DNA from: Leucobacter sp. wl10
GTDB lineage: Bacteria > Actinomycetota > Actinomycetes > Actinomycetales > Microbacteriaceae
Assembly (NCBI RefSeq): GCF_003569785.1
Contig: NZ_KZ983987.1
Coordinates: forward strand, 331,853 to 395,852
DNA: 64,000 nt
Direction of reading: 5' to 3'
A model generated the notes under the pieces. That model did not search any database. It saw only the letters and a program-made list of their open reading frames with translations, and had not been told where the DNA came from. Below, piece after piece: positions 1-64,000 of this stretch (positions within the stretch are counted from its first letter, which is position 1; every line of letters begins with the position of its first letter). The position numbers were made by a program, and so were the translations under genes.

Positions 1-2
1 AC

Positions 3-365
3 GCCGACGCGCAGGCCGAGGTGGAGCGATTCTCGTGGATCCTGCGGGATCTGCTGCCCGGTCTGCGACCGAACCCCGTTCGCATCGAGACGTTCATCGA
101 GAGCTACACCCGCACCATGCACGAGTTCATGGGAGTGCCCGAGGGCCGCACCAACACCGTGGTGCTCGGCGGGTTCTCGGGTCACGGCTTCAAGATGGCC
201 CCCGCGCTCGGCGAGCTCGGCGCGCAGCTGGTGCTCACGGGCGAGACCGCCATCGACCTCGGATTCCTCGCCGACGCTCAGCCGGCGTTCTCGATCACCG
301 ACGTCGAGACCGGTGAGACCACCCACAACGCGGTCGTCGCCTCGCACGACTCGCCGATCCCCTGA
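3..365 (+). CDS. FAD-dependent amine oxidase, C-terminal part (sarcosine / N-methyl-amino-acid oxidase family)
   Basis: Only the last 120 residues are present; the gene begins before the window. The tail carries GFSGHGFKMAPALGE, the FAD-contacting signature near the C-terminus of the monomeric sarcosine oxidase and N-methyltryptophan oxidase family (DAO fold). Family members oxidise N-methylated or secondary amines with oxygen to give aldehyde or oxo-acid plus peroxide, in the cytoplasm. The N-terminal dinucleotide-binding motif and the covalent-flavin cysteine cannot be checked here. It ends 47 nt before a HAD hydrolase on the same strand, so the two may form a small catabolic operon. The exact substrate cannot be told from this fragment. 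Confidence 0.75.
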   Translation, partial: ADAQAEVERFSWILRDLLPGLRPNPVRIETFIESYTRTMHEFMGVPEGRTNTVVLGGFSGHGFKMAPALGELGAQLVLTGETAIDLGFLADAQPAFSITDVETGETTHNAVVASHDSPIP

Positions 366-412
366 TCTCCGACCGCCCACCGCACCTCACGAACCGAAAC
401 AAAGGAAAGAGA

Positions 413-1096
413 ATGAGCAAGAACACCCCGATCGCCACGTTCGACTGCTACCGGACGCTGATCGACTTCGACCTGAACCGCGCGGCGCTGCCGATCGTCG
501 AGGACCGTCTCGACGAGGTCGGCATCGACCACGCCGGCTTCCTCGACAACCTTCGCGTCATGCGCTTCTACGCCGTGGCGCAGGGACCGTACACCAGCTA
601 TCAGGACCTGGTGCGCAAGACGCTCGAGAACGCCATGAAGCTGCACGGCGCCCGCTACGAGGATGCGTTCGGCGACCAGCTCGTGGAGGACGCGAAGAAG
701 TTCCCGGTGTTCCCCGAGGTGCCGCAGGCCCTGCGCGAGCTCAAGGAGAAGGGCGTGCAACTCGCGATCATCACGAACTCGGATCGCGACTTCATCCCCC
801 ACCACATCGAGACCATCGGCGTTGACTTCGACTATGTGCTCACCGCCGAGGACGCGGGCTGGTACAAGCCGAACGACGGCGCCTTCGAGTACCTGTTCGA
901 GACGATCGACCGCGACCGGAGCCTCGTGACGCACGTCGCGCAGGGCTGGGACTACGACATCATCCCCGCGAAGAAGTACGGCGTGCGCCGCATCTGGGTG
1001 AACCGCTACCACCTCACGGGCAGCGACTTCTACCAGCCCTACTTCGAGATCCCGGATCTCACCGAGCTTCCCGCGTTCTGGAACGCGAAGGCCTGA
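413..1096 (+). CDS. HAD-superfamily hydrolase, haloacid dehalogenase type II-like
   Basis: A 227-residue cytoplasmic hydrolase. Motif I is FDCYRTLIDF at residues 10-19, the D-x-Y-x-T form typical of L-2-haloacid dehalogenases rather than D-x-D phosphatases. Motif II is IITNSD near residue 120 and the motif III lysine lies in WYKPN near residue 150. The start ATG is preceded by a good purine-rich ribosome site (AAAGGAAAGAG). It follows an FAD amine oxidase fragment by 47 nt and is closed by a strong hairpin. The family hydrolyses small carboxylates or phosphates; the true substrate, possibly a product of the neighbouring oxidase, is not evident. Confidence 0.8.
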   Translation: MSKNTPIATFDCYRTLIDFDLNRAALPIVEDRLDEVGIDHAGFLDNLRVMRFYAVAQGPYTSYQDLVRKTLENAMKLHGARYEDAFGDQLVEDAKKFPVFPEVPQALRELKEKGVQLAIITNSDRDFIPHHIETIGVDFDYVLTAEDAGWYKPNDGAFEYLFETIDRDRSLVTHVAQGWDYDIIPAKKYGVRRIWVNRYHLTGSDFYQPYFEIPDLTELPAFWNAKA

Positions 1097-1115
1097 GCGG
1101 GTCTTGTCCGGCCTC

Positions 1116-1158
1116 GTCGGCGCGGCGGCGGGCCCCAGCGGTCTGCCGCCGCGCCGAC
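1116..1158. terminator. Long perfect hairpin after the HAD gene
   Basis: GTCGGCGCGGCGGC at 1116-1129 pairs perfectly with GCCGCCGCGCCGAC at 1145-1158 around a 15-nt loop. It lies 20 nt after the HAD stop codon. There is no T-tract, as is common for actinobacterial terminators. It separates the amine oxidase/HAD unit from pnp. Confidence 0.6.
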
Positions 1159-1490
1159 GCTTCGCCGCGCTGCGGAAATGCGCGGACGAAGCGCAATACC
1201 TCTCGGCGGTGATCTGAACGCGCACATCCGAGGCGTTGCGATTCCGCCTAGAACCCGGGCCCCGCATCTTCTCGGAGCGCGAGTGGTAATCTTGGGGGAG
1301 CGGGCGTCTGCCCGCGTCAACGATTGAACCGAGCACGTCGGCCGGCGGGCTGGTCTTCGGTGGTGGATCCCTCTGCCCGCTTCGGCCGCGCAGAGTGGTC
1401 TTCGACTGAACATCAGCACCCGCGGCTGCGGCGAACGTTCGCGGAGCCTCGAGCTGCCCGCCGCGTGCTCACGTATGTGAAGGAGAACCC
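1159..1490 (+). other. Non-coding leader region upstream of pnp
   Basis: I see no convincing gene between the HAD terminator and pnp; rpsO, the usual upstream neighbour of pnp, is absent. A possible -10 (TAATCT, 1287-1292) would give a leader of about 190 nt. The leader holds a hairpin flanked by direct repeats (1351-1404, listed separately) and ends in the pnp ribosome site AAGGAGAA at about 1480-1487. Confidence 0.4.
1351..1404 (+). promoter_or_regulatory. Candidate pnp leader structure: hairpin between direct repeats
   Basis: The sequence TGGTCTTCG occurs at 1351-1359 and again at 1396-1404. Between the copies sits an inverted repeat, CTCTGC (1371-1376) and GCAGAG (1390-1395), around a CUUCGG-containing loop. 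Many bacteria control pnp through cleavage of a 5' stem by RNase III and degradation by PNPase itself; this element is in the right place for such autocontrol. The function is inferred. Confidence 0.4.
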
Positions 1491-3785
1491 GTGGAGGGTC
1501 CTGAGATCAAATTCGCCGAGGCCGTGCTCGACAACGGCAGGTTCGGCAAGCGCACCATCCGCTTCGAGGCCGGCCGCCTCGCGCAGCAGGCGCAGGGCGC
1601 CGTCGCCGCGTACCTCGACGAGGAGACGATGCTCCTCTCGGCCACCAGCGCATCCAAGCAGCCGAAGGACCACTTCGACTTCTTCCCGCTGACCGTCGAC
1701 GTCGAGGAGCGCGCGTACGCCGCGGGCAAGATCCCCGGCTCGTTCTTCCGCCGCGAGGGCCGCCCCTCGACCGAGGCGATCCTCGTCTGCCGCCTCATCG
1801 ACCGCCCGCTGCGCCCGTCGTTCGTCGACGGCCTGCGCAACGAGGTGCAGATCGTCGTCACCGTGCTGTCGATCGCACCGGGCGAGTTCTACGACGCGCT
1901 CGCGATCAACGCCGCCTCGGCGTCGACCCAGATCTCGGGCCTGCCCTTCTCCGGCCCCATCGCCGGCGTGCGCCTCGCGCTCATCGGCGACCAGTGGGTC
2001 GCGTTCCCCAACGAGGCGCAGCTCAAGGAGGCCGTCTTCGACCTGATGGTCGCGGGCCGCGTGATCGCGAAGGCCGACGGCTCCGAGGATGTCGCCATCA
2101 TGATGGTCGAGGCCGAGGCCACCGAGGGGTCGTGGGACCTCATCAGGGCCGGCGCGACCAAGCCCGACGAGGCCGTCGTGGCACAGGGCCTCGAGGCCGC
2201 CAAGCCCTTCCTCACCCAGCTGGTGAAGGCGCAGGAGCAGCTCGCCGCGCAGTCGGCCAAGGAGGTGCAGGAGTACCCCGTGTTCCTGCCCTACTCCGAC
2301 GATGTGTACGCCGCCGTCGAGGCCCTCGCCGAGGGCGAGCTCGCCGGCATCTACCAGATCGCCGACAAGGTCGCGCGTCAGGACGCCGACGACGCGCTGA
2401 AGGCGCGCGTCAAGGAGGCCGTCGCGGCCAGGGTCGCCGCGGGCGAGCTCCCGGCGGAGGCCGAGGGCCAGGTCTCGGGCGCCTACAAGTCGGTCACCAA
2501 GAAGATCGTGCGCGGTCGCATCCTCTCCGAGGGCGCCCGCATCGACGGCCGCGGCCTGCGCGACATCCGCGCGCTCGACGCCGAGGTCCAGGTGATCCCG
2601 CGCGTGCACGGCTCGGCCATCTTCCAGCGCGGCGAGACCCAGATCCTCGGCGTCTCCACGCTGAACATGCTGAAGATGGAGCAGCAGATCGACTCGCTGT
2701 CGCCCACGACCAGCAAGCGCTACATGCACCATTACAACTTCCCGCCCTACTCGACGGGTGAGACCGGCCGCGTCGGCAGCCCGAAGCGCCGCGAGATCGG
2801 CCACGGCTTCCTGGCCGAGCGGGCGCTCGTGCCGGTGCTGCCGAGCCGCGAGGAGTTCCCCTACGCGATCCGCCAGGTCAGCGAGGCGCTGGGCTCGAAC
2901 GGCTCCACCTCGATGGGCTCGGTGTGCGCCTCGACGCTGTCGCTGCTCAACGCCGGCGTGCCGCTGCGCGCACCCGTCGCGGGCATCGCGATGGGGCTCG
3001 TGTCCGACGAGGTCGACGGCGAGACCCGCTATGCGACCCTCACCGACATCCTGGGCGCCGAGGACGCGCTGGGCGACATGGACTTCAAGGTCGCAGGCAC
3101 CTCCGAGTTCGTGACCGCGCTGCAGCTCGACACCAAGCTCGACGGCATTCCCTCCGACGTGCTCGCGGGCGCGCTGTCGCAGGCGAAGGAGGCGCGCACC
3201 ACCATTCTCGACGTGCTGTCGCAGGCGATCGACGCCCCCGATGAGATGGCGCCCACCGCGCCGCGCATCATCAGCGTGCAGATCCCGGTCGACAAGATCG
3301 GCGAGCTGATCGGCCCGAAGGGCAAGACGATCAACGGCATCCAGGACGAGACCGGCGCCGACATCTCGATCGAGGACGACGGCACCGTGCTGATCGGCGC
3401 GACCGACGGTGCTGCGGCCGAGGCCGCCCGCGCGCAGGTCAACGCGATCGCCAACCCGCAGAATCCGGAGGTGGGCGAGCAGTACCTCGGCACCGTGGTG
3501 AAGAACGCCGCCTTCGGCGCCTTCGTCTCGCTGCTGCCCGGCAAGGACGGCCTGCTGCACATCAGCGAGGTGCGCAAGCTCGCCGGCGGCAAGCGCATCG
3601 ACAGCGTCGACGACGTGCTCTCGATCGGCCAGAAGATCCTCGTGAAGATCACCAAGGTCGACGACCGCGGCAAGCTCTCCCTCGAGCCCGTGCTCGACGA
3701 GCAGGCTTCGGCTTCGGAGGAGGCCGCTCCCGCGGCTGAGGCTCCGGCGGTCGATGCTCCGGCCGTCGAGGCCGCTGCCGAGTAG
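1491..3785 (+). CDS. pnp: Polyribonucleotide nucleotidyltransferase (PNPase)
   Basis: A 764-residue cytoplasmic 3'-to-5' phosphorolytic exoribonuclease, full length for the family. It shows two RNase PH cores: the first has [20 protein letters not shown] near residues 80-100, the second has [11 protein letters not shown] and [13 protein letters not shown] near residues 375-480. A KH domain follows ([12 protein letters not shown], about 590-650), then an S1 domain (about 660-730), and an Ala/Pro/Glu-rich tail. The GTG start has AAGGAGAA just upstream. It is normally followed by the M16 peptidase gene; here a DUF222-HNH gene separates them. In actinobacteria PNPase works in mRNA decay and can also make heteropolymeric tails. 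Confidence 0.97.
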
Positions 3786-3793
3786 TCGGTTCC

Positions 3794-3849
3794 GATCCCG
3801 GTTCGGGATCCGCGAGCGCCCGCCCTCCCCGCCGTGGGAGGGCGGGCGC
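3794..3849 (+). terminator. Double hairpin terminator of pnp
   Basis: Two stems follow the pnp stop. The first is GATCCCG/CGGGATC (3794-3800 with 3804-3810). The second is a 14-bp perfect stem at 3816-3829 with 3836-3849, followed by CTTTCG-like sequence (TTT at 3850-3852). This is the best intrinsic terminator in the window. Confidence 0.85.
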
Positions 3850-3878
3850 TTTCGCGTGAGCGGCGGGTGCGCCACGTG

Positions 3879-3998
3879 CACTTCGGTATTTCGGCACTTC
3901 ATCAATTCATCAATTCATCAATTCATCACTTCGTTACTCCGTCACTTCGGCACCTCTTCACTTCGGCACCTCGGCACCTTGGCTCTTCGGCTCTTCGT
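3879..3998. repeat. AT-richer tandem repeat tract (TTCATCAA units and CTTCGGCACCTC-like units)
   Basis: Four 8-bp units run in tandem at 3898-3929: three exact TTCATCAA copies, then TTCATCAC. They are flanked by degenerate copies of CTTCGG, GCACCTC and GGCTCTTC out to 3998. Base composition is strikingly AT-rich against the surrounding GC-rich genome. The tract lies between the pnp terminator and the DUF222-HNH gene and has no credible coding potential. Confidence 0.8.
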
Positions 3999-4075
3999 CC
4001 ACAGGCGGCCGAAACCGGTGAACCTCGTGGAGTTGTCCCTAGGTGTTTGTGCTGATCAGATGGGAAAATAGAGGC

Positions 4076-5629
4076 ATGGAACTCTTCACCGACATCATGG
4101 CCCGGGTCGCGGCGATTCGCGATCTCACGGGCGAGGTGTCGGATGCGGGGCTGCTGCCGGCGGCGGTGGATCGCCTCGATGACGGGGAGGCGGTGGCGCT
4201 GCTGGAGTTGGCGTCCGAGGTGGGGCGGATGGTGGAGCGGTTGCGGACGGCGGCGGCGGGTGTCGTGGCCCGGCGCTCGTCGCGTGAGGCGGGGCACGCG
4301 GGCGTGGCGCAGGCGCGGGGGCATCGCAGTGCGGTGGCGCTGGTGCAGCGGCTCACGGGGAGCAGCCGGGTGGAGGCCGCGCGGCAGGTGCGGGTCGGCG
4401 AGACGCTCTACGACGGCGCTGAGGCCGCCGGGGTGTTCCGCGGCGATGCGGGTGAAGAGAGCGCCGACGGCGATGCGGATCCGAGGGAGGCGGGCGGGAT
4501 CGCCGCAGCCCCGTGGCACGCCCCCTTGGGGTGTGCGCTGCTTGGCGGTGAGATCTCAGAGGCGCAGCACGACGCGATCCTGCGCGGGCTCGGACAGCCG
4601 CCGGAAAGCCGCGTCGCGGCCTTCGATGTGGCCTCGGACGCGGCGGCGAACTCGGCGGCAGCCGAAGCTGCTCGGGAGGCTGCTGAATTCGCTGCAGCGT
4701 GGTCGCTGTCAGCGGAACAGCTCATCGCGGAGGCCGATCGGCGCACGGTCGAAGAACTCGCGAAGGCGGCCCGGTTCGTCCGGGATCAGCTCGATCCCGC
4801 TGGCGCCGAGGAACGGTACCTGGCTCGGTACGAGCAACGCTCGTTCCGGATGTGGACCGACCGCGACGGGGGCGCCCGGGCGAGTCTGGTGTTCGACGAC
4901 CTCTCGGCGGCGTGGTTGCGCTCCGTGCAGGACGCGGCGCTGCGTCCCCGCAGAGGAGGTCCGCGATTCGTGGATCCCGCCGAGCAGGCTCGCGCCCGCG
5001 AACTGGCGTCGGATCCCCGTTCCAACGAGCAGCTCGCGTTCGACCTGTTCATGGATCTCCTGCGAGCGGGCTCCCTCGCCGAAGCGGAGGTCGTGTACGG
5101 GACCCGACAGGCCGCCGTGCGGCTCGTGCGGGTCGTCACCGAAGACGACGGAGGGGCCGCCGCGGCATACACGGAAGACGGGGTGCGCGCCCTGCCGGCC
5201 TGGGTGGCCAGGCAGCGGGCCTGCACCGCCGGCACCCTCGCCGTCACCGTCGACCGCGCGGGGAATCCCCTCGATCTCGGGCGCACCCAGCGCCTGTACA
5301 CGCCGGCGCAGCGGGTGGCCCTCGCGGTCAGAGACGGGGGCTGCCGGTGGAGGGGATGCGACCGGCCCGCCTCTTATTGCGAGGCGCACCACATCGACGA
5401 GTGGGCCGCGGGCGCCGGGAGAACCGATATCGATCGAGGGGTCCTGCTGTGCGCGTTCCACCACATGCAGCTGCACCACGGCGGGTGGCGCATCACCCGT
5501 GATGGTACCGGCGACTTCATCCTCCACGATCCTGGCGGCGGACGGACCGCGCTGCCACCGCGGATCGAGCTCCGATACGCGTGGGCGGGTATCGACCCGC
5601 CGCCGCCCCGCTTCATGCTCGCAGCCTGA
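4076..5629 (+). CDS. DUF222 / HNH endonuclease domain protein
   Basis: A 517-residue protein from the ATG at 4076; an in-frame GTG at 4043 could add 11 residues. The N-terminal two-thirds is an Ala/Arg/Glu-rich helical DUF222 region. The C-terminus holds an HNH nuclease module at about residues 420-475: CRWRGCDRP gives a zinc-type Cys pair, followed by YCEAHHIDEW and LLCAFHHMQLHHGGW with the HH..H residues. Such genes are multicopy in Microbacteriaceae and mycobacteria (13E12-repeat-like proteins) and are suspected to be mobile. This one lies between pnp and the M16 peptidase gene, which are usually adjacent, and just after an AT-rich repeat tract. The target DNA and biological role are unknown. 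Confidence 0.85.
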   Translation: MELFTDIMARVAAIRDLTGEVSDAGLLPAAVDRLDDGEAVALLELASEVGRMVERLRTAAAGVVARRSSREAGHAGVAQARGHRSAVALVQRLTGSSRVEAARQVRVGETLYDGAEAAGVFRGDAGEESADGDADPREAGGIAAAPWHAPLGCALLGGEISEAQHDAILRGLGQPPESRVAAFDVASDAAANSAAAEAAREAAEFAAAWSLSAEQLIAEADRRTVEELAKAARFVRDQLDPAGAEERYLARYEQRSFRMWTDRDGGARASLVFDDLSAAWLRSVQDAALRPRRGGPRFVDPAEQARARELASDPRSNEQLAFDLFMDLLRAGSLAEAEVVYGTRQAAVRLVRVVTEDDGGAAAAYTEDGVRALPAWVARQRACTAGTLAVTVDRAGNPLDLGRTQRLYTPAQRVALAVRDGGCRWRGCDRPASYCEAHHIDEWAAGAGRTDIDRGVLLCAFHHMQLHHGGWRITRDGTGDFILHDPGGGRTALPPRIELRYAWAGIDPPPPRFMLAA

Positions 5630-5676
5630 ATCCCGGGAGCGCTCGCCCAGGGGTGAGCGCACACCCGACTCGGCGG

Positions 5677-5682
5677 TAGGCT
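5677..5682 (+). promoter_or_regulatory. Candidate -10 (TAGGCT) of the M16 peptidase gene
   Basis: TAGGCT ends 7 nt before the ATG at 5689, the spacing expected for a leaderless transcript. No clear ribosome site or -35 is seen. Confidence 0.5.
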
Positions 5683-5688
5683 GATGGG

Positions 5689-7155
5689 ATGCACGAGCCG
5701 ATCCTGCTGCCCCTCGACCAAGCCGAGCTCCGAGCCGACCTGAGCGGCGGTCTTGTCCGCCGCACCGTGCACCCGAGCGGGTTGCGGGTGCTCACGGAGC
5801 GCATGCCCGGCGTGCGCAGCGCGACCGTCGGCTTCTGGGTGGGGGTCGGCTCCCGCGACGAGCAGGCCGAGCGGGGAGACGCGCCGGGAAGCCTCGGCTC
5901 CACGCACTTCCTCGAGCACCTGCTGTTCAAGGGCACGCCCACGCGTGACGCCTACTCGATCGCGACGAGCTTCGACCGCATCGGCGCCGAGCACAACGCG
6001 CTCACCGCGAAGGAGTACACCTGCTACTACGCGAAGCTGCGCGATGTCGACTTCGAGGGCGCGGTGACGGTGCTGGCCGACATGGTCACCAACTCCGTGC
6101 TCGACACGACGGAGTTCGAGAACGAGCGCGGCGTGATCCTCGAGGAGCTCGCGATGGCCGCCGACGACCTCGCCGACGTGGCGAACGAGCGGTTCTTCGA
6201 GGCCGTGCTGGGCGAGCACCACCCCCTCGGCCGGCCCATCGGCGGCAGCCCCGAGACGATTCGCGCGGCGCGGCGCGGCGACGTCGCCGCCCACTACCGC
6301 GAGCGCTACGACCCCTCGACGCTCGTCGTCGCAGCAGCGGGCGCGGTCGATCACGACCGCCTCGTCGAGCAGGTGCTCGCCGCCCTGAACCTCTCCGCCG
6401 AGGAGCGCTGGCACACGGATCGGAGCGCGATCCCGGCCCGGCGGGTGCAGGGGGCCGGGGAGGAGCCGGCCGCGACGATCGGCTCCGTCGCAGCGCCGGC
6501 CCGCGTGCGCGGCGCGACCGACGGGATCCCCTCGCGGGACGCGGGATCCGCGACGAGCCTCGTGGACCCGGCGATCTCCCCGGGAGCGGCGCCCCGGGTC
6601 TGCCTCACCGAGCGCCCCTCGGAGCAGATCAACCTCATGATCGGTACCGAGGGGTTGCGCGCCCACGACCCGCGGCGCTTCGCCTTCGGCATCATGAACT
6701 CGGTGCTGGGCGGCGGCATGTCGAGCCGGCTCTTCCAAGAGATCCGTGAGAAGCGGGGCCTCGCCTACACCGCCTACTCCTTCGGCGCGAGCTACTCCGA
6801 CGGCGGCCTCTTCGGCATGTACGCGGGCGCGGCGCCGGAGAAGGCGGCCGAGGTCGCCGAACTCAGCCGCGTCGAGCTCCAGAGGCTGGCCGAGGGCGGC
6901 ATCACGGAGGAGGAGCGCGAGCGCGCGCTCGGGCAGATCGCCGGATCCTCCGCCCTGGCGCTGGAGGACTCCGACACGCGCATGGGCCGCCTGGCCCGCG
7001 CCGAGCTGGGGAACGGGGAGCTGTACGACCTCGACGCCTCGCTGGAGCGCTTCGAAGCGGTGAGCGCCGAGGAGATTCGCGAGATCGCGGCGCTGCTCGC
7101 CGCCGGCCCGCTCACCGTGGTCGCGGTCGGCGACACGGGTCGCTCGAGCCTGTAG
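5689..7155 (+). CDS. M16 family zinc metallopeptidase (pitrilysin/insulinase type)
   Basis: A 488-residue M16B-type peptidase that follows pnp in most actinobacteria. The inverted zinc motif HFLEH spans residues 73-77, and the distal glutamate lies in ILEEL near residue 152. The second half has the inactive partner domain (GGGMSSRLFQEIREKRGLAY, about 340-360). Between the halves, roughly residues 240-305, there is an unusually long low-complexity linker rich in Ala, Pro, Arg and Gly. The enzyme is cytoplasmic and probably degrades peptides; a mitochondrial-processing-peptidase-like role is sometimes assumed. It is separated from dapB by 56 nt, and each gene has its own -10. Confidence 0.92.
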   Translation: MHEPILLPLDQAELRADLSGGLVRRTVHPSGLRVLTERMPGVRSATVGFWVGVGSRDEQAERGDAPGSLGSTHFLEHLLFKGTPTRDAYSIATSFDRIGAEHNALTAKEYTCYYAKLRDVDFEGAVTVLADMVTNSVLDTTEFENERGVILEELAMAADDLADVANERFFEAVLGEHHPLGRPIGGSPETIRAARRGDVAAHYRERYDPSTLVVAAAGAVDHDRLVEQVLAALNLSAEERWHTDRSAIPARRVQGAGEEPAATIGSVAAPARVRGATDGIPSRDAGSATSLVDPAISPGAAPRVCLTERPSEQINLMIGTEGLRAHDPRRFAFGIMNSVLGGGMSSRLFQEIREKRGLAYTAYSFGASYSDGGLFGMYAGAAPEKAAEVAELSRVELQRLAEGGITEEERERALGQIAGSSALALEDSDTRMGRLARAELGNGELYDLDASLERFEAVSAEEIREIAALLAAGPLTVVAVGDTGRSSL

Positions 7156-7198
7156 CCGACCGTCGGCTGCGGGCGCGGCGCGGGGCCCGCAGCGCGGG

Positions 7199-7204
7199 TA
7201 GGCT
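7199..7204 (+). promoter_or_regulatory. Candidate -10 (TAGGCT) of dapB
   Basis: TAGGCT ends 8 nt before the dapB ATG at 7212, again predicting a leaderless message. Confidence 0.5.
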
Positions 7205-7211
7205 TGGACGC

Positions 7212-7988
7212 ATGTCTGTGAGCGTTGCCGTCTCCGGGGCCACCGGTCGTCTGGGGAGCCTGGTCTGCGAGGTGGTCGATGGCCACCCCGGTTTCGAGCT
7301 GACGGCACGTCTGAACCGCGCCTCGGGCCCCGAGGATGGCGCCGGCGCGCGGATCCTCGTCGATGTCAGCCACCCCGAGGCGTCGCCCGGCATCGTCGAA
7401 CGCGCACTCGACCGCGGCCAGAGGGTGATCGTCGGAACGAGCGGGTGGTCGGCCGAGCGGCTTGCGTCGCTCGGGGAGCGCGTGGCCGCGACCCCCGGTG
7501 CCGGAGTGATCGTGGTTCCGAACTTCTCGCTGGGGTCGGTGCTGGGCACGGCGCTCGCTCGCGCGGCCGCCCCCTACTTCGACGCCATCGAGGTGATCGA
7601 GGCGCATCACCCCCGAAAGGTGGACTCGCCGAGCGGTACCGCTGTGCGCACCGCGGAGGCGATGGCCGAGGCGCGAGGCGGCCGCCCCGTGGAGGCGCCG
7701 TTTGCCGACCAGCCCGCGCGCGGCCAGCTCGTCGCGGGGATCCCGGTGCACAGTCTGCGCCTCGCCGGTGTCGTGGCGAAGCAGGAGGTGCGATTCGGCG
7801 GGGCCGGGGAGGTGCTCACCATCGCGCACGACACGCACTCGAACGACGCGTACCGAGCCGGCATCAGGGCCGCGCTCGACGCGGCCGTGACCGCGGAGGG
7901 GCTCACCGTGGGGCTCGACCGGGTGCTCGGGATCGGCGCGCTCGGGATCGGTGCGCCCGGGAGCAGCGCGCCCGGGGGGCGCCCGTGA
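7212..7988 (+). CDS. dapB: 4-hydroxy-tetrahydrodipicolinate reductase
   Basis: A 258-residue NAD(P)H-dependent reductase of the lysine/diaminopimelate pathway. The Rossmann start VAVSGATGRLG is at residues 5-15 and the catalytic signature EAHHPRKVDSPSGTA at about 130-145, with the HH pair and lysine intact. It has the short form of the N-terminal domain common in actinobacteria. The C-terminus ends in a repetitive GIGALGIGAPG tail that is probably not functional. The stop overlaps the GTG start of the next gene in GTGA, so the two are probably translationally coupled. dapA and dapF are elsewhere in the window. Confidence 0.96.
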   Translation: MSVSVAVSGATGRLGSLVCEVVDGHPGFELTARLNRASGPEDGAGARILVDVSHPEASPGIVERALDRGQRVIVGTSGWSAERLASLGERVAATPGAGVIVVPNFSLGSVLGTALARAAAPYFDAIEVIEAHHPRKVDSPSGTAVRTAEAMAEARGGRPVEAPFADQPARGQLVAGIPVHSLRLAGVVAKQEVRFGGAGEVLTIAHDTHSNDAYRAGIRAALDAAVTAEGLTVGLDRVLGIGALGIGAPGSSAPGGRP

Positions 7989-8461
7989 ACGCGCGCGCGG
8001 GCTCCGTCCTCGGCGTCGCCGTCATGAGCGCGCTGCTCGTGCTCTACTTCGTGTTCGCGGGCGTTCGCGCGTTCGCGCTGCTGATATCGGGCGAGCCGCT
8101 GCCGATCCTCATGGGCGCGGCGATGCTGGTACTGCCGCTGCTCGGCGTCTGGGCGCTCGTGCGCGAGCTGCAGTTCGGGCGCACCGCCACCCGGCTCTCC
8201 GACCGGCTCGCCGCCGAGGGCGTCCTGCCCGAAGAGCCCGTCGCGACGCGCCCCTCCGGCCGCCCGGTGCGCGAGGACGCCGACGCCGCGTTCCCGCGGT
8301 ACCGCGACGAGGTGGAGCGCGATCCGGAATCCTGGCGCGCGTGGATGCGGCTCGGAATCGTGTACGACGCGTGCGGGGATCGAAAGCGGGCTCGCGCTGC
8401 GATTCGACAAGCCATTGCGCGAGAGCGCGATGAAGTTCGTGGTACTTCTGGGCCGATTTAG
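7985..8461 (+). CDS. Small membrane protein with a tetratricopeptide-like tail
   Basis: 158 residues from a GTG that overlaps the dapB stop. Two hydrophobic helices (about residues 8-32 and 40-58) form a hairpin anchor. The rest is charged and contains a TPR-like repeat (WRAWMRLGIVYDACGDRKRARAAIRQA, described here by its W, G-Y and A-x-A positions). A similar protein often follows dapB in this family, so it belongs to the conserved core. It may be a membrane-bound scaffold; no enzymatic motif is seen and the function is unknown. Confidence 0.8.
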   Translation: MNARAGSVLGVAVMSALLVLYFVFAGVRAFALLISGEPLPILMGAAMLVLPLLGVWALVRELQFGRTATRLSDRLAAEGVLPEEPVATRPSGRPVREDADAAFPRYRDEVERDPESWRAWMRLGIVYDACGDRKRARAAIRQAIARERDEVRGTSGPI

Positions 8462-8481
8462 GGAAACCTGGGGTTCGCCCC

Positions 8482-8487
8482 TACAAT
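8482..8487 (+). promoter_or_regulatory. Candidate -10 (TACAAT) of the APC permease gene
   Basis: TACAAT is the best -10 match in the 134-nt gap before the permease and would give a leader of about 100 nt. No good -35 is seen. Confidence 0.4.
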
Positions 8488-8595
8488 CGTCGGCGGAAGC
8501 CAGCGGCTCGGGGCCCGGATGACCTCGCGACGATCCCCGCCGGCGAGCAGGACGCACGAACACGCGGCGGTGCGTGGGAAAGCAGCGGCAACAAC

Positions 8596-10194
8596 ATGGC
8601 CAAGTACGACCTTTCGGCTCCCGAGCCGGCGACGCGCACCCTGGACTCCGTGTCCGGCATCAGCAAGAAGGGGCTTCCATCGGGCACCGTGGGCGTGCTG
8701 GGCGCCCTCGTCATCGGCATTTCGACCTGCGCCCCGGCCTACACGCTGACCTCCGCGGTCGGCCCGGCGGCGAGCGAGGTCGGCTACCAGACCCCGGCGA
8801 TCTTCCTCATGGGCTTCATCCCCATGCTGCTCGTGGCGATCGGCTACCGGGCGCTCAACTCGGCCATGCCCGACTCGGGCACCTCGTTCACGTGGGCGAC
8901 CCGCGCCTTCGGACCCTGGGTGGGGTGGATGGCTGGGTGGGGCCTCATCGCCGCGACGGTGCTCGTGCTCTCGAATCTGGCCGGCATCGCAGTGGAGTTC
9001 CTGTTCCAGTCGATCAGCATCCTGGTGGGCGACCCGGCGATCGCGGATCTGGCCGGCAACCGCTTCATCAACATCCTGGTCTGTCTGGGATTCATGGCGC
9101 TCGCCACCTTCATCTCCTACCGCGGCATGACCTCGACCAAGGCGTTCCAGTACGTGACGGTCGCCTTCCAGATGGTGGTGCTCGTCTGGTTCATCATCGC
9201 CATGTTCGTCGGGGCGGGCGACCCCGCCAACGCGCAGGGCCGCGTGCCCGAGCTCTCCTGGTTCAACCCGTTCGAGGTCGACGGCTTCAGCGCCTTCGCG
9301 GCGGGCATCGCGGTCTCGATCTTCGTGTACTGGGGATGGGACACCGTGCTCACGATGGGCGAGGAGACCAAGCCCTCGAAGGGGCGTTTCTCGACCGAGA
9401 GCAAGGCCGCGATGATCCTCATCGCGATTCTCCTGGTGCTCTACGTCGGCACCGCTGCCGCCACCGTGGCCTACGCCGGGCTCGGCAGCGGCCCGACGGG
9501 CCTCGGCAACCCCGACATCGCCGAGAACGTGTTCGCGGCGCTCGCGAACCCCGTCATGGGTCCGGCCGCGATCCTGCTCTCCCTCGCGATCCTCGTGAGC
9601 GCGATGGCCTCGATCAACTCCACCGCGATCTCGCCGGCGCGCACGCTGCTCGCGATGTCGCACTACGGGGCTCTGCCGCCGTCGATCAAGCGCATCCACC
9701 CCAAGTACAAGTCGCCGTACGTGGCGCTGCTGTGGTCGTCGATCGTGGCCTCCGTCTTCTACGCCGTAATGCGCTTCATCAGCGAGGACGTGCTGTGGGA
9801 CACCATCACCGCGCTCGGCATGATGGTGTGCTTCTACTACGGCATCACCGCGCTGGCGAGCCCCTGGTACTTCCGCAGGACCGCGCTCAAGGAGGGCGTC
9901 GGCTCGCTGATCTCCAAGATCGTGCTGCCCGCCGTCGGAGGCGTCCTGCTGCTCGTGGTCTTCGTGCAGACCACGATCGACAGCATGGATCCGAGCTTCG
10001 GCTCGGGCAGCAACATCGGCGGCGTCGGCCTGGTCGGCGTCATCGGCATCGTGGTGCTGGGTCTCGGCGTGGTGCTGATGTTCCTCCAGTCGCGGGTGTC
10101 GCCCGGCTTCTTCAGGGGCGAGGTGCTCGCGCGGACCGACGCCAGCAACGACACCTCGGCGGTCGAGGTCTTCGACGACGGCCTCGGCTCCTGA
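8596..10194 (+). CDS. APC superfamily amino acid/polyamine permease
   Basis: A 532-residue inner-membrane transporter with about 12 hydrophobic helices beginning at residue 30. The first helix has the GxxG-type break GALVIGISTCAPAYT, and SFTWATRAFGPWVGWMAGW around residues 95-113 is the consensus helix 3 region of APC permeases. The substrate is an amino acid or amine imported with a proton; the exact one is not shown. It starts about 100 nt after a plausible -10 and is followed after 27 nt by a membrane diguanylate cyclase on the same strand. This pair separates the dapB block from thyA and looks accessory. Confidence 0.88.
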   Translation: MAKYDLSAPEPATRTLDSVSGISKKGLPSGTVGVLGALVIGISTCAPAYTLTSAVGPAASEVGYQTPAIFLMGFIPMLLVAIGYRALNSAMPDSGTSFTWATRAFGPWVGWMAGWGLIAATVLVLSNLAGIAVEFLFQSISILVGDPAIADLAGNRFINILVCLGFMALATFISYRGMTSTKAFQYVTVAFQMVVLVWFIIAMFVGAGDPANAQGRVPELSWFNPFEVDGFSAFAAGIAVSIFVYWGWDTVLTMGEETKPSKGRFSTESKAAMILIAILLVLYVGTAAATVAYAGLGSGPTGLGNPDIAENVFAALANPVMGPAAILLSLAILVSAMASINSTAISPARTLLAMSHYGALPPSIKRIHPKYKSPYVALLWSSIVASVFYAVMRFISEDVLWDTITALGMMVCFYYGITALASPWYFRRTALKEGVGSLISKIVLPAVGGVLLLVVFVQTTIDSMDPSFGSGSNIGGVGLVGVIGIVVLGLGVVLMFLQSRVSPGFFRGEVLARTDASNDTSAVEVFDDGLGS

Positions 10195-10221
10195 GGCCGG
10201 CGCGAGGCGGGAGGTAGGCGC

Positions 10222-11178
10222 GTGCCGCGGTTCAAGAGGGCGCAGACCGACCGCTCGATCGCGACCGCCCTGTACTTCTTCACCGGCGCCCTGCTCGCCG
10301 GGCTCAACGTCACCGTGTTCCGCATCGGCGAGGTCCCTCGTCTCGACGTGGTGGTCGCCGGCGTGCTCAGCGCGGCGGCGGGCTGCGCGGTGCTCGTCCG
10401 CGGCCGGCGCTTCTCGACTGCGGCGGCCGCGGTGCTGATGACGCTTTCGATGCTGTTCGTCGTGCCCACGGTGGCGCTCTCGCCGAACGAGATCCGCGCG
10501 CTGAACATGGGCCTGCTCTTCGTCCCGTTCTTCATCTACGTCGTCTGGTTCCTGCCGATGCTCGTCGCGCGAGTGCTCGGGTACAGCTGGCTGCTGTCCT
10601 ACTCGGTGGTGATCGTGCTGAAGCACGGGGAGCCCGTCTACCCCGTGCTGGCCACCCTCGCGCTCACGGGCGCGGTGCTGGGGGAGCTGGTGGGTCACTT
10701 CAAGAAGCGACTCGATCGGGTCTCCATCACCGATTCGCTGTGCGACGTCTGGAATCGGCGCGGCTTCGATCGCCTGCTGCCGAAGGCCGTCGTGAACGCG
10801 CAGCGCACAGGGCGGCCGCTCTCGCTGCTGTACGTGGATCTCGACGACTTCAAGACCATCAACGACCGGGACGGGCACGGCGAGGGGGATCGGGTGCTGC
10901 AGGACTTCGCGCGCGCGATGCAGGATCGCACCCGGCCGCAGGACGTCTTCGCTAGGTTCGGCGGCGACGAGTTCGCGCTGCTGCTCGTCGACTGCGACAC
11001 GGCGCAGGCGCTGGAGATCGGCGAGCGCCTGCGCCGGGAGATCGACGTCACCCCGTGGTCGTTCGGCATCGCCGAGTGGCACATCGGGGAGGATCCCGAG
11101 ACCTTCGTCTCCCGGGCGGACGTGCAGATGCTGAGCGAGAAGCACGGGCGGAAGGGACTCCGGATCAGGCGCGACTGA
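10222..11178 (+). CDS. Membrane-bound diguanylate cyclase (GGDEF)
   Basis: 318 residues with about six membrane helices (residues 10-165) and a C-terminal GGDEF domain. The catalytic GGDEF is intact at 247-251 in [11 protein letters not shown], and an RxxD inhibitory site (RPQD) lies exactly five residues upstream, so the enzyme should make c-di-GMP and be product-inhibited. [10 protein letters not shown] holds the metal-binding aspartates. There is no EAL domain. The unclassified membrane sensor presumably reads a signal at or in the membrane. The GTG start is 27 nt after the permease gene, suggesting co-transcription and perhaps coupling of amino acid uptake to c-di-GMP. Confidence 0.9.
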
Positions 11179-11215
11179 AGCGGCGGTCGGGATCCCGGAA
11201 CGCGGGTTGCGGCGC

Positions 11216-11221
11216 TAGACT
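11216..11221 (+). promoter_or_regulatory. Candidate -10 (TAGACT) of thyA
   Basis: TAGACT ends 8 nt before the GTG at 11229, which supports that start over the GTG at 11223. Confidence 0.5.
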
Positions 11222-11228
11222 CGTGGGC

Positions 11229-12038
11229 GTGACTGCGATCCCGATCCCCACCCCCTATGAGGACCTGCTGCGCGAGGTCTACGAGCACGGCACCCCCAAA
11301 TCGGATCGCACCGGCACAGGTACGCGCAGCCTCTTCGGGCGGCAGATCCGGTACGACCTCTCCGAGTCGTTCCCGCTCATCACGACGAAGCGGGTGCACT
11401 TCAAGTCCGTCGCGGTGGAGTTGCTGTGGTTTCTGCGCGGCGAGGGCAACGTCGCGTTCCTGGAGGAGCACGGGGTCACCATCTGGGACGAGTGGGCCGA
11501 CGAGAACGGCGATCTCGGCCCGGTCTACGGGGTGCAGTGGCGGTCGTGGCCGGCTCCGGGCGGCGAGCACATCGACCAGATCTCGCGGGTCGTCGAGCAG
11601 CTCCGCAGCAACCCCGACTCGCGGCGCCTCATCGTCTCGGCCTGGAACGTCGCCGACCTCGACGAGATGGCCCTCGCCCCGTGCCACGCGTTCTTCCAGT
11701 TCTACGTCGCCGACGGCCGGCTGTCGTGCCAGCTCTACCAGCGCTCCGCCGACATGTTCCTCGGCGTCCCCTTCAACATCGCGAGCTACGCGCTGCTCAC
11801 GCTCATGGTGGCGCAGCAGACCGGCCTCGAGCCCGGCGAGCTCGTGTGGACGGGCGGCGACTGCCACATCTACGACAATCACGTCGAGCAGGTCGAGCAG
11901 CAGTTGGCCCGGGATCCCCACCCCTACCCGCGCCTCGAGATCCGCAGGGCCGACTCGATCTTCGACTACGCGCTCGACGACTTCGAGGTGATCGACTACC
12001 GGCATCACCCGGGCATCAAGGCCCCGGTCGCGGTGTGA
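11229..12038 (+). CDS. thyA: Thymidylate synthase
   Basis: A 269-residue folate-dependent enzyme that methylates dUMP to dTMP using methylene-tetrahydrofolate. The catalytic Cys152 lies in [10 protein letters not shown]; the phosphate-binding arginine segment [13 protein letters not shown] is at about residues 21-33, and the dUMP-binding NIASYALLT and HIYDNH motifs follow. The classical ThyA form is present, not ThyX. The stop codon overlaps the start of folA (GTGTGA), giving a tightly coupled thyA-folA pair that regenerates tetrahydrofolate from the dihydrofolate ThyA produces. Confidence 0.97.
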
Positions 12039-12553
12039 GCGGGCGCGGCGCCCGCGTGCGCATCGGCATGATCTGGGCGCAGGCGCGCTGCGGCGCGATC
12101 GGCCGGGGTGGGGAGATGCCCTGGCACCTGCCGGAGGATCTCGCGCACTTCAAGCGCGAGACGCTCGGGGCTCGGGTCGTCATGGGCCGCCGCACGTGGG
12201 AGTCGCTGCCCGGGCGCTTCCGGCCGCTGCCGGGTCGCGAGAACGTGGTGGTGACGCGGGATACCGGATTCGACGCGCCCGGGGCGGTCGTGGCGAACTC
12301 CCTCGAGGCGGCCCTGAACGAGGTGCGCGATCGCGGCGCGGAGCGGGCCTGGATCATGGGCGGCGGCCAGCTCTACCGGGCGGCCATGCCGCTCGCCGAC
12401 GAGCTCTCGGTCACGCGGATCGAGCTCGACGTGCCCGACGCCGATACCTTCGCGCCCGAGATCGGCGCCGAGTGGGCGCTGGCGGATCCTGGCGCACCGG
12501 CCGTGTCCCGGACCGGCCTCGAGTACCGCTTCGAGCGCTGGCTGCGCGCCTGA
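12035..12553 (+). CDS. folA: Dihydrofolate reductase
   Basis: 172 residues if it starts at the GTG overlapping the thyA stop; a GTG at 12056 would give a version 7 residues shorter and closer to the usual N-terminus (IGMIWAQ). Motifs are complete: [14 protein letters not shown] with the catalytic acidic residue, [12 protein letters not shown] for NADPH, and IMGGGQLY near residue 108. It reduces dihydrofolate to tetrahydrofolate and is the trimethoprim target. Its stop is 2 nt before the next start codon, an AraC regulator. Confidence 0.95.
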
Positions 12554-12555
12554 GC

Positions 12556-13416
12556 GTGCACTACGTCGAGCTCGCCGATGCGGCTGACGCGGCCGGCACG
12601 GACGCAGTCACGGGCATCTGGTACCTGGACATGCCCCGCACGCACCCGGTTGAGCTCGTGCTGCCCATGCCGTCGATCGAGATCATCGTCAACCTCTCCG
12701 ACCCCTACGAGCTGCTCCCCGACGGAGCGGAGCCCCTTCCGACGCCGACGGTCTTCCTCACCGGCGTGCGCGATCGGGTCATCCGCTTCGGCGATCCGAG
12801 CCGGCTGCGCCACATCGGCGTGAGGCTCGCGCTCGACGGCCCGTCTCGCCTCGGCATCGTGCCGCGGACCGGGGTGTCCGAAGTGCCGGCGAGCATGTCG
12901 GACGAGCTCCTTTCGGCGGTGCCCTCGCGGTTCCGGGTGACGGGGGCGGGGGAACCGGCCGAGCATCCGGAGGACGCCGAGGTGCTGGGGTGGCTGCGCG
13001 CGGTCGCGCGGGTGATCGCTTCCAGGGGCGAGCGGGAGCGCGAGGCGCAGCGCACGGTGCGATTCGCGCTCGGCCGGTGGGAGGCTGATCCCGCGGTGCC
13101 GGTCGGAGAGGTCGCGAGAGAGCTGGGCATCGCGCACAAGACGCTGATTGCCAGGTTCCGGGCGGTCACCGGGGTGGCGCCCTCCCGGATCGTGCGCATG
13201 CTCATGGTGCACCGCCTGCTCGAGACGCTGCCGCCCGCGGGGGAGCCGTGGACCTGGACGCGGCTGGTCGGGCAGAGCCCGTACGTGGACCAGTCGCACT
13301 TCATCCGCAGCTTCAAGCGGATGACGGGTCTGACGCCGAAGCTCTACCTCGCCGCGCTCTCCGCGTCGACCTACGACACCCCGTACTTCATCGGCGGCGA
13401 CGCGGGCGGCGGGTGA
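12556..13416 (+). CDS. AraC family transcriptional regulator
   Basis: 286 residues. The N-terminal half is a sensor domain of the DUF6597 type (PxPSIEIIVNLSDPYEL at about 36-52). The C-terminal half, from about residue 175, has the two helix-turn-helix units of the AraC family: VGEVARELGIAHKTLIARF and the conserved second helix YVDQSHFIRSFKRMTGLTP. The GTG start lies 2 nt after the folA stop, so it is probably read from the thyA-folA message. No target or ligand can be assigned; the position could be accidental. Confidence 0.82.
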   Translation: MHYVELADAADAAGTDAVTGIWYLDMPRTHPVELVLPMPSIEIIVNLSDPYELLPDGAEPLPTPTVFLTGVRDRVIRFGDPSRLRHIGVRLALDGPSRLGIVPRTGVSEVPASMSDELLSAVPSRFRVTGAGEPAEHPEDAEVLGWLRAVARVIASRGEREREAQRTVRFALGRWEADPAVPVGEVARELGIAHKTLIARFRAVTGVAPSRIVRMLMVHRLLETLPPAGEPWTWTRLVGQSPYVDQSHFIRSFKRMTGLTPKLYLAALSASTYDTPYFIGGDAGGG

Positions 13417-13500
13417 CGCGGTCGGCGGGCGACGCCGGGTAAAGCCCGTCCAATTCTCCGCGCCTGTACGCGGCCATACTGGCCGTGAGGAGGACATCGC

Positions 13501-14094
13501 ATGGACATCGAACAGGCGCTGGAGACGCAGCTGCAGAACATCGAGCGATCGAGCGGAAGGTCGCGGAGCGAGTGGCTCGACGAACTCGGGCCGCTGCGGG
13601 CGGGCGGGATGAGGCATGGCCAGATGGTCGCCTGGCTGAAGTCGGAGCGGGGTCTCACGCATGGCAACGCCAACCTGCTGGCTCGCCTGGCGGGGAGCGG
13701 AGACGCGCCGCAGGATCCCGCTGCGCTCGTCGAGGCCCAGTACGCGGGTGCGAAGGCCGCGCTCCGTCCGCTCTACGATCGGCTCGTGGCCTTCGCGTCG
13801 ACGCTCGGCACGGACGTCGCGGTCGACCCGAAGAAGGGCAGCGTGGCGCTGCGCCGCTCCAAGAACTTCGCCGTGATCACCCCGGCGGCCCGCGACCGCA
13901 TCGACCTGGGCCTCAATCTCGGCGATGCGCAGCCTCGCGGACGTCTCGAAGCGGCGGGGGGCATGTGCTCGCACCGCGTGCGCCTCGATGCAGCGGACCC
14001 CGTGGACGAGGAGGTGCGGGCGTGGCTCCGCGAGGCCTACGATCTCGCCGTCGGCGGGCCCGGCAGGCGATCCGGCGGGCCGTCCGATGAGTGA
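13501..14094 (+). CDS. DUF4287 and DUF5655 domain protein
   Basis: 197 residues, cytoplasmic and soluble. The N-terminal 75 residues match the DUF4287 pattern (RSRSEWLDEL, GMRHGQMVAWLKSERGLTHGNANLLA). The rest resembles DUF5655 (AALRPLYDRLVAFASTLG, then VALRRSKNFAVITPAARDRIDLGLNL). These domains are often found together and are of unknown function, though DUF5655 has been linked to DNA transport annotation. A good ribosome site GAGGAGG precedes the ATG, and the palindrome GGCCAtacTGGCC at 13471-13483 overlaps a possible -10 (CATACT). Confidence 0.8.
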   Translation: MDIEQALETQLQNIERSSGRSRSEWLDELGPLRAGGMRHGQMVAWLKSERGLTHGNANLLARLAGSGDAPQDPAALVEAQYAGAKAALRPLYDRLVAFASTLGTDVAVDPKKGSVALRRSKNFAVITPAARDRIDLGLNLGDAQPRGRLEAAGGMCSHRVRLDAADPVDEEVRAWLREAYDLAVGGPGRRSGGPSDE

Positions 14095-14177
14095 TCCGGC
14101 GGGTGCGCGGCGCGGGCGGACGCCTCGCCGGAGGAGAAACCCGGAGCCGGTGGGCGGAGCTTCGATGCTCGGTCCGG

Positions 14178-14183
14178 TACCCT
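14178..14183 (+). promoter_or_regulatory. Candidate -10 (TACCCT) of dapA
   Basis: TACCCT ends 7 nt before the GTG at 14190, fitting a leaderless transcript. Confidence 0.5.
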
Positions 14184-14189
14184 GGTCAG

Positions 14190-15167
14190 GTGGCAATCCA
14201 GGAAAACCCCTTCGGTCAGGTGCTCGTCGCGCTCGTCACGCCGTTTCAGGCTGACGGCGAGGTCGATTGGGACGCGACCGAGAAGCACATCGACGACTGC
14301 ATCGCGAGCGGCGCCGACGGCCTCGTGGTGACCGGCACGACCGGCGAGACGTCCACGCTGACCGATCCTGAGAAGATCAAGCTCGTCGAGGTCGCGAAGT
14401 CGGTGTCGAGCGGCCGCGCGAAGATCATCACGGGCGGCGGCTCGAACGAGACCGCGCACGCCATCGAGCTGTACCGGGCCAGCGAGCGGGCCGGCGCCGA
14501 CGGCGTCATGATCGTGACGCCGTACTACAACAAGCCCACGCAGGCTGGCCTGCTCACGCACTTCCGCATGGTCGCCGACGCGACCAAGCTGCCGGTGATC
14601 CTGTACGACATCCCCGGCCGCACGGGCGTGCCGATCAGGTACGAGACGATCCTGCGTCTCGCGAAGCACCCCAACATCCTCGCCGTCAAGGACGCCAAGG
14701 GCGACTTCTCGGAGGTGAGCCGGGTGCTCAACCAGACCGATCTCATGTACTTCTCGGGTGACGACGCGAACGTGCTGCCGCACCTGGCGATCGGCGCCAC
14801 GGGTCTCATCGGCGTCACCGCGAACATCGCCGCGGCGCCGTATCGCGCGATCATCGACGCGGTCAACGCGGGCGATCTGCACACGGCCCGCGACATGCAT
14901 CAGCGGCTCGAGCCGCTCGTGCGCGCCGTCATGACGCACGTGCCCGGCACCGTGGCGGCCAAGTACATCCTGCACGGGCTGGGCCGCATCGGCAGCCCGC
15001 GCGTGCGGCTGCCCCTCGTGGGCCCGGAGGAGTGGGAGGCCGCCCTCATCGAGGACGAGCTCGCGCTCGTGGGCGACGTGCCGGGCATCGATCTCTCGAA
15101 CTTCAGGCCGGACCGCAACGCGGCTGCCGGCGGTGCCCTGCCCAAGATCGCAGGCACCACCCGCTAA
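14190..15167 (+). CDS. dapA: 4-hydroxy-tetrahydrodipicolinate synthase
   Basis: A 325-residue aldolase-type TIM barrel that condenses pyruvate with aspartate semialdehyde, the committed step of lysine/DAP synthesis. The signature GTTGETSTLT (about 49-58), the catalytic tyrosine in VTPYYNKPTQ and the Schiff-base lysine in LAVKDAKGD are all present. The GTG start at 14190 matches the family N-terminus (NPFGQVLVALVTPF). The gene is 15 nt upstream of rnj, the usual actinobacterial dapA-rnj pair. Confidence 0.97.
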   Translation: MAIQENPFGQVLVALVTPFQADGEVDWDATEKHIDDCIASGADGLVVTGTTGETSTLTDPEKIKLVEVAKSVSSGRAKIITGGGSNETAHAIELYRASERAGADGVMIVTPYYNKPTQAGLLTHFRMVADATKLPVILYDIPGRTGVPIRYETILRLAKHPNILAVKDAKGDFSEVSRVLNQTDLMYFSGDDANVLPHLAIGATGLIGVTANIAAAPYRAIIDAVNAGDLHTARDMHQRLEPLVRAVMTHVPGTVAAKYILHGLGRIGSPRVRLPLVGPEEWEAALIEDELALVGDVPGIDLSNFRPDRNAAAGGALPKIAGTTR

Positions 15168-15182
15168 CAATCAGGAGGCCCA

Positions 15183-16859
15183 GTGCCCAACCCCCCATAC
15201 GCCCCTCCCGCTCTCGAGAAGGGCACCCTTCGCATCACCCCGCTCGGCGGTCTCGGCGAGGTCGGTCGCAACATGACCGTCTACGAGATCGACGGCAAGC
15301 TGCTGGTGGTCGACTGCGGCGTGCTCTTCCCCGAGGTGCACCACCCGGGCGTCGACCTGATCCTGCCCGACATCACGAAGATCGAGGATCGCCTCGGCGA
15401 CGTCGTGGCCGTCGTGCTCACGCACGGTCACGAGGATCACATCGGCGGCGTGCCGTACCTGCTCAGGAGGCGCGAGGACATCCCGCTCGTGGGTTCGAAG
15501 CTCACGCTCGCGTTCGTCGAGGCGAAGCTCAAGGAGCACCGCATCCGACCGAAGACCCACGTGGTCGCCGAGGGCGACCGGGTGCAGTACGGTCCCTTCG
15601 ATCTCGAGTTCGTCGCGGTGAACCACTCGATCCCCGATGCGCTCGCCGTCGCGATCCGCACCGAGGCCGGCCTCGTGATCGGCACGGGCGACTTCAAGAT
15701 GGATCAGCTGCCCCTCGACGGCCGCATCACCGACCTGCGCGCCTTCGCTCGGCTCGGCGAGGAGGGCGTCGACCTCTTCATGACCGACTCGACGAACGCC
15801 GACGTGCCGGGCTTCACCCCGCTCGAGAAGAACATCGGGCCCGTCATCGAGCAGGTCATCGCGAAGACGCCGGGCAAGGTGGTGGTCGCGAGCTTCTCGA
15901 GCCACGTGCACCGCGTGCAGCAGGTGCTCGAAGCGGCGCACGCCAACGGGCGGCGCGTCGTGCTGCTGGGTCGATCGATGGTGCGCAACATGAAGATCGC
16001 GGCCGACCTCGGCTATCTGGAGGTGCCCGAGGGCGTGCTCGTCGACCTCAAGAAGAGCGGGGACATCCCCGATCACCGCATCGTCTACATGTCGACCGGG
16101 TCCCAGGGCGAGCCGATGGCCGTGCTCAGCCGCATGGTCGGCCGGGAGCACCAGGTCGAGGTGGGTCGGGGCGACACCGTGATCCTGGCCTCGAGCCTGA
16201 TCCCGGGCAACGAGACCTCCGTCTACCGTGTGATCGACGGCCTCATCAGGCTGGGCGCCAACGTGGTGCACAAGGGCAACGCGAAGGTGCACGTCTCCGG
16301 TCACGCGGCTGCGGGCGAGCTGCTCTACTGCTACAACATCGTGCGCCCCAGGAACGTCATGCCGATCCACGGCGAGTACCGCATGCTGGTCGCGAACGCC
16401 GCGCTGGCGATCGAGACGGGCGTGCCGCAGAACCGCACGGTCATCGCCGAGAACGGCACGGTCGTCGACCTCGTCGGCGGCGTGGCCCGCGCGGTCGGTC
16501 AGCTCGACACGGAGTTCATCTACGTCGACGGCAAGAGCGTGGGCCGGGTGACCGACGACGACCTGCGGGACCGCCGCACGCTCGCCGAGGAGGGCTTCAT
16601 CTCGGTGATCACCGTGGTCGAGCCGACGACGGCGCACATCGTGTCGGGCCCCGACGTCCACGCGAAGGGCGTGGCGGAGGACGATCACGTCTTCGACAAG
16701 ATCAAGCCGCAGATCGCCGACGCGCTCGAGGCCGCGATGAAGGACGGCGTGACCGATCACCATCAGCTGCAGCAGATCACGCGCCGCACGATCGGTCGCT
16801 GGGTGGGTACGAAGCTGCGCCGCAAGGCCATGATCGTGCCCGTCGTAGTGGTGGTCTAG
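15183..16859 (+). CDS. rnj: Ribonuclease J
   Basis: A 558-residue metallo-beta-lactamase/beta-CASP RNase with endonuclease and 5'-to-3' exonuclease activity, cytoplasmic. The zinc motif THGHEDHIGG lies at residues 80-89, and later ligands are in GTGDFKMD and VSGHAAAGEL. The N-terminal PLGGLGEVGRNM is the family hallmark. The start GTG has AGGAGG 7-12 nt upstream. It follows dapA by 15 nt and ends 3 nt before the next gene, so it heads straight into the FemAB-murJ-FemAB unit. Confidence 0.97.
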   Translation: MPNPPYAPPALEKGTLRITPLGGLGEVGRNMTVYEIDGKLLVVDCGVLFPEVHHPGVDLILPDITKIEDRLGDVVAVVLTHGHEDHIGGVPYLLRRREDIPLVGSKLTLAFVEAKLKEHRIRPKTHVVAEGDRVQYGPFDLEFVAVNHSIPDALAVAIRTEAGLVIGTGDFKMDQLPLDGRITDLRAFARLGEEGVDLFMTDSTNADVPGFTPLEKNIGPVIEQVIAKTPGKVVVASFSSHVHRVQQVLEAAHANGRRVVLLGRSMVRNMKIAADLGYLEVPEGVLVDLKKSGDIPDHRIVYMSTGSQGEPMAVLSRMVGREHQVEVGRGDTVILASSLIPGNETSVYRVIDGLIRLGANVVHKGNAKVHVSGHAAAGELLYCYNIVRPRNVMPIHGEYRMLVANAALAIETGVPQNRTVIAENGTVVDLVGGVARAVGQLDTEFIYVDGKSVGRVTDDDLRDRRTLAEEGFISVITVVEPTTAHIVSGPDVHAKGVAEDDHVFDKIKPQIADALEAAMKDGVTDHHQLQQITRRTIGRWVGTKLRRKAMIVPVVVVV

Positions 16860-16862
16860 CCG

Positions 16863-17963
16863 GTGGCGGGATCCCTCCCGGGTGCCGCCGACCCGGGCGG
16901 TGCCGTGGCGCGCCTCGCGAGCGCGGCCGAGCGCGCCGACTGGGATGCGCTCGTCGCGGCGAATCCCGGCGGCGGCGAGGTCTGGATGGGCGACGCCTAC
17001 CTGGGCGTGAAGCGCCGGGAGGGCGGCTACCGCGACCATCGCGTGGTCGTCGACCGGCCCGGGCGCGGGCCCGTGGCGGTGGGTGCGCTCGCGAAGCGCG
17101 TGCCGCTGCTGGGGGAGTGGTGGCACCTGCCCGCCGGCCCGGCCGGCGAGGACGCGGCGGCGGTGCTCGAGACGGCCACGGCGGTGGCGGAGCTCGCTCG
17201 CTCTCGCGGCGCGTTCCTGCTGAAGATCGAGCCGCGCCTCGGCCCCGGCGCCCGCGACGCGATCCGGGCAGCGGGATACCGCGACACGGTGCGCATCATC
17301 CCGAATCCGTCGACGGTGATCGTCGACCTCGGCGGCCCGGACCGCTCCGAGGAGGAACTCCTCGCGGGGCTCGGCAAGAAGGCCCGCAACTCGATCAGCC
17401 GCGCGCGCCGCGACGGCATCGAGGTCGCCCGCGCGCCCGCCACCGACGAGAACTGCGCCGCGCTCTACGCGCTGCTGCGGGAGACCGCGGAGGGCCGCTT
17501 CGTGCTGCGCTCCGAGGGCTACTACCGCGAGTTCTGGCGGGCCTTCGAACGGGCCGGATCCGGTCAGATGTTCCTCGCGCGCCGCGGGGGGCAGCTGATC
17601 GCGGGCGCCTTCGCCATCGCGCTCGGCCGCAAGACCACCTACAAGGACGGCGCCTCGGTGCGCGCCAAGACCGCCTACGGCGCCTCGCACGCGCTGCAGT
17701 GGGAGGTGATCCGCTGGGCGCACGAGCGCGGCGCGGTCTCCCACGATCTGTGCGGCGCCCCGCCCTCCGATCGCGCGGACGATCGGGAGCACCCGCTGTA
17801 CGGCGTGGGCCAGTTCAAGCGCTCCTTCTCCGCCGAGATCACCGACTACGCCGGCGCCTTCGACCTGCCGCTCGCGCCGCGGGCGTACGCCGTGTGGACC
17901 CGGCTGGGGGACCGGGTTGCGCGGCGCTGGTCGCTGACCGTGCGGAAGGATCCGTACTACTGA
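16863..17963 (+). CDS. FemAB-family aminoacyltransferase (peptidoglycan bridge), copy 1
   Basis: 366 residues with the double GNAT-like fold of lipid II:amino acid transferases (FemX/FemAB/MurM). Diagnostic parts are the central SEEELLAGLGKKARNSISRA (about 161-180), where a helix places basic residues near lipid II, and the C-terminal GAxHALQWEVIRWAHERG plus FKRSFSAEITDYAG. It likely transfers an amino acid from aminoacyl-tRNA to the lipid II stem peptide at the inner face of the membrane. Its stop overlaps the ATG of murJ (TGATG). Microbacteriaceae often have B-type cross-links with diaminobutyrate or other bridge residues, which would fit two such enzymes here. Confidence 0.85.
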   Translation: MAGSLPGAADPGGAVARLASAAERADWDALVAANPGGGEVWMGDAYLGVKRREGGYRDHRVVVDRPGRGPVAVGALAKRVPLLGEWWHLPAGPAGEDAAAVLETATAVAELARSRGAFLLKIEPRLGPGARDAIRAAGYRDTVRIIPNPSTVIVDLGGPDRSEEELLAGLGKKARNSISRARRDGIEVARAPATDENCAALYALLRETAEGRFVLRSEGYYREFWRAFERAGSGQMFLARRGGQLIAGAFAIALGRKTTYKDGASVRAKTAYGASHALQWEVIRWAHERGAVSHDLCGAPPSDRADDREHPLYGVGQFKRSFSAEITDYAGAFDLPLAPRAYAVWTRLGDRVARRWSLTVRKDPYY

Positions 17964-19579
17964 TGGCCGCGGGACTCATGCGCGCGAGCGCGGTGATGGC
18001 CTCCGGCACGATGGTGTCGCGCATCCTGGGCCTCGTGAAGGCGGTGCTGCTGGCGTACGCGATCGGCTCGGTCGGTTCGGTGTCGGCCGACGCGTTCCAG
18101 AACGGCAACCTGCTGCCGAACACGCTCTACATGATCCTGCTCGGCGGCATGCTCAACGCCGTGCTCGTGCCGCAGATCGTGAGGGCGGCGAAGAACCCCG
18201 ACGGCGGCGCCGGCTACATCAACAAGATCCTCACGCTCATCTCGGTGGGCATGTTCACGATCACGGTGCTCGCGATGCTCGCTGCGCCGTGGATCGTCTG
18301 GCTCACCGCTGTGGCCTGGACGCCCGACCAACTCGCGCTCGCGACCGCCTTCGCCTACTGGTGCCTGCCGCAGATCGTCTTCTACGGGCTCTACACGGTG
18401 CTCGGCGAGGTGCTCAACGCTCGCAGCGTCTTCGGGCCGTTCACGTGGGCCCCCGTGCTCAACAACGTGATCGCGATCGCCGGCATCGTCGTGTTCATCG
18501 TGCTGTTCGGCGCCGACCCCGAGGGCGGGCGCACGGTGTTCGAGTGGGATCCGCTCTCGATCGGCGTGCTCGCCGGCAGCGCGACGCTCGGCGTCGCCGC
18601 CCAGGCGCTGATCCTGTCCGTCTCGTGGCGCAAGGCGGGTCTCCGCTACCGCCCCGACTTCGCGTGGCGGGGCATGGGGCTCGGCCGCACGGCCCGCATC
18701 GCCGCCTGGAGCCTCGCCACGATCACGGTCATGCAGCTCGGCGGCTTCGTCACGAACAACATCGTCGCCACCGGCAGCGGCGTCGGCCCGTCGACGAGCG
18801 CCATGGCCAACGTCTGGCTCATCTTCATGATGCCGCACTCGGTCATCGCGGTCTCGCTCGCGACCGCCTACTTCACCCGTCTCTCCGAGTGGGGGCAGAC
18901 CGGCCGCATGGCCGAGTTCCGCGAGGACTTCTCGGCCTCGGCGCGTCAGATCTCGCTCGTCATGGTGCTCGCGGCGACCGCCGTCTTCGCCGCGGCGCCG
19001 TTCGTGGCGCGCATCATCAACTTCGGCGCCACGCAGATGCAGGTCGACCAGTTCTCCGCCGCACTGCAGGCGTACATGGTGAGTCTCGCGGCCTACAGCT
19101 TCCTGTTCATCGTGCAGCGGGCCTTCTACGCACTCTCGGATACGCGCACGCCGTTCGTGTTCACGACGGTGCAGATGGGCATCGTGGTCGCGCTGTCGCT
19201 GCTCCTGCTGCTGGCCCCGAGAGAGCTCAGGGGCATGCTGTTCGCGCTCGTGTGGTCGTTCGCGACGATCGCGCAGGCCCTGCTCGCGACCTGGCTGCTG
19301 CGCAGAAGGATCGGCTCGATCGACGGGCGCCGCATCGCGCAGAGCCTCGTCAAGTTCGTGCTCGCCGCGGTCCCGTCTCTCGTTCTCGGCCTGCTCGCGG
19401 CCTGGGCGGTGCGGCTCTGGGCCCCGGTGCAGGGGGCGGGCCTCGCGATCCTGTTCGCCGGCATCGTCGCGGTTGCGGTGAGCCTCGTCTACCTCGTCGC
19501 GCTGAAGCTGCTGCGCTCGCCCGAGCTGGCAGAGCTCACCGGCTTCATCTCCCGCAGACTCGGAAGGAACCGCTCGTGA
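17963..19579 (+). CDS. murJ: Lipid II flippase MurJ (MVF/MviN family)
   Basis: A 538-residue polytopic membrane protein with about 14 helices and no soluble extension. The first helix region ASGTMVSRILGLVKAVLLAY is the MurJ signature, with the essential arginine in SRILG and a second charged residue in ADAFQNGNLLPNTLY. It flips lipid II across the membrane. The large pseudokinase tail of mycobacterial MviN is missing. It is sandwiched by overlaps between two FemAB-like transferase genes, so modification and export of lipid II are genetically coupled. Confidence 0.92.
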   Translation: MAAGLMRASAVMASGTMVSRILGLVKAVLLAYAIGSVGSVSADAFQNGNLLPNTLYMILLGGMLNAVLVPQIVRAAKNPDGGAGYINKILTLISVGMFTITVLAMLAAPWIVWLTAVAWTPDQLALATAFAYWCLPQIVFYGLYTVLGEVLNARSVFGPFTWAPVLNNVIAIAGIVVFIVLFGADPEGGRTVFEWDPLSIGVLAGSATLGVAAQALILSVSWRKAGLRYRPDFAWRGMGLGRTARIAAWSLATITVMQLGGFVTNNIVATGSGVGPSTSAMANVWLIFMMPHSVIAVSLATAYFTRLSEWGQTGRMAEFREDFSASARQISLVMVLAATAVFAAAPFVARIINFGATQMQVDQFSAALQAYMVSLAAYSFLFIVQRAFYALSDTRTPFVFTTVQMGIVVALSLLLLLAPRELRGMLFALVWSFATIAQALLATWLLRRRIGSIDGRRIAQSLVKFVLAAVPSLVLGLLAAWAVRLWAPVQGAGLAILFAGIVAVAVSLVYLVALKLLRSPELAELTGFISRRLGRNRS

Positions 19580-20607
19580 CACTCACCGTGACGCCCTGCG
19601 TCGATCGCGCCGTCTGGGACGAGACCGTGCAGCGGCTCGGCGGGCATCCGCTGCAGCTGTGGGGATGGGGCGAGCTCAAGTCGGCGCACCGCTGGAGCGC
19701 GGAGCGCGTGATCGTGCGCTCGGGATCCGGACCCGCCGACCCCGTCGTCGGCGCCTGCCAGCTGCTCACCCGCGCGCTGCCGGGCCCGCTCGGCGGCTTC
19801 GTCTACGCGCCCCGCGGGCCGGTGCTCGCGCGTTCGGAGGCGGATCCGGATCGCCCCGCCGCCTCTTCGTCGCCCGCCGAGGTCGCCGACGCGGTGGCCG
19901 CGTACGTGCACCGCTCCCGGCGGGCGGTCGCGGTGTCGATCGAGCCCGACGAGGACGCGGGATCCTTCCCGCTCGGCGGCGGGTGGCGCGAGGCCGGGAC
20001 GCCGGTGCTGCCCGCGCGCACGCTGATCCTGGACCTGCGCCGCTCGGAGGACGAGCTGATGGCCGACATGTCGAAGAAGCACCGGCAGTACGTGCGCAAG
20101 GCGGGGCGCGAGGAGTCGCTGTCGATCCGTGAGGTCTCGACGCCGGATGAGCTCGACGCGTGCCTCGAGGTCTACCGCCGTACGAGCGAGCGCGCCGACT
20201 TCGGGCTGCACGAAGACTCCTACTACCACGACGCCTTCACGATGCTGGGGGAGGACTCGCCCGTGTGGGCGGCGTACGTCGAGGACCGGCCGGTGGCGTT
20301 CCTGTTCATGGCCAAGTCGTCGCGCACGGCCTTCGAGCTCTACGGAGGCATGGACGAGACCGGGCAGCGCCTGCGCGCCAACTACGCGCTGAAGTGGCAC
20401 GTGATCCGGCACATGAGGTCGATCGGGGTCGAGCGCTACGACTTCGGCGGGCTCATCAACGACGGCGTGACCACGTTCAAGAAGGGCTGGGCGTCGCACG
20501 AGAACCTGCTCGCGGGGTCGTGGGACCGGCCGGGCCCCGGCTACAGGATCTGGGCCGAGGGCCTGCCGATCGCGAAGAAGATCGTGCGGGGGCTGCGGCG
20601 GCGCTGA
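19576..20607 (+). CDS. FemAB-family aminoacyltransferase (peptidoglycan bridge), copy 2
   Basis: 343 residues, starting at a GTG that overlaps the murJ stop (GTGA). It has the typical start [19 protein letters not shown] (residues 23-41), the middle [17 protein letters not shown] helix and the C-terminal [23 protein letters not shown] with FKKGW, all features of FemX/FmhB-type lipid II aminoacyltransferases. It differs enough from copy 1 to suggest a separate amino acid or position in the bridge rather than a recent duplication. The gene ends a run that began at dapA. Confidence 0.87.
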
Positions 20608-20666
20608 GGTCCGCGCCGTCCGCCCTGCTCCTCCTTCCGCTCCCGTTCCAGGCCCCGCCCTCGCTT

Positions 20667-20714
20667 CGCCCCGGCCCCGGCTGGCTGCCTCGCCCCGGCC
20701 CCGGCTGGCTGCCT
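20667..20714. repeat. 24-bp perfect tandem duplication
   Basis: Two exact adjacent copies of a 24-nt unit (20667-20690 and 20691-20714), beginning CGCCCCGGCCCC and ending GGCTGGCTGCCT, lie in the 224-nt gap before ftsK. The gap shows no coding sequence on either strand that I trust. Confidence 0.85.
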
Positions 20715-20819
20715 CGCTCCCCGTCCTCATGGATTGACAGCTGCGAACGAAGCAACGGGGGCGGGCACGGGAAACGGGGGTGCTCGGAGCGTCACCTCGC
20801 GAATGTCGCGGGTCGAACG

Positions 20820-20825
20820 TACCCT
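20820..20825 (+). promoter_or_regulatory. Candidate -10 (TACCCT) of ftsK
   Basis: TACCCT ends 7 nt before the ATG at 20832, predicting a leaderless ftsK mRNA and fixing the start codon. Confidence 0.5.
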
Positions 20826-20831
20826 GTGAGT

Positions 20832-23798
20832 ATGGCCAGTAAAGCTTCGTCGCGCGAAAAATCGGGCAGAACCGCGGCGCGGCGTGCCCGTTCCACGGGC
20901 GCCCGGGCGACCGCATCCGCGGGTTCGCGTACCACGGCGAAGACCAGGGTGCTCGCGGAGCCGGAGCCCACCGAGGGCGTGATCGGACGCGCCTGGAACG
21001 GGCTCGCGCACGGCGTCGGCGCCGCCGCTCGCGCCTTCCGCGTCGAGCCCCTTGCACCGGAGGACCGCCGCGACGGCATCCCGATGCTCCTGGTGCTGCT
21101 CGCCCTGATCGGCGCGGTGGTCGAGTGGTTCCTCATCGGGCAGCCGGTCGCCGTGCAGCTCGACGCCTGGACCTTCGGCGGCCTGCTCGGCCGTGTGGCG
21201 TTCGGCCTGCCCATCGTCATGGTCGGCTTCGCGATGTGGCTGTTCAACCACCCCTCGAGCGTCAACGACAACCGCCGCATCGCTATCGGCCTGTTCCTCG
21301 CGATCATGAGCGTCTCCGGCCTCACGCACATCTACGGCGGTCAGCCCGTTCCCCGCGACGGCATGCCCGCCCTGGCCGAAGCCGGGGGGCTGCTCGGCTG
21401 GATGATCGGCACCCCGCTGCTCTTCCTCACCGTGTGGGCGGCCACGCCCGTGCTGTCGCTGCTGCTGCTGATGTCGGTGCTGATCGTCACGAAGACGCCG
21501 CCGGGGCGCATCGCCCGCCGCCTGCGCGAGGCGTACGCGTTCCTCTTCGGCGTGGCCGAGGGCGGGGAGGGCGACGCCGGGCCCGCTGAGCCGGCGGCCT
21601 CGAAGAAGAGCCGCCGATCGCGCAAGGACGGCCAGGAGCCGCTCTTCGACCTCGAGGATCAGGAGGGCGACGGATCCGCCGTGCCCTGGTGGCGTCGCAC
21701 CGAATCGGGTCGCGAGGAGGCCCCGGAGTACGCGGGCGATCGAGAGGCCCTTGACGGGGCGCTCGGAGCAACCGAGTCCGAGGCGCAGGCCGACGGCGCT
21801 TTCGAGTCCGCGCTCGCTCCCGAGGCGCCGACCGGGGCGTTCCCCTCCGATCTCCTCGACGAGCTCGACCAGGCCGAGGCCGCGGTGCGAGCCGCGGGCG
21901 GGGCCCACGGCTCGGGGCTGGGCGACGATTCGTGGGACGACTTCTCGAACGCCGGCGAGTCGGAGCCGGCCGGTGCGAGCGGCGCCGCCCCGACGACGCC
22001 CTTCGCGGTCGCACCACCGCACGACCCCGCCGCGAGCCGGGCCGAATATCGCCTGCCCGATCAGACGACGCTCTCCACGGGCGACGCGCCCAGGACCCAC
22101 ACCGAGGCGAACGACCAGATCATGGCCGCGATCGCCCGCGTCTTCGAGGAGTTCAAGGTCGACGCCCGGGTCACCGGCTTCTCCCGAGGTCCCACCGTCA
22201 CCCAGTACGAGGTGGAGCTCGGGCCCGGCGTCAAGGTGGAGAAGGTCACGGCGCTCTCCAAGAACCTGTCGTACGCGGTGGCGTCGAACGAGGTGCGCAT
22301 CCTCTCGCCGATCCCGGGCAAGAGCGCCATCGGCATCGAGATCCCCAACAAGGATCGCGAGAACGTGGCCCTCGGCGACGTGCTGCGTTCGAGCAAGGCC
22401 CAGCGCAGCCCGCACCCCATGACCATCGGCGTCGGCAAGGACGTGAAGGGCGGCTTCGTCGTGGCGAACCTCGCCAAGATGCCGCACCTGCTCGTGGCCG
22501 GCGCGACCGGTTCGGGCAAGTCGAGCTTCATCAACTCCATGATCACGAGCCTGCTCATGCGGGCGACCCCCGCCGAGGTGCGCATGGTGCTCGTCGACCC
22601 GAAGCGGGTGGAGCTCACGGTCTATCAGGGCGTGCCGCACCTCATCACCCCCATCATCACGAACCCCAAGAAGGCGGCCGAGGCGCTGCAGTGGGTCGTG
22701 AAGGAGATGGACATGCGCTACGACGACCTGGCGAGCTTCGGCTTCCGCCACATCGACGACTTCAACGAGGCCGTGCGCTCGGGGTCGATCGTGCTGCCGC
22801 AGGGCAGCCAGCGCGTGCTCAAGCCGTACCCGTACCTGCTCGTGGTGGTCGACGAGCTCGCCGACCTCATGCTCATCGCGCCCCGAGACGTGGAGGACTC
22901 GATCCAGCGCATCACGCAGCTCGCCCGCGCCGCGGGCATCCACCTCGTGCTCGCCACGCAGCGCCCCTCGGTCAACGTCGTGACCGGCGTGATCAAGTCG
23001 AATGTGCCGAGCCGCTACGCCTTCGCGGTGGCCTCGGGCACCGACTCGCGCGTCATTCTCGACGAGGTGGGCGCCGAGCGCCTGATCGGCCAGGGCGACG
23101 GACTGATGCTGCTCAACGGCGAGTCAGCGCCCATGCGCGTGCAGGGCGCCTGGGTGAACGAGTCCGAGATCGCCCAGGTGGTCAAGCACGTCAAGGCGCA
23201 GGCGCAGCCCGAGTACCGAGCCGATGTCGCGCAGGCGGCCGAGAAGAAGGAGATCGACGAGGACATCGGCGACGATCTCGAGGTGCTGCTCGCGGCGATC
23301 GATCTCGTGGTGACATCGCAGTTCGGGTCGACCTCGATGCTGCAGCGCAAGCTGCGCGTCGGCTTCGCGAAGGCCGGCCGGCTCATGGACCTCATGGAGT
23401 CCCGCGACATCGTCGGGCCCTCCGAGGGTTCCAAGGCGCGCGATGTGCTCGTGACGCCCGAGCAGCTGCCCGAGGTGATCGCGCGTGTCAAGGGCGGACC
23501 CTCGTCGCAGGCCCCGCCCGCTCCGCCCGCCCGGCCTGCTCCGGCCGCACCGGCCGCACCGGCCGAGCGGATGCAGCGAGGAGCGACGCCGTCCGCGCCG
23601 CAGGCGGGTCCCGCTGACGCCGCGGATACGACGGTCCTCTCCGGCGACAGCCCGACCGACGTGATCGAGCCGCTCGCGACCTCCGACGGGCTCGGCGACG
23701 ACCGCTACGACGATCCCGTCGCCAAGTACCGGGCCGGCCTCGAGGAGGTCGACGGAGACGACGACGAGGACGCCTGGCAGCTGACGGGGCGGGACTGA
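20832..23798 (+). CDS. ftsK: DNA translocase FtsK/SpoIIIE
   Basis: 988 residues. An Ala/Arg/Thr-rich cytoplasmic start leads to four membrane helices at about residues 80-230, then an acidic, low-complexity linker (about 240-425). The motor begins near 430; Walker A is [11 protein letters not shown] at about residues 556-566 and Walker B is [12 protein letters not shown] near 675. The C-terminal gamma winged-helix domain ([20 protein letters not shown], about 825-845) reads KOPS-like polar sequences. A Pro/Ala-rich tail follows. It pumps chromosome ends through the septum. The gene is 1 nt from pgsA. Confidence 0.96.
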
Positions 23799-23799
23799 G

Positions 23800-24399
23800 A
23801 TGACGAGCGGGCAGCAGGGCGCGACGAAGCCGAGCAACTGGAACGCGCCCAACATCATCACGGGCGTGCGCATTCTCGCGACGCCGTTCTTCGTCTGGAT
23901 GCTCCTCGCCGACGGCGGCGAGAACGGAGCGCTGCGCTGGGCCGCCGCGGTGTTCTTCGTGGTGGCCATCGCGACGGACGCGTGGGACGGGCACATCGCG
24001 CGATCCCGCGGTCTCATCACCGACCTGGGAAAGCTGCTCGATCCGATCGCCGACAAGTTCCTCACCGGAGCGGCGCTCGTCGGTCTGTCGATTCTCGGCG
24101 AGCTGCCGTGGTGGGTGACCGTCGTCGTTCTGGTGCGGGAGATCGGCATCACCGTCCACCGCCTCATGATCGTGCACGACGTCGTGGTCGCGGCGGCCTG
24201 GATGGGCAAGCTGAAGACGGTCGCGCAGTCCGTCGCCATCACGCTCGCGCTGCTGCCGCTCGCGAGCGTGCTCGGCCCGGCCGCGCCGCTCGCCTACTGG
24301 GCGAACGTCGTGACCATGACCGCCGCGGTGCTGCTGACCGTCCTGAGCGGAATCGACTACATCCTCGCCTTCGTGCGCGGGCGCCGGGGAACGCGATGA
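23800..24399 (+). CDS. pgsA: CDP-diacylglycerol--glycerol-3-phosphate 3-phosphatidyltransferase
   Basis: A 199-residue membrane enzyme making phosphatidylglycerol phosphate. The CDP-alcohol phosphotransferase motif D-x2-D-G-x2-A-R-x8-G-x3-D-x3-D is complete and starts at Asp60 (DAWDGHIAR, then GKLLDPIAD). About five to six hydrophobic helices are seen. The N-terminus WNAPNIITGVRI is typical of PgsA. It begins 1 nt after the ftsK stop and its own stop overlaps the cinA start in ATGA. Confidence 0.95.
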   Translation: MTSGQQGATKPSNWNAPNIITGVRILATPFFVWMLLADGGENGALRWAAAVFFVVAIATDAWDGHIARSRGLITDLGKLLDPIADKFLTGAALVGLSILGELPWWVTVVVLVREIGITVHRLMIVHDVVVAAAWMGKLKTVAQSVAITLALLPLASVLGPAAPLAYWANVVTMTAAVLLTVLSGIDYILAFVRGRRGTR

Positions 24400-24989
24400 C
24401 CGCCTCCGGTTCCGGCGGGCCGAGTCGGCTCGAGGAGCCGGGTGCGGGCGGCGAACCGGGCGTTGCGCACCGAGCGGCGGCCGCCGCCGCGATCGAGTGG
24501 GCGGCGGCGCGCGGGCTGCGGATCGCCGTCGCCGAATCGCTCACCGGGGGGATGCTGGTCGACGCACTGGTGGCCATCCCCGGCGCGTCCCGCGCTCTCT
24601 CGGGCGGGATCGTCGCCTACGACACGTGGTTGAAGCGGTCGCTCCTCGGGGTCGATCCCGAACTGCTGCGCGACAGGGGCCCGGTGGACGAGTCGGTGGC
24701 GAGGCAGATGGCCTCCGGGGTGCGTTCGGCGTGCGCGGTGCCGCGAGCACCCGGCTCGACTCCGCTGCCCGCCGATGTCGGCATCGCGACGACCGGAGCG
24801 GCCGGTCCCGATCCGGATCCGCAGACGGGGCAGCCGGCCGGTACGGTCTGGATCGGACTGAGCACGGGTGAGCGCACGTTCGCTCGGCGCTTCATGCTGC
24901 CGGGAGATCGAGCCGAGATTCGAGAGGCCGCGGTGCACGCGGCCCTCGACATGCTGACCCTCGAGATATCGGAACTCACCCAAACTTGA
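24396..24989 (+). CDS. cinA: CinA C-terminal domain protein (nicotinamide-nucleotide amidase)
   Basis: 197 residues, only the C-terminal amidase domain of CinA (PncC); the N-terminal molybdopterin-like domain is absent, which is normal in this group. AESLTGGMLVDAL with the nucleophilic serine region lies near residue 48, and GIATTGAAGPD near residue 130. It hydrolyses NMN to nicotinic acid mononucleotide, recycling pyridine nucleotide formed by DNA ligase. It overlaps pgsA by 4 nt. The stop lies in the first arm of an inverted repeat that may terminate the operon. Confidence 0.9.
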   Translation: MTASGSGGPSRLEEPGAGGEPGVAHRAAAAAAIEWAAARGLRIAVAESLTGGMLVDALVAIPGASRALSGGIVAYDTWLKRSLLGVDPELLRDRGPVDESVARQMASGVRSACAVPRAPGSTPLPADVGIATTGAAGPDPDPQTGQPAGTVWIGLSTGERTFARRFMLPGDRAEIREAAVHAALDMLTLEISELTQT

Positions 24990-25007
24990 GTCTGATTCGC
25001 TCAAGTT
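24983..25007 (+). terminator. Inverted repeat overlapping the cinA stop
   Basis: AACTTGAG (24983-24990) pairs with CTCAAGTT (25000-25007) across a 9-nt loop. The stem is weaker and more AT-rich than other terminators here, so it could instead be an operator upstream of clgR. Confidence 0.4.
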
Positions 25008-25095
25008 CAGAGAAGTTTCAGGAATAGCCACGCGAGTCCCGGGGTTACTCCCAGTGACATCGATCAGACTGAAACGGTGTTCCCGCAGCGGCAAT

Positions 25096-25117
25096 CCCGC
25101 TTGCGAGCGGGTATGGT
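25096..25117 (+). promoter_or_regulatory. Candidate clgR promoter with inverted-repeat operator
   Basis: CCCGCT-TGCG-AGCGGG (25096-25111) is a perfect 6-bp inverted repeat directly abutting TATGGT (25112-25117), a plausible -10 for clgR. ClgR regulators bind palindromes with CGC/GCG arms and control their own genes, so this is a likely autoregulatory site. The spacing between arms differs from the published-type consensus I recall, so this is inference. Confidence 0.4.
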
Positions 25118-25157
25118 GGAAGCACGATCCCGGTCGTGCGAGTGAAGGAGGGGCTAC

Positions 25158-25478
25158 ATGGTGCTGATGCGTCAGGAGATCGGCGACGTGCTCCGCGACT
25201 TCCGTTTGCAGAAGGGCCGCACGCTGCGCCAGGTCGCTGGAGAGGCGAGCGTAGCGCTGGGGTATCTGAGCGAGGTCGAGCGCGGGCAGAAGGAGGCGTC
25301 GAGTGAGATTCTCGCCGCGGTTGCCGACGCGCTGGACACTCCGCTCTCGGTGATCATGGGCGAGGTGAGCGAGCGTCTGGCAGTAGTCGAGGGCCTCTCG
25401 GTGCCGCTGGCCAATCGCGTTCCCGACACGATTCCTGCGGACCTGGTTTCGGACTACGCGCCCGAGTTGGTGTCGTAA
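25158..25478 (+). CDS. clgR: ClgR-type XRE transcriptional regulator
   Basis: A 106-residue DNA-binding protein with a single Cro/CI helix-turn-helix: [31 protein letters not shown] at about residues 20-50 (helix 3 [10 protein letters not shown]). Actinobacterial ClgR activates clp protease, lon and recA-region genes under stress and is itself a Clp substrate. The ATG has GAAGGAGGGG upstream. It sits in its conserved place between cinA and DUF3046-recA. A GC-rich hairpin follows at 25522. Confidence 0.92.
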
Positions 25479-25521
25479 CCCGGTGCGACGAGCAGGCTTC
25501 CGCGCGCGCGCCGCGCGGTTC

Positions 25522-25547
25522 GAGCGCCCGGCCCTCGCGGTCCGGGC
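25522..25547 (+). terminator. Terminator hairpin after clgR
   Basis: GCGCCCGG (25522-25529) pairs with CCGGGCGC (25540-25547) over a 10-nt loop, followed by TTCGCCGTTTC. Confidence 0.65.
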
Positions 25548-25613
25548 GCTTCGCCGTTTCGGGGCGAACGCCGAGGCGGCGCGGCCGCCGCGGAACGGGG
25601 AAGCGGCGACTCC

Positions 25614-25835
25614 ATGCGGTTGAGCGAGTTCCGCCGCGCGTGCATCGCGGAGTTCGGCGCCGACTACGCGGGCGTGCTGTTGCGGGATCACTGGCTGGTG
25701 GCGCTCGACGGAACGGCGAACGAGGCGCTCGAGCGCGGCGTCGCGGCGCACGTGGTGTGGGATGCGCTCTGCGTCGACCTCGGCGTCCCCGAGCAGCGCC
25801 GCCACGGTCGTGGTCTGCGCGACCCTCGCGACTGA
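25614..25835 (+). CDS. DUF3046 family protein
   Basis: A 73-residue protein found just upstream of recA across actinobacteria. The family pattern MRLSEF....EFG..YA..L..DH.L..L.G.TA..AL..G is followed closely (residues 1-45), and DVWxALCxDxGVPEQRRHG-like residues end it. It is soluble and has no catalytic motif; the function is unknown. It ends 32 nt before the recA SOS box, so recA has its own promoter. Confidence 0.9.
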   Translation: MRLSEFRRACIAEFGADYAGVLLRDHWLVALDGTANEALERGVAAHVVWDALCVDLGVPEQRRHGRGLRDPRD

Positions 25836-25866
25836 TGCGCGGAATCGCGCGACACGCCAAGGGGTG

Positions 25867-25896
25867 TTCGAAGATGTGTTCGAAAAGTGCTACCTT
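25867..25896 (+). promoter_or_regulatory. SOS box and promoter of recA
   Basis: TCGAAGATGTGTTCGA (25868-25883) matches the actinobacterial LexA site TCGAAC-N4-GTTCGA with one mismatch. TACCTT (25891-25896) is a good -10, and TTCGAA at 25867-25872 would be the -35 at 18-bp spacing, so bound LexA would cover the polymerase site. The leader to the recA ATG is about 180 nt. Confidence 0.85.
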
Positions 25897-26081
25897 CGTG
25901 CACAGGTGAGTTGATTCGCTCTTTCACCCACAGATTTGCCGTCCGGCGCGTCAGTGTCGGTGGTTTCTTCTAGGGTGTGAAGCAATCGGCCACCGCGCCT
26001 TGTCCGCCCTCACGGGTCAGGACAGTCGGTAGGCAGCAACCCGGCGGCGTGGCCGCGCACATGACGAAGGAGAGCAGGACC

Positions 26082-27164
26082 ATGGCAGCACCCAAGGATC
26101 GCGAGAAGGCGCTCGAGGCCGCACTCGCGCAGATTGATAAGAACTTCGGCAAAGGGGCGATCATGCGTATGGGCAGCGTCGAGCGCGCTCCCGTCGAGGT
26201 GATCCCCACCGGCTCGGTGGCGCTCGACGTGGCGCTCGGCATCGGCGGCCTTCCGCGCGGTCGCATCATCGAGATCTACGGCCCCGAGTCGTCGGGCAAG
26301 ACCACGCTCACGCTTCACGCGATCGCGAACGCCCAGCGCGCGGGCGGCATCGCCGCCTTCATCGACGCGGAGCACGCGCTCGATCCCGAGTACGCGAAGA
26401 AGCTGGGCGTCGATATCGACGCGCTGCTCGTCGCGCAGCCCGACACGGGAGAGCAGGCGCTCGAGATCGCCGACATGCTGATCCGTTCCGGATCGGTCGA
26501 CCTGGTCGTCATCGACTCGGTGGCGGCGCTCGTGCCGAAGGCCGAGATCGACGGCGAGATGGGCGACAGCCACGTCGGCCTGCAGGCCCGGCTCATGTCG
26601 CAGGCCCTGCGCAAGATCACCGGCAGCCTCAACGCCACGAAGACCACGTGCATCTTCATCAACCAGCTGCGCGAGAAGGTCGGGGTGTTCTTCGGCAGCC
26701 CCGAGACCACCTCCGGCGGCAAGGCGCTCAAGTTCTACGCCTCGGTGCGGCTCGACATCCGCCGCATCCAGACGCTGAAGGACGGCACGGACGCGGTGGG
26801 CAACCGCACTCGCGTCAAGGTGGTCAAGAACAAGATGGCCCCGCCCTTCAAACAGGCCGAGTTCGACATCCTCTACGGAGTCGGCATCTCGCGCGAGGGC
26901 TCGCTGATCGACTACGGGGTGGAGCAGGGGCTCATCAAGAAGAGCGGCGCCTGGTTCACCTACGACGGCGATCAGCTGGGGCAGGGCATGGAGAACGCCC
27001 GCCGCTTCCTCATCCAGAACCCCGATATCGCGACGGAGATCGAGGAGAAGATCCTCACCAAGCTCGGCGTGAACGGGCGCGGCGAGGAGACGGCGCCGGA
27101 GACCGGGACGGCCGAGGCCCCGGTCGTCCCGATGAGCAGCCCGCAGCAGCGCGCGAGCGCCTAG
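26082..27164 (+). CDS. recA: Recombinase RecA
   Basis: A 360-residue ATPase that forms filaments on single-stranded DNA, drives strand exchange and triggers LexA self-cleavage. The ATG at 26082 with GAAGGAGAGCAGG upstream gives the standard start [15 protein letters not shown]; upstream in-frame codons add non-family residues. Walker A is GPESSGKTT (about 66-74), Walker [14 protein letters not shown]1/L2 loops [14 protein letters not shown] and [21 protein letters not shown]. There is no intein. The stop is 4 nt before recX. Confidence 0.98.
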
Positions 27165-27168
27165 CGCC

Positions 27169-27897
27169 GTGGCGGTTCGGTTTCTGCCGGCTCCCGGGGA
27201 GCGTCCCTCGGAAACGGCGTCCGATCGGGGCGACCTCGCCGAGGTCGTCGAGTTGCGTTCGCGACTGAAGCGACACGGACGGGGCGCACCGGAGGGGTCG
27301 GCGGCGGAGGGGGCGGCACCGGAGGGCTCGGCGGCGGAGGGGACGGCATCGGAGACGGAGGAGCCTCTCGCCGCAGGGGACGCCTCTGCAGCGGCGGAGG
27401 GGACGGAGGAGCGTCCGTCCGCGAGCGCGGACGGCGTTCGCCTCCTGGCCCGCCGGGCTCGGTCGAGCGGGGAGCTGCGAGACGAGCTGCTGCGTCTCGG
27501 CCACGGGGTCCACGAGGTCGAAGACGTGATCGCGGAGTTCGAGAGCGCTCGCTATCTCGACGACCTCGGTCTGGCGCGGCTGCTCACCGAGAAGCTGCGC
27601 GGCGCCAAGCGCGCGAGCCGAGCGCAGATCCGGGTCAAGCTGCGGGAGCGCAAGCTCCCCGACCCGGCGATCGAGGAGGCGCTGGGCGAGCTCGACGTCG
27701 ACGAGGAGTTCGCGCTGCTGCGCGAAACCGCTCGGGCACGCGCCGCCAAGCTCGAGGGCCTCGATCCTCAGGTCGCGGAGCGCCGGCTGCTCGGCTTCCT
27801 CGCCCGACGCGGCTGGTCCGGCGAGCCCGCGATGCGTGCGGCCCGTGAGGCGCTCGACGCTGCCTCGCGTCCCCGCTCCGGCGTCCGCTTCCAGTGA
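27169..27897 (+). CDS. recX: Regulatory protein RecX
   Basis: A 242-residue modulator that binds and restrains RecA filaments. The RecX three-helix repeats occupy about residues 90-240 ([17 protein letters not shown], then [19 protein letters not shown]). The first 90 residues are low complexity and contain the decapeptide [11 protein letters not shown] twice in a row, from a 30-bp DNA repeat. The start GTG follows recA by 4 nt. The long N-terminal extension is unusual for length and probably unstructured. Confidence 0.92.
27286..27345. repeat. 30-bp tandem repeat inside recX
   Basis: Two copies (27286-27315 and 27316-27345) differ at two positions; a partial third begins at 27346 (GCATCGGAG). 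They encode [10 protein letters not shown] and [10 protein letters not shown]. In-frame 30-bp length means copy changes would not break recX. Confidence 0.85.
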
Positions 27898-27915
27898 GCT
27901 CCGGCGGTACGCCGG

Positions 27916-27921
27916 TAAACT
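27916..27921 (+). promoter_or_regulatory. Candidate -10 (TAAACT) of miaB
   Basis: TAAACT ends 8 nt before the ATG at 27929, inside the short recX-miaB gap; a leaderless miaB transcript is predicted. Confidence 0.55.
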
Positions 27922-27928
27922 GGTGCCC

Positions 27929-29506
27929 ATGAGTCTCGCAACAGCCGGCCCCACCGTGATCGCGCCGTCACCCGCAGCTCTCCGGCCCGACGGGAGTCCC
28001 CGCAGCTACACGGTGCGCACCCTGGGGTGCCAGATGAACGTGCATGACTCCGAGCGCATGTCCGGCTCCCTCGAGGCGGCCGGATACGTCTCTGCCGACG
28101 ATCCCGAGTTCGCCGACGTGGTGGTCATCAACACGTGCGCCGTGCGGGAGAACGCCGCCAACCGGCTCTACGGCAATCTCGGCCATCTGGCGGGAGTCAA
28201 GCGCGAGCGCGAGGGCATGCAGATCGCGGTCGGCGGCTGCCTCGCGCAGAAGGATCAGGGCGTCATCGTGGAGAAGGCCCCGTGGGTCGACGTGGTCTTC
28301 GGCACGCACAACATGGGCTCGCTGCCGCAGCTGCTCGAACGAGCCAGGCACAATGCGGAGGCGCAGGTCGAGATCCTCGAGGCGCTCGAGGTGTTCCCGT
28401 CGACGCTGCCCACGAAGCGCGACTCCGCGTCGAGCGGCTGGGTGTCGATCTCGGTCGGCTGCAACAACACCTGCACCTTCTGCATCGTGCCCTCGCTGCG
28501 CGGCAAGGAGAAGGATCGCCGCCCGGGCGACATCCTGGCAGAGGTTCAGGCGCTCGTGGACGACGGGGCCATCGAGGTCACGCTCCTGGGGCAGAACGTC
28601 AACACCTACGGGGTCGAGTTCGGCGACCGCCAGGCCTTCGGCAAGCTGCTGCGCGCCATGGGCGGGATCGAGGGGCTCGAGCGCGTGCGCTTCACGAGCC
28701 CCCACCCCGCAGCGTTCACCGACGACGTGATCGCGGCGATGGCCGAGACCCCCAACGCGATGCCGCAGCTGCACATGCCGCTCCAGTCGGGCTCGGACTC
28801 GATCCTCAGGGCCATGCGCCGCTCCTACCGGTCGAAGAGATTCCTGGGCATCCTCGACGCCGTGCGGGAGCGCATCCCGCACGCCGCCATCACGACCGAC
28901 ATCATCGTCGGCTTCCCGGGCGAGACCGACGAGGACTTCGAGGACACGCTGCGCGTGGTCGAGCAGTCGCGCTTCTCGAGCGCCTTCACCTTCCAGTACT
29001 CGATCCGGCCGGGCACGCCCGCCGCGACCATGGAGCATCAGGTCCCCAAGCAGGTCGTGCAGGAGCGCTACGAGCGGCTCATGGATCTGCAGGAGCGCAT
29101 CTCGCTCGAGGAGAACCGGGCGCAGATCGGCCGCACCGTCGAGGTGCTCGTGTCGGCGGGCGAGGGCAAGAAGGACGCCGAGACCCGACGGCTCTCGGGC
29201 CGGGCCGAGGACAACCGCCTGGTGCACTTCGCGGTGCCTCGGGGAGCCGAGGAGCCGCGGCCCGGCGACGTGGTGACCGTACCGGTGACGGCCGCCGCCC
29301 CGCACTTCCTCATCGCCGATGCCGACGCCCCGACCGCCGCAGCCGGAGGAGGCGACGGAAGGGGCGGTTACGCCGTGCGGCGCACGCGCGCCGGCGATGC
29401 GTGGGATCGGCGCCGGGCCGACAGCTGCGGCGTGCCCGCGCCGCCGACCGGCGAAGCTCCGCTGGCGGTGAGCCTGGGGCTGCCGACCATTCGCACCCGT
29501 GACTGA
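27929..29506 (+). CDS. miaB: tRNA-2-methylthio-N6-dimethylallyladenosine synthase
   Basis: A 525-residue radical SAM methylthiotransferase. The N-terminal cluster domain has [14 protein letters not shown] (about 31-44), [12 protein letters not shown] and [11 protein letters not shown], supplying three cysteines. The radical SAM triad is CNNTCTFC near residue 175-182, and a TRAM domain follows near 390-450. The last 55 residues (from about 470) are a low-complexity extension beyond the TRAM domain that overlaps the miaA start by 8 nt. It modifies the isopentenyl-A37 made by MiaA. Confidence 0.96.
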
Positions 29507-30416
29507 GACCGGGTCGCGGCCCCGCCTCTGGGCGATCGTCGGCGCGACCGGCACCGGCAAGTCGGCGCTCTCACTCGCTCTCGCCCAGCGCCTCGCCGCG
29601 ACCGGTCGCCCCGCCGAGATCGTCAACGCCGACGCGATGCAGCTCTACCGCGGCATGGACATCGGTACGGCCAAGCTCTCCGTCGCGCAGCGGCGGGGGA
29701 TCCCGCACCACCTCTTCGACGTGCTCGAGCCGAGCGAGGAGGCGGCCGTCGCCCGGTACCAGCCCGCGGCTCGCTCCGTCATCGAGCAGATCCGCGCGCG
29801 CGGCGCCGATGCGATCCTGGTAGGAGGGTCGGGTCTCTACGTGTCGAGTGTCGTCTTCGATTTCGCGTTCCCGCCTCGGGACGACGCGCTGCGCGCGCGG
29901 CTCGAAGCAGAACTCGACGAGAGCGGCGTCGATCCGCTGCTCGCGCGGCTCAGGGAGCTCGCCCCCGCAACGGCCGCGGCCGTCGACGCCCGCAATCCGC
30001 GCCGCGTCGTGCGCGCCCTCGAGGTCGCCATGATCGGCGGTGACGCGCGCGTGACCCTGCCCGAGAAGCCCGCCCTGTGGTGCGCCGAGACCGCCGTTGT
30101 CGGACTGCACTGCGAGCGCTCGACCCTCGTCGAGCGCCTCGACGGACGCGTCGAGCAGATGTGGGCGGACGGGCTGCTCGACGAGGTGCGCGGGCTGATC
30201 CCGAACGGCCTCGAGAGCGGGAAGACCGCGAGCCGCGCCATCGGTTATGCGCAGGCGCTCGCCGAGCTGCGCGGCGACGCGACCCGCGCCGATGCGATCG
30301 CCGAGACGCAGGCGCTCACCCGGCGCTACGCGCGCCGACAGGTGAGCTGGTTCAAGCGCTACCCGGGCATCACCTGGATCGGCGGGCAGGATCTGCACAG
30401 GCTGGACCTCGGCTGA
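29499..30416 (+). CDS. miaA: tRNA dimethylallyltransferase
   Basis: A 305-residue enzyme that adds the dimethylallyl group to A37 of tRNAs reading UNN codons. The P-loop [13 protein letters not shown] is at residues 14-26, with [17 protein letters not shown] and the DMAPP/tRNA-binding segments IPHHLFDVL and GLYVSSV following. The start GTG lies inside the end of miaB (8-nt overlap), so substrate maker and modifier are coupled. Length is standard. Confidence 0.96.
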
Positions 30417-30467
30417 GCGCCGGGGGCCGCGCCACCCGTCGAATCCCGAACGGCAGCCCGTGGCCCA

Positions 30468-30473
30468 TAGGCT
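30468..30473 (+). promoter_or_regulatory. Candidate -10 (TAGGCT) of the Eis-like gene
   Basis: TAGGCT ends 7 nt before the ATG at 30480, as in the other predicted leaderless genes. Confidence 0.5.
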
Positions 30474-30479
30474 GGAGTC

Positions 30480-31811
30480 ATGATTCAGCCGGACGTACGA
30501 ACCGTGGAACTGGACCGGATCTCCCGCGAGCGGCTCCGATCGGCAGGCCTCGACTACCGTCGGGTCGACCCGTCCGACGAGGCGGGGTTCGACGGCTTCA
30601 TCCGGGCGGTCGCTCGAGGCTTCATCGAGGATGAGCCCGCCGAGAGGGTGGTCGCGGGCTCCCGGCCCGGTCAAGTGGGGCGCCGCATGATCGGCGTCTA
30701 CGACGAGACGAGTCCGCAGGCCGAGCTGCCGGTGGCCACGGTCGGCTCCTGGATCGCGCCCCTGACCGTTCCGGGCGGCGAGCTGCCCATGTGGGCGGTC
30801 AGCGAGGTCACGGTGGCGCCGACGCATCGCCGCCGGGGGATCGCTCGCGCCATGCTCGAGGGGGAACTGCGGGCCGCGGCCTCGGCCGGTGTTCCCATGG
30901 CCGGGCTCACGGCGTCGGAGGCGACCATCTACGGGCGCTACGGTTTCGGGCCTGCCACCTGGCACGCCCGCTGGACCGTCGACACCCGCAGGGCGGGGTG
31001 GGCGGGTGCCGAGCCGAGCGGCTCGCTGCAGTACCTCGACCGGGAGGCCACCGCCGAGGCGCTCGGGCGGCTTCACGAGCGCACGCGCCACGCGCGCATC
31101 GGTGAGATCGCGGGCTGGCCGGTCCGCTGGCGGCAGCTCTCGGGGGCGAAGCCGGGGGAGCCGCACGGGGAAGGCGTTCGCGGGGTGCGCTACCTCGATG
31201 CCGCCGGTGAGATGCGCGGGGCGATGGTCTTCCGCATCGCGGGGTCCGAGGCCGACTGGGCGCGTTCGCGCCTCGAGATCCGCCACCTGATCGGCGAGAC
31301 GGCCGAGGCGCGCGCGGCGCTGTGGCGGTTCGCGCTGCAGCACGATCTCGTCGGCACCGTCGCAGCCGGATCCCGACCGGTCGACGAGCCGCTGCCGTGG
31401 CTGCTCGCGGATGCGCGGGCCGCGACCCGGACGGTCGAGGATCACGGCTGGCTGCGCATCCTCGACCTGCCGGCCGTGCTCGCGGTTCGCCGGCTCGCGG
31501 CGCCGCTCGATATCGTGCTGCGGGTCGCGGACCCGCTCGGCTTCGCCGACGGAGCGTGGCGGGTGGAGAGCGCGGCCGACGGCACCTGCCGCGCTGTCTC
31601 CGCCGGGGGCGCCCCCGGCACCCCCGGTACCACCGGCGCCGAGGCCGACATCGAGATCGGAGTGGCCGAGCTGTCGTCGCTCTACCTCGGCGGCGTCGCG
31701 GCTCGCTCGCTCGCGGAGGCCGGGCGGCTGCGGGGCGACGCCTGCGCCGTCGCGCAGCTCGACGCGGCGCTGCGGATCGATGAGGAGCCCTTCCTCAGCA
31801 TCATGTACTGA
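30480..31811 (+). CDS. Eis-like GNAT N-acetyltransferase
   Basis: 443 residues with the three-part Eis layout: an N-terminal GNAT domain with the acetyl-CoA loop VAPTHRRRGIARAML (about 114-128), a second GNAT-like domain, and a C-terminal SCP2-like domain ending in FLSIMY, whose terminal carboxylate and Tyr act in catalysis in known Eis proteins. ASEATIYGRYGFGPAT (about 144-159) is a family signature. Eis enzymes acetylate aminoglycosides and lysine side chains, including those of small proteins. It interrupts the usual miaA-dapF neighbourhood and has its own promoter. Whether it gives aminoglycoside tolerance is unknown. Confidence 0.87.
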   Translation: MIQPDVRTVELDRISRERLRSAGLDYRRVDPSDEAGFDGFIRAVARGFIEDEPAERVVAGSRPGQVGRRMIGVYDETSPQAELPVATVGSWIAPLTVPGGELPMWAVSEVTVAPTHRRRGIARAMLEGELRAAASAGVPMAGLTASEATIYGRYGFGPATWHARWTVDTRRAGWAGAEPSGSLQYLDREATAEALGRLHERTRHARIGEIAGWPVRWRQLSGAKPGEPHGEGVRGVRYLDAAGEMRGAMVFRIAGSEADWARSRLEIRHLIGETAEARAALWRFALQHDLVGTVAAGSRPVDEPLPWLLADARAATRTVEDHGWLRILDLPAVLAVRRLAAPLDIVLRVADPLGFADGAWRVESAADGTCRAVSAGGAPGTPGTTGAEADIEIGVAELSSLYLGGVAARSLAEAGRLRGDACAVAQLDAALRIDEEPFLSIMY

Positions 31812-31847
31812 GCGCGGGACCGGGGCCGGCCGCCGCTTGCCGTCCCG

Positions 31848-31853
31848 TAAACT
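31848..31853 (+). promoter_or_regulatory. Candidate -10 (TAAACT) of dapF
   Basis: TAAACT ends 7 nt before the ATG at 31860; the same hexamer precedes miaB. Confidence 0.55.
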
Positions 31854-31859
31854 GGAGCA

Positions 31860-32735
31860 ATGACCACGCTCTCATTCGCCAAGGGCCAGGGCACGGGCAA
31901 CGACTTCGTGCTCTTCACCGACTCGGAGGGCGAGCGCCCGCTCACCCCCGAGCAGATCAGGTTCCTCTGCGACCGCCGCTTCGGGGTCGGCGCGAACGGC
32001 GTCATCCGGGCGGTGCGCTCGCGGGCGATCCCGGAGGGGGCCGCGATCCTCGACGTCGAGCCCGAGGCGGAGTGGTTCATGGACTACTGGAACGCCGACG
32101 GCACTCCCGCCGAGATGTGCGGCAACGGGATCCGCGTCTACGCGCACTATCTGATCGCCGAGGGGCTCGTCGCGCCCGAGCGCCGCGACACCCTGCCCAT
32201 CGGCACCCGCGCCGGGGTGAAGGACGTGCTCGCGGGCGTCTCGGGCTACACGGTGGACCTGGGGCGCTGGCGGCTCGCCGAGGAACGGCTGGTCTCGGCT
32301 CACGGGCTCGAGGTGGCTCGCCCCGGCCTGGGTCTCGATCTCGGCAACCCGCACGTCGTCACCGCGCTCGCGCACGTGGGCGAGCTCGAGGGCCTCGACC
32401 TCACGCGGGCGCCCTCGCTCGATCCCGCGCCCGCCGGGGGCGCCAATGTGGAGTTCGTGGTCCCCGAGGATCCGCTGGTGCAGGACGGCATCGCCTGCAT
32501 TCGCATGCGCGTGCACGAGCGCGGGGTGGGGGAGACGCTCTCCTGCGGCACGGGCACGGCCGCGGCGGCGCTCGCCTTCCGGTACTGGGGCGGCGAGGGC
32601 ATGCCCAACCACTGGCGCGTCGACGTCCCGGGCGGGCGCCTGGCGGTGCGCATGTTCGCCACGGAGGAGGGCGAGCACGTCTCGCTCAGCGGCCCCGCCG
32701 AGCTCGTCTACCGCGGGGAGATCGAGCTGCCGTAG
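31860..32735 (+). CDS. dapF: Diaminopimelate epimerase
   Basis: A 291-residue PLP-independent epimerase converting LL- to meso-diaminopimelate. Both catalytic cysteines are present: Cys87 in EMCGNG and Cys229 in LSCGTG. The start [14 protein letters not shown] (about residues 6-19) is diagnostic. With dapA and dapB in the window it completes the ends of the lysine/DAP route, although peptidoglycan of many Microbacteriaceae uses other diamino acids, so lysine may be the main end product. Confidence 0.96.
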
Positions 32736-32818
32736 CGGGCGGCCCCGGTGCGCGCTGGCGCAGAGGCTTGCCTTCCGGTCGTCCTGCGTCAGGCGAGTCG
32801 CGGGATTCACGCGTCTGG

Positions 32819-32892
32819 ATCCTGCGACTGCGCGCAGGATGACGGGTGACAGGGCGAGCGTGCGGTTCCGGTCGTTCTGCGCGCGGGATGAC
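32819..32892. repeat. REP-like hairpin repeats between dapF and the AsnC-type regulator
   Basis: ATCCTGCG (32819-32826) pairs with CGCAGGAT (32833-32840), and an imperfect palindrome GTCGTTCTGCGCGCGGGATGAC-like sequence spans 32871-32892. Two segments begin with the same TTCCGGTCGT (about 32773 and 32866). The GGATGAC ends resemble dispersed REP-type elements seen in other GC-rich genomes. They may also terminate the two convergent genes. Confidence 0.5.
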
Positions 32893-32914
32893 GAGGGATG
32901 CCCGCGGTCGAGGG

Positions 32915-33961
32915 CTACGCGCGGTCCACGAGGGTGAGGGGCACCCGGCCCCGGTTTCGACCGTGCTCGTCCAGCAGCACGCCCACCCGCTTCACCGTGG
33001 AGAGCTCGATGTGGCGTCCGACGACTCGAGTTCCCGGAGCGAGGCCGGTGACCGTGATCTCGCAGGCGTGGAGCTCGGCGAAGGTCTGCAGCCAGAGCGT
33101 GACGAGCAGATTCGCCTGCCCCACCACTTCGGCGCAGACGCGGCAGTCGAGCCGCCCGCTGAACCAGCGCCCCACGGATTCGAGGTGTGCCGCGGGAACG
33201 TCGAGCAGGAGCGTGATGCCGCGTCGCCCCTGCTTCAGCGGAGCGGCCGCGTCGCAGCGGAGGGAGAACGCTCCCGCCGCCAGCAGGCTCTCCACTCGAC
33301 GTCGGGCGGTGGCCGGCGCGACGCCGCACCGCTCCCCGAGCTCGGTCCAGCTCATCCGCCCGTCGACGCCGAGTGCGTCGATGAGCCCGGCATCGATCGA
33401 GTCGCGCACGGGTGACGCGGCTCGGCCGCCGACCCCCTCGCCGATCTGCCGGGCCTTCCCCCGTTCGATCGCCCCGGCGCGCCACCGGGTGGCGTCTCGG
33501 TGCAGTCGAGTCGCCACCATCGCTTCGCGCTGAATGACCTCCTCGGCGATGTCTCCGCCGCGGGAGAGCAGCCCGGTCAGGTCGGCGGCGGTCGGGGTGA
33601 GGCAGTCCACGAGCAGATCGTGCGTGCCGGCGATCTGCGAGATGGTGCCGAACATCGGCTCCGCTCTCAGGCCCTCGAGCACTGCGGGGATGCGGCCGGG
33701 CTTCACGCTGAGCAGCACGAAGGCCGTGGAACCGCTGTCGAGGTGATGCGCTCCAGGGGCCGTCGTCACCCACGCGAGCCCCGCCTGAACGAGCGCCTGC
33801 CAGCGTCGCGAGAGCGTGGAGGGGGCCACGTCGAGCACCTCGCCGAGCCGGTACCAGCTCGCGCGAGGGTCGATCTGCAGCGCGTTGATGAGCTCCAGAT
33901 CGGATTCGGAGAGGTTGGCAGAATCGTGCAGAATCTGCTCGTTGACTTCTGATTCGTGCAT
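32915..33961 (-). CDS. Lrp/AsnC family regulator with two DNA-binding halves
   Basis: 348 residues, double the usual Lrp length. One AsnC-type helix-turn-helix is at about residues 18-60 (LSESDLELINALQIDPRASW, WYRLGEVLDVAPSTLSRRW), a second at about 188-230 (DAGLIDALGVDGRMSWTELG, ERCGVAPATARRRVE). Each is followed by an RAM-like ligand domain. It is divergent from an MFS transporter and an M20 amidohydrolase, so it probably senses their substrate and controls them. An inverted repeat covers its own start codon. Confidence 0.85.
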   Translation of the reverse strand: MHESEVNEQILHDSANLSESDLELINALQIDPRASWYRLGEVLDVAPSTLSRRWQALVQAGLAWVTTAPGAHHLDSGSTAFVLLSVKPGRIPAVLEGLRAEPMFGTISQIAGTHDLLVDCLTPTAADLTGLLSRGGDIAEEVIQREAMVATRLHRDATRWRAGAIERGKARQIGEGVGGRAASPVRDSIDAGLIDALGVDGRMSWTELGERCGVAPATARRRVESLLAAGAFSLRCDAAAPLKQGRRGITLLLDVPAAHLESVGRWFSGRLDCRVCAEVVGQANLLVTLWLQTFAELHACEITVTGLAPGTRVVGRHIELSTVKRVGVLLDEHGRNRGRVPLTLVDRA

Positions 33962-33972
33962 TCTAGAAGAAT
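33960..33972. promoter_or_regulatory. Candidate operator at the regulator start
   Basis: ATTCT-AGA-AGAAT is a perfect 5-bp inverted repeat that includes the start codon of the minus-strand regulator. It is AT-rich against the background, and related CAGAATC and ATTCGTGCA words recur just inside the gene (33919-33960). Autorepression is inferred. Confidence 0.35.
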
Positions 33973-34059
33973 ATCCTGCGGTCGTTCATACGCTGATGCT
34001 GCTTCGCACGATGTGCGTTGAGCCGCAGAGCCGCGGCTACACCCCGTTCAAGGACTCTT

Positions 34060-35502
34060 ATGACCGCACAGACCTCCCAGCTACGATCCGATTCACGGGT
34101 GCCTTCGATCGTGTTGATCATCCTCGCCATGGGCGTCGTCGAGATGCTCAGCGGCGTGACGCAGGGCTACCTCCCGCCGTTGCTGCCGGCGCTGGGGCCG
34201 GTGATCGGGATCGACGACCCCGGCATCAACGGCCTCTTCCTGATCTCCAACGTGTCGTTCGCGGTGATGACGCCGATCGTGTCTCGGCTCGGAGACAGCT
34301 ACGGCTATCGCCTGGTGCTGCGCTGGTCGACCGTCGCGGTCTCCATCGGCGCGCTCGCGATGGCCGTGGCGCCCTCGCTGATCACCATCACCATCGGGAT
34401 CGTTCTGCTCACCTGCGTGGTGGGCTTCATCCCGCTGATGATGGGGATCCTCCGCACGACCAGTCCCGCGCACACCCGGAACGGCGTCAGCGTGATGATC
34501 GGCGTGCTCATGATCACCGTCGGGTTCGGTGGTCTCATCGCCGGCCTCGTCGGAGCAGAGGACCCGCAACGCGGCCTCTGGATCGCCGTGCCGATCGCCG
34601 TGCTCTCCCTGGCGGCCACCTTCGTGCTCCCCGACGCCGGCACGCCGACCCGTCAGCCGCTAGCGGTGCTCCCGCTCGCCACCTGCTCGCTCGGGTTGAT
34701 CGGTTTCGTCGTGGCCCTGGCGATGGGGCCCGAGTGGGGCTGGTTCGACGTGCGCACGCTGGGATCCGGCATCCTGGGCGTCGCGCTGCTGACGATCTGG
34801 GTCTGGATCGACAGCCGCAAGACCGCCAAGCGCCGCACCTTCCTGGACCTCTCGATGCTCCGGATCCCTCAGATCCGCTCCATCACGGTTTCGACCTTCT
34901 TCTTCGGCTTCGCGACGATCAGCTACTTCGGCACGAACGGCATCTTCCTCCACGCGGACCCCCAGGAGGTCGGCTACGGCTTCGGCCTCTCGCCGTTCGG
35001 GGTGGCCACGGTGCTCGCGCTCACCTCGATCGCCTCGCTGCTCTCCTCCCTCGTCACGGTCAGGATGATGTCCGTCATCGGGGAGAACATCACCATGCTG
35101 GTCGCGGGCGTGATCCTCGCCGCGGGGTTCTCAACGATCCTGTTCGGACACCGCAGCTTCGTGCTCTACTGCCTCGGCTTCACCCTGTTCAACGTGTCGC
35201 TCGGCATGTACCAGGCCGCGACCAGAGCCCTCTCGGTCGAGGGGGTGCCGATCCACCAGACGTCATCGGCCGCGGGTCTCAACGAGCTCGCGCTTTCCGT
35301 GGGCATCGCGGTCGGCGCGGCGATGATCCGCATGATCTCGGCCGCGTCGGTCACCGAAGCGGGCAAGATCTCCGAGGGCGGCCTCTGGGCCATCTGGGTG
35401 GTGCTCGCCGTGGCCGCGCTCTGCGCCGGGATCGCCGGCTTCAGCTACCGTCGCCCGCAGTACCGGGTCAGCGCCACCGGAACCATCGGGGTGACGGAGT
35501 GA
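34060..35502 (+). CDS. MFS transporter
   Basis: A 480-residue integral membrane protein with about 12-14 helices. The ATG at 34060 follows an AAGGA ribosome site. Helix 1 begins VPSIVLIILAMGVVEMLSG and the loop 2-3 motif is RLGDSYGYRLVLRW, the G-x-x-x-D-R/Y-x-G-R form of major facilitators. It resembles drug-proton antiporters of the DHA2 type, but its coupling to a peptidase-like hydrolase suggests uptake of an acylated or amide substrate, or export of a product. It overlaps the next gene by 4 nt (GTGA). Confidence 0.87.
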   Translation: MTAQTSQLRSDSRVPSIVLIILAMGVVEMLSGVTQGYLPPLLPALGPVIGIDDPGINGLFLISNVSFAVMTPIVSRLGDSYGYRLVLRWSTVAVSIGALAMAVAPSLITITIGIVLLTCVVGFIPLMMGILRTTSPAHTRNGVSVMIGVLMITVGFGGLIAGLVGAEDPQRGLWIAVPIAVLSLAATFVLPDAGTPTRQPLAVLPLATCSLGLIGFVVALAMGPEWGWFDVRTLGSGILGVALLTIWVWIDSRKTAKRRTFLDLSMLRIPQIRSITVSTFFFGFATISYFGTNGIFLHADPQEVGYGFGLSPFGVATVLALTSIASLLSSLVTVRMMSVIGENITMLVAGVILAAGFSTILFGHRSFVLYCLGFTLFNVSLGMYQAATRALSVEGVPIHQTSSAAGLNELALSVGIAVGAAMIRMISAASVTEAGKISEGGLWAIWVVLAVAALCAGIAGFSYRRPQYRVSATGTIGVTE

Positions 35503-36656
35503 AGCCGGGCTCGCGCGGTGAACTGAGGGCCCGGATCGCGGCCACCGTCGAGGCGCGCGCCCCGCAGCTGATCCGGCTCAGCCATGAACTGCACGGCGAT
35601 CCCGAACTCGGCGGCGAGGAGCACCGTGCGAAGCACCGCATCGCGCAGCAGCTCGCCGACGCGGGTTTCGTCTGCGACGAACGGCAGCCGTCGGCGCCGA
35701 CAGCGCTTGCGGTGCGGCGCGGAAACGGCGCTCTCACCGTCGTGTGCTGCATCGAGGTCGACGCGCTTCCCGATATCGGCCACGCCTGCGGACACAACGT
35801 CAACGCCGCGGCCGCGCTGGGCGCGGCGCTCGCACTGGCCGACATCGCCGAGGAAGCCGACCTGACCGTATCGGCGCTCGTGACCCCGGCTGAAGAGACG
35901 AGCGGCGGCAAGATCGATCTCATCCGCGAGGGATTCCTCGACGGCGCGCATATCGCGCTCATGGCGCATGCGTCGGGATCGGACTCCGTGGGGAACTCGT
36001 CCCTGGCGATGACGATGTGGTCGTTCGAGTACACCGGTCGCGCCGCCCACTGCGCCGCGGCCCCGTCGGAGGGCGTCAACGCGCTCGACGCGGCGGTCAT
36101 CGCGCAGACCTCGATCGCGCTGGCGCGGCAGCAGCTGCCGAGCGGTTCGATCGTCTCGGTCGTGATCGATGAGGGCGGATCCGCCGTGAACGTGATCCCC
36201 GAGCGCACACGCGGGCGCGTCGAGATGCGGGCCCCGACCCGCGAGGCGCTGGAGACGATCACGGCGCGGATCCGGAAGTGCCTGCAGGCCGGCGCTCTCG
36301 CGACCGACTGCGCGCTCGACATCGCCGAGCCGGGGAACAGCTTCTCCCAGCTCGAACAGGACGAGGCGCTGTGCCTCGCGTATCAGGAGGCGATGGTGGA
36401 TCGGGGCAGAACCGTGGCCTTCAGCCGTCAGGCGGTCGCCTCGACGGATTTCGGCAACGTCTCTCTGATCGTGCCGAGTCTGCACCCGATGATCGGATAC
36501 GAGGTGGGCGGGGCCGCTCACCACACCGCGGAGTTCGCCGCCCACGGCAGCTCGGAGTCGGCGGATCGAGCGGTGCAGGATGCGGCGTACGGTCTGGCCG
36601 TGGCCGCGCTCTCCGTGGCCTCCGACCCGGTCGAGCGAGAGCGACTGCTCCGATAA
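35499..36656 (+). CDS. M20 family amidohydrolase / aminoacylase
   Basis: A 385-residue dinuclear metal amidohydrolase of the M20D group (hippuricase and aminobenzoyl-glutamate hydrolase relatives). Metal ligands are seen in IGHACGHNVNAA (about residues 91-102), the Glu pair in PAEETSGGK (near 130), and MAHASGSDS near 158; a dimerisation lid follows and the last ligand is in AAHHTAEF near residue 340. It probably releases an amino acid from an N-acyl or amide conjugate in the cytoplasm. It is co-translated with the MFS gene under the divergent AsnC-type regulator. Confidence 0.87.
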   Translation: MKPGSRGELRARIAATVEARAPQLIRLSHELHGDPELGGEEHRAKHRIAQQLADAGFVCDERQPSAPTALAVRRGNGALTVVCCIEVDALPDIGHACGHNVNAAAALGAALALADIAEEADLTVSALVTPAEETSGGKIDLIREGFLDGAHIALMAHASGSDSVGNSSLAMTMWSFEYTGRAAHCAAAPSEGVNALDAAVIAQTSIALARQQLPSGSIVSVVIDEGGSAVNVIPERTRGRVEMRAPTREALETITARIRKCLQAGALATDCALDIAEPGNSFSQLEQDEALCLAYQEAMVDRGRTVAFSRQAVASTDFGNVSLIVPSLHPMIGYEVGGAAHHTAEFAAHGSSESADRAVQDAAYGLAVAALSVASDPVERERLLR

Positions 36657-36689
36657 CCGGCGCCGGGCGCCCGTCCCGCCGGGGCGCCC

Positions 36690-37304
36690 TCAGCGCTGCG
36701 CGCGGATCACGTGGAAGCCCTTGTCCCGGGCGGCGCGATCCACCGTCAGCTCCGGGAACTCCGCGCCGATCCAGCGCTGCAGCGAGTCGGCGCCGAGATG
36801 CTTAGCCACGACGAGGTGAGCCGCCCCGCCGTCGACGAGCCGGGGCAGCCATCGGCGCAGGATCCCGTGCAGCACCTCCTTGCCCACCCGGATCGGGGGA
36901 TTCGAGCGGATGCCCGCGAACCGGAGCTCGTCCGGGACCTCCTCCGGCGCGCGGACGAGCACGTTCGCGAGGCCGAGGCGCGCCGCGTTCTCCCGGGTGA
37001 GCTCTCTGGAGCGCTCGTTGACGTCGATGGCCCAGACCTCCCGTCCGGGGGTCTCGAGGGCCGCGGAGAGCGCGATCGGCCCCCAGCCGCAGCCGATGTC
37101 GAGGATCGGGCCCGATCCCTCGCCGGCCGGCCCCGACTCGCGCTCGAGCGCGCGCAGCAGCACGGCCGTGCCGCGGTCCAGGTGCTCCGGGCTGAAGACT
37201 CCGCCCGCGGTCGTCACGGTGCGGGGCGCGCCCGCCAGCACCACCTCGATCTCGCGGGGCCGGTACTCGCCCGAGGGCGTCTCCGAGAAGTAGTGCTGCG
37301 TCAC
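36690..37304 (-). CDS. Class I SAM-dependent methyltransferase (RsmC-like)
   Basis: 204 residues from the GTG at 37304. The start HYFSETPSGEYRPREIEV is typical. SAM-binding motif I is ILDIGCGWGPIAL (about 68-80), and the catalytic SNPPIRVGKE near residue 132 is the N-P-P-[IF]-R form of RsmC/RlmG enzymes that methylate guanine N2 in rRNA. Small actinobacterial homologues lie beside hflX. It is divergent from hflX across a 124-nt gap. Confidence 0.87.
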   Translation of the reverse strand: MTQHYFSETPSGEYRPREIEVVLAGAPRTVTTAGGVFSPEHLDRGTAVLLRALERESGPAGEGSGPILDIGCGWGPIALSAALETPGREVWAIDVNERSRELTRENAARLGLANVLVRAPEEVPDELRFAGIRSNPPIRVGKEVLHGILRRWLPRLVDGGAAHLVVAKHLGADSLQRWIGAEFPELTVDRAARDKGFHVIRAQR

Positions 37305-37413
37305 CCCTCCAGTATTCCAGTTGACGCCGCGCCGGGTGCGCCGGGTGCACCGGGGATCCGGGTGGCCGATCCCGCTCTCGGCGAACGGCCGACACGCCCG
37401 GGATGATCCGGCG

Positions 37414-37419
37414 TACACT
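37414..37419 (+). promoter_or_regulatory. Candidate -10 (TACACT) of hflX
   Basis: TACACT ends 10 nt before the ATG at 37429, with GGAGG (37420-37424) in between, so a very short leader carrying a ribosome site is possible. Confidence 0.45.
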
Positions 37420-37428
37420 GGAGGCCAG

Positions 37429-39033
37429 ATGACGAAATCCTTCTCAGACGATTCAGACCTCACGTTCGACGCCGACGAGTTCGACGCCGAATCCGTCGGC
37501 ACCGGCGAGGAGGACGGCGGCACCTTCTCGGACCCGCTCGACCGGGTGCTCGCGCGCGCCGCGGGATTCGGATCCGCGACGGTGATCCGGGACCGCGGCA
37601 CCGACCTGCTCGCGACCGGCGCTCAGGCGCTCGGCGACGAGGCGCACGACCGGCTCGCGGAGGATCTCGAGGCGATCCGCATGGAGCGCGAGGACCGCGC
37701 CTCGCTGGGGCGCGTCGCGGGGCTCTCGACCGAGCTCGAGGACGTGACGGAGGTCGAGTACCGGCAGCTGCGCCTCGAGAACGTCGTGCTCATCGGGGTC
37801 TACTCGCACGGACCGCTCGAGGACGCCGAGAACTCCCTGCGCGAACTCGCCGCGCTCGCCGAGACCGCCGGCGCACGCGTGCTCGACGGCCTCCTGCAGC
37901 GCCGCGGCACCCCCGATCCCAGCACCTACCTCGGCAAGGGCAAGGCGCAGGAGCTCGCGGAGCTCGTGGCCGCGCTCGGGGCCGACACGGTCGTCGCCGA
38001 TACGGAGCTCGCGCCGTCCCAGCGCCGCGCGCTCGAGGACGTGGTGAAGGTCAAGGTGATCGACCGCACGGCCGTGATCCTCGACATCTTCAGCCAGCAC
38101 GCCAAGAGCCGCGAGGGCAAGGCCCAGGTCGAGCTCGCGCAGCTCGAGTACCTGCTGCCGCGCCTGCGCGGCTGGGGCGAGTCGATGTCGCGCCAGGCCG
38201 GCGGCCAGGTCGGCTCGGGCGGCGCGGGCATGGGATCCCGCGGCCCCGGCGAGACCAAGATCGAACTGGACCGCCGCCGCATCCACAGCCGCATGTCGAA
38301 GCTGCGCGGGCAGATCGCCGGATTCGCCCCGGCTCGCGACGCCAAGCGCGCGGGCCGCAAGCGCGGGGAGGTGCCGTCGGTCGCGATCGCGGGATACACG
38401 AACGCGGGGAAGTCGTCGCTGCTGAACCGCCTGACCGGCACGCAGGAGCTGGTGCAGAATCAGCTCTTCGCCACGCTCGACACGGCCGTGCGCCAGGCCG
38501 AGACGGCCGACGGGCGCCGCTTCACCTACGCGGACACGGTCGGTTTCGTGCGCAATCTGCCGCACCAGCTCGTCGAGGCGTTCCGCTCCACCTTCGAGGA
38601 GGTGGGCGAAGCCGACGTGATCCTGCACGTGGTCGACGGATCCCACCCCGATCCCGAGGCGCAGCTGCGCACCGTGCGCGACGTGATAGCCGAGGTCGGC
38701 GCGCAGGGCATCCCGGAGCTCGTGGCCTTCAACAAGTCCGATCTGCTCGACGACTCGCAGCGCCTGGTGCTGCACGGGCTGGTGCCGGGCGCCGTGTTCG
38801 TCTCGGCGCGCACCGGCGAGGGGGTCGAGGAGCTGCGGCGGCGCATCGACGCGGCGCTGCCGGTTCCGGATCGCGAGGTCACCGCCGTGATCCCTTACGA
38901 CCGCGGCGAGCTGGTGTCCGAGATGCACGAGCGCAACCGCGTGCTGTCGACGGAGTACGTCGAGGCGGGTACGCGCGTACGCGCGTACGTGACCGCGGAG
39001 ATGCTCGCGAAGCTCGAGCCGTACGTGGCGTAG
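37429..39033 (+). CDS. hflX: GTPase HflX
   Basis: A 534-residue ribosome-associated GTPase that splits stalled 70S ribosomes under stress. An acidic N-terminal extension (about 1-90) precedes the HflX domain (LRELAALAETAGARVLDGLL; TYLGKGKAQELAEL, about 160-185), the glycine-rich linker GGAGMGSRGPGETKIELDRR, then the G domain: G1 GYTNAGKSSL (about 322-331), G3 DTVGFVRNLPHQL, G4 NKSD. The ATG at 37429 has GGAGG 5 nt upstream. It stands next to the methyltransferase gene, giving a small ribosome-maintenance pair. Confidence 0.95.
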   Translation: MTKSFSDDSDLTFDADEFDAESVGTGEEDGGTFSDPLDRVLARAAGFGSATVIRDRGTDLLATGAQALGDEAHDRLAEDLEAIRMEREDRASLGRVAGLSTELEDVTEVEYRQLRLENVVLIGVYSHGPLEDAENSLRELAALAETAGARVLDGLLQRRGTPDPSTYLGKGKAQELAELVAALGADTVVADTELAPSQRRALEDVVKVKVIDRTAVILDIFSQHAKSREGKAQVELAQLEYLLPRLRGWGESMSRQAGGQVGSGGAGMGSRGPGETKIELDRRRIHSRMSKLRGQIAGFAPARDAKRAGRKRGEVPSVAIAGYTNAGKSSLLNRLTGTQELVQNQLFATLDTAVRQAETADGRRFTYADTVGFVRNLPHQLVEAFRSTFEEVGEADVILHVVDGSHPDPEAQLRTVRDVIAEVGAQGIPELVAFNKSDLLDDSQRLVLHGLVPGAVFVSARTGEGVEELRRRIDAALPVPDREVTAVIPYDRGELVSEMHERNRVLSTEYVEAGTRVRAYVTAEMLAKLEPYVA

Positions 39034-39040
39034 CCTCGCG

Positions 39041-39070
39041 CGCGGGCCGCGGCGTGCCGCGCGACCCGCG
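39041..39070. terminator. Bidirectional terminator between hflX and lipA
   Basis: Nested stems CGCGGG/CCCGCG (39041-39046 with 39065-39070) and CGCGGC/GCCGCG (39048-39053 with 39056-39061) fill the gap between the convergent genes. Confidence 0.6.
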
Positions 39071-40150
39071 TCACACCGCCTGCGGGAACGACGCCGCGGT
39101 GCGCTCGGCGAGGTGCGCGAGGTGCTGCGGCACCTCGCGACCCAGCTTCGCCATGGTCTCGCCCCACAGCCGTCCGGCGCGGTAGGAGGAGCGGACGAGC
39201 GGCCCGGCGAGCACCCCCGCGAACCCCATGGCGCCGGCCTCGGCCTTCAGCTCGACGAACTCCTCGGGCCGCAGCCACCGGTCGACGGGGTGGTGGAGCT
39301 TCGAGGGGCGCAGGTACTGCGTGAGCGTGAGGATGTGGCAGCCCGCGTCGCGCAGATCCCGCATGGCGCCCGTGATCTCCTCGCGGGTCTCGCCCATCCC
39401 GAGGATCAGGTTGGACTTCGTGACCATGCCCGCCGCGACCGCCTGCGAGAGCACGCCGAGCGAGCGGTCGTAGCGGAAGCCGGGGCGGATCCGCCTGAAG
39501 ATGCGGGGCACCGTCTCGAGGTTGTGGGCGAACACCTCGGGAGCGGCTTCGAAGACCCGCGCCAGATCCTCCGGACGGCCTCCGAGGTCGTCGGCGAGCA
39601 CCTCGACGCCGGATCCGGGGTTGAGCTCGTGGATCTGGCGGATCGTCTCGGCGTACAGCCAGGCCCCGGTGTCGGGGAGGTCGTCGCGGGTGACGCCGGT
39701 GATGGTCGCATAGCGCAGGTTCATGGTGCGCACCGACTCCGCGACGCGGCGCGGTTCGTCGAGGTCGAGGGGCAGCGGCTTGCCCGAGGTGATCATGCAG
39801 AAGTCGCAGCGCCGGGTGCAGATGGAGCCGCCGATGAGGAACGTGGCCTCGCGATCCTCCCAGCACTCGTAGATGTTGGGGCAGCCGGCCTCCTGGCACA
39901 CCGTGTGCAGCCCCTCGCGCTCCACCAGGCCGCGCAGCTCGGTGTATTCGGGGCCCGTCCGGGCCCGCGTCTTGATCCACTCGGGCTTGCGCTCGATCGG
40001 CACCTGCGCGTTGCGCGCCTCGATGCGCAGCAGCGGGCGGCCGTCGGGCCCGGCGGGGCGGGGCGGGGCGGGGCGCCCGGCCGCATCGGATCCCGCCTGC
40101 CGGGCCTCGAGCGCCTCGGACAGCGGCGTGCCGATGTTCCTCGCGCTCAC
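39071..40150 (-). CDS. lipA: Lipoyl synthase
   Basis: A 359-residue radical SAM enzyme inserting sulfurs at C6 and C8 of protein-bound octanoate. The auxiliary cluster motif [12 protein letters not shown] (C-x4-C-x5-C) and the radical [11 protein letters not shown] are both complete at about residues 85-118, and the C-terminal RSSYRAG supplies the conserved serine. The first 40 residues are a Pro/Ala/Gly-rich extension. Its GTG start overlaps the end of lipB by 4 nt. Confidence 0.96.
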
Positions 40151-40866
40151 GCGACGACCTCCTCGAGCGCGGCCAGGAGGCGGGGGAGCAGCACAGGGAC
40201 CACGTCTGACGGGGTGACCGCCGTGCCGGCGAGGGTGCTGAGCGACGCGACGCCGGCGTCGGCGATGCCGCAGGGAACGAAGCGGGCGAAGGGCTCGAGT
40301 GAGTTGCTGCAGTTGAGCGCGAAGCCGTGGGTCATGAGCCGGTCCTTGGCGTGCAGCCCGATCTGCGCGTATTTCTCGTCGCCGGACGCGCCTCGCGCCC
40401 AGACGCCCGTGCGGCCCTCGACCCGGTATCCGCAGACGCCGAACTCGGAGGAGACGTCGATCAGCACACCCTCGAGGCGGCGGACGAAGTCGACGACTCC
40501 CACGCCGGGACGAAGCACGACGACGGGGTAGCCCACGAGCTGGCCCGGACCGTGCCAGGTGACGCGGCCCCCGCGGTCGACGGCGACCACCGGGCTGCCG
40601 TCGGTCGGATACTCGTCGGGCGTTGCGCGCCGCCCCGCCGTGTAGACGGGCTCGTGCTCCAGGAGCAGCACGGTGCCGCGGGCTTCCGAGGGGCGTTCGG
40701 GATCGCGCGCCCGGGCGCGCCGGGCCGCCTCGCGCTGCAGTCGCAGGCCCTCGTCGTAGGGGACGAAGCCGGGGTCGAGGCCCGCGATCGAGATCTCGAC
40801 CCGCGGTGGCGCGGTCGGCGGGGACGACGGAGGCTGCGGTGCGGTGCGGGCGGTCTGGAAAGTCAC
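40147..40866 (-). CDS. lipB: Octanoyltransferase (lipoate synthesis)
   Basis: A 239-residue enzyme moving octanoyl from acyl carrier protein to lipoyl domains. Motifs: [31 protein letters not shown] and the catalytic pair Lys in IGLHAKDRL and Cys in FVPCGI. It is the first gene of the lipB-lipA operon; the GTG at 40866 is only 6 nt after a TATTCT -10, so the operon message may be leaderless. Confidence 0.95.
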
Positions 40867-40872
40867 CTCATC

Positions 40873-40878
40873 AGAATA
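40873..40878 (-). promoter_or_regulatory. Candidate -10 (TATTCT) of lipBA
   Basis: On the minus strand TATTCT ends 6 nt before the lipB GTG, matching the leaderless pattern of plus-strand genes. Confidence 0.5.
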
Positions 40879-41054
40879 GTTGTACTCGGATCAAGAAATC
40901 CAGTCGGCCGGTGCGCGCCCCGGACGAGGCCGTCCCCGCGACATATGCTGCAACATCCCGCGCCGGTGCCGGGCGGAGCGTGTAGCTTGGTCCCCGTTCC
41001 GCTGCGCCCGCCCCTGCTCGGGCGCGATCCCAGTTCCCGACGCGAAGGACCCGC

Positions 41055-43412
41055 ATGCCCGCAACGACGCCCCTGCCCAACGCCACGATCCTCGGCTACC
41101 CTCGCCTCGGTCGCCGCCGCGAACTCAAGCGCGCCGTCGAGTCGTTCTGGAGGGGCGGCACGGGCGAGGCCGAACTGGCCGAGGCGGCCCGGGAGCTGCG
41201 AGCCGCCACCCGCGCGCGACTGGTCGAGCTCGGCCTGCCGGCCCGCGGCGGCGCCGTGCCCGAGAGCTTCAGCTTCTACGACCAGCTGCTCGACGCCACG
41301 CTGGCGCTCGGCGCGATCCCGGCCCGCTTCTCCGACGTGGAGGGCGGCGACCTCGCCGTCTACTTCGCGCTGGCCCGCGGCGACAAGGACCACCAGCCGC
41401 TCGAGATGACCAAGTGGTTCGACACGAACTACCACTACAGCGTGCCCGAGATCGACGAGCGCACGGCGTTCGCCGCGAACGCCGCCGCCCTCGTGGCGCC
41501 GATCGCCGAGGCCCGGGCGCAGGGCATCCAGTCCCGCCCGGTGCTCGTGGGTCCCATCACCTACCTGCTGCTGGCCAAGGCGTCCGACGAGGCGGGCGAG
41601 GGCTTCAGCCCGATCGACCGCCTCGACGACGCGCTCGCGGCCTACGCCTCTGTGCTCGAGTCGGTCGCCGAGGCCGGGGCCGACTGGGTGCAGCTCGACG
41701 AGCCGGCACTCGTCTCCGACTCGCTGCCGGTCCCGCGCGAGGAGACGCTCGCGCTCGTGGAGCGGGCCTACCGCGTGCTCGGCGCCGCCGGCAATCGGCC
41801 GTCGATCCTGCTCACCGCCCCGTACGGCGACTCCTCACGGGCGCTGACCCGCCTCGCCGCGCTTCCGGTCGAGGCGGTGCAGGCCGATCTCGTGCGCGGA
41901 GCGCTGCCGCAGGAGGAGCTCGCCTCGGGCGAGCTCGCGCGGGCCTTCGACGGCAAGCAGCTCGTCGCCGGCGTCGTCGACGGGCGCAACATCTGGCGCA
42001 CCGATCTGCGCGCCGCCTTCGGGCTCGCCGCGCGGCTGCAGGACGCCGGCATCGACACGGTGATCGGCACCTCGAACAACCTGCAGCACGTGCCGCACGA
42101 CGTGAACGACGAGTCGAAGCTCGACCCGCGCCTGAAGTCGTGGCTCGCCTTCGCCGATCAGAAGGTGGAGCAGGTGGCGATCCTGGCACGCGGACTCGCG
42201 GAGGGCGGCGCCGCCGACGGTGCGGCTGCGATCGAGGCCGAGCTGGCCGAGGTCGATCGGGTGCTGGCGGATCGCGCGGCAGCGCCCGGCGTGCGCGTCG
42301 ACGGCGTGCGCAGCCGCGTCGCGGGCGTGACCGACGCCGACCGTCGCCGCGCCCCGGAGCAGCAGCGCCGCGAGGCCCAGCGCGCGCTCGGCATCCCGCA
42401 GCTGGCGACCACGACCATCGGATCCTTCCCGCAGACCTCCGAGATCCGCGGGGCGCGCGCCGCGTTCGCCCGCGGCGAGATCGACCAGCTGGCGTACGAC
42501 GGCTTTCTGCGCGGGGAGATCGAGCGCGTCATCCGCCTGCAGGAGCAGATCGGGCTCGACGTGCTCGTGCACGGGGAGGCGGAGCGCAACGACATGGTGC
42601 AGTACTTCGCCGAGCACCTCGACGGCTTCGCGGTGACCGAGCACGGCTGGGTGCAGTCCTACGGCACTCGCGCGACCCGCCCGTCGATCCTGTGGGGCGA
42701 CGTCTCGCGGCCCGCCCCCATCACCGTCGAGTGGTCCTCGTACGCCCAGTCGCTCAGCGAGAAGCCCGTCAAGGGCATGCTCACCGGGCCGGTCACGATT
42801 CTCGCCTGGTCGTTCGTGCGCGACGATCAGCCCCTCTCCGACACGGCCTCGCAGGTGGCACTCGCCCTGCGCGACGAGATCGGCGACCTCGTCGAGGCGG
42901 GCATCAGGATCGTGCAGGTCGACGAGCCGGCGCTGCGCGAGCTGCTGCCGCTCGACGCCGACCGCCAGGCGCCGTACCTCGACTGGTCGGTCGGCTCCTT
43001 CCGCCTCGCGACCTCGGGGGCCGCCCCCGAGGTGCAGATCCACACCCATCTCTGCTACTCGGAGTTCGGCGAGATCATCGACGCGGTCGACGGGCTCGAC
43101 GCCGACGTCACGAGCATCGAGGCGGCGCGCAGCCGCATGGACGTGGTGGAGCCGCTCGGCGCGCACGGCTACTCGCGCGGGATCGGGCCGGGCGTCTACG
43201 ACATCCACTCGCCCCGCGTGCCGAGCGTCGAGGAGCAGACCGAGCTCATCGGGATCGCGGCCTCCCGCATCCCGGGCGAGCAGCTGTGGGTCAACCCCGA
43301 CTGCGGCCTCAAGACCCGCGGCTACGAGGAGACCGTGGCGAGCCTCACGAACCTCGTGCGGGCGGCGCGGGCCGTCCGCGAGGCCCGGCTGAGCGGCGCG
43401 GGGGTGGCGTGA
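41055..43412 (+). CDS. metE: Cobalamin-independent methionine synthase
   Basis: A 785-residue enzyme transferring methyl from methyltetrahydropteroyl-triglutamate to homocysteine. Both barrels are present. Zinc ligands are His665 and Cys667 in IHTHLCYSEF, a Glu downstream, and Cys750 in NPDCGLKTRG. The N-terminal LGYPRLGRRRELKRAVESFW is standard. The 188-nt leader contains a TAGCTT at 40983-40988 that could be a -10; I could not find a cobalamin box or a recognisable SAM riboswitch. It overlaps the next gene by 4 nt. Confidence 0.96.
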   Translation: MPATTPLPNATILGYPRLGRRRELKRAVESFWRGGTGEAELAEAARELRAATRARLVELGLPARGGAVPESFSFYDQLLDATLALGAIPARFSDVEGGDLAVYFALARGDKDHQPLEMTKWFDTNYHYSVPEIDERTAFAANAAALVAPIAEARAQGIQSRPVLVGPITYLLLAKASDEAGEGFSPIDRLDDALAAYASVLESVAEAGADWVQLDEPALVSDSLPVPREETLALVERAYRVLGAAGNRPSILLTAPYGDSSRALTRLAALPVEAVQADLVRGALPQEELASGELARAFDGKQLVAGVVDGRNIWRTDLRAAFGLAARLQDAGIDTVIGTSNNLQHVPHDVNDESKLDPRLKSWLAFADQKVEQVAILARGLAEGGAADGAAAIEAELAEVDRVLADRAAAPGVRVDGVRSRVAGVTDADRRRAPEQQRREAQRALGIPQLATTTIGSFPQTSEIRGARAAFARGEIDQLAYDGFLRGEIERVIRLQEQIGLDVLVHGEAERNDMVQYFAEHLDGFAVTEHGWVQSYGTRATRPSILWGDVSRPAPITVEWSSYAQSLSEKPVKGMLTGPVTILAWSFVRDDQPLSDTASQVALALRDEIGDLVEAGIRIVQVDEPALRELLPLDADRQAPYLDWSVGSFRLATSGAAPEVQIHTHLCYSEFGEIIDAVDGLDADVTSIEAARSRMDVVEPLGAHGYSRGIGPGVYDIHSPRVPSVEEQTELIGIAASRIPGEQLWVNPDCGLKTRGYEETVASLTNLVRAARAVREARLSGAGVA

Positions 43413-44698
43413 CCCTCCCGGGCTGCGGCGAGGCGAGCGGCGCGGCGCCGGGGGACGACCCCGGGGCCGCCGACCCCTGGCCCGCCGGCGGGCTCCCCAC
43501 CGAGTCCGTCGGCTCTCTGCCGCGGCCCGCCCGCCTGCAGCGGGCGGTGCTCGACGCCGAGACCGGCCTCATCGCCCGGGCCGAGCTGCGGGCGGAGCAG
43601 GATCGCGCGGTGCGCGACACCCTCGAGCGGCTGACTGCGACCGGATCGCCGATCGTCGGCGACGGCGAGCAACGCCGGCAGAGCTTTGCGAGCTACCCGC
43701 TCGGCACCGAGGACGTGGAGGAGGGGCCGGTGTTCGCGGTGTTCGCCGACGGGCACCACCGGGTCATCCCGAGCCTCGCGCGGGCGCCCTTCGCCTTCCG
43801 CTCCTGGGCGGCGGACGACGTCGCGGCGGCGCGCGAGCTCACCGATCTCCCGCTGAAGCAGGCGGTCATCTCCCCGTCGATGCTCTCGCTCACGGTGCCC
43901 GCCGAGGGCCTCGCCGGGTATGCCCGCGAGGAGTTCCTCGACGACGTCGTGGCGGGCTGCGCCGAGGACATCCGTCGGTGCTTCGCAGCCGGCGCCTCGC
44001 GCGTCACGATCGACTTCACCGAGGGGCGGCTCGCGCTGCGCCGCGACGTGCGCGCCCCGTGGGCCGGTCCCGAGGCGCTCGGCGGATTCATCGAGCTCAT
44101 CAACCGGGTGCTCGACCTGCTGCCCGACGCCGAGCGCGCCGCGGTCGGCGTGCACACCTGCCCCGGAAACGACAACGACTCGGCGCACAGCGCCGACGTC
44201 GACTACGCAGCGTTGATTCCCGAGCTCTTCCAGATCGAGGCGGGGTACTTCCTGGTGCAGGCGGCGAGCGAGGGCGACCCGGATCGGGTGGCCCGTCTCG
44301 TCGGGCGGCAGCTGCGCCACCGCTCACGAACGTCCGCCGCTGCGCCGCGCGTGCTGCTCGGCGTGACGAGCCCCGTGAACCCCAGGCTCGAGACCGCGGA
44401 GGAGATCCGGGAGCAGCTCGTGCGGGCGGCCCGGTTCGTTCCGGCGGAGCTGCTGGGTTCCACCGACGACTGCGGCTTCTCGCCGTACCTCATCGATGAG
44501 AAGCCCCGGCACGGATCCCCCGATTTCGCTCGCGAGGTCGCATTCGCGAAGATCGCGGCGCGGGTGAGGGGCACCGTGCTCGCGAGCGAGGAGCTGAGCG
44601 GGGGCGCTCCGGCGGAGCCGGTCTCCCACGCAGGACACGGCGCCGCCCGGGGGGCTTCCCGGCGTGAGCCCGCCCCGCGAGACGGGGGCCCGTCGTGA
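43409..44698 (+). CDS. Short MetE-like methyltransferase (single barrel paralogue)
   Basis: 429 residues, corresponding to the C-terminal catalytic barrel of MetE only. It starts PTESVGSLPRPARLQRAV after a 25-residue lead. The zinc motif is intact: His249 and Cys251 in VHTCPGND, and Cys355 in DDCGFSPY. Such core-MetE proteins (archaeal MetE, Mes-type enzymes) can take methyl from unusual donors such as methylcobalamin proteins or simpler folates. It lies between metE and metF with 4-nt overlaps on both sides. The true methyl donor is unknown. Confidence 0.82.
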   Translation: MTLPGCGEASGAAPGDDPGAADPWPAGGLPTESVGSLPRPARLQRAVLDAETGLIARAELRAEQDRAVRDTLERLTATGSPIVGDGEQRRQSFASYPLGTEDVEEGPVFAVFADGHHRVIPSLARAPFAFRSWAADDVAAARELTDLPLKQAVISPSMLSLTVPAEGLAGYAREEFLDDVVAGCAEDIRRCFAAGASRVTIDFTEGRLALRRDVRAPWAGPEALGGFIELINRVLDLLPDAERAAVGVHTCPGNDNDSAHSADVDYAALIPELFQIEAGYFLVQAASEGDPDRVARLVGRQLRHRSRTSAAAPRVLLGVTSPVNPRLETAEEIREQLVRAARFVPAELLGSTDDCGFSPYLIDEKPRHGSPDFAREVAFAKIAARVRGTVLASEELSGGAPAEPVSHAGHGAARGASRREPAPRDGGPS

Positions 44699-45600
44699 GC
44701 GCCGTGCTGCTGACGGGGAGCACCCCGACCCGGGCGAGGTTCTCCTTCGAGGTCTTCCCCGCCCGCAGCGGCGCCGCCGCGCTCGCGCTGGGGCACGCGG
44801 TGCAGCACCTCTCCGCGGCCGGCCCCGATTTCATCTCGGTGACCTACGGAGCCAACGGTTCGAATCGGGACGCCTCGCTCGACCTGCTCAGGTACCTGCG
44901 CGACCACACCGACGCGCTGCCGCTCGCGCACCTCACCACGGTGGGCGAGAGCCGCGAGGCGCTGCGCGAGACCATCCACCGCGTCATGGACGCCGGCGTG
45001 CACGACTTCCTCGCGCTGCGGGGGGACCCGCCTCGCGGGCTGAGCGAGGACGACCCGCGCGTCGCCGGCTCGCTCAGCTCGCTCGAACTCGCCGAACTGA
45101 TCGCCGAGGCCCGCGCCGAACGGCCGCCGCTCACGAGTGTGGGGCGCACCGCGGTCGCGGCCTATCCGAACGGGCACCCGCTGTCGCGTTCGCGCGCCGA
45201 GGACATCGAGTGGCTCATCGCGAAGCAGGAGGCCGGGGCGCAGCTCGCCATCACGCAGCTGTTCTTCCGGGCGGAGGAGTACCTGTCGTTCGCGAGCGAT
45301 GCGCGCACGGCGGGGCTCGCGATCCCGATCCTGCCCGGTCTCATGCCGGTGTCGACGAGCGCGCAGCTGCGCAAGGTCGCAGCCCTCGCCGGCCGGCCGG
45401 CGCCCGAGGGGCTCGAGGAGGAGATCGAGGAGCTCGGAGGATACGCGCCCGAGCTGGGCGTGGAGCACACCGTCGCGCTGGCGCGGGAACTGCTGGCGGG
45501 CGGCGCCCCGTCGATCCACCTCTACACGTTCAACCGGCACGAGCAGGTGCTCGCGGTGCTGCGCGAGCTGGCGCTGCTGACCCCCGATCCGGTGCGGTGA
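44695..45600 (+). CDS. metF: Methylenetetrahydrofolate reductase
   Basis: A 301-residue flavoenzyme reducing methylene-THF to methyl-THF, the methyl source for MetE. The start FSFEVFPARSG with the catalytic glutamate (about residues 15-25), DFISVTYGANG and LALRGDPPRG are all present, as is the folate-site QLFFRAEEY. The GTG overlaps the stop of the MetE paralogue. A 16-bp stem ends the operon. Confidence 0.94.
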   Translation: MSAVLLTGSTPTRARFSFEVFPARSGAAALALGHAVQHLSAAGPDFISVTYGANGSNRDASLDLLRYLRDHTDALPLAHLTTVGESREALRETIHRVMDAGVHDFLALRGDPPRGLSEDDPRVAGSLSSLELAELIAEARAERPPLTSVGRTAVAAYPNGHPLSRSRAEDIEWLIAKQEAGAQLAITQLFFRAEEYLSFASDARTAGLAIPILPGLMPVSTSAQLRKVAALAGRPAPEGLEEEIEELGGYAPELGVEHTVALARELLAGGAPSIHLYTFNRHEQVLAVLRELALLTPDPVR

Positions 45601-45677
45601 GAGGCCGCCGCCCCGGATCGGCGACCCGGCCGGGCGGCGCGCCACCGAGCGGCTCCGCTCGCGCTCGGGATCGCGAA

Positions 45678-45721
45678 GGCCCCGGAGGGGCGGCGCGGAT
45701 CCGCACCGCCCCTCCGGGGCC
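45678..45721. terminator. Strong bidirectional terminator between metF and the alkaline phosphatase gene
   Basis: A perfect 16-bp stem, 45678-45693 with 45706-45721, around a 12-nt loop lies in the gap between the two convergent genes. Confidence 0.85.
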
Positions 45722-45745
45722 CGGTCTCTTCGGGAGGCTCAGCCC

Positions 45746-47632
45746 CTAGAGATTCATGCCGACTCGGCGCCGCCTGGCGACGATCGCCGCGCCGCCGCCG
45801 AGCGCGAGCAGCGCGATGACGGCGAGCAGGATCGGCAGCTGCGCGCCCGTGGTCGCGAGCGGACCGCCGCCGCCGCCCGAGCCGCCGCCGGCGCCCGCGG
45901 GCGGATCCGAGGGCTGCTCGGGGCCCGGGGCCGGGGCGGGAGCCGGGGTCTCGACCACCGAGACGGCCGTGGAGAGGCTCGTGCCGGTCTTCGAGCCGGT
46001 CACCGTCACGGTCTGCTCGCCGAGGGTCTTCGGAGCGGTCACCGTGAAGGTCGCGGAGCCGTTCTTCACGTCCTGCTGTCCCAGAGCCTCCGAGCCGAGG
46101 GACGCACTGGCCTGCCAGTCGGCGTCCATGCCCTCGACGGCAACCGTGAACTCCTCGCCCGGTTTCACCTCCGAGGCGCTGGCGGAGATCGTGGCGTCAG
46201 CGCTCAGCGCCGGCAGATCCCGGTTGAGCCCGAGGGTGTTCGCGGAGATGAAGAACATGTCGGTCTGGTCGAGCAGGCCCACCACGTTCCCGGCGCCCGG
46301 CCCGTATCCGGCGACCCGTACCTGGGAGCCGGTGTGCTGCATCGAAGAACCCGGCTCGGCGTTGGTGTAGCCGACGATCATGGACTGGCCCTCCTGGGTG
46401 AGCAGGTTGACGCTCGCCCCGGGGGGCGTGCTGCCCAGGATCTGGCTGGTGTGCGCGTGGTCGGCGCTCACCAGCACCAGGGTGTCGCCGTTGGTCTTCG
46501 CGAAGTCGAGTGCCGACTGCACGGCTTCGTCGAGGTCGACGGTCTCGCCGATCTGGCCGCACGCGTTGGCCGCGTGATCCTGCTTGTCGATGCTCGCGCC
46601 CTCGACCTGGAGGAAGAAGCCCTTCTGGTTGTCGAGCAGGCCGATCGCCTTCGAGGTGAGCGAGCCGAGCGAGAGCCCCGTGTCGAGGCGCTCGGGGTTC
46701 GGCGTGCAGGCCTGCGGGGCGAGGTCGCCGCCGCCGACGGTGGCCTGGGGGCCCTGCCAGCGAACCGGGAAGTTGCCGTCGGCGAACAGGCCCAGCAGCG
46801 GCTGCTGCTGGTCGGCCGCGGTCACCGCGTTCAGACCCGCCGCGTCGTTCACCAGCTGGTATCCGCGCTCCTGAGCCTGCTCGACGAGCGTGCGGCCCTT
46901 CCACTGGCCGCCCTTCGCGGTCTGGTTGAAGCTTTCCGAGCCGCCCCCGAGGGTGACGTCGGGGCGCACGTTCAGCAGCTGCTCGCTGATCGATCCGAGG
47001 CCGCCGTTCTCGACCGCCTCCGGCGTGCACCGCTGGCTCGTCTCGTCCGGGCCGAAGCAGCCTCGCTGTGAGATGTGCGCGACCTCTGCGCCGGGGGTGG
47101 CGTCCTGGATCGCGGAGGTCGAGACGTTGCCGGTCTTCTTGCCGTTGGCCTTCGCCAGCTCGAGCAGAGTGGACTGCGGGTTGCCCGCGTAGTCGACGCT
47201 GAGGCTGCCGTCGACAGCCTTGGTGCCGGTCGACCAGGCGCTCGCGGTCGAGGCCGACTCCGAGGCGTAGTCGACGGTGCCGTCCTTGGTCACGGAGTAG
47301 GTCGAGTACTGGCCGGTGAGGGGGAGCGCGTCGATGCCGGCGAAGGACCCGGAGGCGCCCTGGGTGTAGTTGCGGGCCACCGTGATCTCGGAGTCGCCCA
47401 TGCCGTCTCCGATGATCAGGATCACGTTCTTGGCGGGGCCGTCGACGAGCGCGTCGCGCAGCGCTTGGGTGCGGTCGCCGTCCAAGCGCGCCGCACCGCC
47501 GTTGTCGGTGATGCGGTCGCCCTCGACGGCGTTGGCGGGTGCGGCGAGCAGGAGCCCGGATCCCGCCATGAGCGCGGCCATGGCGAGCGCCGCGGCGGCG
47601 CGTGCGCCCCGTTTTCTGAGGTGTGCAGTCAT
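45746..47632 (-). CDS. phoA: Alkaline phosphatase, secreted and wall-anchored
   Basis: 628 residues. A Sec signal ends near residue 35 (LLLAAPANA). The catalytic domain is close to the E. coli type: metal-binding IIGDGMGDSE, nucleophile Ser126 in ESASTASAW, GASIDKQDHAANACG, SADHAHTSQI and QHTGSQVRVAGYGP. The residue before the nucleophile is Glu125 where DSA is usual. After residue 500 comes an Ig-like domain, a Pro/Gly stretch, LATTG (592-596), a membrane helix and RRRR: a sortase signal of the LAxTG kind. It releases phosphate from esters outside the cell. Upstream 11-bp repeats may be a PhoP site. Confidence 0.92.
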   Translation of the reverse strand: MTAHLRKRGARAAAALAMAALMAGSGLLLAAPANAVEGDRITDNGGAARLDGDRTQALRDALVDGPAKNVILIIGDGMGDSEITVARNYTQGASGSFAGIDALPLTGQYSTYSVTKDGTVDYASESASTASAWSTGTKAVDGSLSVDYAGNPQSTLLELAKANGKKTGNVSTSAIQDATPGAEVAHISQRGCFGPDETSQRCTPEAVENGGLGSISEQLLNVRPDVTLGGGSESFNQTAKGGQWKGRTLVEQAQERGYQLVNDAAGLNAVTAADQQQPLLGLFADGNFPVRWQGPQATVGGGDLAPQACTPNPERLDTGLSLGSLTSKAIGLLDNQKGFFLQVEGASIDKQDHAANACGQIGETVDLDEAVQSALDFAKTNGDTLVLVSADHAHTSQILGSTPPGASVNLLTQEGQSMIVGYTNAEPGSSMQHTGSQVRVAGYGPGAGNVVGLLDQTDMFFISANTLGLNRDLPALSADATISASASEVKPGEEFTVAVEGMDADWQASASLGSEALGQQDVKNGSATFTVTAPKTLGEQTVTVTGSKTGTSLSTAVSVVETPAPAPAPGPEQPSDPPAGAGGGSGGGGGPLATTGAQLPILLAVIALLALGGGAAIVARRRRVGMNL

Positions 47633-47690
47633 GGTGTCGTGTGTGTCCTTCCGTGTGTCGCGTCTTCGGTGACAAGCGACAAGGTACCGA

Positions 47691-47706
47691 GGCCGTTCGA
47701 ACGGCC
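47691..47706. promoter_or_regulatory. 16-bp perfect palindrome upstream of phoA
   Basis: GGCCGTTCGAACGGCC is fully self-complementary and lies 59 nt before the phoA start. It contains GTTCGAAC, but the half-sites are too close for the usual LexA site. It may bind a dimeric repressor or form a cruciform. Confidence 0.4.
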
Positions 47707-47717
47707 GGGCTGCAATC

Positions 47718-47757
47718 GATGAACGACCGGTGGCGCGAACCTGTCGCTCGCCTGAAC
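47718..47757 (-). promoter_or_regulatory. Candidate PHO box of phoA
   Basis: On the minus strand four heptamers recur every 11 nt: GTTCAGG, CGACAGG, CGCCACC and GTTCATC. Actinobacterial PhoP binds GTTCACC-like repeats with 11-bp phasing; two of the four are good matches. It sits just upstream of the palindrome. Confidence 0.35.
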
Positions 47758-47814
47758 GATTCCGCTGCGCCGGCTGCCCGGACCTCGCGAAGGCGAAGCG
47801 GGGCTCCGGGGCCC

Positions 47815-48480
47815 TCAGACCGAGCGGAGCACCGCGACGACGCGCCCGAGCACCTCGGCGTGATCGCCGAGGATCGGCTCGAAGGCGCTGTTGCGGGGAA
47901 GCAGCCAGGTGTGGCCGTCGCGACGACGGAAGACCTTGACCGTGGCCTCGCCGTCGAGCATCGCGGCGACGATGTCGCCGTTCTCGGCCTCGCGCTGCTG
48001 GCGCACCACCACGAAGTCGCCGTCGCAGATGGCGGCGTCGATCATCGATTCGCCCACCACGCGCAGCATGAAGAGCTGACCGTCGCCGACCAGCTGCCGG
48101 GGGAGGGGCACGATCTCCTCGACCTGCTGGTCGGCGGTGATGGGTACGCCCGCGGCGATCTGACCGACGAGCGGTACGTAGGCGGCCTCCTCCGGCTGCT
48201 GCGCGGGGGAGTCGGAGATCGCGCCGCTGGTCTCGGCGAGCTCGACGAGGAGCTCGAGTGCACGCGGGCGGTTCGGATCGCGTCTGATGCACCCCGCGAG
48301 CTCGAGCCGGCTGAGCTGGTGGGTGACGCTGGAGAGCGAGGAGAGCCCGACGGCGTCGCCGATCTCGCGCATGCTCGGCGGATAGCCGCGGCTCTCGACG
48401 GAGCGTGCGATGTATTCCAGGATCGCCCGTTGCTTCTCGCTCAGGGGCTTCGCGGAAGGTTGCGCGGCTGCATTGCTCAT
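47815..48480 (-). CDS. lexA: SOS repressor LexA
   Basis: 221 residues. The winged-helix DNA-binding domain spans about 12-75 ([19 protein letters not shown]). The self-cleavage site is Ala110-Gly111 in IAAGVPI, with Ser145 in VVGESMI and Lys182 in EATVKVF as the catalytic dyad. AAAGGA lies just before the ATG. The 249-nt region to the divergent LysM gene holds several LexA boxes, so it represses itself and the inhibitor together. Confidence 0.97.
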
Positions 48481-48587
48481 CGCCGTCCTTTCTCGTCGCG
48501 GTTCGGGGAGCGGAATCCATGAATGTCGGTGGTTGCTGATTCAGTGATCCCGTTGCTCGAAACTTTAGCCGCTGAGTTCGAACACGG

Positions 48588-48603
48588 GCAAACACACGTT
48601 CGA
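48588..48603. promoter_or_regulatory. LexA box 1 (lexA / LysM intergenic)
   Basis: GCAAACACACGTTCGA matches TCGAAC-N4-GTTCGA with two mismatches in the left arm. Confidence 0.5.
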
Positions 48604-48619
48604 GTGTCGCGGAAAAAAG

Positions 48620-48635
48620 CGGAACATGTGTTCGA
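48620..48635. promoter_or_regulatory. LexA box 2 (lexA / LysM intergenic)
   Basis: CGGAACATGTGTTCGA has the perfect core GAAC-ATGT-GTTC and an intact right arm; two outer left bases differ. Confidence 0.75.
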
Positions 48636-48660
48636 ATCCGGGGCTTGTGGTTTCGATGCA

Positions 48661-48676
48661 TCGAATATATATTCGA
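48661..48676. promoter_or_regulatory. LexA box 3, perfect palindrome
   Basis: TCGAATATATATTCGA is a fully symmetric 16-mer differing from the consensus only at the inner C/G pair. It also overlaps the 14-bp palindrome TTCGATGCATCGAA at 48652-48665. Confidence 0.7.
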
Positions 48677-48689
48677 AACACGTGTTCGC
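48674..48689. promoter_or_regulatory. LexA box 4, overlapping box 3
   Basis: CGAAACACGTGTTCGC shares three bases with box 3, so two LexA dimers could not easily sit at both sites at once. Confidence 0.6.
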
Positions 48690-48729
48690 GCGGCGCAGCC
48701 GGCGGCATGGAGGAGAAGGGACACCACTC

Positions 48730-49152
48730 ATGAGCGCACAGATGACTCTGGCCCCCCGAACGGGCGAGGGCGCCGCGGTTTCGGATGCTTCCGTCGCGGG
48801 GGCCCGCAGGCTGCGATTGACCCGTCGGGGACGGGTGGTGTTCGGCGGGGTGGCGACGGTGCTCGTCGCGGGCCTCCTCGCGTTCCTCGCAGCGATCGGG
48901 GCGCCCCGGGCGATCGCCTCCGATTCCGGGAGCAGCCAGCAGTTCCAGTACGTGGTGGTGCAGCCCGGCTCCTCGCTGTGGGAAGTGGCCACCCAGCTCG
49001 ATCCCTCGGCCGATCCCCGTGATCTGGTCGCTGAGATCGTGCAGCTCAATCAGCTCGACGACTCCGGCGTCGTTGCCGGTCAGCCCCTCGCGGTGCCGAT
49101 GCGCTATGCCGAGAGCCCGGTCACGGTACCGGAGGATCAGTTGGGCATCTAG
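48730..49152 (+). CDS. SOS-induced LysM cell-division inhibitor (ChiZ/DivS/YneA type)
   Basis: 140 residues: a short cytoplasmic tail, one membrane helix (about 36-58), and an extracytoplasmic LysM domain (about 72-120, VVVQPGSSLWEVATQL and VVAGQPLAVP). Small LysM membrane proteins divergent from lexA, such as ChiZ in mycobacteria and YneA in Bacillus, delay septation during DNA damage. The ATG has GGAGGAGAAGGG 8-20 nt upstream. Its promoter lies among four LexA boxes shared with lexA. Confidence 0.88.
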   Translation: MSAQMTLAPRTGEGAAVSDASVAGARRLRLTRRGRVVFGGVATVLVAGLLAFLAAIGAPRAIASDSGSSQQFQYVVVQPGSSLWEVATQLDPSADPRDLVAEIVQLNQLDDSGVVAGQPLAVPMRYAESPVTVPEDQLGI

Positions 49153-49347
49153 GGGCCCGTGAGAGCGTGATCGGGAGGGAGTGGCCGGGGCGCTTTCTGC
49201 GGTGTGCGAGGCCTGTCGTGCCGCCGCGACTGAGGTGAACAGCTCGTGCACGCGTGAAGAACTCTGCGTTTCTCAGGTCGGTCGGCGGTTTCGCGATGAG
49301 ATATTCGAAGGGATCCTGACCCGCCTCTCGAAAGAGCACCACCGCAA

Positions 49348-52300
49348 TTGAATACGACGCCGTCGAGTGACCGCGCGCCCGGCACCGGGCCGCAGGACGC
49401 CGCAGTCCCAGTCCCAGCCCCAGCGCCGCCTCCCTCTCTTCGCGAGCCCTCGCAGGCGGGTGCTCCCGCGCACGACCAGACTCCCGCGCACGACCAGACT
49501 CCCCTCACCCGAGGCTCGAGCGCCGCCCCCGAGCGCACGCTCATCGATATTCTCCGAGCGACCGCGGCGAGGCACCCCGACGCCTCCGCCATCGACGACG
49601 GCTCGGGGGCGCTCAGCTACACCGAGCTTCTCGCGGCAGTGGAGGCCGGGGCCGCAGAACTGCGCGAGGCCGGCGTGCGCCGAGGCGACCGGGTGGGGGT
49701 GCGCATCGATTCGGGGTCGCAGCGTCTGTATATCGCCATCCTCGCGATCATCCGCGCGGGTGCGGCCTACGTACCCGTCGACGCCGACGACACCAACGAG
49801 CGCGCGCGCCTCGTGTTCGGGGAGGCCCGCGTACGAGGGATCATGGGCAACGGCGGGTACGCGCCGCGGGACGCCGTGGATGACGAGCCGGCCCCGGCTC
49901 GCACGAGCGGCGATCGCGCGGTCGCCGACGCGCAGGAGCCGGGTCCCGGTGACGACGCGTGGATCATCTTCACCTCGGGGTCGACGGGCGTGCCCAAGGG
50001 GGTCGCGGTGACGCACCGCTCCGCCGCTGCCTTCGTCGACGCCGAGGCAAAGCTCTTCCTGCGCGACGATCCGCTTTCGCCGGGGGATCGCGTGCTCGCC
50101 GGGCTCTCGGTCGCGTTCGACGCGTCGTGCGAGGAGATGTGGCTCGCGTGGCGCCATGGCGCCTGCCTGGTGCCGGCGCCGCGGGCGCTGGTGAGGTCCG
50201 GTGAGGATCTCGCCCAGTGGTTGGTGCGCCAGGGGATCACCGTGGTCTCGACCGTGCCCACGCTCGCCGCCATGTGGCCGGCTGAAGCTATCGAGAACGT
50301 CCGCCTGCTCATCTTCGGCGGCGAGGCCTGCCCCCCGGAGCTCGCGGCGCGCCTCGTCGAGGACGGCCGCGAGGTGTGGAACACCTACGGTCCCACGGAG
50401 GCGACGGTCGTGTCCTGCGGGTGCCGCCTCGACGGTGCGAGCCCCATCAGCATCGGCCTGCCGCTCGACGGCTGGGACCTCGCGGTGGTCGACCCGCAGG
50501 GTCGCCGGGTGGGGCCGGGCGAGCAGGGGGAGCTGATCATCGGCGGTGTCGGCCTGGCCCGCTATCTCGATCCGTCCAAGGACGCCGAGAAGTACGCCCC
50601 CATGCCGACTCTCGGCTGGAGCCGGGCGTACCGCTCGGGCGATCTGGTGCGCTATGAGACGACGGGACTCGTCTTCCTCGGCCGCGCCGACGATCAGGTG
50701 AAGGTGGGCGGACGCCGGATCGAGCTCGGAGAGGTCGAGAACGCGCTGCAGGAACTGCCGGGCGTCACGGCGGCCGCGGCCGCGGTGCGCGAGAGCGGAG
50801 CGGGGGTGCCCGTGCTCGTCGGCTATCTCGTCGTGGAGGGAGGAGACGGCGAGGAGGGGGCGCGCAGCGACGCCGATCGGATCGACCGCGCCCTCGCTCG
50901 CGAGCACCTCGCAGCGCGACTCCCGGCCGGCGTGATGCCGCTGCTGGCCGTGGTCGATGCGCTGCCGGTGCGCACCTCCGGCAAGGTCGACCGCGCTGCC
51001 CTGCCGTGGCCGCTGCCCGCCGGAGCATCCGGGTCGGCGGAGCCGATGGGCGGGGGCAGCAACGGGTTGCGCACCGATGCCGAGCGCTGGCTGGCCGATC
51101 AGTGGCAGGCCGTGCTGGGCGTTCCGGTGCCGGACGCCGCGGCCGACTTCTTCGACCTCGGCGGCGGTTCTCTCGCGGCGGCTCAGCTTGTCTCGCGCAT
51201 CCGCGCCCGGGTGCCCGAGTTCACCGTCGCCGACATCTACGATGTCCCCCGCCTCGCTGCCATGGCGAAGGCGGTCGTCGCGACCGACTCGGCGCAGGAT
51301 CCCGCCAGCTTTCACCAGCCGAGCCCCACCCCGAGGCGCACGCAGTGGGCGCAGACCCTGGCGGGCGTGCCGCTGTTCGTCGCGAGCGGGGTGCGCTGGC
51401 TCGTGTACCTGCTCACGGCCGGGACGATCCTGCGCGCCGCCGATCCGGCAGCGTTCGCGGTGCTCCCCTCGGTGCCGTGGTGGAGTCTGCTCATCGCGAT
51501 CCTCCTCGTCTCGACGCCGTTCGGACGCATGGGCGGCGCCGCGCTCGTGGCGCGCCTGCTGCTGCGCGGGCTCCGGCCCGGGGACTATCCCCGCGGCGGC
51601 GTCACGCACATGCGGCTGTGGCTCGCCGAGCAGTTCGCCGCCCAGATCGATGCGGTGGGTCTCGCAGGCGCGCCCTGGGTGACGCTCTACGCCCGCGCGC
51701 TGGGGGCGAAGATCGGCGGCGGCGTCAGCCTCCACACGCTGCCGCCCATCACCGGCATGCTCGAACTCGGCCGACGCAGCGCCGTCGAGCCCGAGGTCGA
51801 CCTGACCGGCTACTGGATCGACGGCGACCTGCTGCGGGTGGGCGCCGTGCGCATCGGCGACGACGTCACGGTGGGCGCTCGCAGCACGCTCGCGCCCGGA
51901 ACGCGCATCGACGACGGCGCCGAGATCGCGCCCGGTTCGGCGGTGTTCGGCCGGGTGAAAGCGCGGCAGCGCTGGGCGGGGTCGCCGGCGGTGCGCGTCG
52001 GAGCCGCGGGCGCGCAGCGCGGCGGCGCCCCGGACTGGCCCGAGGAGGCGCCCCGGCAACGCGCGGTGTGGCTGCTCGCCTACGGCGTGTCCTCGGTCGG
52101 GCTTGCGCTGCTGCCCTTCGTCGCGTTCGCAGCGGGCGGCGCGATCGTCGCGCTCGGGATCCGCGACGCCGAAGACCCCGCGCGGGCGTTCCTCGGGGCG
52201 CTCGCCTGGCTGGTGCCGGCGGTGCTCTCCGCCGGCCTCGTCTACGCCGGCGCGGTCGTCGTGCTCGTGCGGCTGCTCTCGGCGGGGCTCCGGGAGGGCA

Positions 52301-53478
52301 CCTTCCCCGTTCACAGCCGTGTCGGCTGGCAGGTGTGGACCACCGAGCGGCTGCTCGACGCGACCCGCACCTTCCTCTTCCCGCTCTACTCGAGCCTGTT
52401 CACCCCCGTATGGCTCAGACTGCTCGGGGCGCGCGTCGGCCGGAACGTCGAGGCCTCGACCGTGCTGCTGCTGCCCAAGATGACGAGGATCGACGACGGC
52501 GCATTCCTCGCCGACGACACCATGGTGGCCTCCTACGAGCTGCACCGCGGCTGGTTGCGCATCGCCCGCGTGCGCATCGGCAAGCGGGCGTTCCTCGGCA
52601 ATTCGGGGATGGCGGGACCCGGCAACCGGGTGCCGAAGCACTCGCTCGTGGCCGTGCTCTCGGTCGCGCCGCAGAAGGCGAAGGCCGGATCCTCGTGGCT
52701 CGGCTCGCCCCCGGCGAGACTGCGCCGGGTCGAGCAGGGCGGGGAGGACGAGCGCACCTACCACCCGCGCGCGGGGCTGCGGGTGGCCCGGGCCCTGTGG
52801 GAGCTGTGCCGCATCGTCCCGGTGCTCGCGACCTGCGCGCTCGGGGTCGCGGTGCTGCTGACCTTCGCGTGGCTGTGGGGGATCGTGGGGCCTCTCTGGA
52901 CGCTCCTGCTCTCGGGGATCGTGATGCTCGCCGCCGGCGCGGTCGCGGCGGCCGTGACGAGTATCGCGAAGTGGGTGATCGTGGGACCGATCCGGGCCGG
53001 CGAGCAGCCGCTGTGGTCGAGCTTCGTGTGGCGGACCGAGGTGAGCGACACTTTCACCGAGATGCTCGCCGCGCCCTGGTTCGCGCGATCCGCCTCGGGA
53101 ACGCCCGCGCTGGCCGTCTGGCTGAGATCCCTCGGGGCGAAGATCGGGCACGGCGTCTGGTGCGAGTCCTACTGGCTTCCCGAGCCCGACCTCGTCACCC
53201 TCGGCGACGGATCCACCGTGAATCGGGGTTGCGTCGTGCAGACGCACCTGTTCCATGATCGAATCATGAGCATGGATGCCGTCGAACTCGAGGCCGGGGC
53301 CACGCTCGGCCCGCACAGCGTGATCCTGCCCGCCGCGACCATCGGCGCGCACGCGACCGTGGGCCCCGCTTCGCTCGTCATGCGCGGTGAGAGCGTGCCG
53401 GTCGGGTCGCGCTGGAGCGGCAACCCCATCGGCCCGTGGCGGGCGGTCAAGGTGCGCGCATACCAGTCGACGAGGTGA
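49348..53478 (+). CDS. Pls/PosA-family membrane non-ribosomal peptide synthetase (poly-amino acid synthetase-like)
   Basis: 1376 residues from a TTG, the first start after an in-frame stop at 49297; its ribosome site is poor. The adenylation domain spans about 60-550: IIFTSGSTGVPKG (A3), VAFDASCEEMW (A4), NTYGPTEATV (A5), YRSGDLVR (A7), RADDQVKVGGRRIELGE (A8), TSGKVDRAALP (A10). A carrier domain follows, with its phosphopantetheine Ser608 in DLGGGSLAA. Then come paired membrane helices alternating with three left-handed-helix-like domains (about 735-890, 1015-1120, 1230-1370). This is the plan of epsilon-poly-lysine synthetase; no condensation or thioesterase domain is seen. The acidic residues after FDAS would suit a cationic substrate, but that is inference. 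Confidence 0.92.
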   Translation: MNTTPSSDRAPGTGPQDAAVPVPAPAPPPSLREPSQAGAPAHDQTPAHDQTPLTRGSSAAPERTLIDILRATAARHPDASAIDDGSGALSYTELLAAVEAGAAELREAGVRRGDRVGVRIDSGSQRLYIAILAIIRAGAAYVPVDADDTNERARLVFGEARVRGIMGNGGYAPRDAVDDEPAPARTSGDRAVADAQEPGPGDDAWIIFTSGSTGVPKGVAVTHRSAAAFVDAEAKLFLRDDPLSPGDRVLAGLSVAFDASCEEMWLAWRHGACLVPAPRALVRSGEDLAQWLVRQGITVVSTVPTLAAMWPAEAIENVRLLIFGGEACPPELAARLVEDGREVWNTYGPTEATVVSCGCRLDGASPISIGLPLDGWDLAVVDPQGRRVGPGEQGELIIGGVGLARYLDPSKDAEKYAPMPTLGWSRAYRSGDLVRYETTGLVFLGRADDQVKVGGRRIELGEVENALQELPGVTAAAAAVRESGAGVPVLVGYLVVEGGDGEEGARSDADRIDRALAREHLAARLPAGVMPLLAVVDALPVRTSGKVDRAALPWPLPAGASGSAEPMGGGSNGLRTDAERWLADQWQAVLGVPVPDAAADFFDLGGGSLAAAQLVSRIRARVPEFTVADIYDVPRLAAMAKAVVATDSAQDPASFHQPSPTPRRTQWAQTLAGVPLFVASGVRWLVYLLTAGTILRAADPAAFAVLPSVPWWSLLIAILLVSTPFGRMGGAALVARLLLRGLRPGDYPRGGVTHMRLWLAEQFAAQIDAVGLAGAPWVTLYARALGAKIGGGVSLHTLPPITGMLELGRRSAVEPEVDLTGYWIDGDLLRVGAVRIGDDVTVGARSTLAPGTRIDDGAEIAPGSAVFGRVKARQRWAGSPAVRVGAAGAQRGGAPDWPEEAPRQRAVWLLAYGVSSVGLALLPFVAFAAGGAIVALGIRDAEDPARAFLGALAWLVPAVLSAGLVYAGAVVVLVRLLSAGLREGTFPVHSRVGWQVWTTERLLDATRTFLFPLYSSLFTPVWLRLLGARVGRNVEASTVLLLPKMTRIDDGAFLADDTMVASYELHRGWLRIARVRIGKRAFLGNSGMAGPGNRVPKHSLVAVLSVAPQKAKAGSSWLGSPPARLRRVEQGGEDERTYHPRAGLRVARALWELCRIVPVLATCALGVAVLLTFAWLWGIVGPLWTLLLSGIVMLAAGAVAAAVTSIAKWVIVGPIRAGEQPLWSSFVWRTEVSDTFTEMLAAPWFARSASGTPALAVWLRSLGAKIGHGVWCESYWLPEPDLVTLGDGSTVNRGCVVQTHLFHDRIMSMDAVELEAGATLGPHSVILPAATIGAHATVGPASLVMRGESVPVGSRWSGNPIGPWRAVKVRAYQSTR

Positions 53479-54782
53479 GCCGCGCGGTGGATTCCTACAC
53501 TCCCCGCAGCGGCGACCCCCGGTACGCCGTCGAACGCTACCGGCTCGACCTCGACTACAGGCCCCGCGTCAACCGGCTGGCGGGGCGCGCGAGACTGGAC
53601 GCCCGCGTGCTCGAGCCCACGAGGGAGTTGCGACTCGACCTCGTCGGCCTGCGCGCGTCGAAAGTGCGCGTGGACGGGCGCGTCCACGCGCAGGTCAAGC
53701 ACGACTCGCACGGGCTCCGGCTGCGGTTCGGACGCGAGCTCGTCGCGGGGGAGCGCCTCGAACTCGCGATCGACTACGCCGGTCGGCCGGGGCCCCGGCG
53801 CTCCCGCTGGGGGCGCATCGGCTGGGAGGAGCTCGAGAACGGCTCCCTCGTCGCGTCGCAGCCCACCGGCGCGCCCACCTGGTACCCGTGCAACGATCGC
53901 CTCGACGATCGTGCGAGCTACGAGATCGACATCGCCACCGACGCCGGGTTCTTCGCCGCTGCCACGGGCGCGCCCGGCGCCGTGCGCACGCGAGGCGGCC
54001 GCCGCGTCCGGTCGTTCTCGATCGGGGTGCCCACGCCGAGCTATCTCGTCGCGCTCCACGTGGGCGAGTACGCGGCGTACGATTTCGGCCGGGATGCGCG
54101 CGGTCGTCTCGTCACCTCGCCCGGGCAGGCGAGGCTCGTGCGTGCGGCGTTCGCACCGGTGCCGCGCATGATGCGGGTCTACGAGGACTGGTTCGGGCCC
54201 TACCCCCAAGAGGATCTCACGATCGTGGTGGCGCCCGAGAAGCTCGAGATCCCCCTCGAGGCCCAGGGCATGGCCACGTTCGGCATCAACCACACGGCGG
54301 CCTCGGAGCAGCGGCTCATCGCGCACGAGCTCGCCCACCAGTGGTTCGGCAACAGCGTCGGGATCGCCCGGTGGCGAGACATCTGGTTGAACGAGGGTTT
54401 CGCCTGCTACGCGGAGTGGATCTGGTCCGAGGCGTCCGGCGGCCCGTCCATCGCGTCGCTCGCCGAGACCCATCACGCGGAACTGCGTCGCTTGCCGCAG
54501 GACCTGCTGCTCGCCGACCCCGGTCCGGCCGATATGTTCGACGACCGGGTCTACAAGCGGGGCGCGTTGCTGCTCGAGGCGCTGCGCCGCACGATGGGCC
54601 CGACGGCCTTCCGGGTGCTGCTGCACGACTGGGCGGTGTCCCGGCGGCACCGGCTCGTCCTCCCCGCGGAGTTCGTCTCCCTCGCCGAGGGGCTGAGCCC
54701 CTCGCCGCTCGACGCGCTGTGGACGGCGTGGCTCGAGGCGCCCGGGCTTCCCGAGCTGCCCGTCCTGCCTCCCGGTGCCTAG
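53475..54782 (+). CDS. Compact M1 family zinc aminopeptidase
   Basis: 435 residues from a GTG that overlaps the synthetase stop (GTGA). The zinc site HELAHQW (His284, His288) with Glu307 in LNEGFACY follows HEXXH-x18-E exactly; the substrate-loop equivalent of GAMEN reads AQGMATFG near residue 265. The large C-terminal helical domain of PepN is missing, as in short actinobacterial M1 enzymes. No signal peptide is seen, so it is cytoplasmic. Coupling to a poly-amino acid synthetase suggests it trims or degrades that polymer, as Pld aminopeptidases do in poly-lysine producers. Confidence 0.88.
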   Translation: MSRAVDSYTPRSGDPRYAVERYRLDLDYRPRVNRLAGRARLDARVLEPTRELRLDLVGLRASKVRVDGRVHAQVKHDSHGLRLRFGRELVAGERLELAIDYAGRPGPRRSRWGRIGWEELENGSLVASQPTGAPTWYPCNDRLDDRASYEIDIATDAGFFAAATGAPGAVRTRGGRRVRSFSIGVPTPSYLVALHVGEYAAYDFGRDARGRLVTSPGQARLVRAAFAPVPRMMRVYEDWFGPYPQEDLTIVVAPEKLEIPLEAQGMATFGINHTAASEQRLIAHELAHQWFGNSVGIARWRDIWLNEGFACYAEWIWSEASGGPSIASLAETHHAELRRLPQDLLLADPGPADMFDDRVYKRGALLLEALRRTMGPTAFRVLLHDWAVSRRHRLVLPAEFVSLAEGLSPSPLDALWTAWLEAPGLPELPVLPPGA

Positions 54783-55504
54783 CGGCGGCCCGGTGCGCGT
54801 CGAGCGGGGGTCAGTGCGACGCTGAGCACCGCCGTGGCGGAGAGCGCGGGGAACTCGAGGTCGAAGATCCGCTGTTCCGGACCGGTCTCCGCCGCGGAGT
54901 CGGGACCGGCGCCCGGCAGCCCCGAGCCGCGCGCCTTCGAGACGGCCTCGAGCCGGGTCCACTCCCGGATCCCCGTTGCCGTGCCGAGCGCCTCGGCGAC
55001 CGCGCGCCGCGCGCCGTCGGTGTCCAGCTCGGCGTCGACCCCGAAGGCGGTGGCGCCGGGCGGTGCGATCCCGACCACCGCGATCCCGTCCTCAGCGGCC
55101 GCGGCGCCGGGGAACCCGTCGCCGGAAGGGACCGGGTGCGCGTAGCTGACGCTCACCAGCGGAACCTCGACGCCGCGCACCGCCCCGACGACCCGCAGCG
55201 GACCGTGCGCCGAGCTGCCGCAGGCGCCGCATTGCTGCTGCAGCGCGAAGGCCGGGCCGATCCGCTCCTCGAGCAGCGTCCGGAGCAGGGCGCGCGACAC
55301 CGCGCGGCGCTCCCGCGCTCTCGAGCCGTCGCCGCGATCGCGCCCCGCCGGCTCAGCGGCCGTTCGGAGGGTCGCGGGGGGCGCCGAGCGAGCCGGGACC
55401 GCCGCCCACGCGAGCGTCACGCCGTGCGGGGCGGGGAGACGCGCGAACGGGGCGTGCGCGCGGCCGGTGCCGCGCCGCTGCTCGAGGTGTCCCACGCCGG
55501 GCAT
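54779..55504 (-). CDS. 4'-phosphopantetheinyl transferase, Sfp type
   Basis: 241 residues. FGVDAELDT supplies the magnesium-binding acidic pair and EWTRLEAVSKARGSGL is the W/KEA motif of Sfp enzymes, both in the C-terminal half of the usual pseudodimer. The enzyme would place the phosphopantetheine arm on Ser608 of the synthetase beside it. It is convergent with the M1 gene, their stop codons interlocking in CCTAGC, and starts 9 nt after the MarP-like gene, so those two are one operon. Confidence 0.83.
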   Translation of the reverse strand: MPGVGHLEQRRGTGRAHAPFARLPAPHGVTLAWAAVPARSAPPATLRTAAEPAGRDRGDGSRARERRAVSRALLRTLLEERIGPAFALQQQCGACGSSAHGPLRVVGAVRGVEVPLVSVSYAHPVPSGDGFPGAAAAEDGIAVVGIAPPGATAFGVDAELDTDGARRAVAEALGTATGIREWTRLEAVSKARGSGLPGAGPDSAAETGPEQRIFDLEFPALSATAVLSVALTPARRAPGRR

Positions 55505-55513
55505 GCTACCGGC

Positions 55514-56698
55514 TCACCCGATGCAGGGCCCCGACGAGACGGCCTCCGCGTTCGCGTCGAGGGTCGCGAGCACGGGCAGCAGCTCGCCGACCGTCATGGC
55601 GTACCCGATGTCGGCGCGCGCGGCGTCGCGGGCGAACACGACCCCCGCGACCGCACCTGACTCCGTGAGCAGCGGGCCGCCCGAGTTGCCGGGCTGCACC
55701 GCGGCCGCGAGCCGGTACACGGCACGCGGAGCGGCAGCGCCCCCGTAGATGTCGGCGATCTCCGAGGTGCCGGTCGACAGGACGCCCGCCGGCACGGTGC
55801 GGAAGGGGCCGCCGTACGGGTAGCCCTGCACCGCTCCGCTGCTGCCGGGCGCCAGCGAGTCGGCGATCGGCAGGGCCGGGGCCTCGACGTCGGCGGCGAT
55901 GACGGCGAGGTCGTCGACCGGGTCGAAGTACACGATCCTGCCGTCACGGGCCGGTTCTCCCGGCAGCTCGACGAGCGGGGTCTCGATCCCGGCGACCACG
56001 TGGGCGTTCGTGACGATGCGATCCTCCGCGGCGACGAAGCCGGTGCCGGTGGGAACCGTGCCGCACCCGTAGGCGATGCCGGAGACCCGGGCCACGGACT
56101 CTGCGGCGGCGGCGAGGGCCGGGTCGCCCGTGTCGACCTCCGACGGATCGGGCGACGCGGTGACGGCGTTCTCGGCGATGAGGCCGTCGACCGTGGGCAG
56201 CACGGTGTCGCCGAGCACCGCCGAGTGGAGTCGCGCCATCGCGGCCACCAGGGGATCGGGGGTGAAGCGATCGATGATCCGCAGCACCGAGGAGGACGCC
56301 GCCGCGGAGGAGATTCCCGGAATGCCGGAAGAGGCGACGCCCGCCCCGATGAGCGACACCGAGGTGACGGCGGCCAGGAGACCGAGCGCGCCGCCGAGCA
56401 ACCGTTCGAGCGGGCGCAGGCGCATGCGATCCGCGCCGCGGCGCAACAGCGATCCGATGCTCGAGCCGATCGCGGCTCCGACGGCGAGCAGCAGGAGCGC
56501 CGAGCCGATCACGGCGACGCTGCGCCACCCGCCCTCGGGGATCTGCCGGGCGATCAACGGCAGCGCCCAGGGAGAGACCGCGGCCGCCGCGATGAGGCCG
56601 CAGATCATCCCGAGCGCGGAGAACAGGCCGGCGCGGAAGCCCGCTCCCGCGGCGACGAGCAGCAGGATCACGATCACCACGTCGGCCACCGGGAGCAT
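55514..56698 (-). CDS. marP: MarP-like membrane serine protease
   Basis: 394 residues: four membrane helices of the CvpA type (about 5-130), then a periplasmic trypsin-like domain. The triad is visible as His in VTNAHVV (about 235), Asp in DDLAVIA and Ser in QPGNSGGPL (about 343). Cysteines near residue 215 (YGCGT) and at the C-terminus (SGPCIG) match the disulfide that stabilises MarP. In mycobacteria MarP gives acid resistance by acting on wall hydrolases. It leads the operon with the PPTase gene. Confidence 0.9.
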   Translation of the reverse strand: MLPVADVVIVILLLVAAGAGFRAGLFSALGMICGLIAAAAVSPWALPLIARQIPEGGWRSVAVIGSALLLLAVGAAIGSSIGSLLRRGADRMRLRPLERLLGGALGLLAAVTSVSLIGAGVASSGIPGISSAAASSSVLRIIDRFTPDPLVAAMARLHSAVLGDTVLPTVDGLIAENAVTASPDPSEVDTGDPALAAAAESVARVSGIAYGCGTVPTGTGFVAAEDRIVTNAHVVAGIETPLVELPGEPARDGRIVYFDPVDDLAVIAADVEAPALPIADSLAPGSSGAVQGYPYGGPFRTVPAGVLSTGTSEIADIYGGAAAPRAVYRLAAAVQPGNSGGPLLTESGAVAGVVFARDAARADIGYAMTVGELLPVLATLDANAEAVSSGPCIG

Positions 56699-56703
56699 GA
56701 TTC

Positions 56704-56709
56704 ACCTTA
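56704..56709 (-). promoter_or_regulatory. Candidate -10 (TAAGGT) of the marP-PPTase operon
   Basis: TAAGGT on the minus strand ends 5 nt before the marP ATG. Confidence 0.4.
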
Positions 56710-56756
56710 CGGCGAGACCGCTGAGCGGGGGCTGTGCCCGCGCGGATCCGGCGGGG

Positions 56757-57143
56757 TCAGAGGAACGCCGGAATCCACGACGCGACGAGACCGATCAGCC
56801 CGGCCGCCATCAGCGCCCAGCCCGCCGCGAGGCAGACCCTTGCGGTCGCCGGCGGCTCGACGAACCGGAGGCGATCCGGCCGGCGGCTGCTCGCGTACCC
56901 TCGATGCCAGCCCTCGCCGAGGTGCGCCTCGCCCCGCCGGAGACGGCGCTCCCGGAAGTCGCCGCCCGCGAACCACCGGGCCCGAAGCGCATCGCCCGCG
57001 CGCACGACCGCGATCTCGACGGGTTCCCACGTGCCGTCGGAGAAGCGGAGCGTCCAGCCCGACAGGAGAAGCGGTACGCCCGCACCGAAGCCGATCCAGG
57101 AGACGATCTCTCCGATGAGGGCCAGCACGTCGAGCGGGGTCAC
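56757..57143 (-). CDS. Hypothetical two-helix membrane protein
   Basis: 128 residues from the GTG at 57143. A hydrophobic helix lies at about 4-28 (VLALIGEIVSWIGFGAGVPL) and another at about 105-126 (AGWALMAAGLIGLVASWIP), with a soluble, Arg-rich domain between them (FSDGTWEPVEIAVVRAG, RARWFAGGDFRER). The strand-rich middle looks like a small beta-sheet domain. I recognise no family. It shares the strand of the neighbouring small genes. Confidence 0.65.
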   Translation of the reverse strand: MTPLDVLALIGEIVSWIGFGAGVPLLLSGWTLRFSDGTWEPVEIAVVRAGDALRARWFAGGDFRERRLRRGEAHLGEGWHRGYASSRRPDRLRFVEPPATARVCLAAGWALMAAGLIGLVASWIPAFL

Positions 57144-57220
57144 GGCCTCATCGTAGTCGTTGCGGACGCCGCCCGCCTCAGGCACGCGGGGAGCGGACGC
57201 GCCGTCGACGAGCGGGGCCG

Positions 57221-57538
57221 CTAGCGGACGCCGCCCCCGCCTGCTGCGCGCTCCGGGATGACCACCAGCCCCCGGTTGGTGTGGGACATCTTCAGCATGG
57301 CCTCGATCCACTCCTTCGACAGGGGTGCCCGGCCGGTCTCCGGGAGGCGGAAGGAGATCGGGATGTCCGGCGAGATCCAGAGCGAGACCGAGCCGGTGGC
57401 GCCGGGGCCGGACGGCGCCCACGTGAGAAAGAACGACTCCTTCCTGCGGAGCTTCGCGGAGACCACGAAGCGCACGTGCTCGAGCGTTCGGTCCTCGAAC
57501 TCGAACCCCCGCGTCTTCCCGTAGATGAGAGTTCCCAA
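57221..57538 (-). CDS. DUF7882 family protein
   Basis: 105 residues from a TTG ([21 protein letters not shown]), preceded on the minus strand by AAAAGG. The family pattern [41 protein letters not shown] and RGLVVIPE is complete. These short proteins are abundant, often multicopy, in Microbacteriaceae and look like one small beta-sandwich; their function is unknown. It is an argument for the family assignment of this genome. Confidence 0.82.
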
Positions 57539-57711
57539 GCACGCGCCTTTTGATGAGGAGCAGCGCGAACTCGAGAGGGGCGCCGCGCGCTCCTCCTCGC
57601 CCGCGCGCCGAACCGAGTGGACCGGACAGGGTCGGCCCTGCCGAAGCCGACTGTAGCAATGGAGCCCCCCACCCCGAGGGGTGTACTTTTCGGAGTGCGT
57701 CTGCCCTAGAA

Positions 57712-58356
57712 TCACTCGGATTTCGGGAGCAGCATGCCGTGCTCGATGCCCCAGCGCACGGCCTGGGAGCGGCGCTCGACGCCCATCTTGCGGTACGCCG
57801 AACGGATGTAGGACTTGAGCGAGTTGAGCGTGATGTAGCTGCGATCGGCGATCTCCGGGTTGGTGAGGCCCTGCGTGATCAGCGCGATCACCTCCGCTTC
57901 GCGTGCGCTGAGGCCCTCCCGCTGTCCCGGCCACGCGCCCGAGTGCGGCTCAGGCTCATCGGCGGGGCGACTCCGAACCCTCGGGGCGATGATCTCCCCT
58001 CCGCCGATCCGCTCGAGGTTGTCGACGAGCTCGGCGGCGCTCAGCGACTTCTCGAGGTACCCTCGGCACCCCTTGTCGAGCGCCTTGTCGACGAGGGTCC
58101 CCTGCGTGTTCCACGAGTACACCACGATCGCGCCGGCCGTGGGATCGGCGATGACCCTGTCGATCTCGTCCTGGTCGGCCTGGGCCTGGCCGAAGGTGTC
58201 GTAGAGCGTGAGATCGACCTGGCGATCAGCGGAGTCGTCCACGTCGATCTCGACGACGCGCACGCGCTCCGAGAAGGGCTCCAGCATGGCCCGGAGCCCC
58301 TCGAGGACGAGCTGGTAGTCGTTGATCAGGCGGACGCGCAGCGGCTGACTCTTCAC
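57712..58356 (-). CDS. NarL/LuxR-type response regulator
   Basis: 214 residues from the GTG at 58356. The receiver domain has NDYQLV near residue 12 (Asn-Asp in place of the usual Asp pair), the likely phosphorylated Asp in LTLYDTFG near 53, a Ser in VVYSW and Lys in [11 protein letters not shown]. The LuxR DNA-binding domain is at about 145-210 ([22 protein letters not shown]). No histidine kinase is beside it. It is divergent from hisC with only 28 nt between start codons, so the two promoters must overlap. Confidence 0.9.
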
Positions 58357-58372
58357 GGTCTCAGTATCGCAA

Positions 58373-58378
58373 TAGACT
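58373..58378 (+). promoter_or_regulatory. Candidate -10 (TAGACT) of the his operon
   Basis: TAGACT ends 7 nt before the hisC GTG and lies inside the 28-nt gap to the response regulator gene. Confidence 0.55.
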
Positions 58379-58384
58379 GTCCTG

Positions 58385-59473
58385 GTGACCACCCTGAGCG
58401 ATCTGCCCCTCCGCGCGAACCTCGTCGGCAAACGGCCGTACGGGGCTCCTCAGGATGTCGTGCCGGTGCGTCTCAACGTCAACGAGAACACGCACCCGAT
58501 CCCCGAGAGCGTGGTCGCGGACATCGTCGACTCGCTCGAGCGCGCGGTGCGGGGCGCCAACCGGTACCCCGACCGCGATTTCGCCGAACTGCGCGCCGCG
58601 CTCGCCGGCTACCTCGGCCACGGGCTCGCGCCCGAGCAGCTCTGGGCCGCCAACGGATCGAACGAGGTGCTGCAGCAGGTGCTGCAGGCCTTCGGGGGCC
58701 CGGGGCGCTCGCTGCTGAGCTTCACCCCCACCTACTCGATGTACCCGCTGCTCGCGTCGGGCACGGACACCGGGTGGATCGAGGTGCCCCGCCCCGACGA
58801 CTACGCGCTCACGCCGGAGCTCGTCGTGGCCGCGCTGCGCGAGCACCGGCCCGACGTCGCGATCCTGTGCGGTCCCAACAACCCGACCGGCACGCCGCTC
58901 GACCGCGAGGCGGTCCTCGCCGCCTACGACGCCTTCGACGGCATCCTCATCGTCGACGAGGCCTACCAGGAGTTCGACGCCGAGCGCGAGAGCGCCGTGG
59001 CGCTGCTCGCCGGGCGCCACCGCCTGCTGGTGTCGCGCACGATGAGCAAGGCCTTCGCCTTCGCCGGCGTGCGCCTCGGATACCTCGCGGCCGATCCCGC
59101 CGTGATCGACGCCCTGCGCCTCGTGCGGCTGCCGTACCACCTCTCGGCGCTCACCCAGGCGGCGGCGACGGCCGCGATCCGGCACTCGGAGACGATGCTC
59201 GCCACGGTCGCAGACATCCGGGCCCAGCGGGATCGCCTCGCCGAGGCGCTCGCGGGGCTGGGATACGAGGTGCACCCCTCGGGCGCGAATTTCCTGCTGG
59301 TCGGAGGCTTCGCCGACCCCGCCGCCGTGTTCGAGGCCCTGCGCGCGCAGGGCATCCTCGTGCGCAACCTCGGGATCCCCGGCCACCTGCGCATCACCGC
59401 GGGAACGGAGGCGGAGACGACCGCCGTCGTCGAGGCGATCGCGGCGCTCACCCCGGTAGAATCGAGCACATGA
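58385..59473 (+). CDS. hisC: Histidinol-phosphate aminotransferase
   Basis: A 362-residue PLP enzyme transaminating imidazole acetol phosphate. Lys222 in [14 protein letters not shown] binds [21 protein letters not shown] and VDEAYQEF are the other family marks. It leads hisC-hisB-hisH-priA. The stop overlaps the hisB ATG by 4 nt. hisG, hisD, hisF, hisI and hisE are not in the window. Confidence 0.95.
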
Positions 59474-60078
59474 CCGCTTCCGCACGCACCGCCTCGCTCG
59501 AACGCGCCACGAGCGAGTCGCAGATCGGCCTGAGCCTCGATCTCGACGGCACGGGCGCCTCCGACATCGACACCGGGGTGCCCTTCTTCGATCACATGCT
59601 CACGGCGTTCGCGCGGCACTCGCTCACCGACCTCACGGTGCGCGCCCGGGGCGACGTCCACATCGACGTGCACCACACGGTCGAGGACACGGGGATCCTG
59701 CTGGGCCAGGCGATTCTCGAGGCGCTCGGCGACAAGAGCGGCATCTCCCGGTACGGCGACGCGCTCGTGCCGCTCGACGAGGCGCTCGCGCAGGCCGTCG
59801 TCGACGTCTCCGGCCGGCCGTACCTCGTGCACTCCGGCGAGCCCGCGGGCTACGAGTTCCACCTCATCGGCGGGCACTTCACCGGCTCCATGGTGCGGCA
59901 CTTCTTCGAGGCGCTCACGCTCAACGCGCGCCTCACCGTGCACCTCAGGCTCATCGAGGGCCGGGATCCGCACCACATCGCCGAGGCCGAGTTCAAGGCG
60001 TTCGCGCGCGCGTTCCGCCGGGCGAAGGCGAAGGATCCGCTCGTCGCGGGCGTGCCCTCGACCAAGGGAGCGCTGTGA
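59470..60078 (+). CDS. hisB: Imidazoleglycerol-phosphate dehydratase
   Basis: A 202-residue manganese enzyme. The metal-binding motifs [11 protein letters not shown] (about 35-45), [11 protein letters not shown] and the second half [12 protein letters not shown] with [12 protein letters not shown] are complete. It is the monofunctional form, without the histidinol phosphatase domain. It overlaps hisC and hisH by 4 nt on each side. Confidence 0.96.
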
Positions 60079-60803
60079 CCGCGAAGCGGGTCGTCGCTCT
60101 CGACGGTGCCGGGCGGGCCAAGCCCCGCGTCGCGGTGCTCGACTACGGGTCGGGCAACGTGCACTCCGCCGTGAAGGCGCTGGCGCAGGCGGGCGCCGAG
60201 GTCGATCTGACGCGGGATCCTGAGGCCGTCGCCGCGGCCGACGGACTGCTCGTGCCCGGCGTGGGAGCCTTCGACGCCGTGATGCGGCAGCTGCGCGCGG
60301 TGCGCGGCGACGAGCTGATCGATCGCCGGCTCGCGGGCGGGCGCCCCGTACTCGGCATCTGCGTCGGCGAGCAGGTGATGTTCGAGCGCGGCGTGGAGCG
60401 CGGCGTCGAGACCGCGGGGCTCGGCCAGTGGCCCGGCACGGTGCGCGAGCTTCGCGCCCCCGTGCTGCCGCACATGGGCTGGAACACCGTCGAGGCGCCG
60501 GAGGGGTCGCTGCTCTTCCGCGGCATAGCCGACGAGCGCTTCTACTTCGTGCACAGCTACGCCGCCACCAAGTGGACGCTCGAGGGGCGCGGCGGCCGAT
60601 CGGACGCAGACGCGGAGCGCTTCCGCTCGGGTGCCGCCGCCATCGCACCGGGGGCCGCTCGCCCCCTCGTCACCTGGGCCGAGCACGGCGAGCGCTTCGT
60701 CGCCGCCGTCGAGAACGGCCCGCTGAGCGCCACCCAGTTCCACCCCGAGAAATCGGGCGACGCGGGCATCCAGCTGCTGCGCAACTGGATCTCCGCACTC
60801 TGA
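60075..60803 (+). CDS. hisH: Imidazole glycerol phosphate synthase, glutaminase subunit
   Basis: 242 residues; it releases ammonia from glutamine for HisF. The class I triad is Cys in LGICVGEQ (near 97), His in FHPEKSG (near 225) and Glu two residues later. The consensus G-I-C-L-G-M-Q loop reads CVGEQ here, as in several actinobacteria. The N-terminus carries about 16 extra residues before [10 protein letters not shown]. hisF is not adjacent. Confidence 0.95.
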
Positions 60804-60834
60804 ACCTCCGACCCCACCAAGGAGACATTCCCTC

Positions 60835-61581
60835 ATGAGCGAGCTCGCGCACGGCCCCAAACTGCAGCTGCTGCCGGCCATCGACATGGTCGACGGCAAA
60901 GCCGTTCGCCTCACCCAGGGCGAGGCGGGCACCGAGACCAGCTACGGCAGTCCGGTGGACGCCGCGCTCGACTGGATCGCGCAGGGCGCCGAGTGGATCC
61001 ACCTCGTCGACCTCGACGCGGCCTTCGGCAGGGGCAGCAACGTCGCGGTGGCGCGCAAGATCGTCAAGCGCGCCGGAGACGTGAACATCGAGTTCTCCGG
61101 AGGCATCCGCGACGACGCGAGCCTCGAGGCCGCTCTCGAGATGGGCGCCCGCCGAGTCAATCTCGGCACGGCGGCGCTCGAGAACCCCGAGTGGACCCGA
61201 GCGGTGATCGCCCGCTACGGCGAGCAGATCGCCGTCGGCCTGGACGTGCGCGGCGAAACCCTCGCCGCCCGCGGGTGGACCGAGGAGGGCGGCAACATCT
61301 GGGAGGTGCTCGAGCGCCTCGAGGACGCGAACTGCCCGCGCTACGTGGTCACCGATGTGACGAAGGACGGCACGCTGCGGGGCCCCAACATCGAGCTGCT
61401 CAGGGGCGTGTGCGCCCGCACGACCCGGCCCGTCGTCGCGTCGGGCGGCGTGTCGAGCCTCGACGACCTGGCCGCTCTGCGGGAGATCGTGCCGCTCGGC
61501 GTCGAGGGCGCGATCGTGGGCAAGGCGCTCTACGACGGCGCGTTCACCCTGCCCGCCGCCCTCGACGTGGCGGGGCGCTGA
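60835..61581 (+). CDS. priA: Phosphoribosyl isomerase (HisA, probably bifunctional PriA)
   Basis: A 248-residue TIM barrel. [21 protein letters not shown] (listed by its Asp-Gly-Lys-Val-Arg core) opens the protein; the catalytic aspartates lie in IDMVDG and [10 protein letters not shown]. In actinobacteria this enzyme usually also performs the TrpF reaction, when no trpF gene exists; that cannot be tested from this window. AAGGAGA precedes the ATG by 8 nt. Confidence 0.94.
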
Positions 61582-61590
61582 CCAGGGTCC

Positions 61591-62463
61591 GTGGCCATCA
61601 AACGCCTGCCGTCCACCGGTGACGCCCCGCGCTCGACGGGGGCGCCCGAGAGCCTCGTCCCCGGCGGCGCGGCGGACTCGGCCGGCTTCCCGTGGGAGGG
61701 GCGCGATTTCGAGCACCACGGCACCGACTTCGCCGACGACGACGGCGCGACGCCGGCGGAGCTCGCCTCCGCTGTGGCGGCCGTGCGGGAGGCGGCTGCG
61801 CGCCTGTCTCCCGGCGGCGGTGAGCCGCTCGCCCGACTGGCGGCGGCTCACGCGGAGGCGATCCTGGCGCTCTCCCGGGTGCGCCTGCTCATCCCGCTGG
61901 TCGCCGAGGCGGGCGACACCGGGCTCACCCCCGAGGGGCGGGTCGTGGACAAGTCGCAGGAGCTCTCCATCGTCACCGTCGCGGCGCCCGATGGCCGCCG
62001 CGTGATGCCGGTGTTCAGCTCGGTCGACGCGATGCGCGCCTGGAACGCGGAGGCCAGGCCGATCCCGGTGCCCGCCCCGCAGGCCGCGCTCGCCGCGGCC
62101 CAGGAGCGCACCGATCTCATCATCGTCGACCCGGGAACTCCGGCCCGGGAGTTCGGCGTGCGGCGCACCCAGCTCCAGGCCGTGGCGCTGGGGCTGCGGG
62201 TCGTCCCGGCCTGGGCGGATCCCGAGGTGCTCGCGGCGTTCCGCGCCTCGACCGCGGAGGACCGCCGCATCGTGGACGTCGTCCTCGGGCCGGGCGACCC
62301 CGAGGGGCGGCTGCTCGCCGCCGAGACCGACGCGACCCTGCACCTCGCCCCCGGCCTCGACCGCGACGCGCTGCAGCGGCTCGTCGCCGCCGCTCAGCGC
62401 CGCTGGGCCGCGAGCGAGGTCATCGCCGAGCGCGTCGACTCCCTCCGGGTGCGCCTGCGCTGA
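61591..62463 (+). CDS. SseB family protein
   Basis: 290 residues. The SseB N-terminal-type domain covers about 95-190 (LLIPLVAEAG, QELSIVTVAAPDGRRVMPVF, AWNAEARPIPV), followed by a second half with LIIVDPGTP. The first 45 residues are disordered. It follows hisA at 9 nt and is the usual neighbour of the his operon in Microbacteriaceae. The molecular function is unknown; the name comes from a Salmonella enhancer protein fold. Confidence 0.85.
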   Translation: MAIKRLPSTGDAPRSTGAPESLVPGGAADSAGFPWEGRDFEHHGTDFADDDGATPAELASAVAAVREAAARLSPGGGEPLARLAAAHAEAILALSRVRLLIPLVAEAGDTGLTPEGRVVDKSQELSIVTVAAPDGRRVMPVFSSVDAMRAWNAEARPIPVPAPQAALAAAQERTDLIIVDPGTPAREFGVRRTQLQAVALGLRVVPAWADPEVLAAFRASTAEDRRIVDVVLGPGDPEGRLLAAETDATLHLAPGLDRDALQRLVAAAQRRWAASEVIAERVDSLRVRLR

Positions 62464-62522
62464 GGGCCTCGCCGGGGCGGTGCCTCGGCACGCACCCTCG
62501 TCGCGCTGCTCTGCCCGCGGCC

Positions 62523-62855
62523 TCAGAGCAGGTTGAGCAGCAGCACGTAGCAGGCGGTACCGGCGGCGATGCTGAGCAGCGCGCGCCGCTTGCAGGCGAG
62601 GTGCACCGCGACCGTGACCGCCGACGCCGCCGCGATGGCCCAGATCTCGCCCGGCCGGGCCATGATCTCGTCGCGCAGCACCGCGATGACGAGGATCAGC
62701 AGCAGCCCCGCGGGCATCCAGGCTCCGAGCCGCTGCACGAGCCTCGACCTGCGCAGCGGCTTGAGCATCGCGAAGGGGATCGCGCGCAGGCCGAGGGTGA
62801 TGACCCCGCCGATGGCGATCGCCGCGATCAGGTACCAGGCGGAGGGGCCGGTCAT
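62523..62855 (-). CDS. azlD: Branched-chain amino acid exporter, small subunit (AzlD)
   Basis: A 110-residue membrane protein with about four helices (WYLIAAIAIGGVITLGLR at the start, then RLGAWMPAGLLLILVIAVL). The second subunit of AzlCD/BrnFE exporters is always of this size. Its ATG overlaps the end of azlC by 4 nt. Confidence 0.9.
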   Translation of the reverse strand: MTGPSAWYLIAAIAIGGVITLGLRAIPFAMLKPLRRSRLVQRLGAWMPAGLLLILVIAVLRDEIMARPGEIWAIAAASAVTVAVHLACKRRALLSIAAGTACYVLLLNLL

Positions 62856-63559
62856 CGCCTCGACCTCTCGAGCAGGTGCCTGAGTACGAGCAGCGCGGTG
62901 AAGAGCGCGAGGCCGACCAGCAGCGCCGAGCCGGGGGCGAGGAGGATCGCGGCGGTCATGGCGAGGCCCGCGAGCGCGATCGACGGGATCTCCCTGCGGC
63001 TGCGCGCGGCGTCGAGGGTCATGACGATGAAGAGCGCGTACAGCGCGAACTCGAAGCCCTCGATGGGCTCGGGGAGCGCGGCCGCGATCGCCACACCCAG
63101 GAGCCCGCCGCCGACCCAGTACGCCTGCATGGCGAGCTGGCCGGTCACGATCCGCGCCGAGCTCAGCTTCTCGGCGGGGAGCAGCGCGTAGGTGGCGTAG
63201 GCCTCGTCGATGAGCGCGTATACGGAGTAGGCGCGGGGGAGTCCCCTGCGCACGCGCCCCAGGGGGAACGAGAAGGCGTAGAAGACGTGCCGGAAGTTGA
63301 GGGCGAACACGGTCGCCGCGATCGTGACGAGGGGCGCCGCCGACGCCAGCATGCTCACCATGAGCAGTTCCACCGACCCCGCGAAGATCCCGATCGAGAG
63401 GGCGGGGGCGAGCCACCACGGCAGCCCGGCCTGCATCACGAGCATGCCGAGCGCCACGCCGAGCGGAAAGATCCCGATCCCGACGCCGAGAGAGTCTGCG
63501 AGGCCCGCGCGCGCCTGTCCCTCCGGGGGCTCGGGGGCGGGCTGGGCGGGAGCGGGCAT
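62852..63559 (-). CDS. azlC: Branched-chain amino acid exporter, large subunit (AzlC)
   Basis: 235 residues from the ATG at 63559, with AGGATGG upstream; an earlier in-frame ATG would add about 16 residues. About seven helices are seen, starting GVGIGIFPLGVALGMLVMQAG, and the family motif ALNFRHVFYAFSFPLGR lies near residue 95. With AzlD it exports branched-chain amino acids or methionine (BrnFE in corynebacteria). It is divergent from an aldo/keto reductase gene. Confidence 0.92.
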   Translation of the reverse strand: MPAPAQPAPEPPEGQARAGLADSLGVGIGIFPLGVALGMLVMQAGLPWWLAPALSIGIFAGSVELLMVSMLASAAPLVTIAATVFALNFRHVFYAFSFPLGRVRRGLPRAYSVYALIDEAYATYALLPAEKLSSARIVTGQLAMQAYWVGGGLLGVAIAAALPEPIEGFEFALYALFIVMTLDAARSRREIPSIALAGLAMTAAILLAPGSALLVGLALFTALLVLRHLLERSRR

Positions 63560-63574
63560 GCGTCCATCCTGCCG

Positions 63575-63580
63575 TATCAT
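63575..63580 (+). promoter_or_regulatory. Candidate -10 (TATCAT) of the aldo/keto reductase gene
   Basis: TATCAT ends 8 nt before the ATG at 63588; another predicted leaderless start. Confidence 0.5.
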
Positions 63581-63587
63581 CGGGGTC

Positions 63588-64000
63588 ATGGACCTCGATG
63601 AGCGCACCTCCCGCTACGATCGCACCCCCGTGCGCCGGGTCGGCCGGAGCGGCCTGCACCTGCCGCTCCTGTCGCTCGGGCTGTGGCAGAACTTCGGCGA
63701 CGACCGGCCTCACGACACCCAGCGCGAGCTGGTGCTCGGAGCGTTCGAGCGAGGCATCTTCCACTTCGACCTCGCCAACAACTACGGTCCGCCCTACGGG
63801 GCGGCGGAGCGCAACTTTGGGCGGATCCTGCGGCGCGACCTCGCGGCGCACCGCGACGAGCTCGTCATCTCGACGAAGGCGGGCTGGGACATGTGGCCGG
63901 GCCCGCACGGCGCAGGCGCGAGCCGCAAGCACCTCGTGTCGAGCCTCGACCGCTCGCTCGAGCGGCTCGGGCTCGACCGCGTCGATCTCTTCTACACGCA
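63588..64000 (+). CDS. Aldo/keto reductase, N-terminal part
   Basis: 137 residues before the window ends. VRRVGRSGLHLPLLSLGLWQ opens the barrel, and FDLANNYGPPYGAAERNFG holds the catalytic Asp and Tyr, ISTKAGWDMWPGP the Lys. The WDMWPGP segment is typical of the YghZ/MgrA group that reduces L-glyceraldehyde 3-phosphate and methylglyoxal with NADPH. Cytoplasmic. The C-terminal cofactor site is beyond the edge. Confidence 0.9.
   Translation, partial: MDLDERTSRYDRTPVRRVGRSGLHLPLLSLGLWQNFGDDRPHDTQRELVLGAFERGIFHFDLANNYGPPYGAAERNFGRILRRDLAAHRDELVISTKAGWDMWPGPHGAGASRKHLVSSLDRSLERLGLDRVDLFYT

Follow-up and report, generated by a model that had tools for sequence, protein, structure and literature searches.

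What does a small group of genes in Leucobacter sp. wl10, built around a single-module nonribosomal peptide synthetase-like (NRPS-like) enzyme, produce, and do its members belong together? The genes lie in a 64,000-nucleotide stretch of contig NZ_KZ983987.1 (positions 331,853 to 395,852, forward strand; hereafter the window, to which all coordinates refer). They comprise a synthetase gene (pls), a gene for an M1-type metallopeptidase that overlaps it and a convergent gene for a candidate phosphopantetheinyl transferase (PPTase), all three open along their whole length. The original prediction, made from the sequence, was a self-contained system that makes and trims a cationic homopolymer of lysine, diaminobutyrate (Dab) or ornithine. 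We consider it very probable that the locus is an accessory epsilon-poly-L-lysine cassette.

The synthetase and its membrane region

The pls gene (49348..53478, forward strand) is an open reading frame of 1376 residues with a predicted TTG start. The encoded protein scored 707.6 bits against TIGR02353 (cut-off, 423.1 bits), with residues 668 to 1361 matching profile positions 2 to 695 of 695. Pfam searches (E ≤ 0.001) placed an AMP-binding domain at residues 70 to 405, a PP-binding domain at residues 580 to 643 and hexapeptide repeats, and at that threshold no other Pfam domain was found, thioesterase and condensation domains included. On the DNA, the adenylation (A) domain runs approximately from 49534 to 51006 and the carrier (T) domain (PF00550) from 51085 to 51276, both on the forward strand. 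The carrier serine, Ser608, lies in the motif GGGS608L, and a serine was present at this position in all 121 aligned Pls proteins. These proteins come from the window, 7 other loci of the genus, 33 further loci of the order chosen to span its families from the 90 order genomes with pls (G000 included) and 80 named loci, the best 80 of 591 confirmed stretches. Alignment A1 holds 19 of 41 loci, the window included, and alignment A3 holds 36 of 81 (the window and the named loci). The window synthetase is thus a member of the Pls/PosA family with an A-T-membrane plan, as had been claimed from the sequence, including the lack of a thioesterase. A Streptomyces NBC_01454 protein annotated as epsilon-poly-L-lysine synthase Pls is 53% identical to it over 1316 columns.

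The remainder of the protein (51349..53430, forward strand) is a membrane-embedded, left-handed beta-helix-like polymerizing region in three repeats, as judged from the TIGR02353 match, a structural model, a fold search and hydropathy. Hydropathy analysis gave three groups of hydrophobic segments (residues 671 to 723, 906 to 982 and 1149 to 1215) and one marginal segment within the A domain (residues 521 to 539). An AlphaFold2 model of the C-terminal 713 residues, built with 36 sequences (mean pLDDT, 80.4; pTM, 0.83), consists of long helices followed by short strands of the beta-helix type, a pattern that occurs three times. In Foldseek searches, the top PDB matches of this model were hexapeptide-repeat (left-handed beta-helix) acyltransferases, such as serine acetyltransferase, with low TM-scores, probably because only a single unit of the three aligns. 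A published model of the corresponding PosA domain, as described in excerpts of that paper, agrees with the three-repeat fold (PMC10522769). These results bear out the three C-terminal left-handed-helix-like domains that were originally proposed.

The overlapping peptidase and the spread of the unit

The second gene (53475..54782, forward strand) encodes a PldII-like M1 metallopeptidase of 435 residues. Its in-frame GTG start (53475 to 53477) overlaps the TGA stop of pls (53476 to 53478), forming the sequence GTGA at 53475..53478. The protein matches PF01433 and has the HExxH motif and distal glutamate of M1 zinc peptidases, as HELAH (residue 284) and, further along, WLNEG. Compared over 448 columns, it shares 40% identity with the M1 protein whose gene overlaps pls in Streptomyces NBC_01454. 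An M1 zinc peptidase starting within the synthetase's stop codon was therefore read correctly from the DNA.

The S. albulus Pls-PldII operon shares with the window the domain plan, the lysine pocket, an M1-type partner and a 4-nucleotide overlap; the available portions of two papers report that overlap (PMC4361855) and translational coupling of the two S. albulus genes (PMC9223678). The two peptidases may differ in their location. S. albulus PldII is placed at the membrane exterior in the accessible text of PMC9223678, whereas hydropathy analysis found no hydrophobic segment in the window M1 protein (19-residue windows peaked at 1.01 against a threshold of 1.6) and hence no hint of export, so the location stated for PldII lacks sequence support here. 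By analogy with the published family, the M1 protein is predicted to trim or degrade the polymer.

The pairing of pls with an M1 gene is widely conserved. At 116 of the 121 loci, pls was followed within 2.1 kb, on the same strand, by an M1 gene, the five misses being L105, L114, L115, L116 and L166. At L105, the M1 and PPTase genes occur together about 3.5 kb further on. The exact 4-nucleotide start-stop overlap was present at 66 of the 121 loci, the window included, while 50, including four of the seven further loci of the genus, were scored as "other," meaning either that there was no exact overlap or that the M1 start was not placed. At the remaining loci, the M1 gene was more than 900 nucleotides away (three loci), on the opposite strand (one) or not found (one). 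Among 3 of 19 plasmid records that we examined, the two genes overlap in Streptomyces NBC_01454 and lie near each other without overlap in Kitasatospora NBC_00039, and no M1 neighbor of pls is listed in the incomplete gene table of the Rhodococcus opacus B4 plasmid.

Both the operon of pls with a peptidase gene and the occurrence of Pls across coryneform actinobacteria, Microbacterium included, have already been published (PMC8117764). Excerpts of that paper present the peptidase neighbor as the context of pls, different from that of other synthetases (PMC8117764). Like the window, Corynebacterium variabile and the other coryneform bacteria described there combine a pls gene of a nonfilamentous actinobacterium with a peptidase partner.

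Within the genus, pls was found in 8 of 54 genomes, and in a sample of the order it was found in 90 of 297; among 14 well-known genomes used as a control, only C. glutamicum had a TIGR02353 match at E ≤ 1e-40. This patchiness rules out a housekeeping role, which the original prediction had named as the result that would count against it. A strong M1 match (611.7 to 987.7 bits) occurred in exactly the 8 genus genomes that carry pls, the next best match among the 54 being 158.9 bits.

The eight Pls proteins of the genus group together in a single clade (local support, 1.0), and their nearest named relatives, within the best 80 of 591 confirmed stretches, are from Microbacterium. In the window, the cassette is flanked by a LysM gene (48523 to 49152) and, on the other side, by a class I/II aminotransferase gene at the hisC position (58385 to 59473), followed by HisB. 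These LysM and his flanks were absent from the stretches around pls in all seven further carriers of the genus. Given a single clade whose other seven members lack the window's flanks, it is likely that the unit was gained, lost or moved within the genus. Three of those seven (L079, L082 and L083) share flanks with one another, among the 40 of 61 rows listed. The expectation that the LysM gene and hisC would be close neighbors in relatives held in one other family member (L091), and as a conserved site for pls the LysM/his neighborhood was rejected, being absent from the stretches around pls in all seven.

The convergent phosphopantetheinyl transferase

The third gene (54779..55504, reverse strand; start approximate) converges on pls and the M1 gene and overlaps the 3' end of the operon by 4 nucleotides. 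With its product alone as the query, neither Pfam nor the PDB sequences gave a match at E values up to 10, and in the genome search the protein reached 12.4 bits against PF01648 (E = 0.378), which is under the cut-off. Its identity is clearer from its relatives. We aligned the window protein with 25 of 26 trimmed stretches from named loci (alignment A2; L119 was omitted, and stretches of at least 300 residues were excluded). In at least 90% of the 26 rows, G155, D157, W182, E186, A187 and K190 were kept; the window protein also has Glu159, which falls outside that list. The window motifs are GVDAE and WTRLEAVSKA. The region of the catalytic motifs is missing from one row (L155). PF01648 was matched by 19 of the 26 aligned family members (E ≤ 0.1), and the family profile matched Sfp (1qr0) at 1.3e-9. 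A model of the window protein (pLDDT, 77.1) had PPTases as its first seven PDB fold matches, all of them modest (E values of 8.6e-4 to 6.4e-3; query TM-scores of 0.33 to 0.45). Taken together, the family alignment, the profile matches and the fold indicate that the gene, first read as a Sfp-type PPTase on the opposite strand, encodes a divergent enzyme of that type, and phosphopantetheine transfer to the Pls carrier is predicted.

Next, we asked how often such a gene accompanies pls, counting as linked a convergent PPTase gene within about 2.1 kb behind pls-M1. The PPTase profile was refined in successive rounds with these loci as its training set, and the PF01648 and Sfp matches serve as independent checks. 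A linked PPTase was found at the window and all 7 other genus loci, at 20 of 33 other order loci, at 16 of 20 named Microbacteriaceae loci, at 9 of 11 Micrococcaceae loci (for one of the misses, L164, the contig stops after a further 1.9 kb), at both Humibacillus loci and at the single locus of a Propionibacteriaceae metagenome-assembled genome. It was found at none of the remaining 46 named loci, which are mostly Mycobacteriales (the contig of L177 ends 1.3 kb on). In total, 56 of the 75 loci outside this group had a linked PPTase compared with 0 of the 46 inside it; the groups of the named loci follow their record titles, and the families are our own assignments. Linkage is not universal, and this counts against the cassette reading.

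We judge it unlikely that the PPTase is a chance neighbor serving other carrier proteins, a reading that agrees with its absence beside pls in the 46 mostly Mycobacteriales loci. The PPTase profile matched at least 13 of 54 genus genomes (up to 51 candidates scored per genome), namely, the 8 pls carriers and at least 5 of the 46 genomes without pls, and some hosts have other PF01648 places, both of which would also fit chance proximity. Against it, linkage was seen in 8 of 8 genus genomes with pls, even though the other seven lack the window's flanks; a linked PPTase occurred in just these eight, with one further weak match (G026; E = 7e-4). The window genome also offers few other clients. Three of its carrier domains exceed the cut-off: that of Pls and those of two open frames, 95 and 75 residues long. 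A domain search of the whole genome found no condensation domain. This leaves Pls as the only NRPS-like client seen for a Sfp-type enzyme. PF01648 matched that genome at two places, the linked PPTase and a 46.2-bit place that is probably AcpS.

Hosts without linkage have other candidates. In each of seven searched genomes of the mostly Mycobacteriales group, PF01648 matched at 2 to 5 places, so these hosts have alternative PPTases, and all nine order genomes tested that lack a linked PPTase had a match elsewhere, in one case only at E = 0.008. We considered a rule by which linkage would be confined to genomes lacking any further Sfp-type PPTase. It fits the window genome and was dropped because it fails in two Microbacterium genomes, each of which has a linked PPTase and two further PF01648 places.

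In the paper excerpts, the activating step for Pls is nowhere described. The incomplete gene table of Streptomyces NBC_01454 shows no PPTase next to pls-M1, and none is mentioned in the available portions of the S. albulus pls descriptions or of the coryneform account (PMC8117764), in contrast to the window. Excerpts of two S. albulus papers use the phosphopantetheinyl term for other matters (PMC4361855, PMC4668381). In the open-licence literature, no paper on a pls-linked PPTase was found among the matches listed, and for Microbacterium the matches listed were PMC8117764 and one unrelated paper. For Leucobacter, a single unrelated paper was found. The often-linked PPTase may therefore be the only part of this locus that is new, a modest extension of what is published.

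It seems improbable that the locus is decayed or silent and yields no product, given that the three frames are fully open and that Ser608, HELAH and the PPTase motifs are kept. The thought is prompted by C. variabile: according to excerpts of PMC8117764, neither that species nor C. glutamicum expressing its pls made detectable polymer, and on that precedent the window locus may be silent. In the same excerpts, however, C. variabile Pls, encoded in an operon with a peptidase gene, yielded epsilon-poly-lysine of 26 to 35 residues in S. coelicolor (PMC8117764). Because pls alone worked there, a linked PPTase would be unneeded where the host supplies one.

The substrate pocket and the predicted product

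In a search of PDB sequences, the A domain matched S. albulus epsilon-poly-L-lysine synthase best (7WEW, chain 7wew_A; 619.5 bits), gramicidin synthase second (380.7 bits over two stretches) and PosA at 188.1 bits (8g95). Ten pocket residues, DAESIGTVVK, occupy positions 258, 259, 262, 301, 322, 324, 346, 354, 355 and 546 of the window protein, assigned from the gramicidin synthetase numbering. This placement agrees with the residue pattern that excerpts of PMC10522769 name for PosA. Read by eye, the 7WEW row of the alignment has the identical ten residues. Across the 121 loci, the window included, the code was DAESIGTVVK at 118, DFEYNGTVTK at 2 and DFEALSVVTK at 1.

At the second pocket position the window protein has Ala259, between Asp and Glu at positions 1 and 3, and in excerpts of PMC10522769 this position is Ala in lysine enzymes, Met in PosA and Phe in the enzymes for poly-diaminopropionate (PDAP) and poly-diaminobutyrate (PDAB). 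The DAESIGTVVK pocket with Ala at position 2 predicts lysine and disfavors Dab. Lysine was likewise concluded for coryneform Pls, Microbacterium included, in the available text of PMC8117764.

A delta-poly-L-ornithine product, as made by PosA, is very unlikely. PosA shares the family name, the superfamily (TIGR02353) and the A-T-membrane plan with the window Pls, and ornithine is only one carbon shorter than lysine. However, the PosA pocket given in excerpts of PMC10522769 is DMEHNGTVSK, its match to the window A domain is far weaker than that of 7WEW, and its M218A exchange raised efficiency with lysine nearly tenfold (PMC10522769). Least credible of all is poly-Dab or poly-diaminopropionate (poly-Dap) made from cell-wall-type diamino acids, for which the same plan, the same superfamily and the original argument from a wall type that often contains diaminobutyrate could be cited, but which is opposed by the alanine in place of the PDAP/PDAB phenylalanine (excerpts of PMC10522769), by a peptidase neighbor that is the context of pls (excerpts of PMC8117764) and by our recognizing no dat or ask gene among the neighboring open reading frames scanned.

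We therefore rejected poly-Dab, poly-Dap and poly-ornithine on the pocket, from which a lysine homopolymer is predictable. Of the cationic homopolymer cassette first proposed, the co-travel of genes predicted to make, trim and activate stands, with trimming assigned by analogy, and the Dab and ornithine options fall when the pocket is compared with those of characterized synthetases.

How an epsilon-poly-L-lysine cassette would work can be sketched from the published family. The neighboring PPTase, the putative activator of Pls, would attach the phosphopantetheine arm to Ser608. The A domain would activate L-lysine with ATP and load the carrier. In the membrane, the acyltransferase-like region with its three repeats would then join lysines through bonds between alpha-carboxyl and epsilon-amino groups and release the polymer, without a thioesterase. 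Finally, the M1 peptidase would take lysines off the product, which may provide both self-protection and length control.

For hosts outside the Mycobacteriales, we put forward a further reading tentatively, being close to evenly divided on it: these three genes may form a portable epsilon-poly-lysine unit in which the PPTase, diverging fast, serves the Pls carrier alone and, where the host has no other Sfp-type enzyme, acts as a license that the synthetase would need in order to become active. Otherwise, the window adds one more carrier to the published distribution of Pls. If our reading of the locus holds, epsilon-poly-lysine, a polymer used as a food preservative, would be predicted from a non-Streptomyces actinobacterium, and the linked PPTase would be a candidate activating enzyme for Pls.

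Genes flanking the cassette

The PPTase gene is directly adjoined in the window by a gene for a MarP-family serine protease (positions 55517 to 56698, minus strand), which scored 356.6 bits against a cut-off of 250. MarP was not found in the stretch examined around pls in any of the seven other pls-carrying genomes of the genus. In mycobacteria, MarP has a role in acid resistance, and such a role would fit polymer production at low pH. Between MarP and the his genes lies a gene for a DUF7882 protein (57224 to 57934, minus strand; 97.4 bits). Elsewhere in the window, a 993-amino-acid open reading frame (45749 to 48727, minus strand) encodes an alkaline phosphatase-like protein; its C terminus matches a sortase-type surface signal of the LAVTG class, scoring 28.5 bits against a cut-off of 27.

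Additional and plasmid-borne synthetase relatives

In the search of 297 genomes of the order, two genomes (G041 and G208) each had three TIGR02353 matches, with E values up to 1e-40; the set in G041 includes partial matches. Pls relatives were also found on large plasmid records, 19 (H1 to H19) of the 72,556 records searched, the hosts of which include Rhodococcus, Mycobacterium, Streptomyces, and Kitasatospora. A MarR-type regulator is annotated upstream of pls in two of the three plasmid regions examined, those of Streptomyces NBC_01454 and R. opacus B4.

Synthetases with deviating pockets

Three synthetase family members from genomes of the order (loci L114, L115, and L116) have pockets other than DAESIGTVVK, namely, DFEYNGTVTK in two and DFEALSVVTK in one. 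No strong PldII-type M1 peptidase was found behind the synthetase at any of these three loci. L114 and L115 each carry a match to the PPTase profile, which shares its strand with the synthetase gene. Because pocket position 2 is Phe, the pocket sequences suggest that these synthetases may make Dap or Dab polymers.
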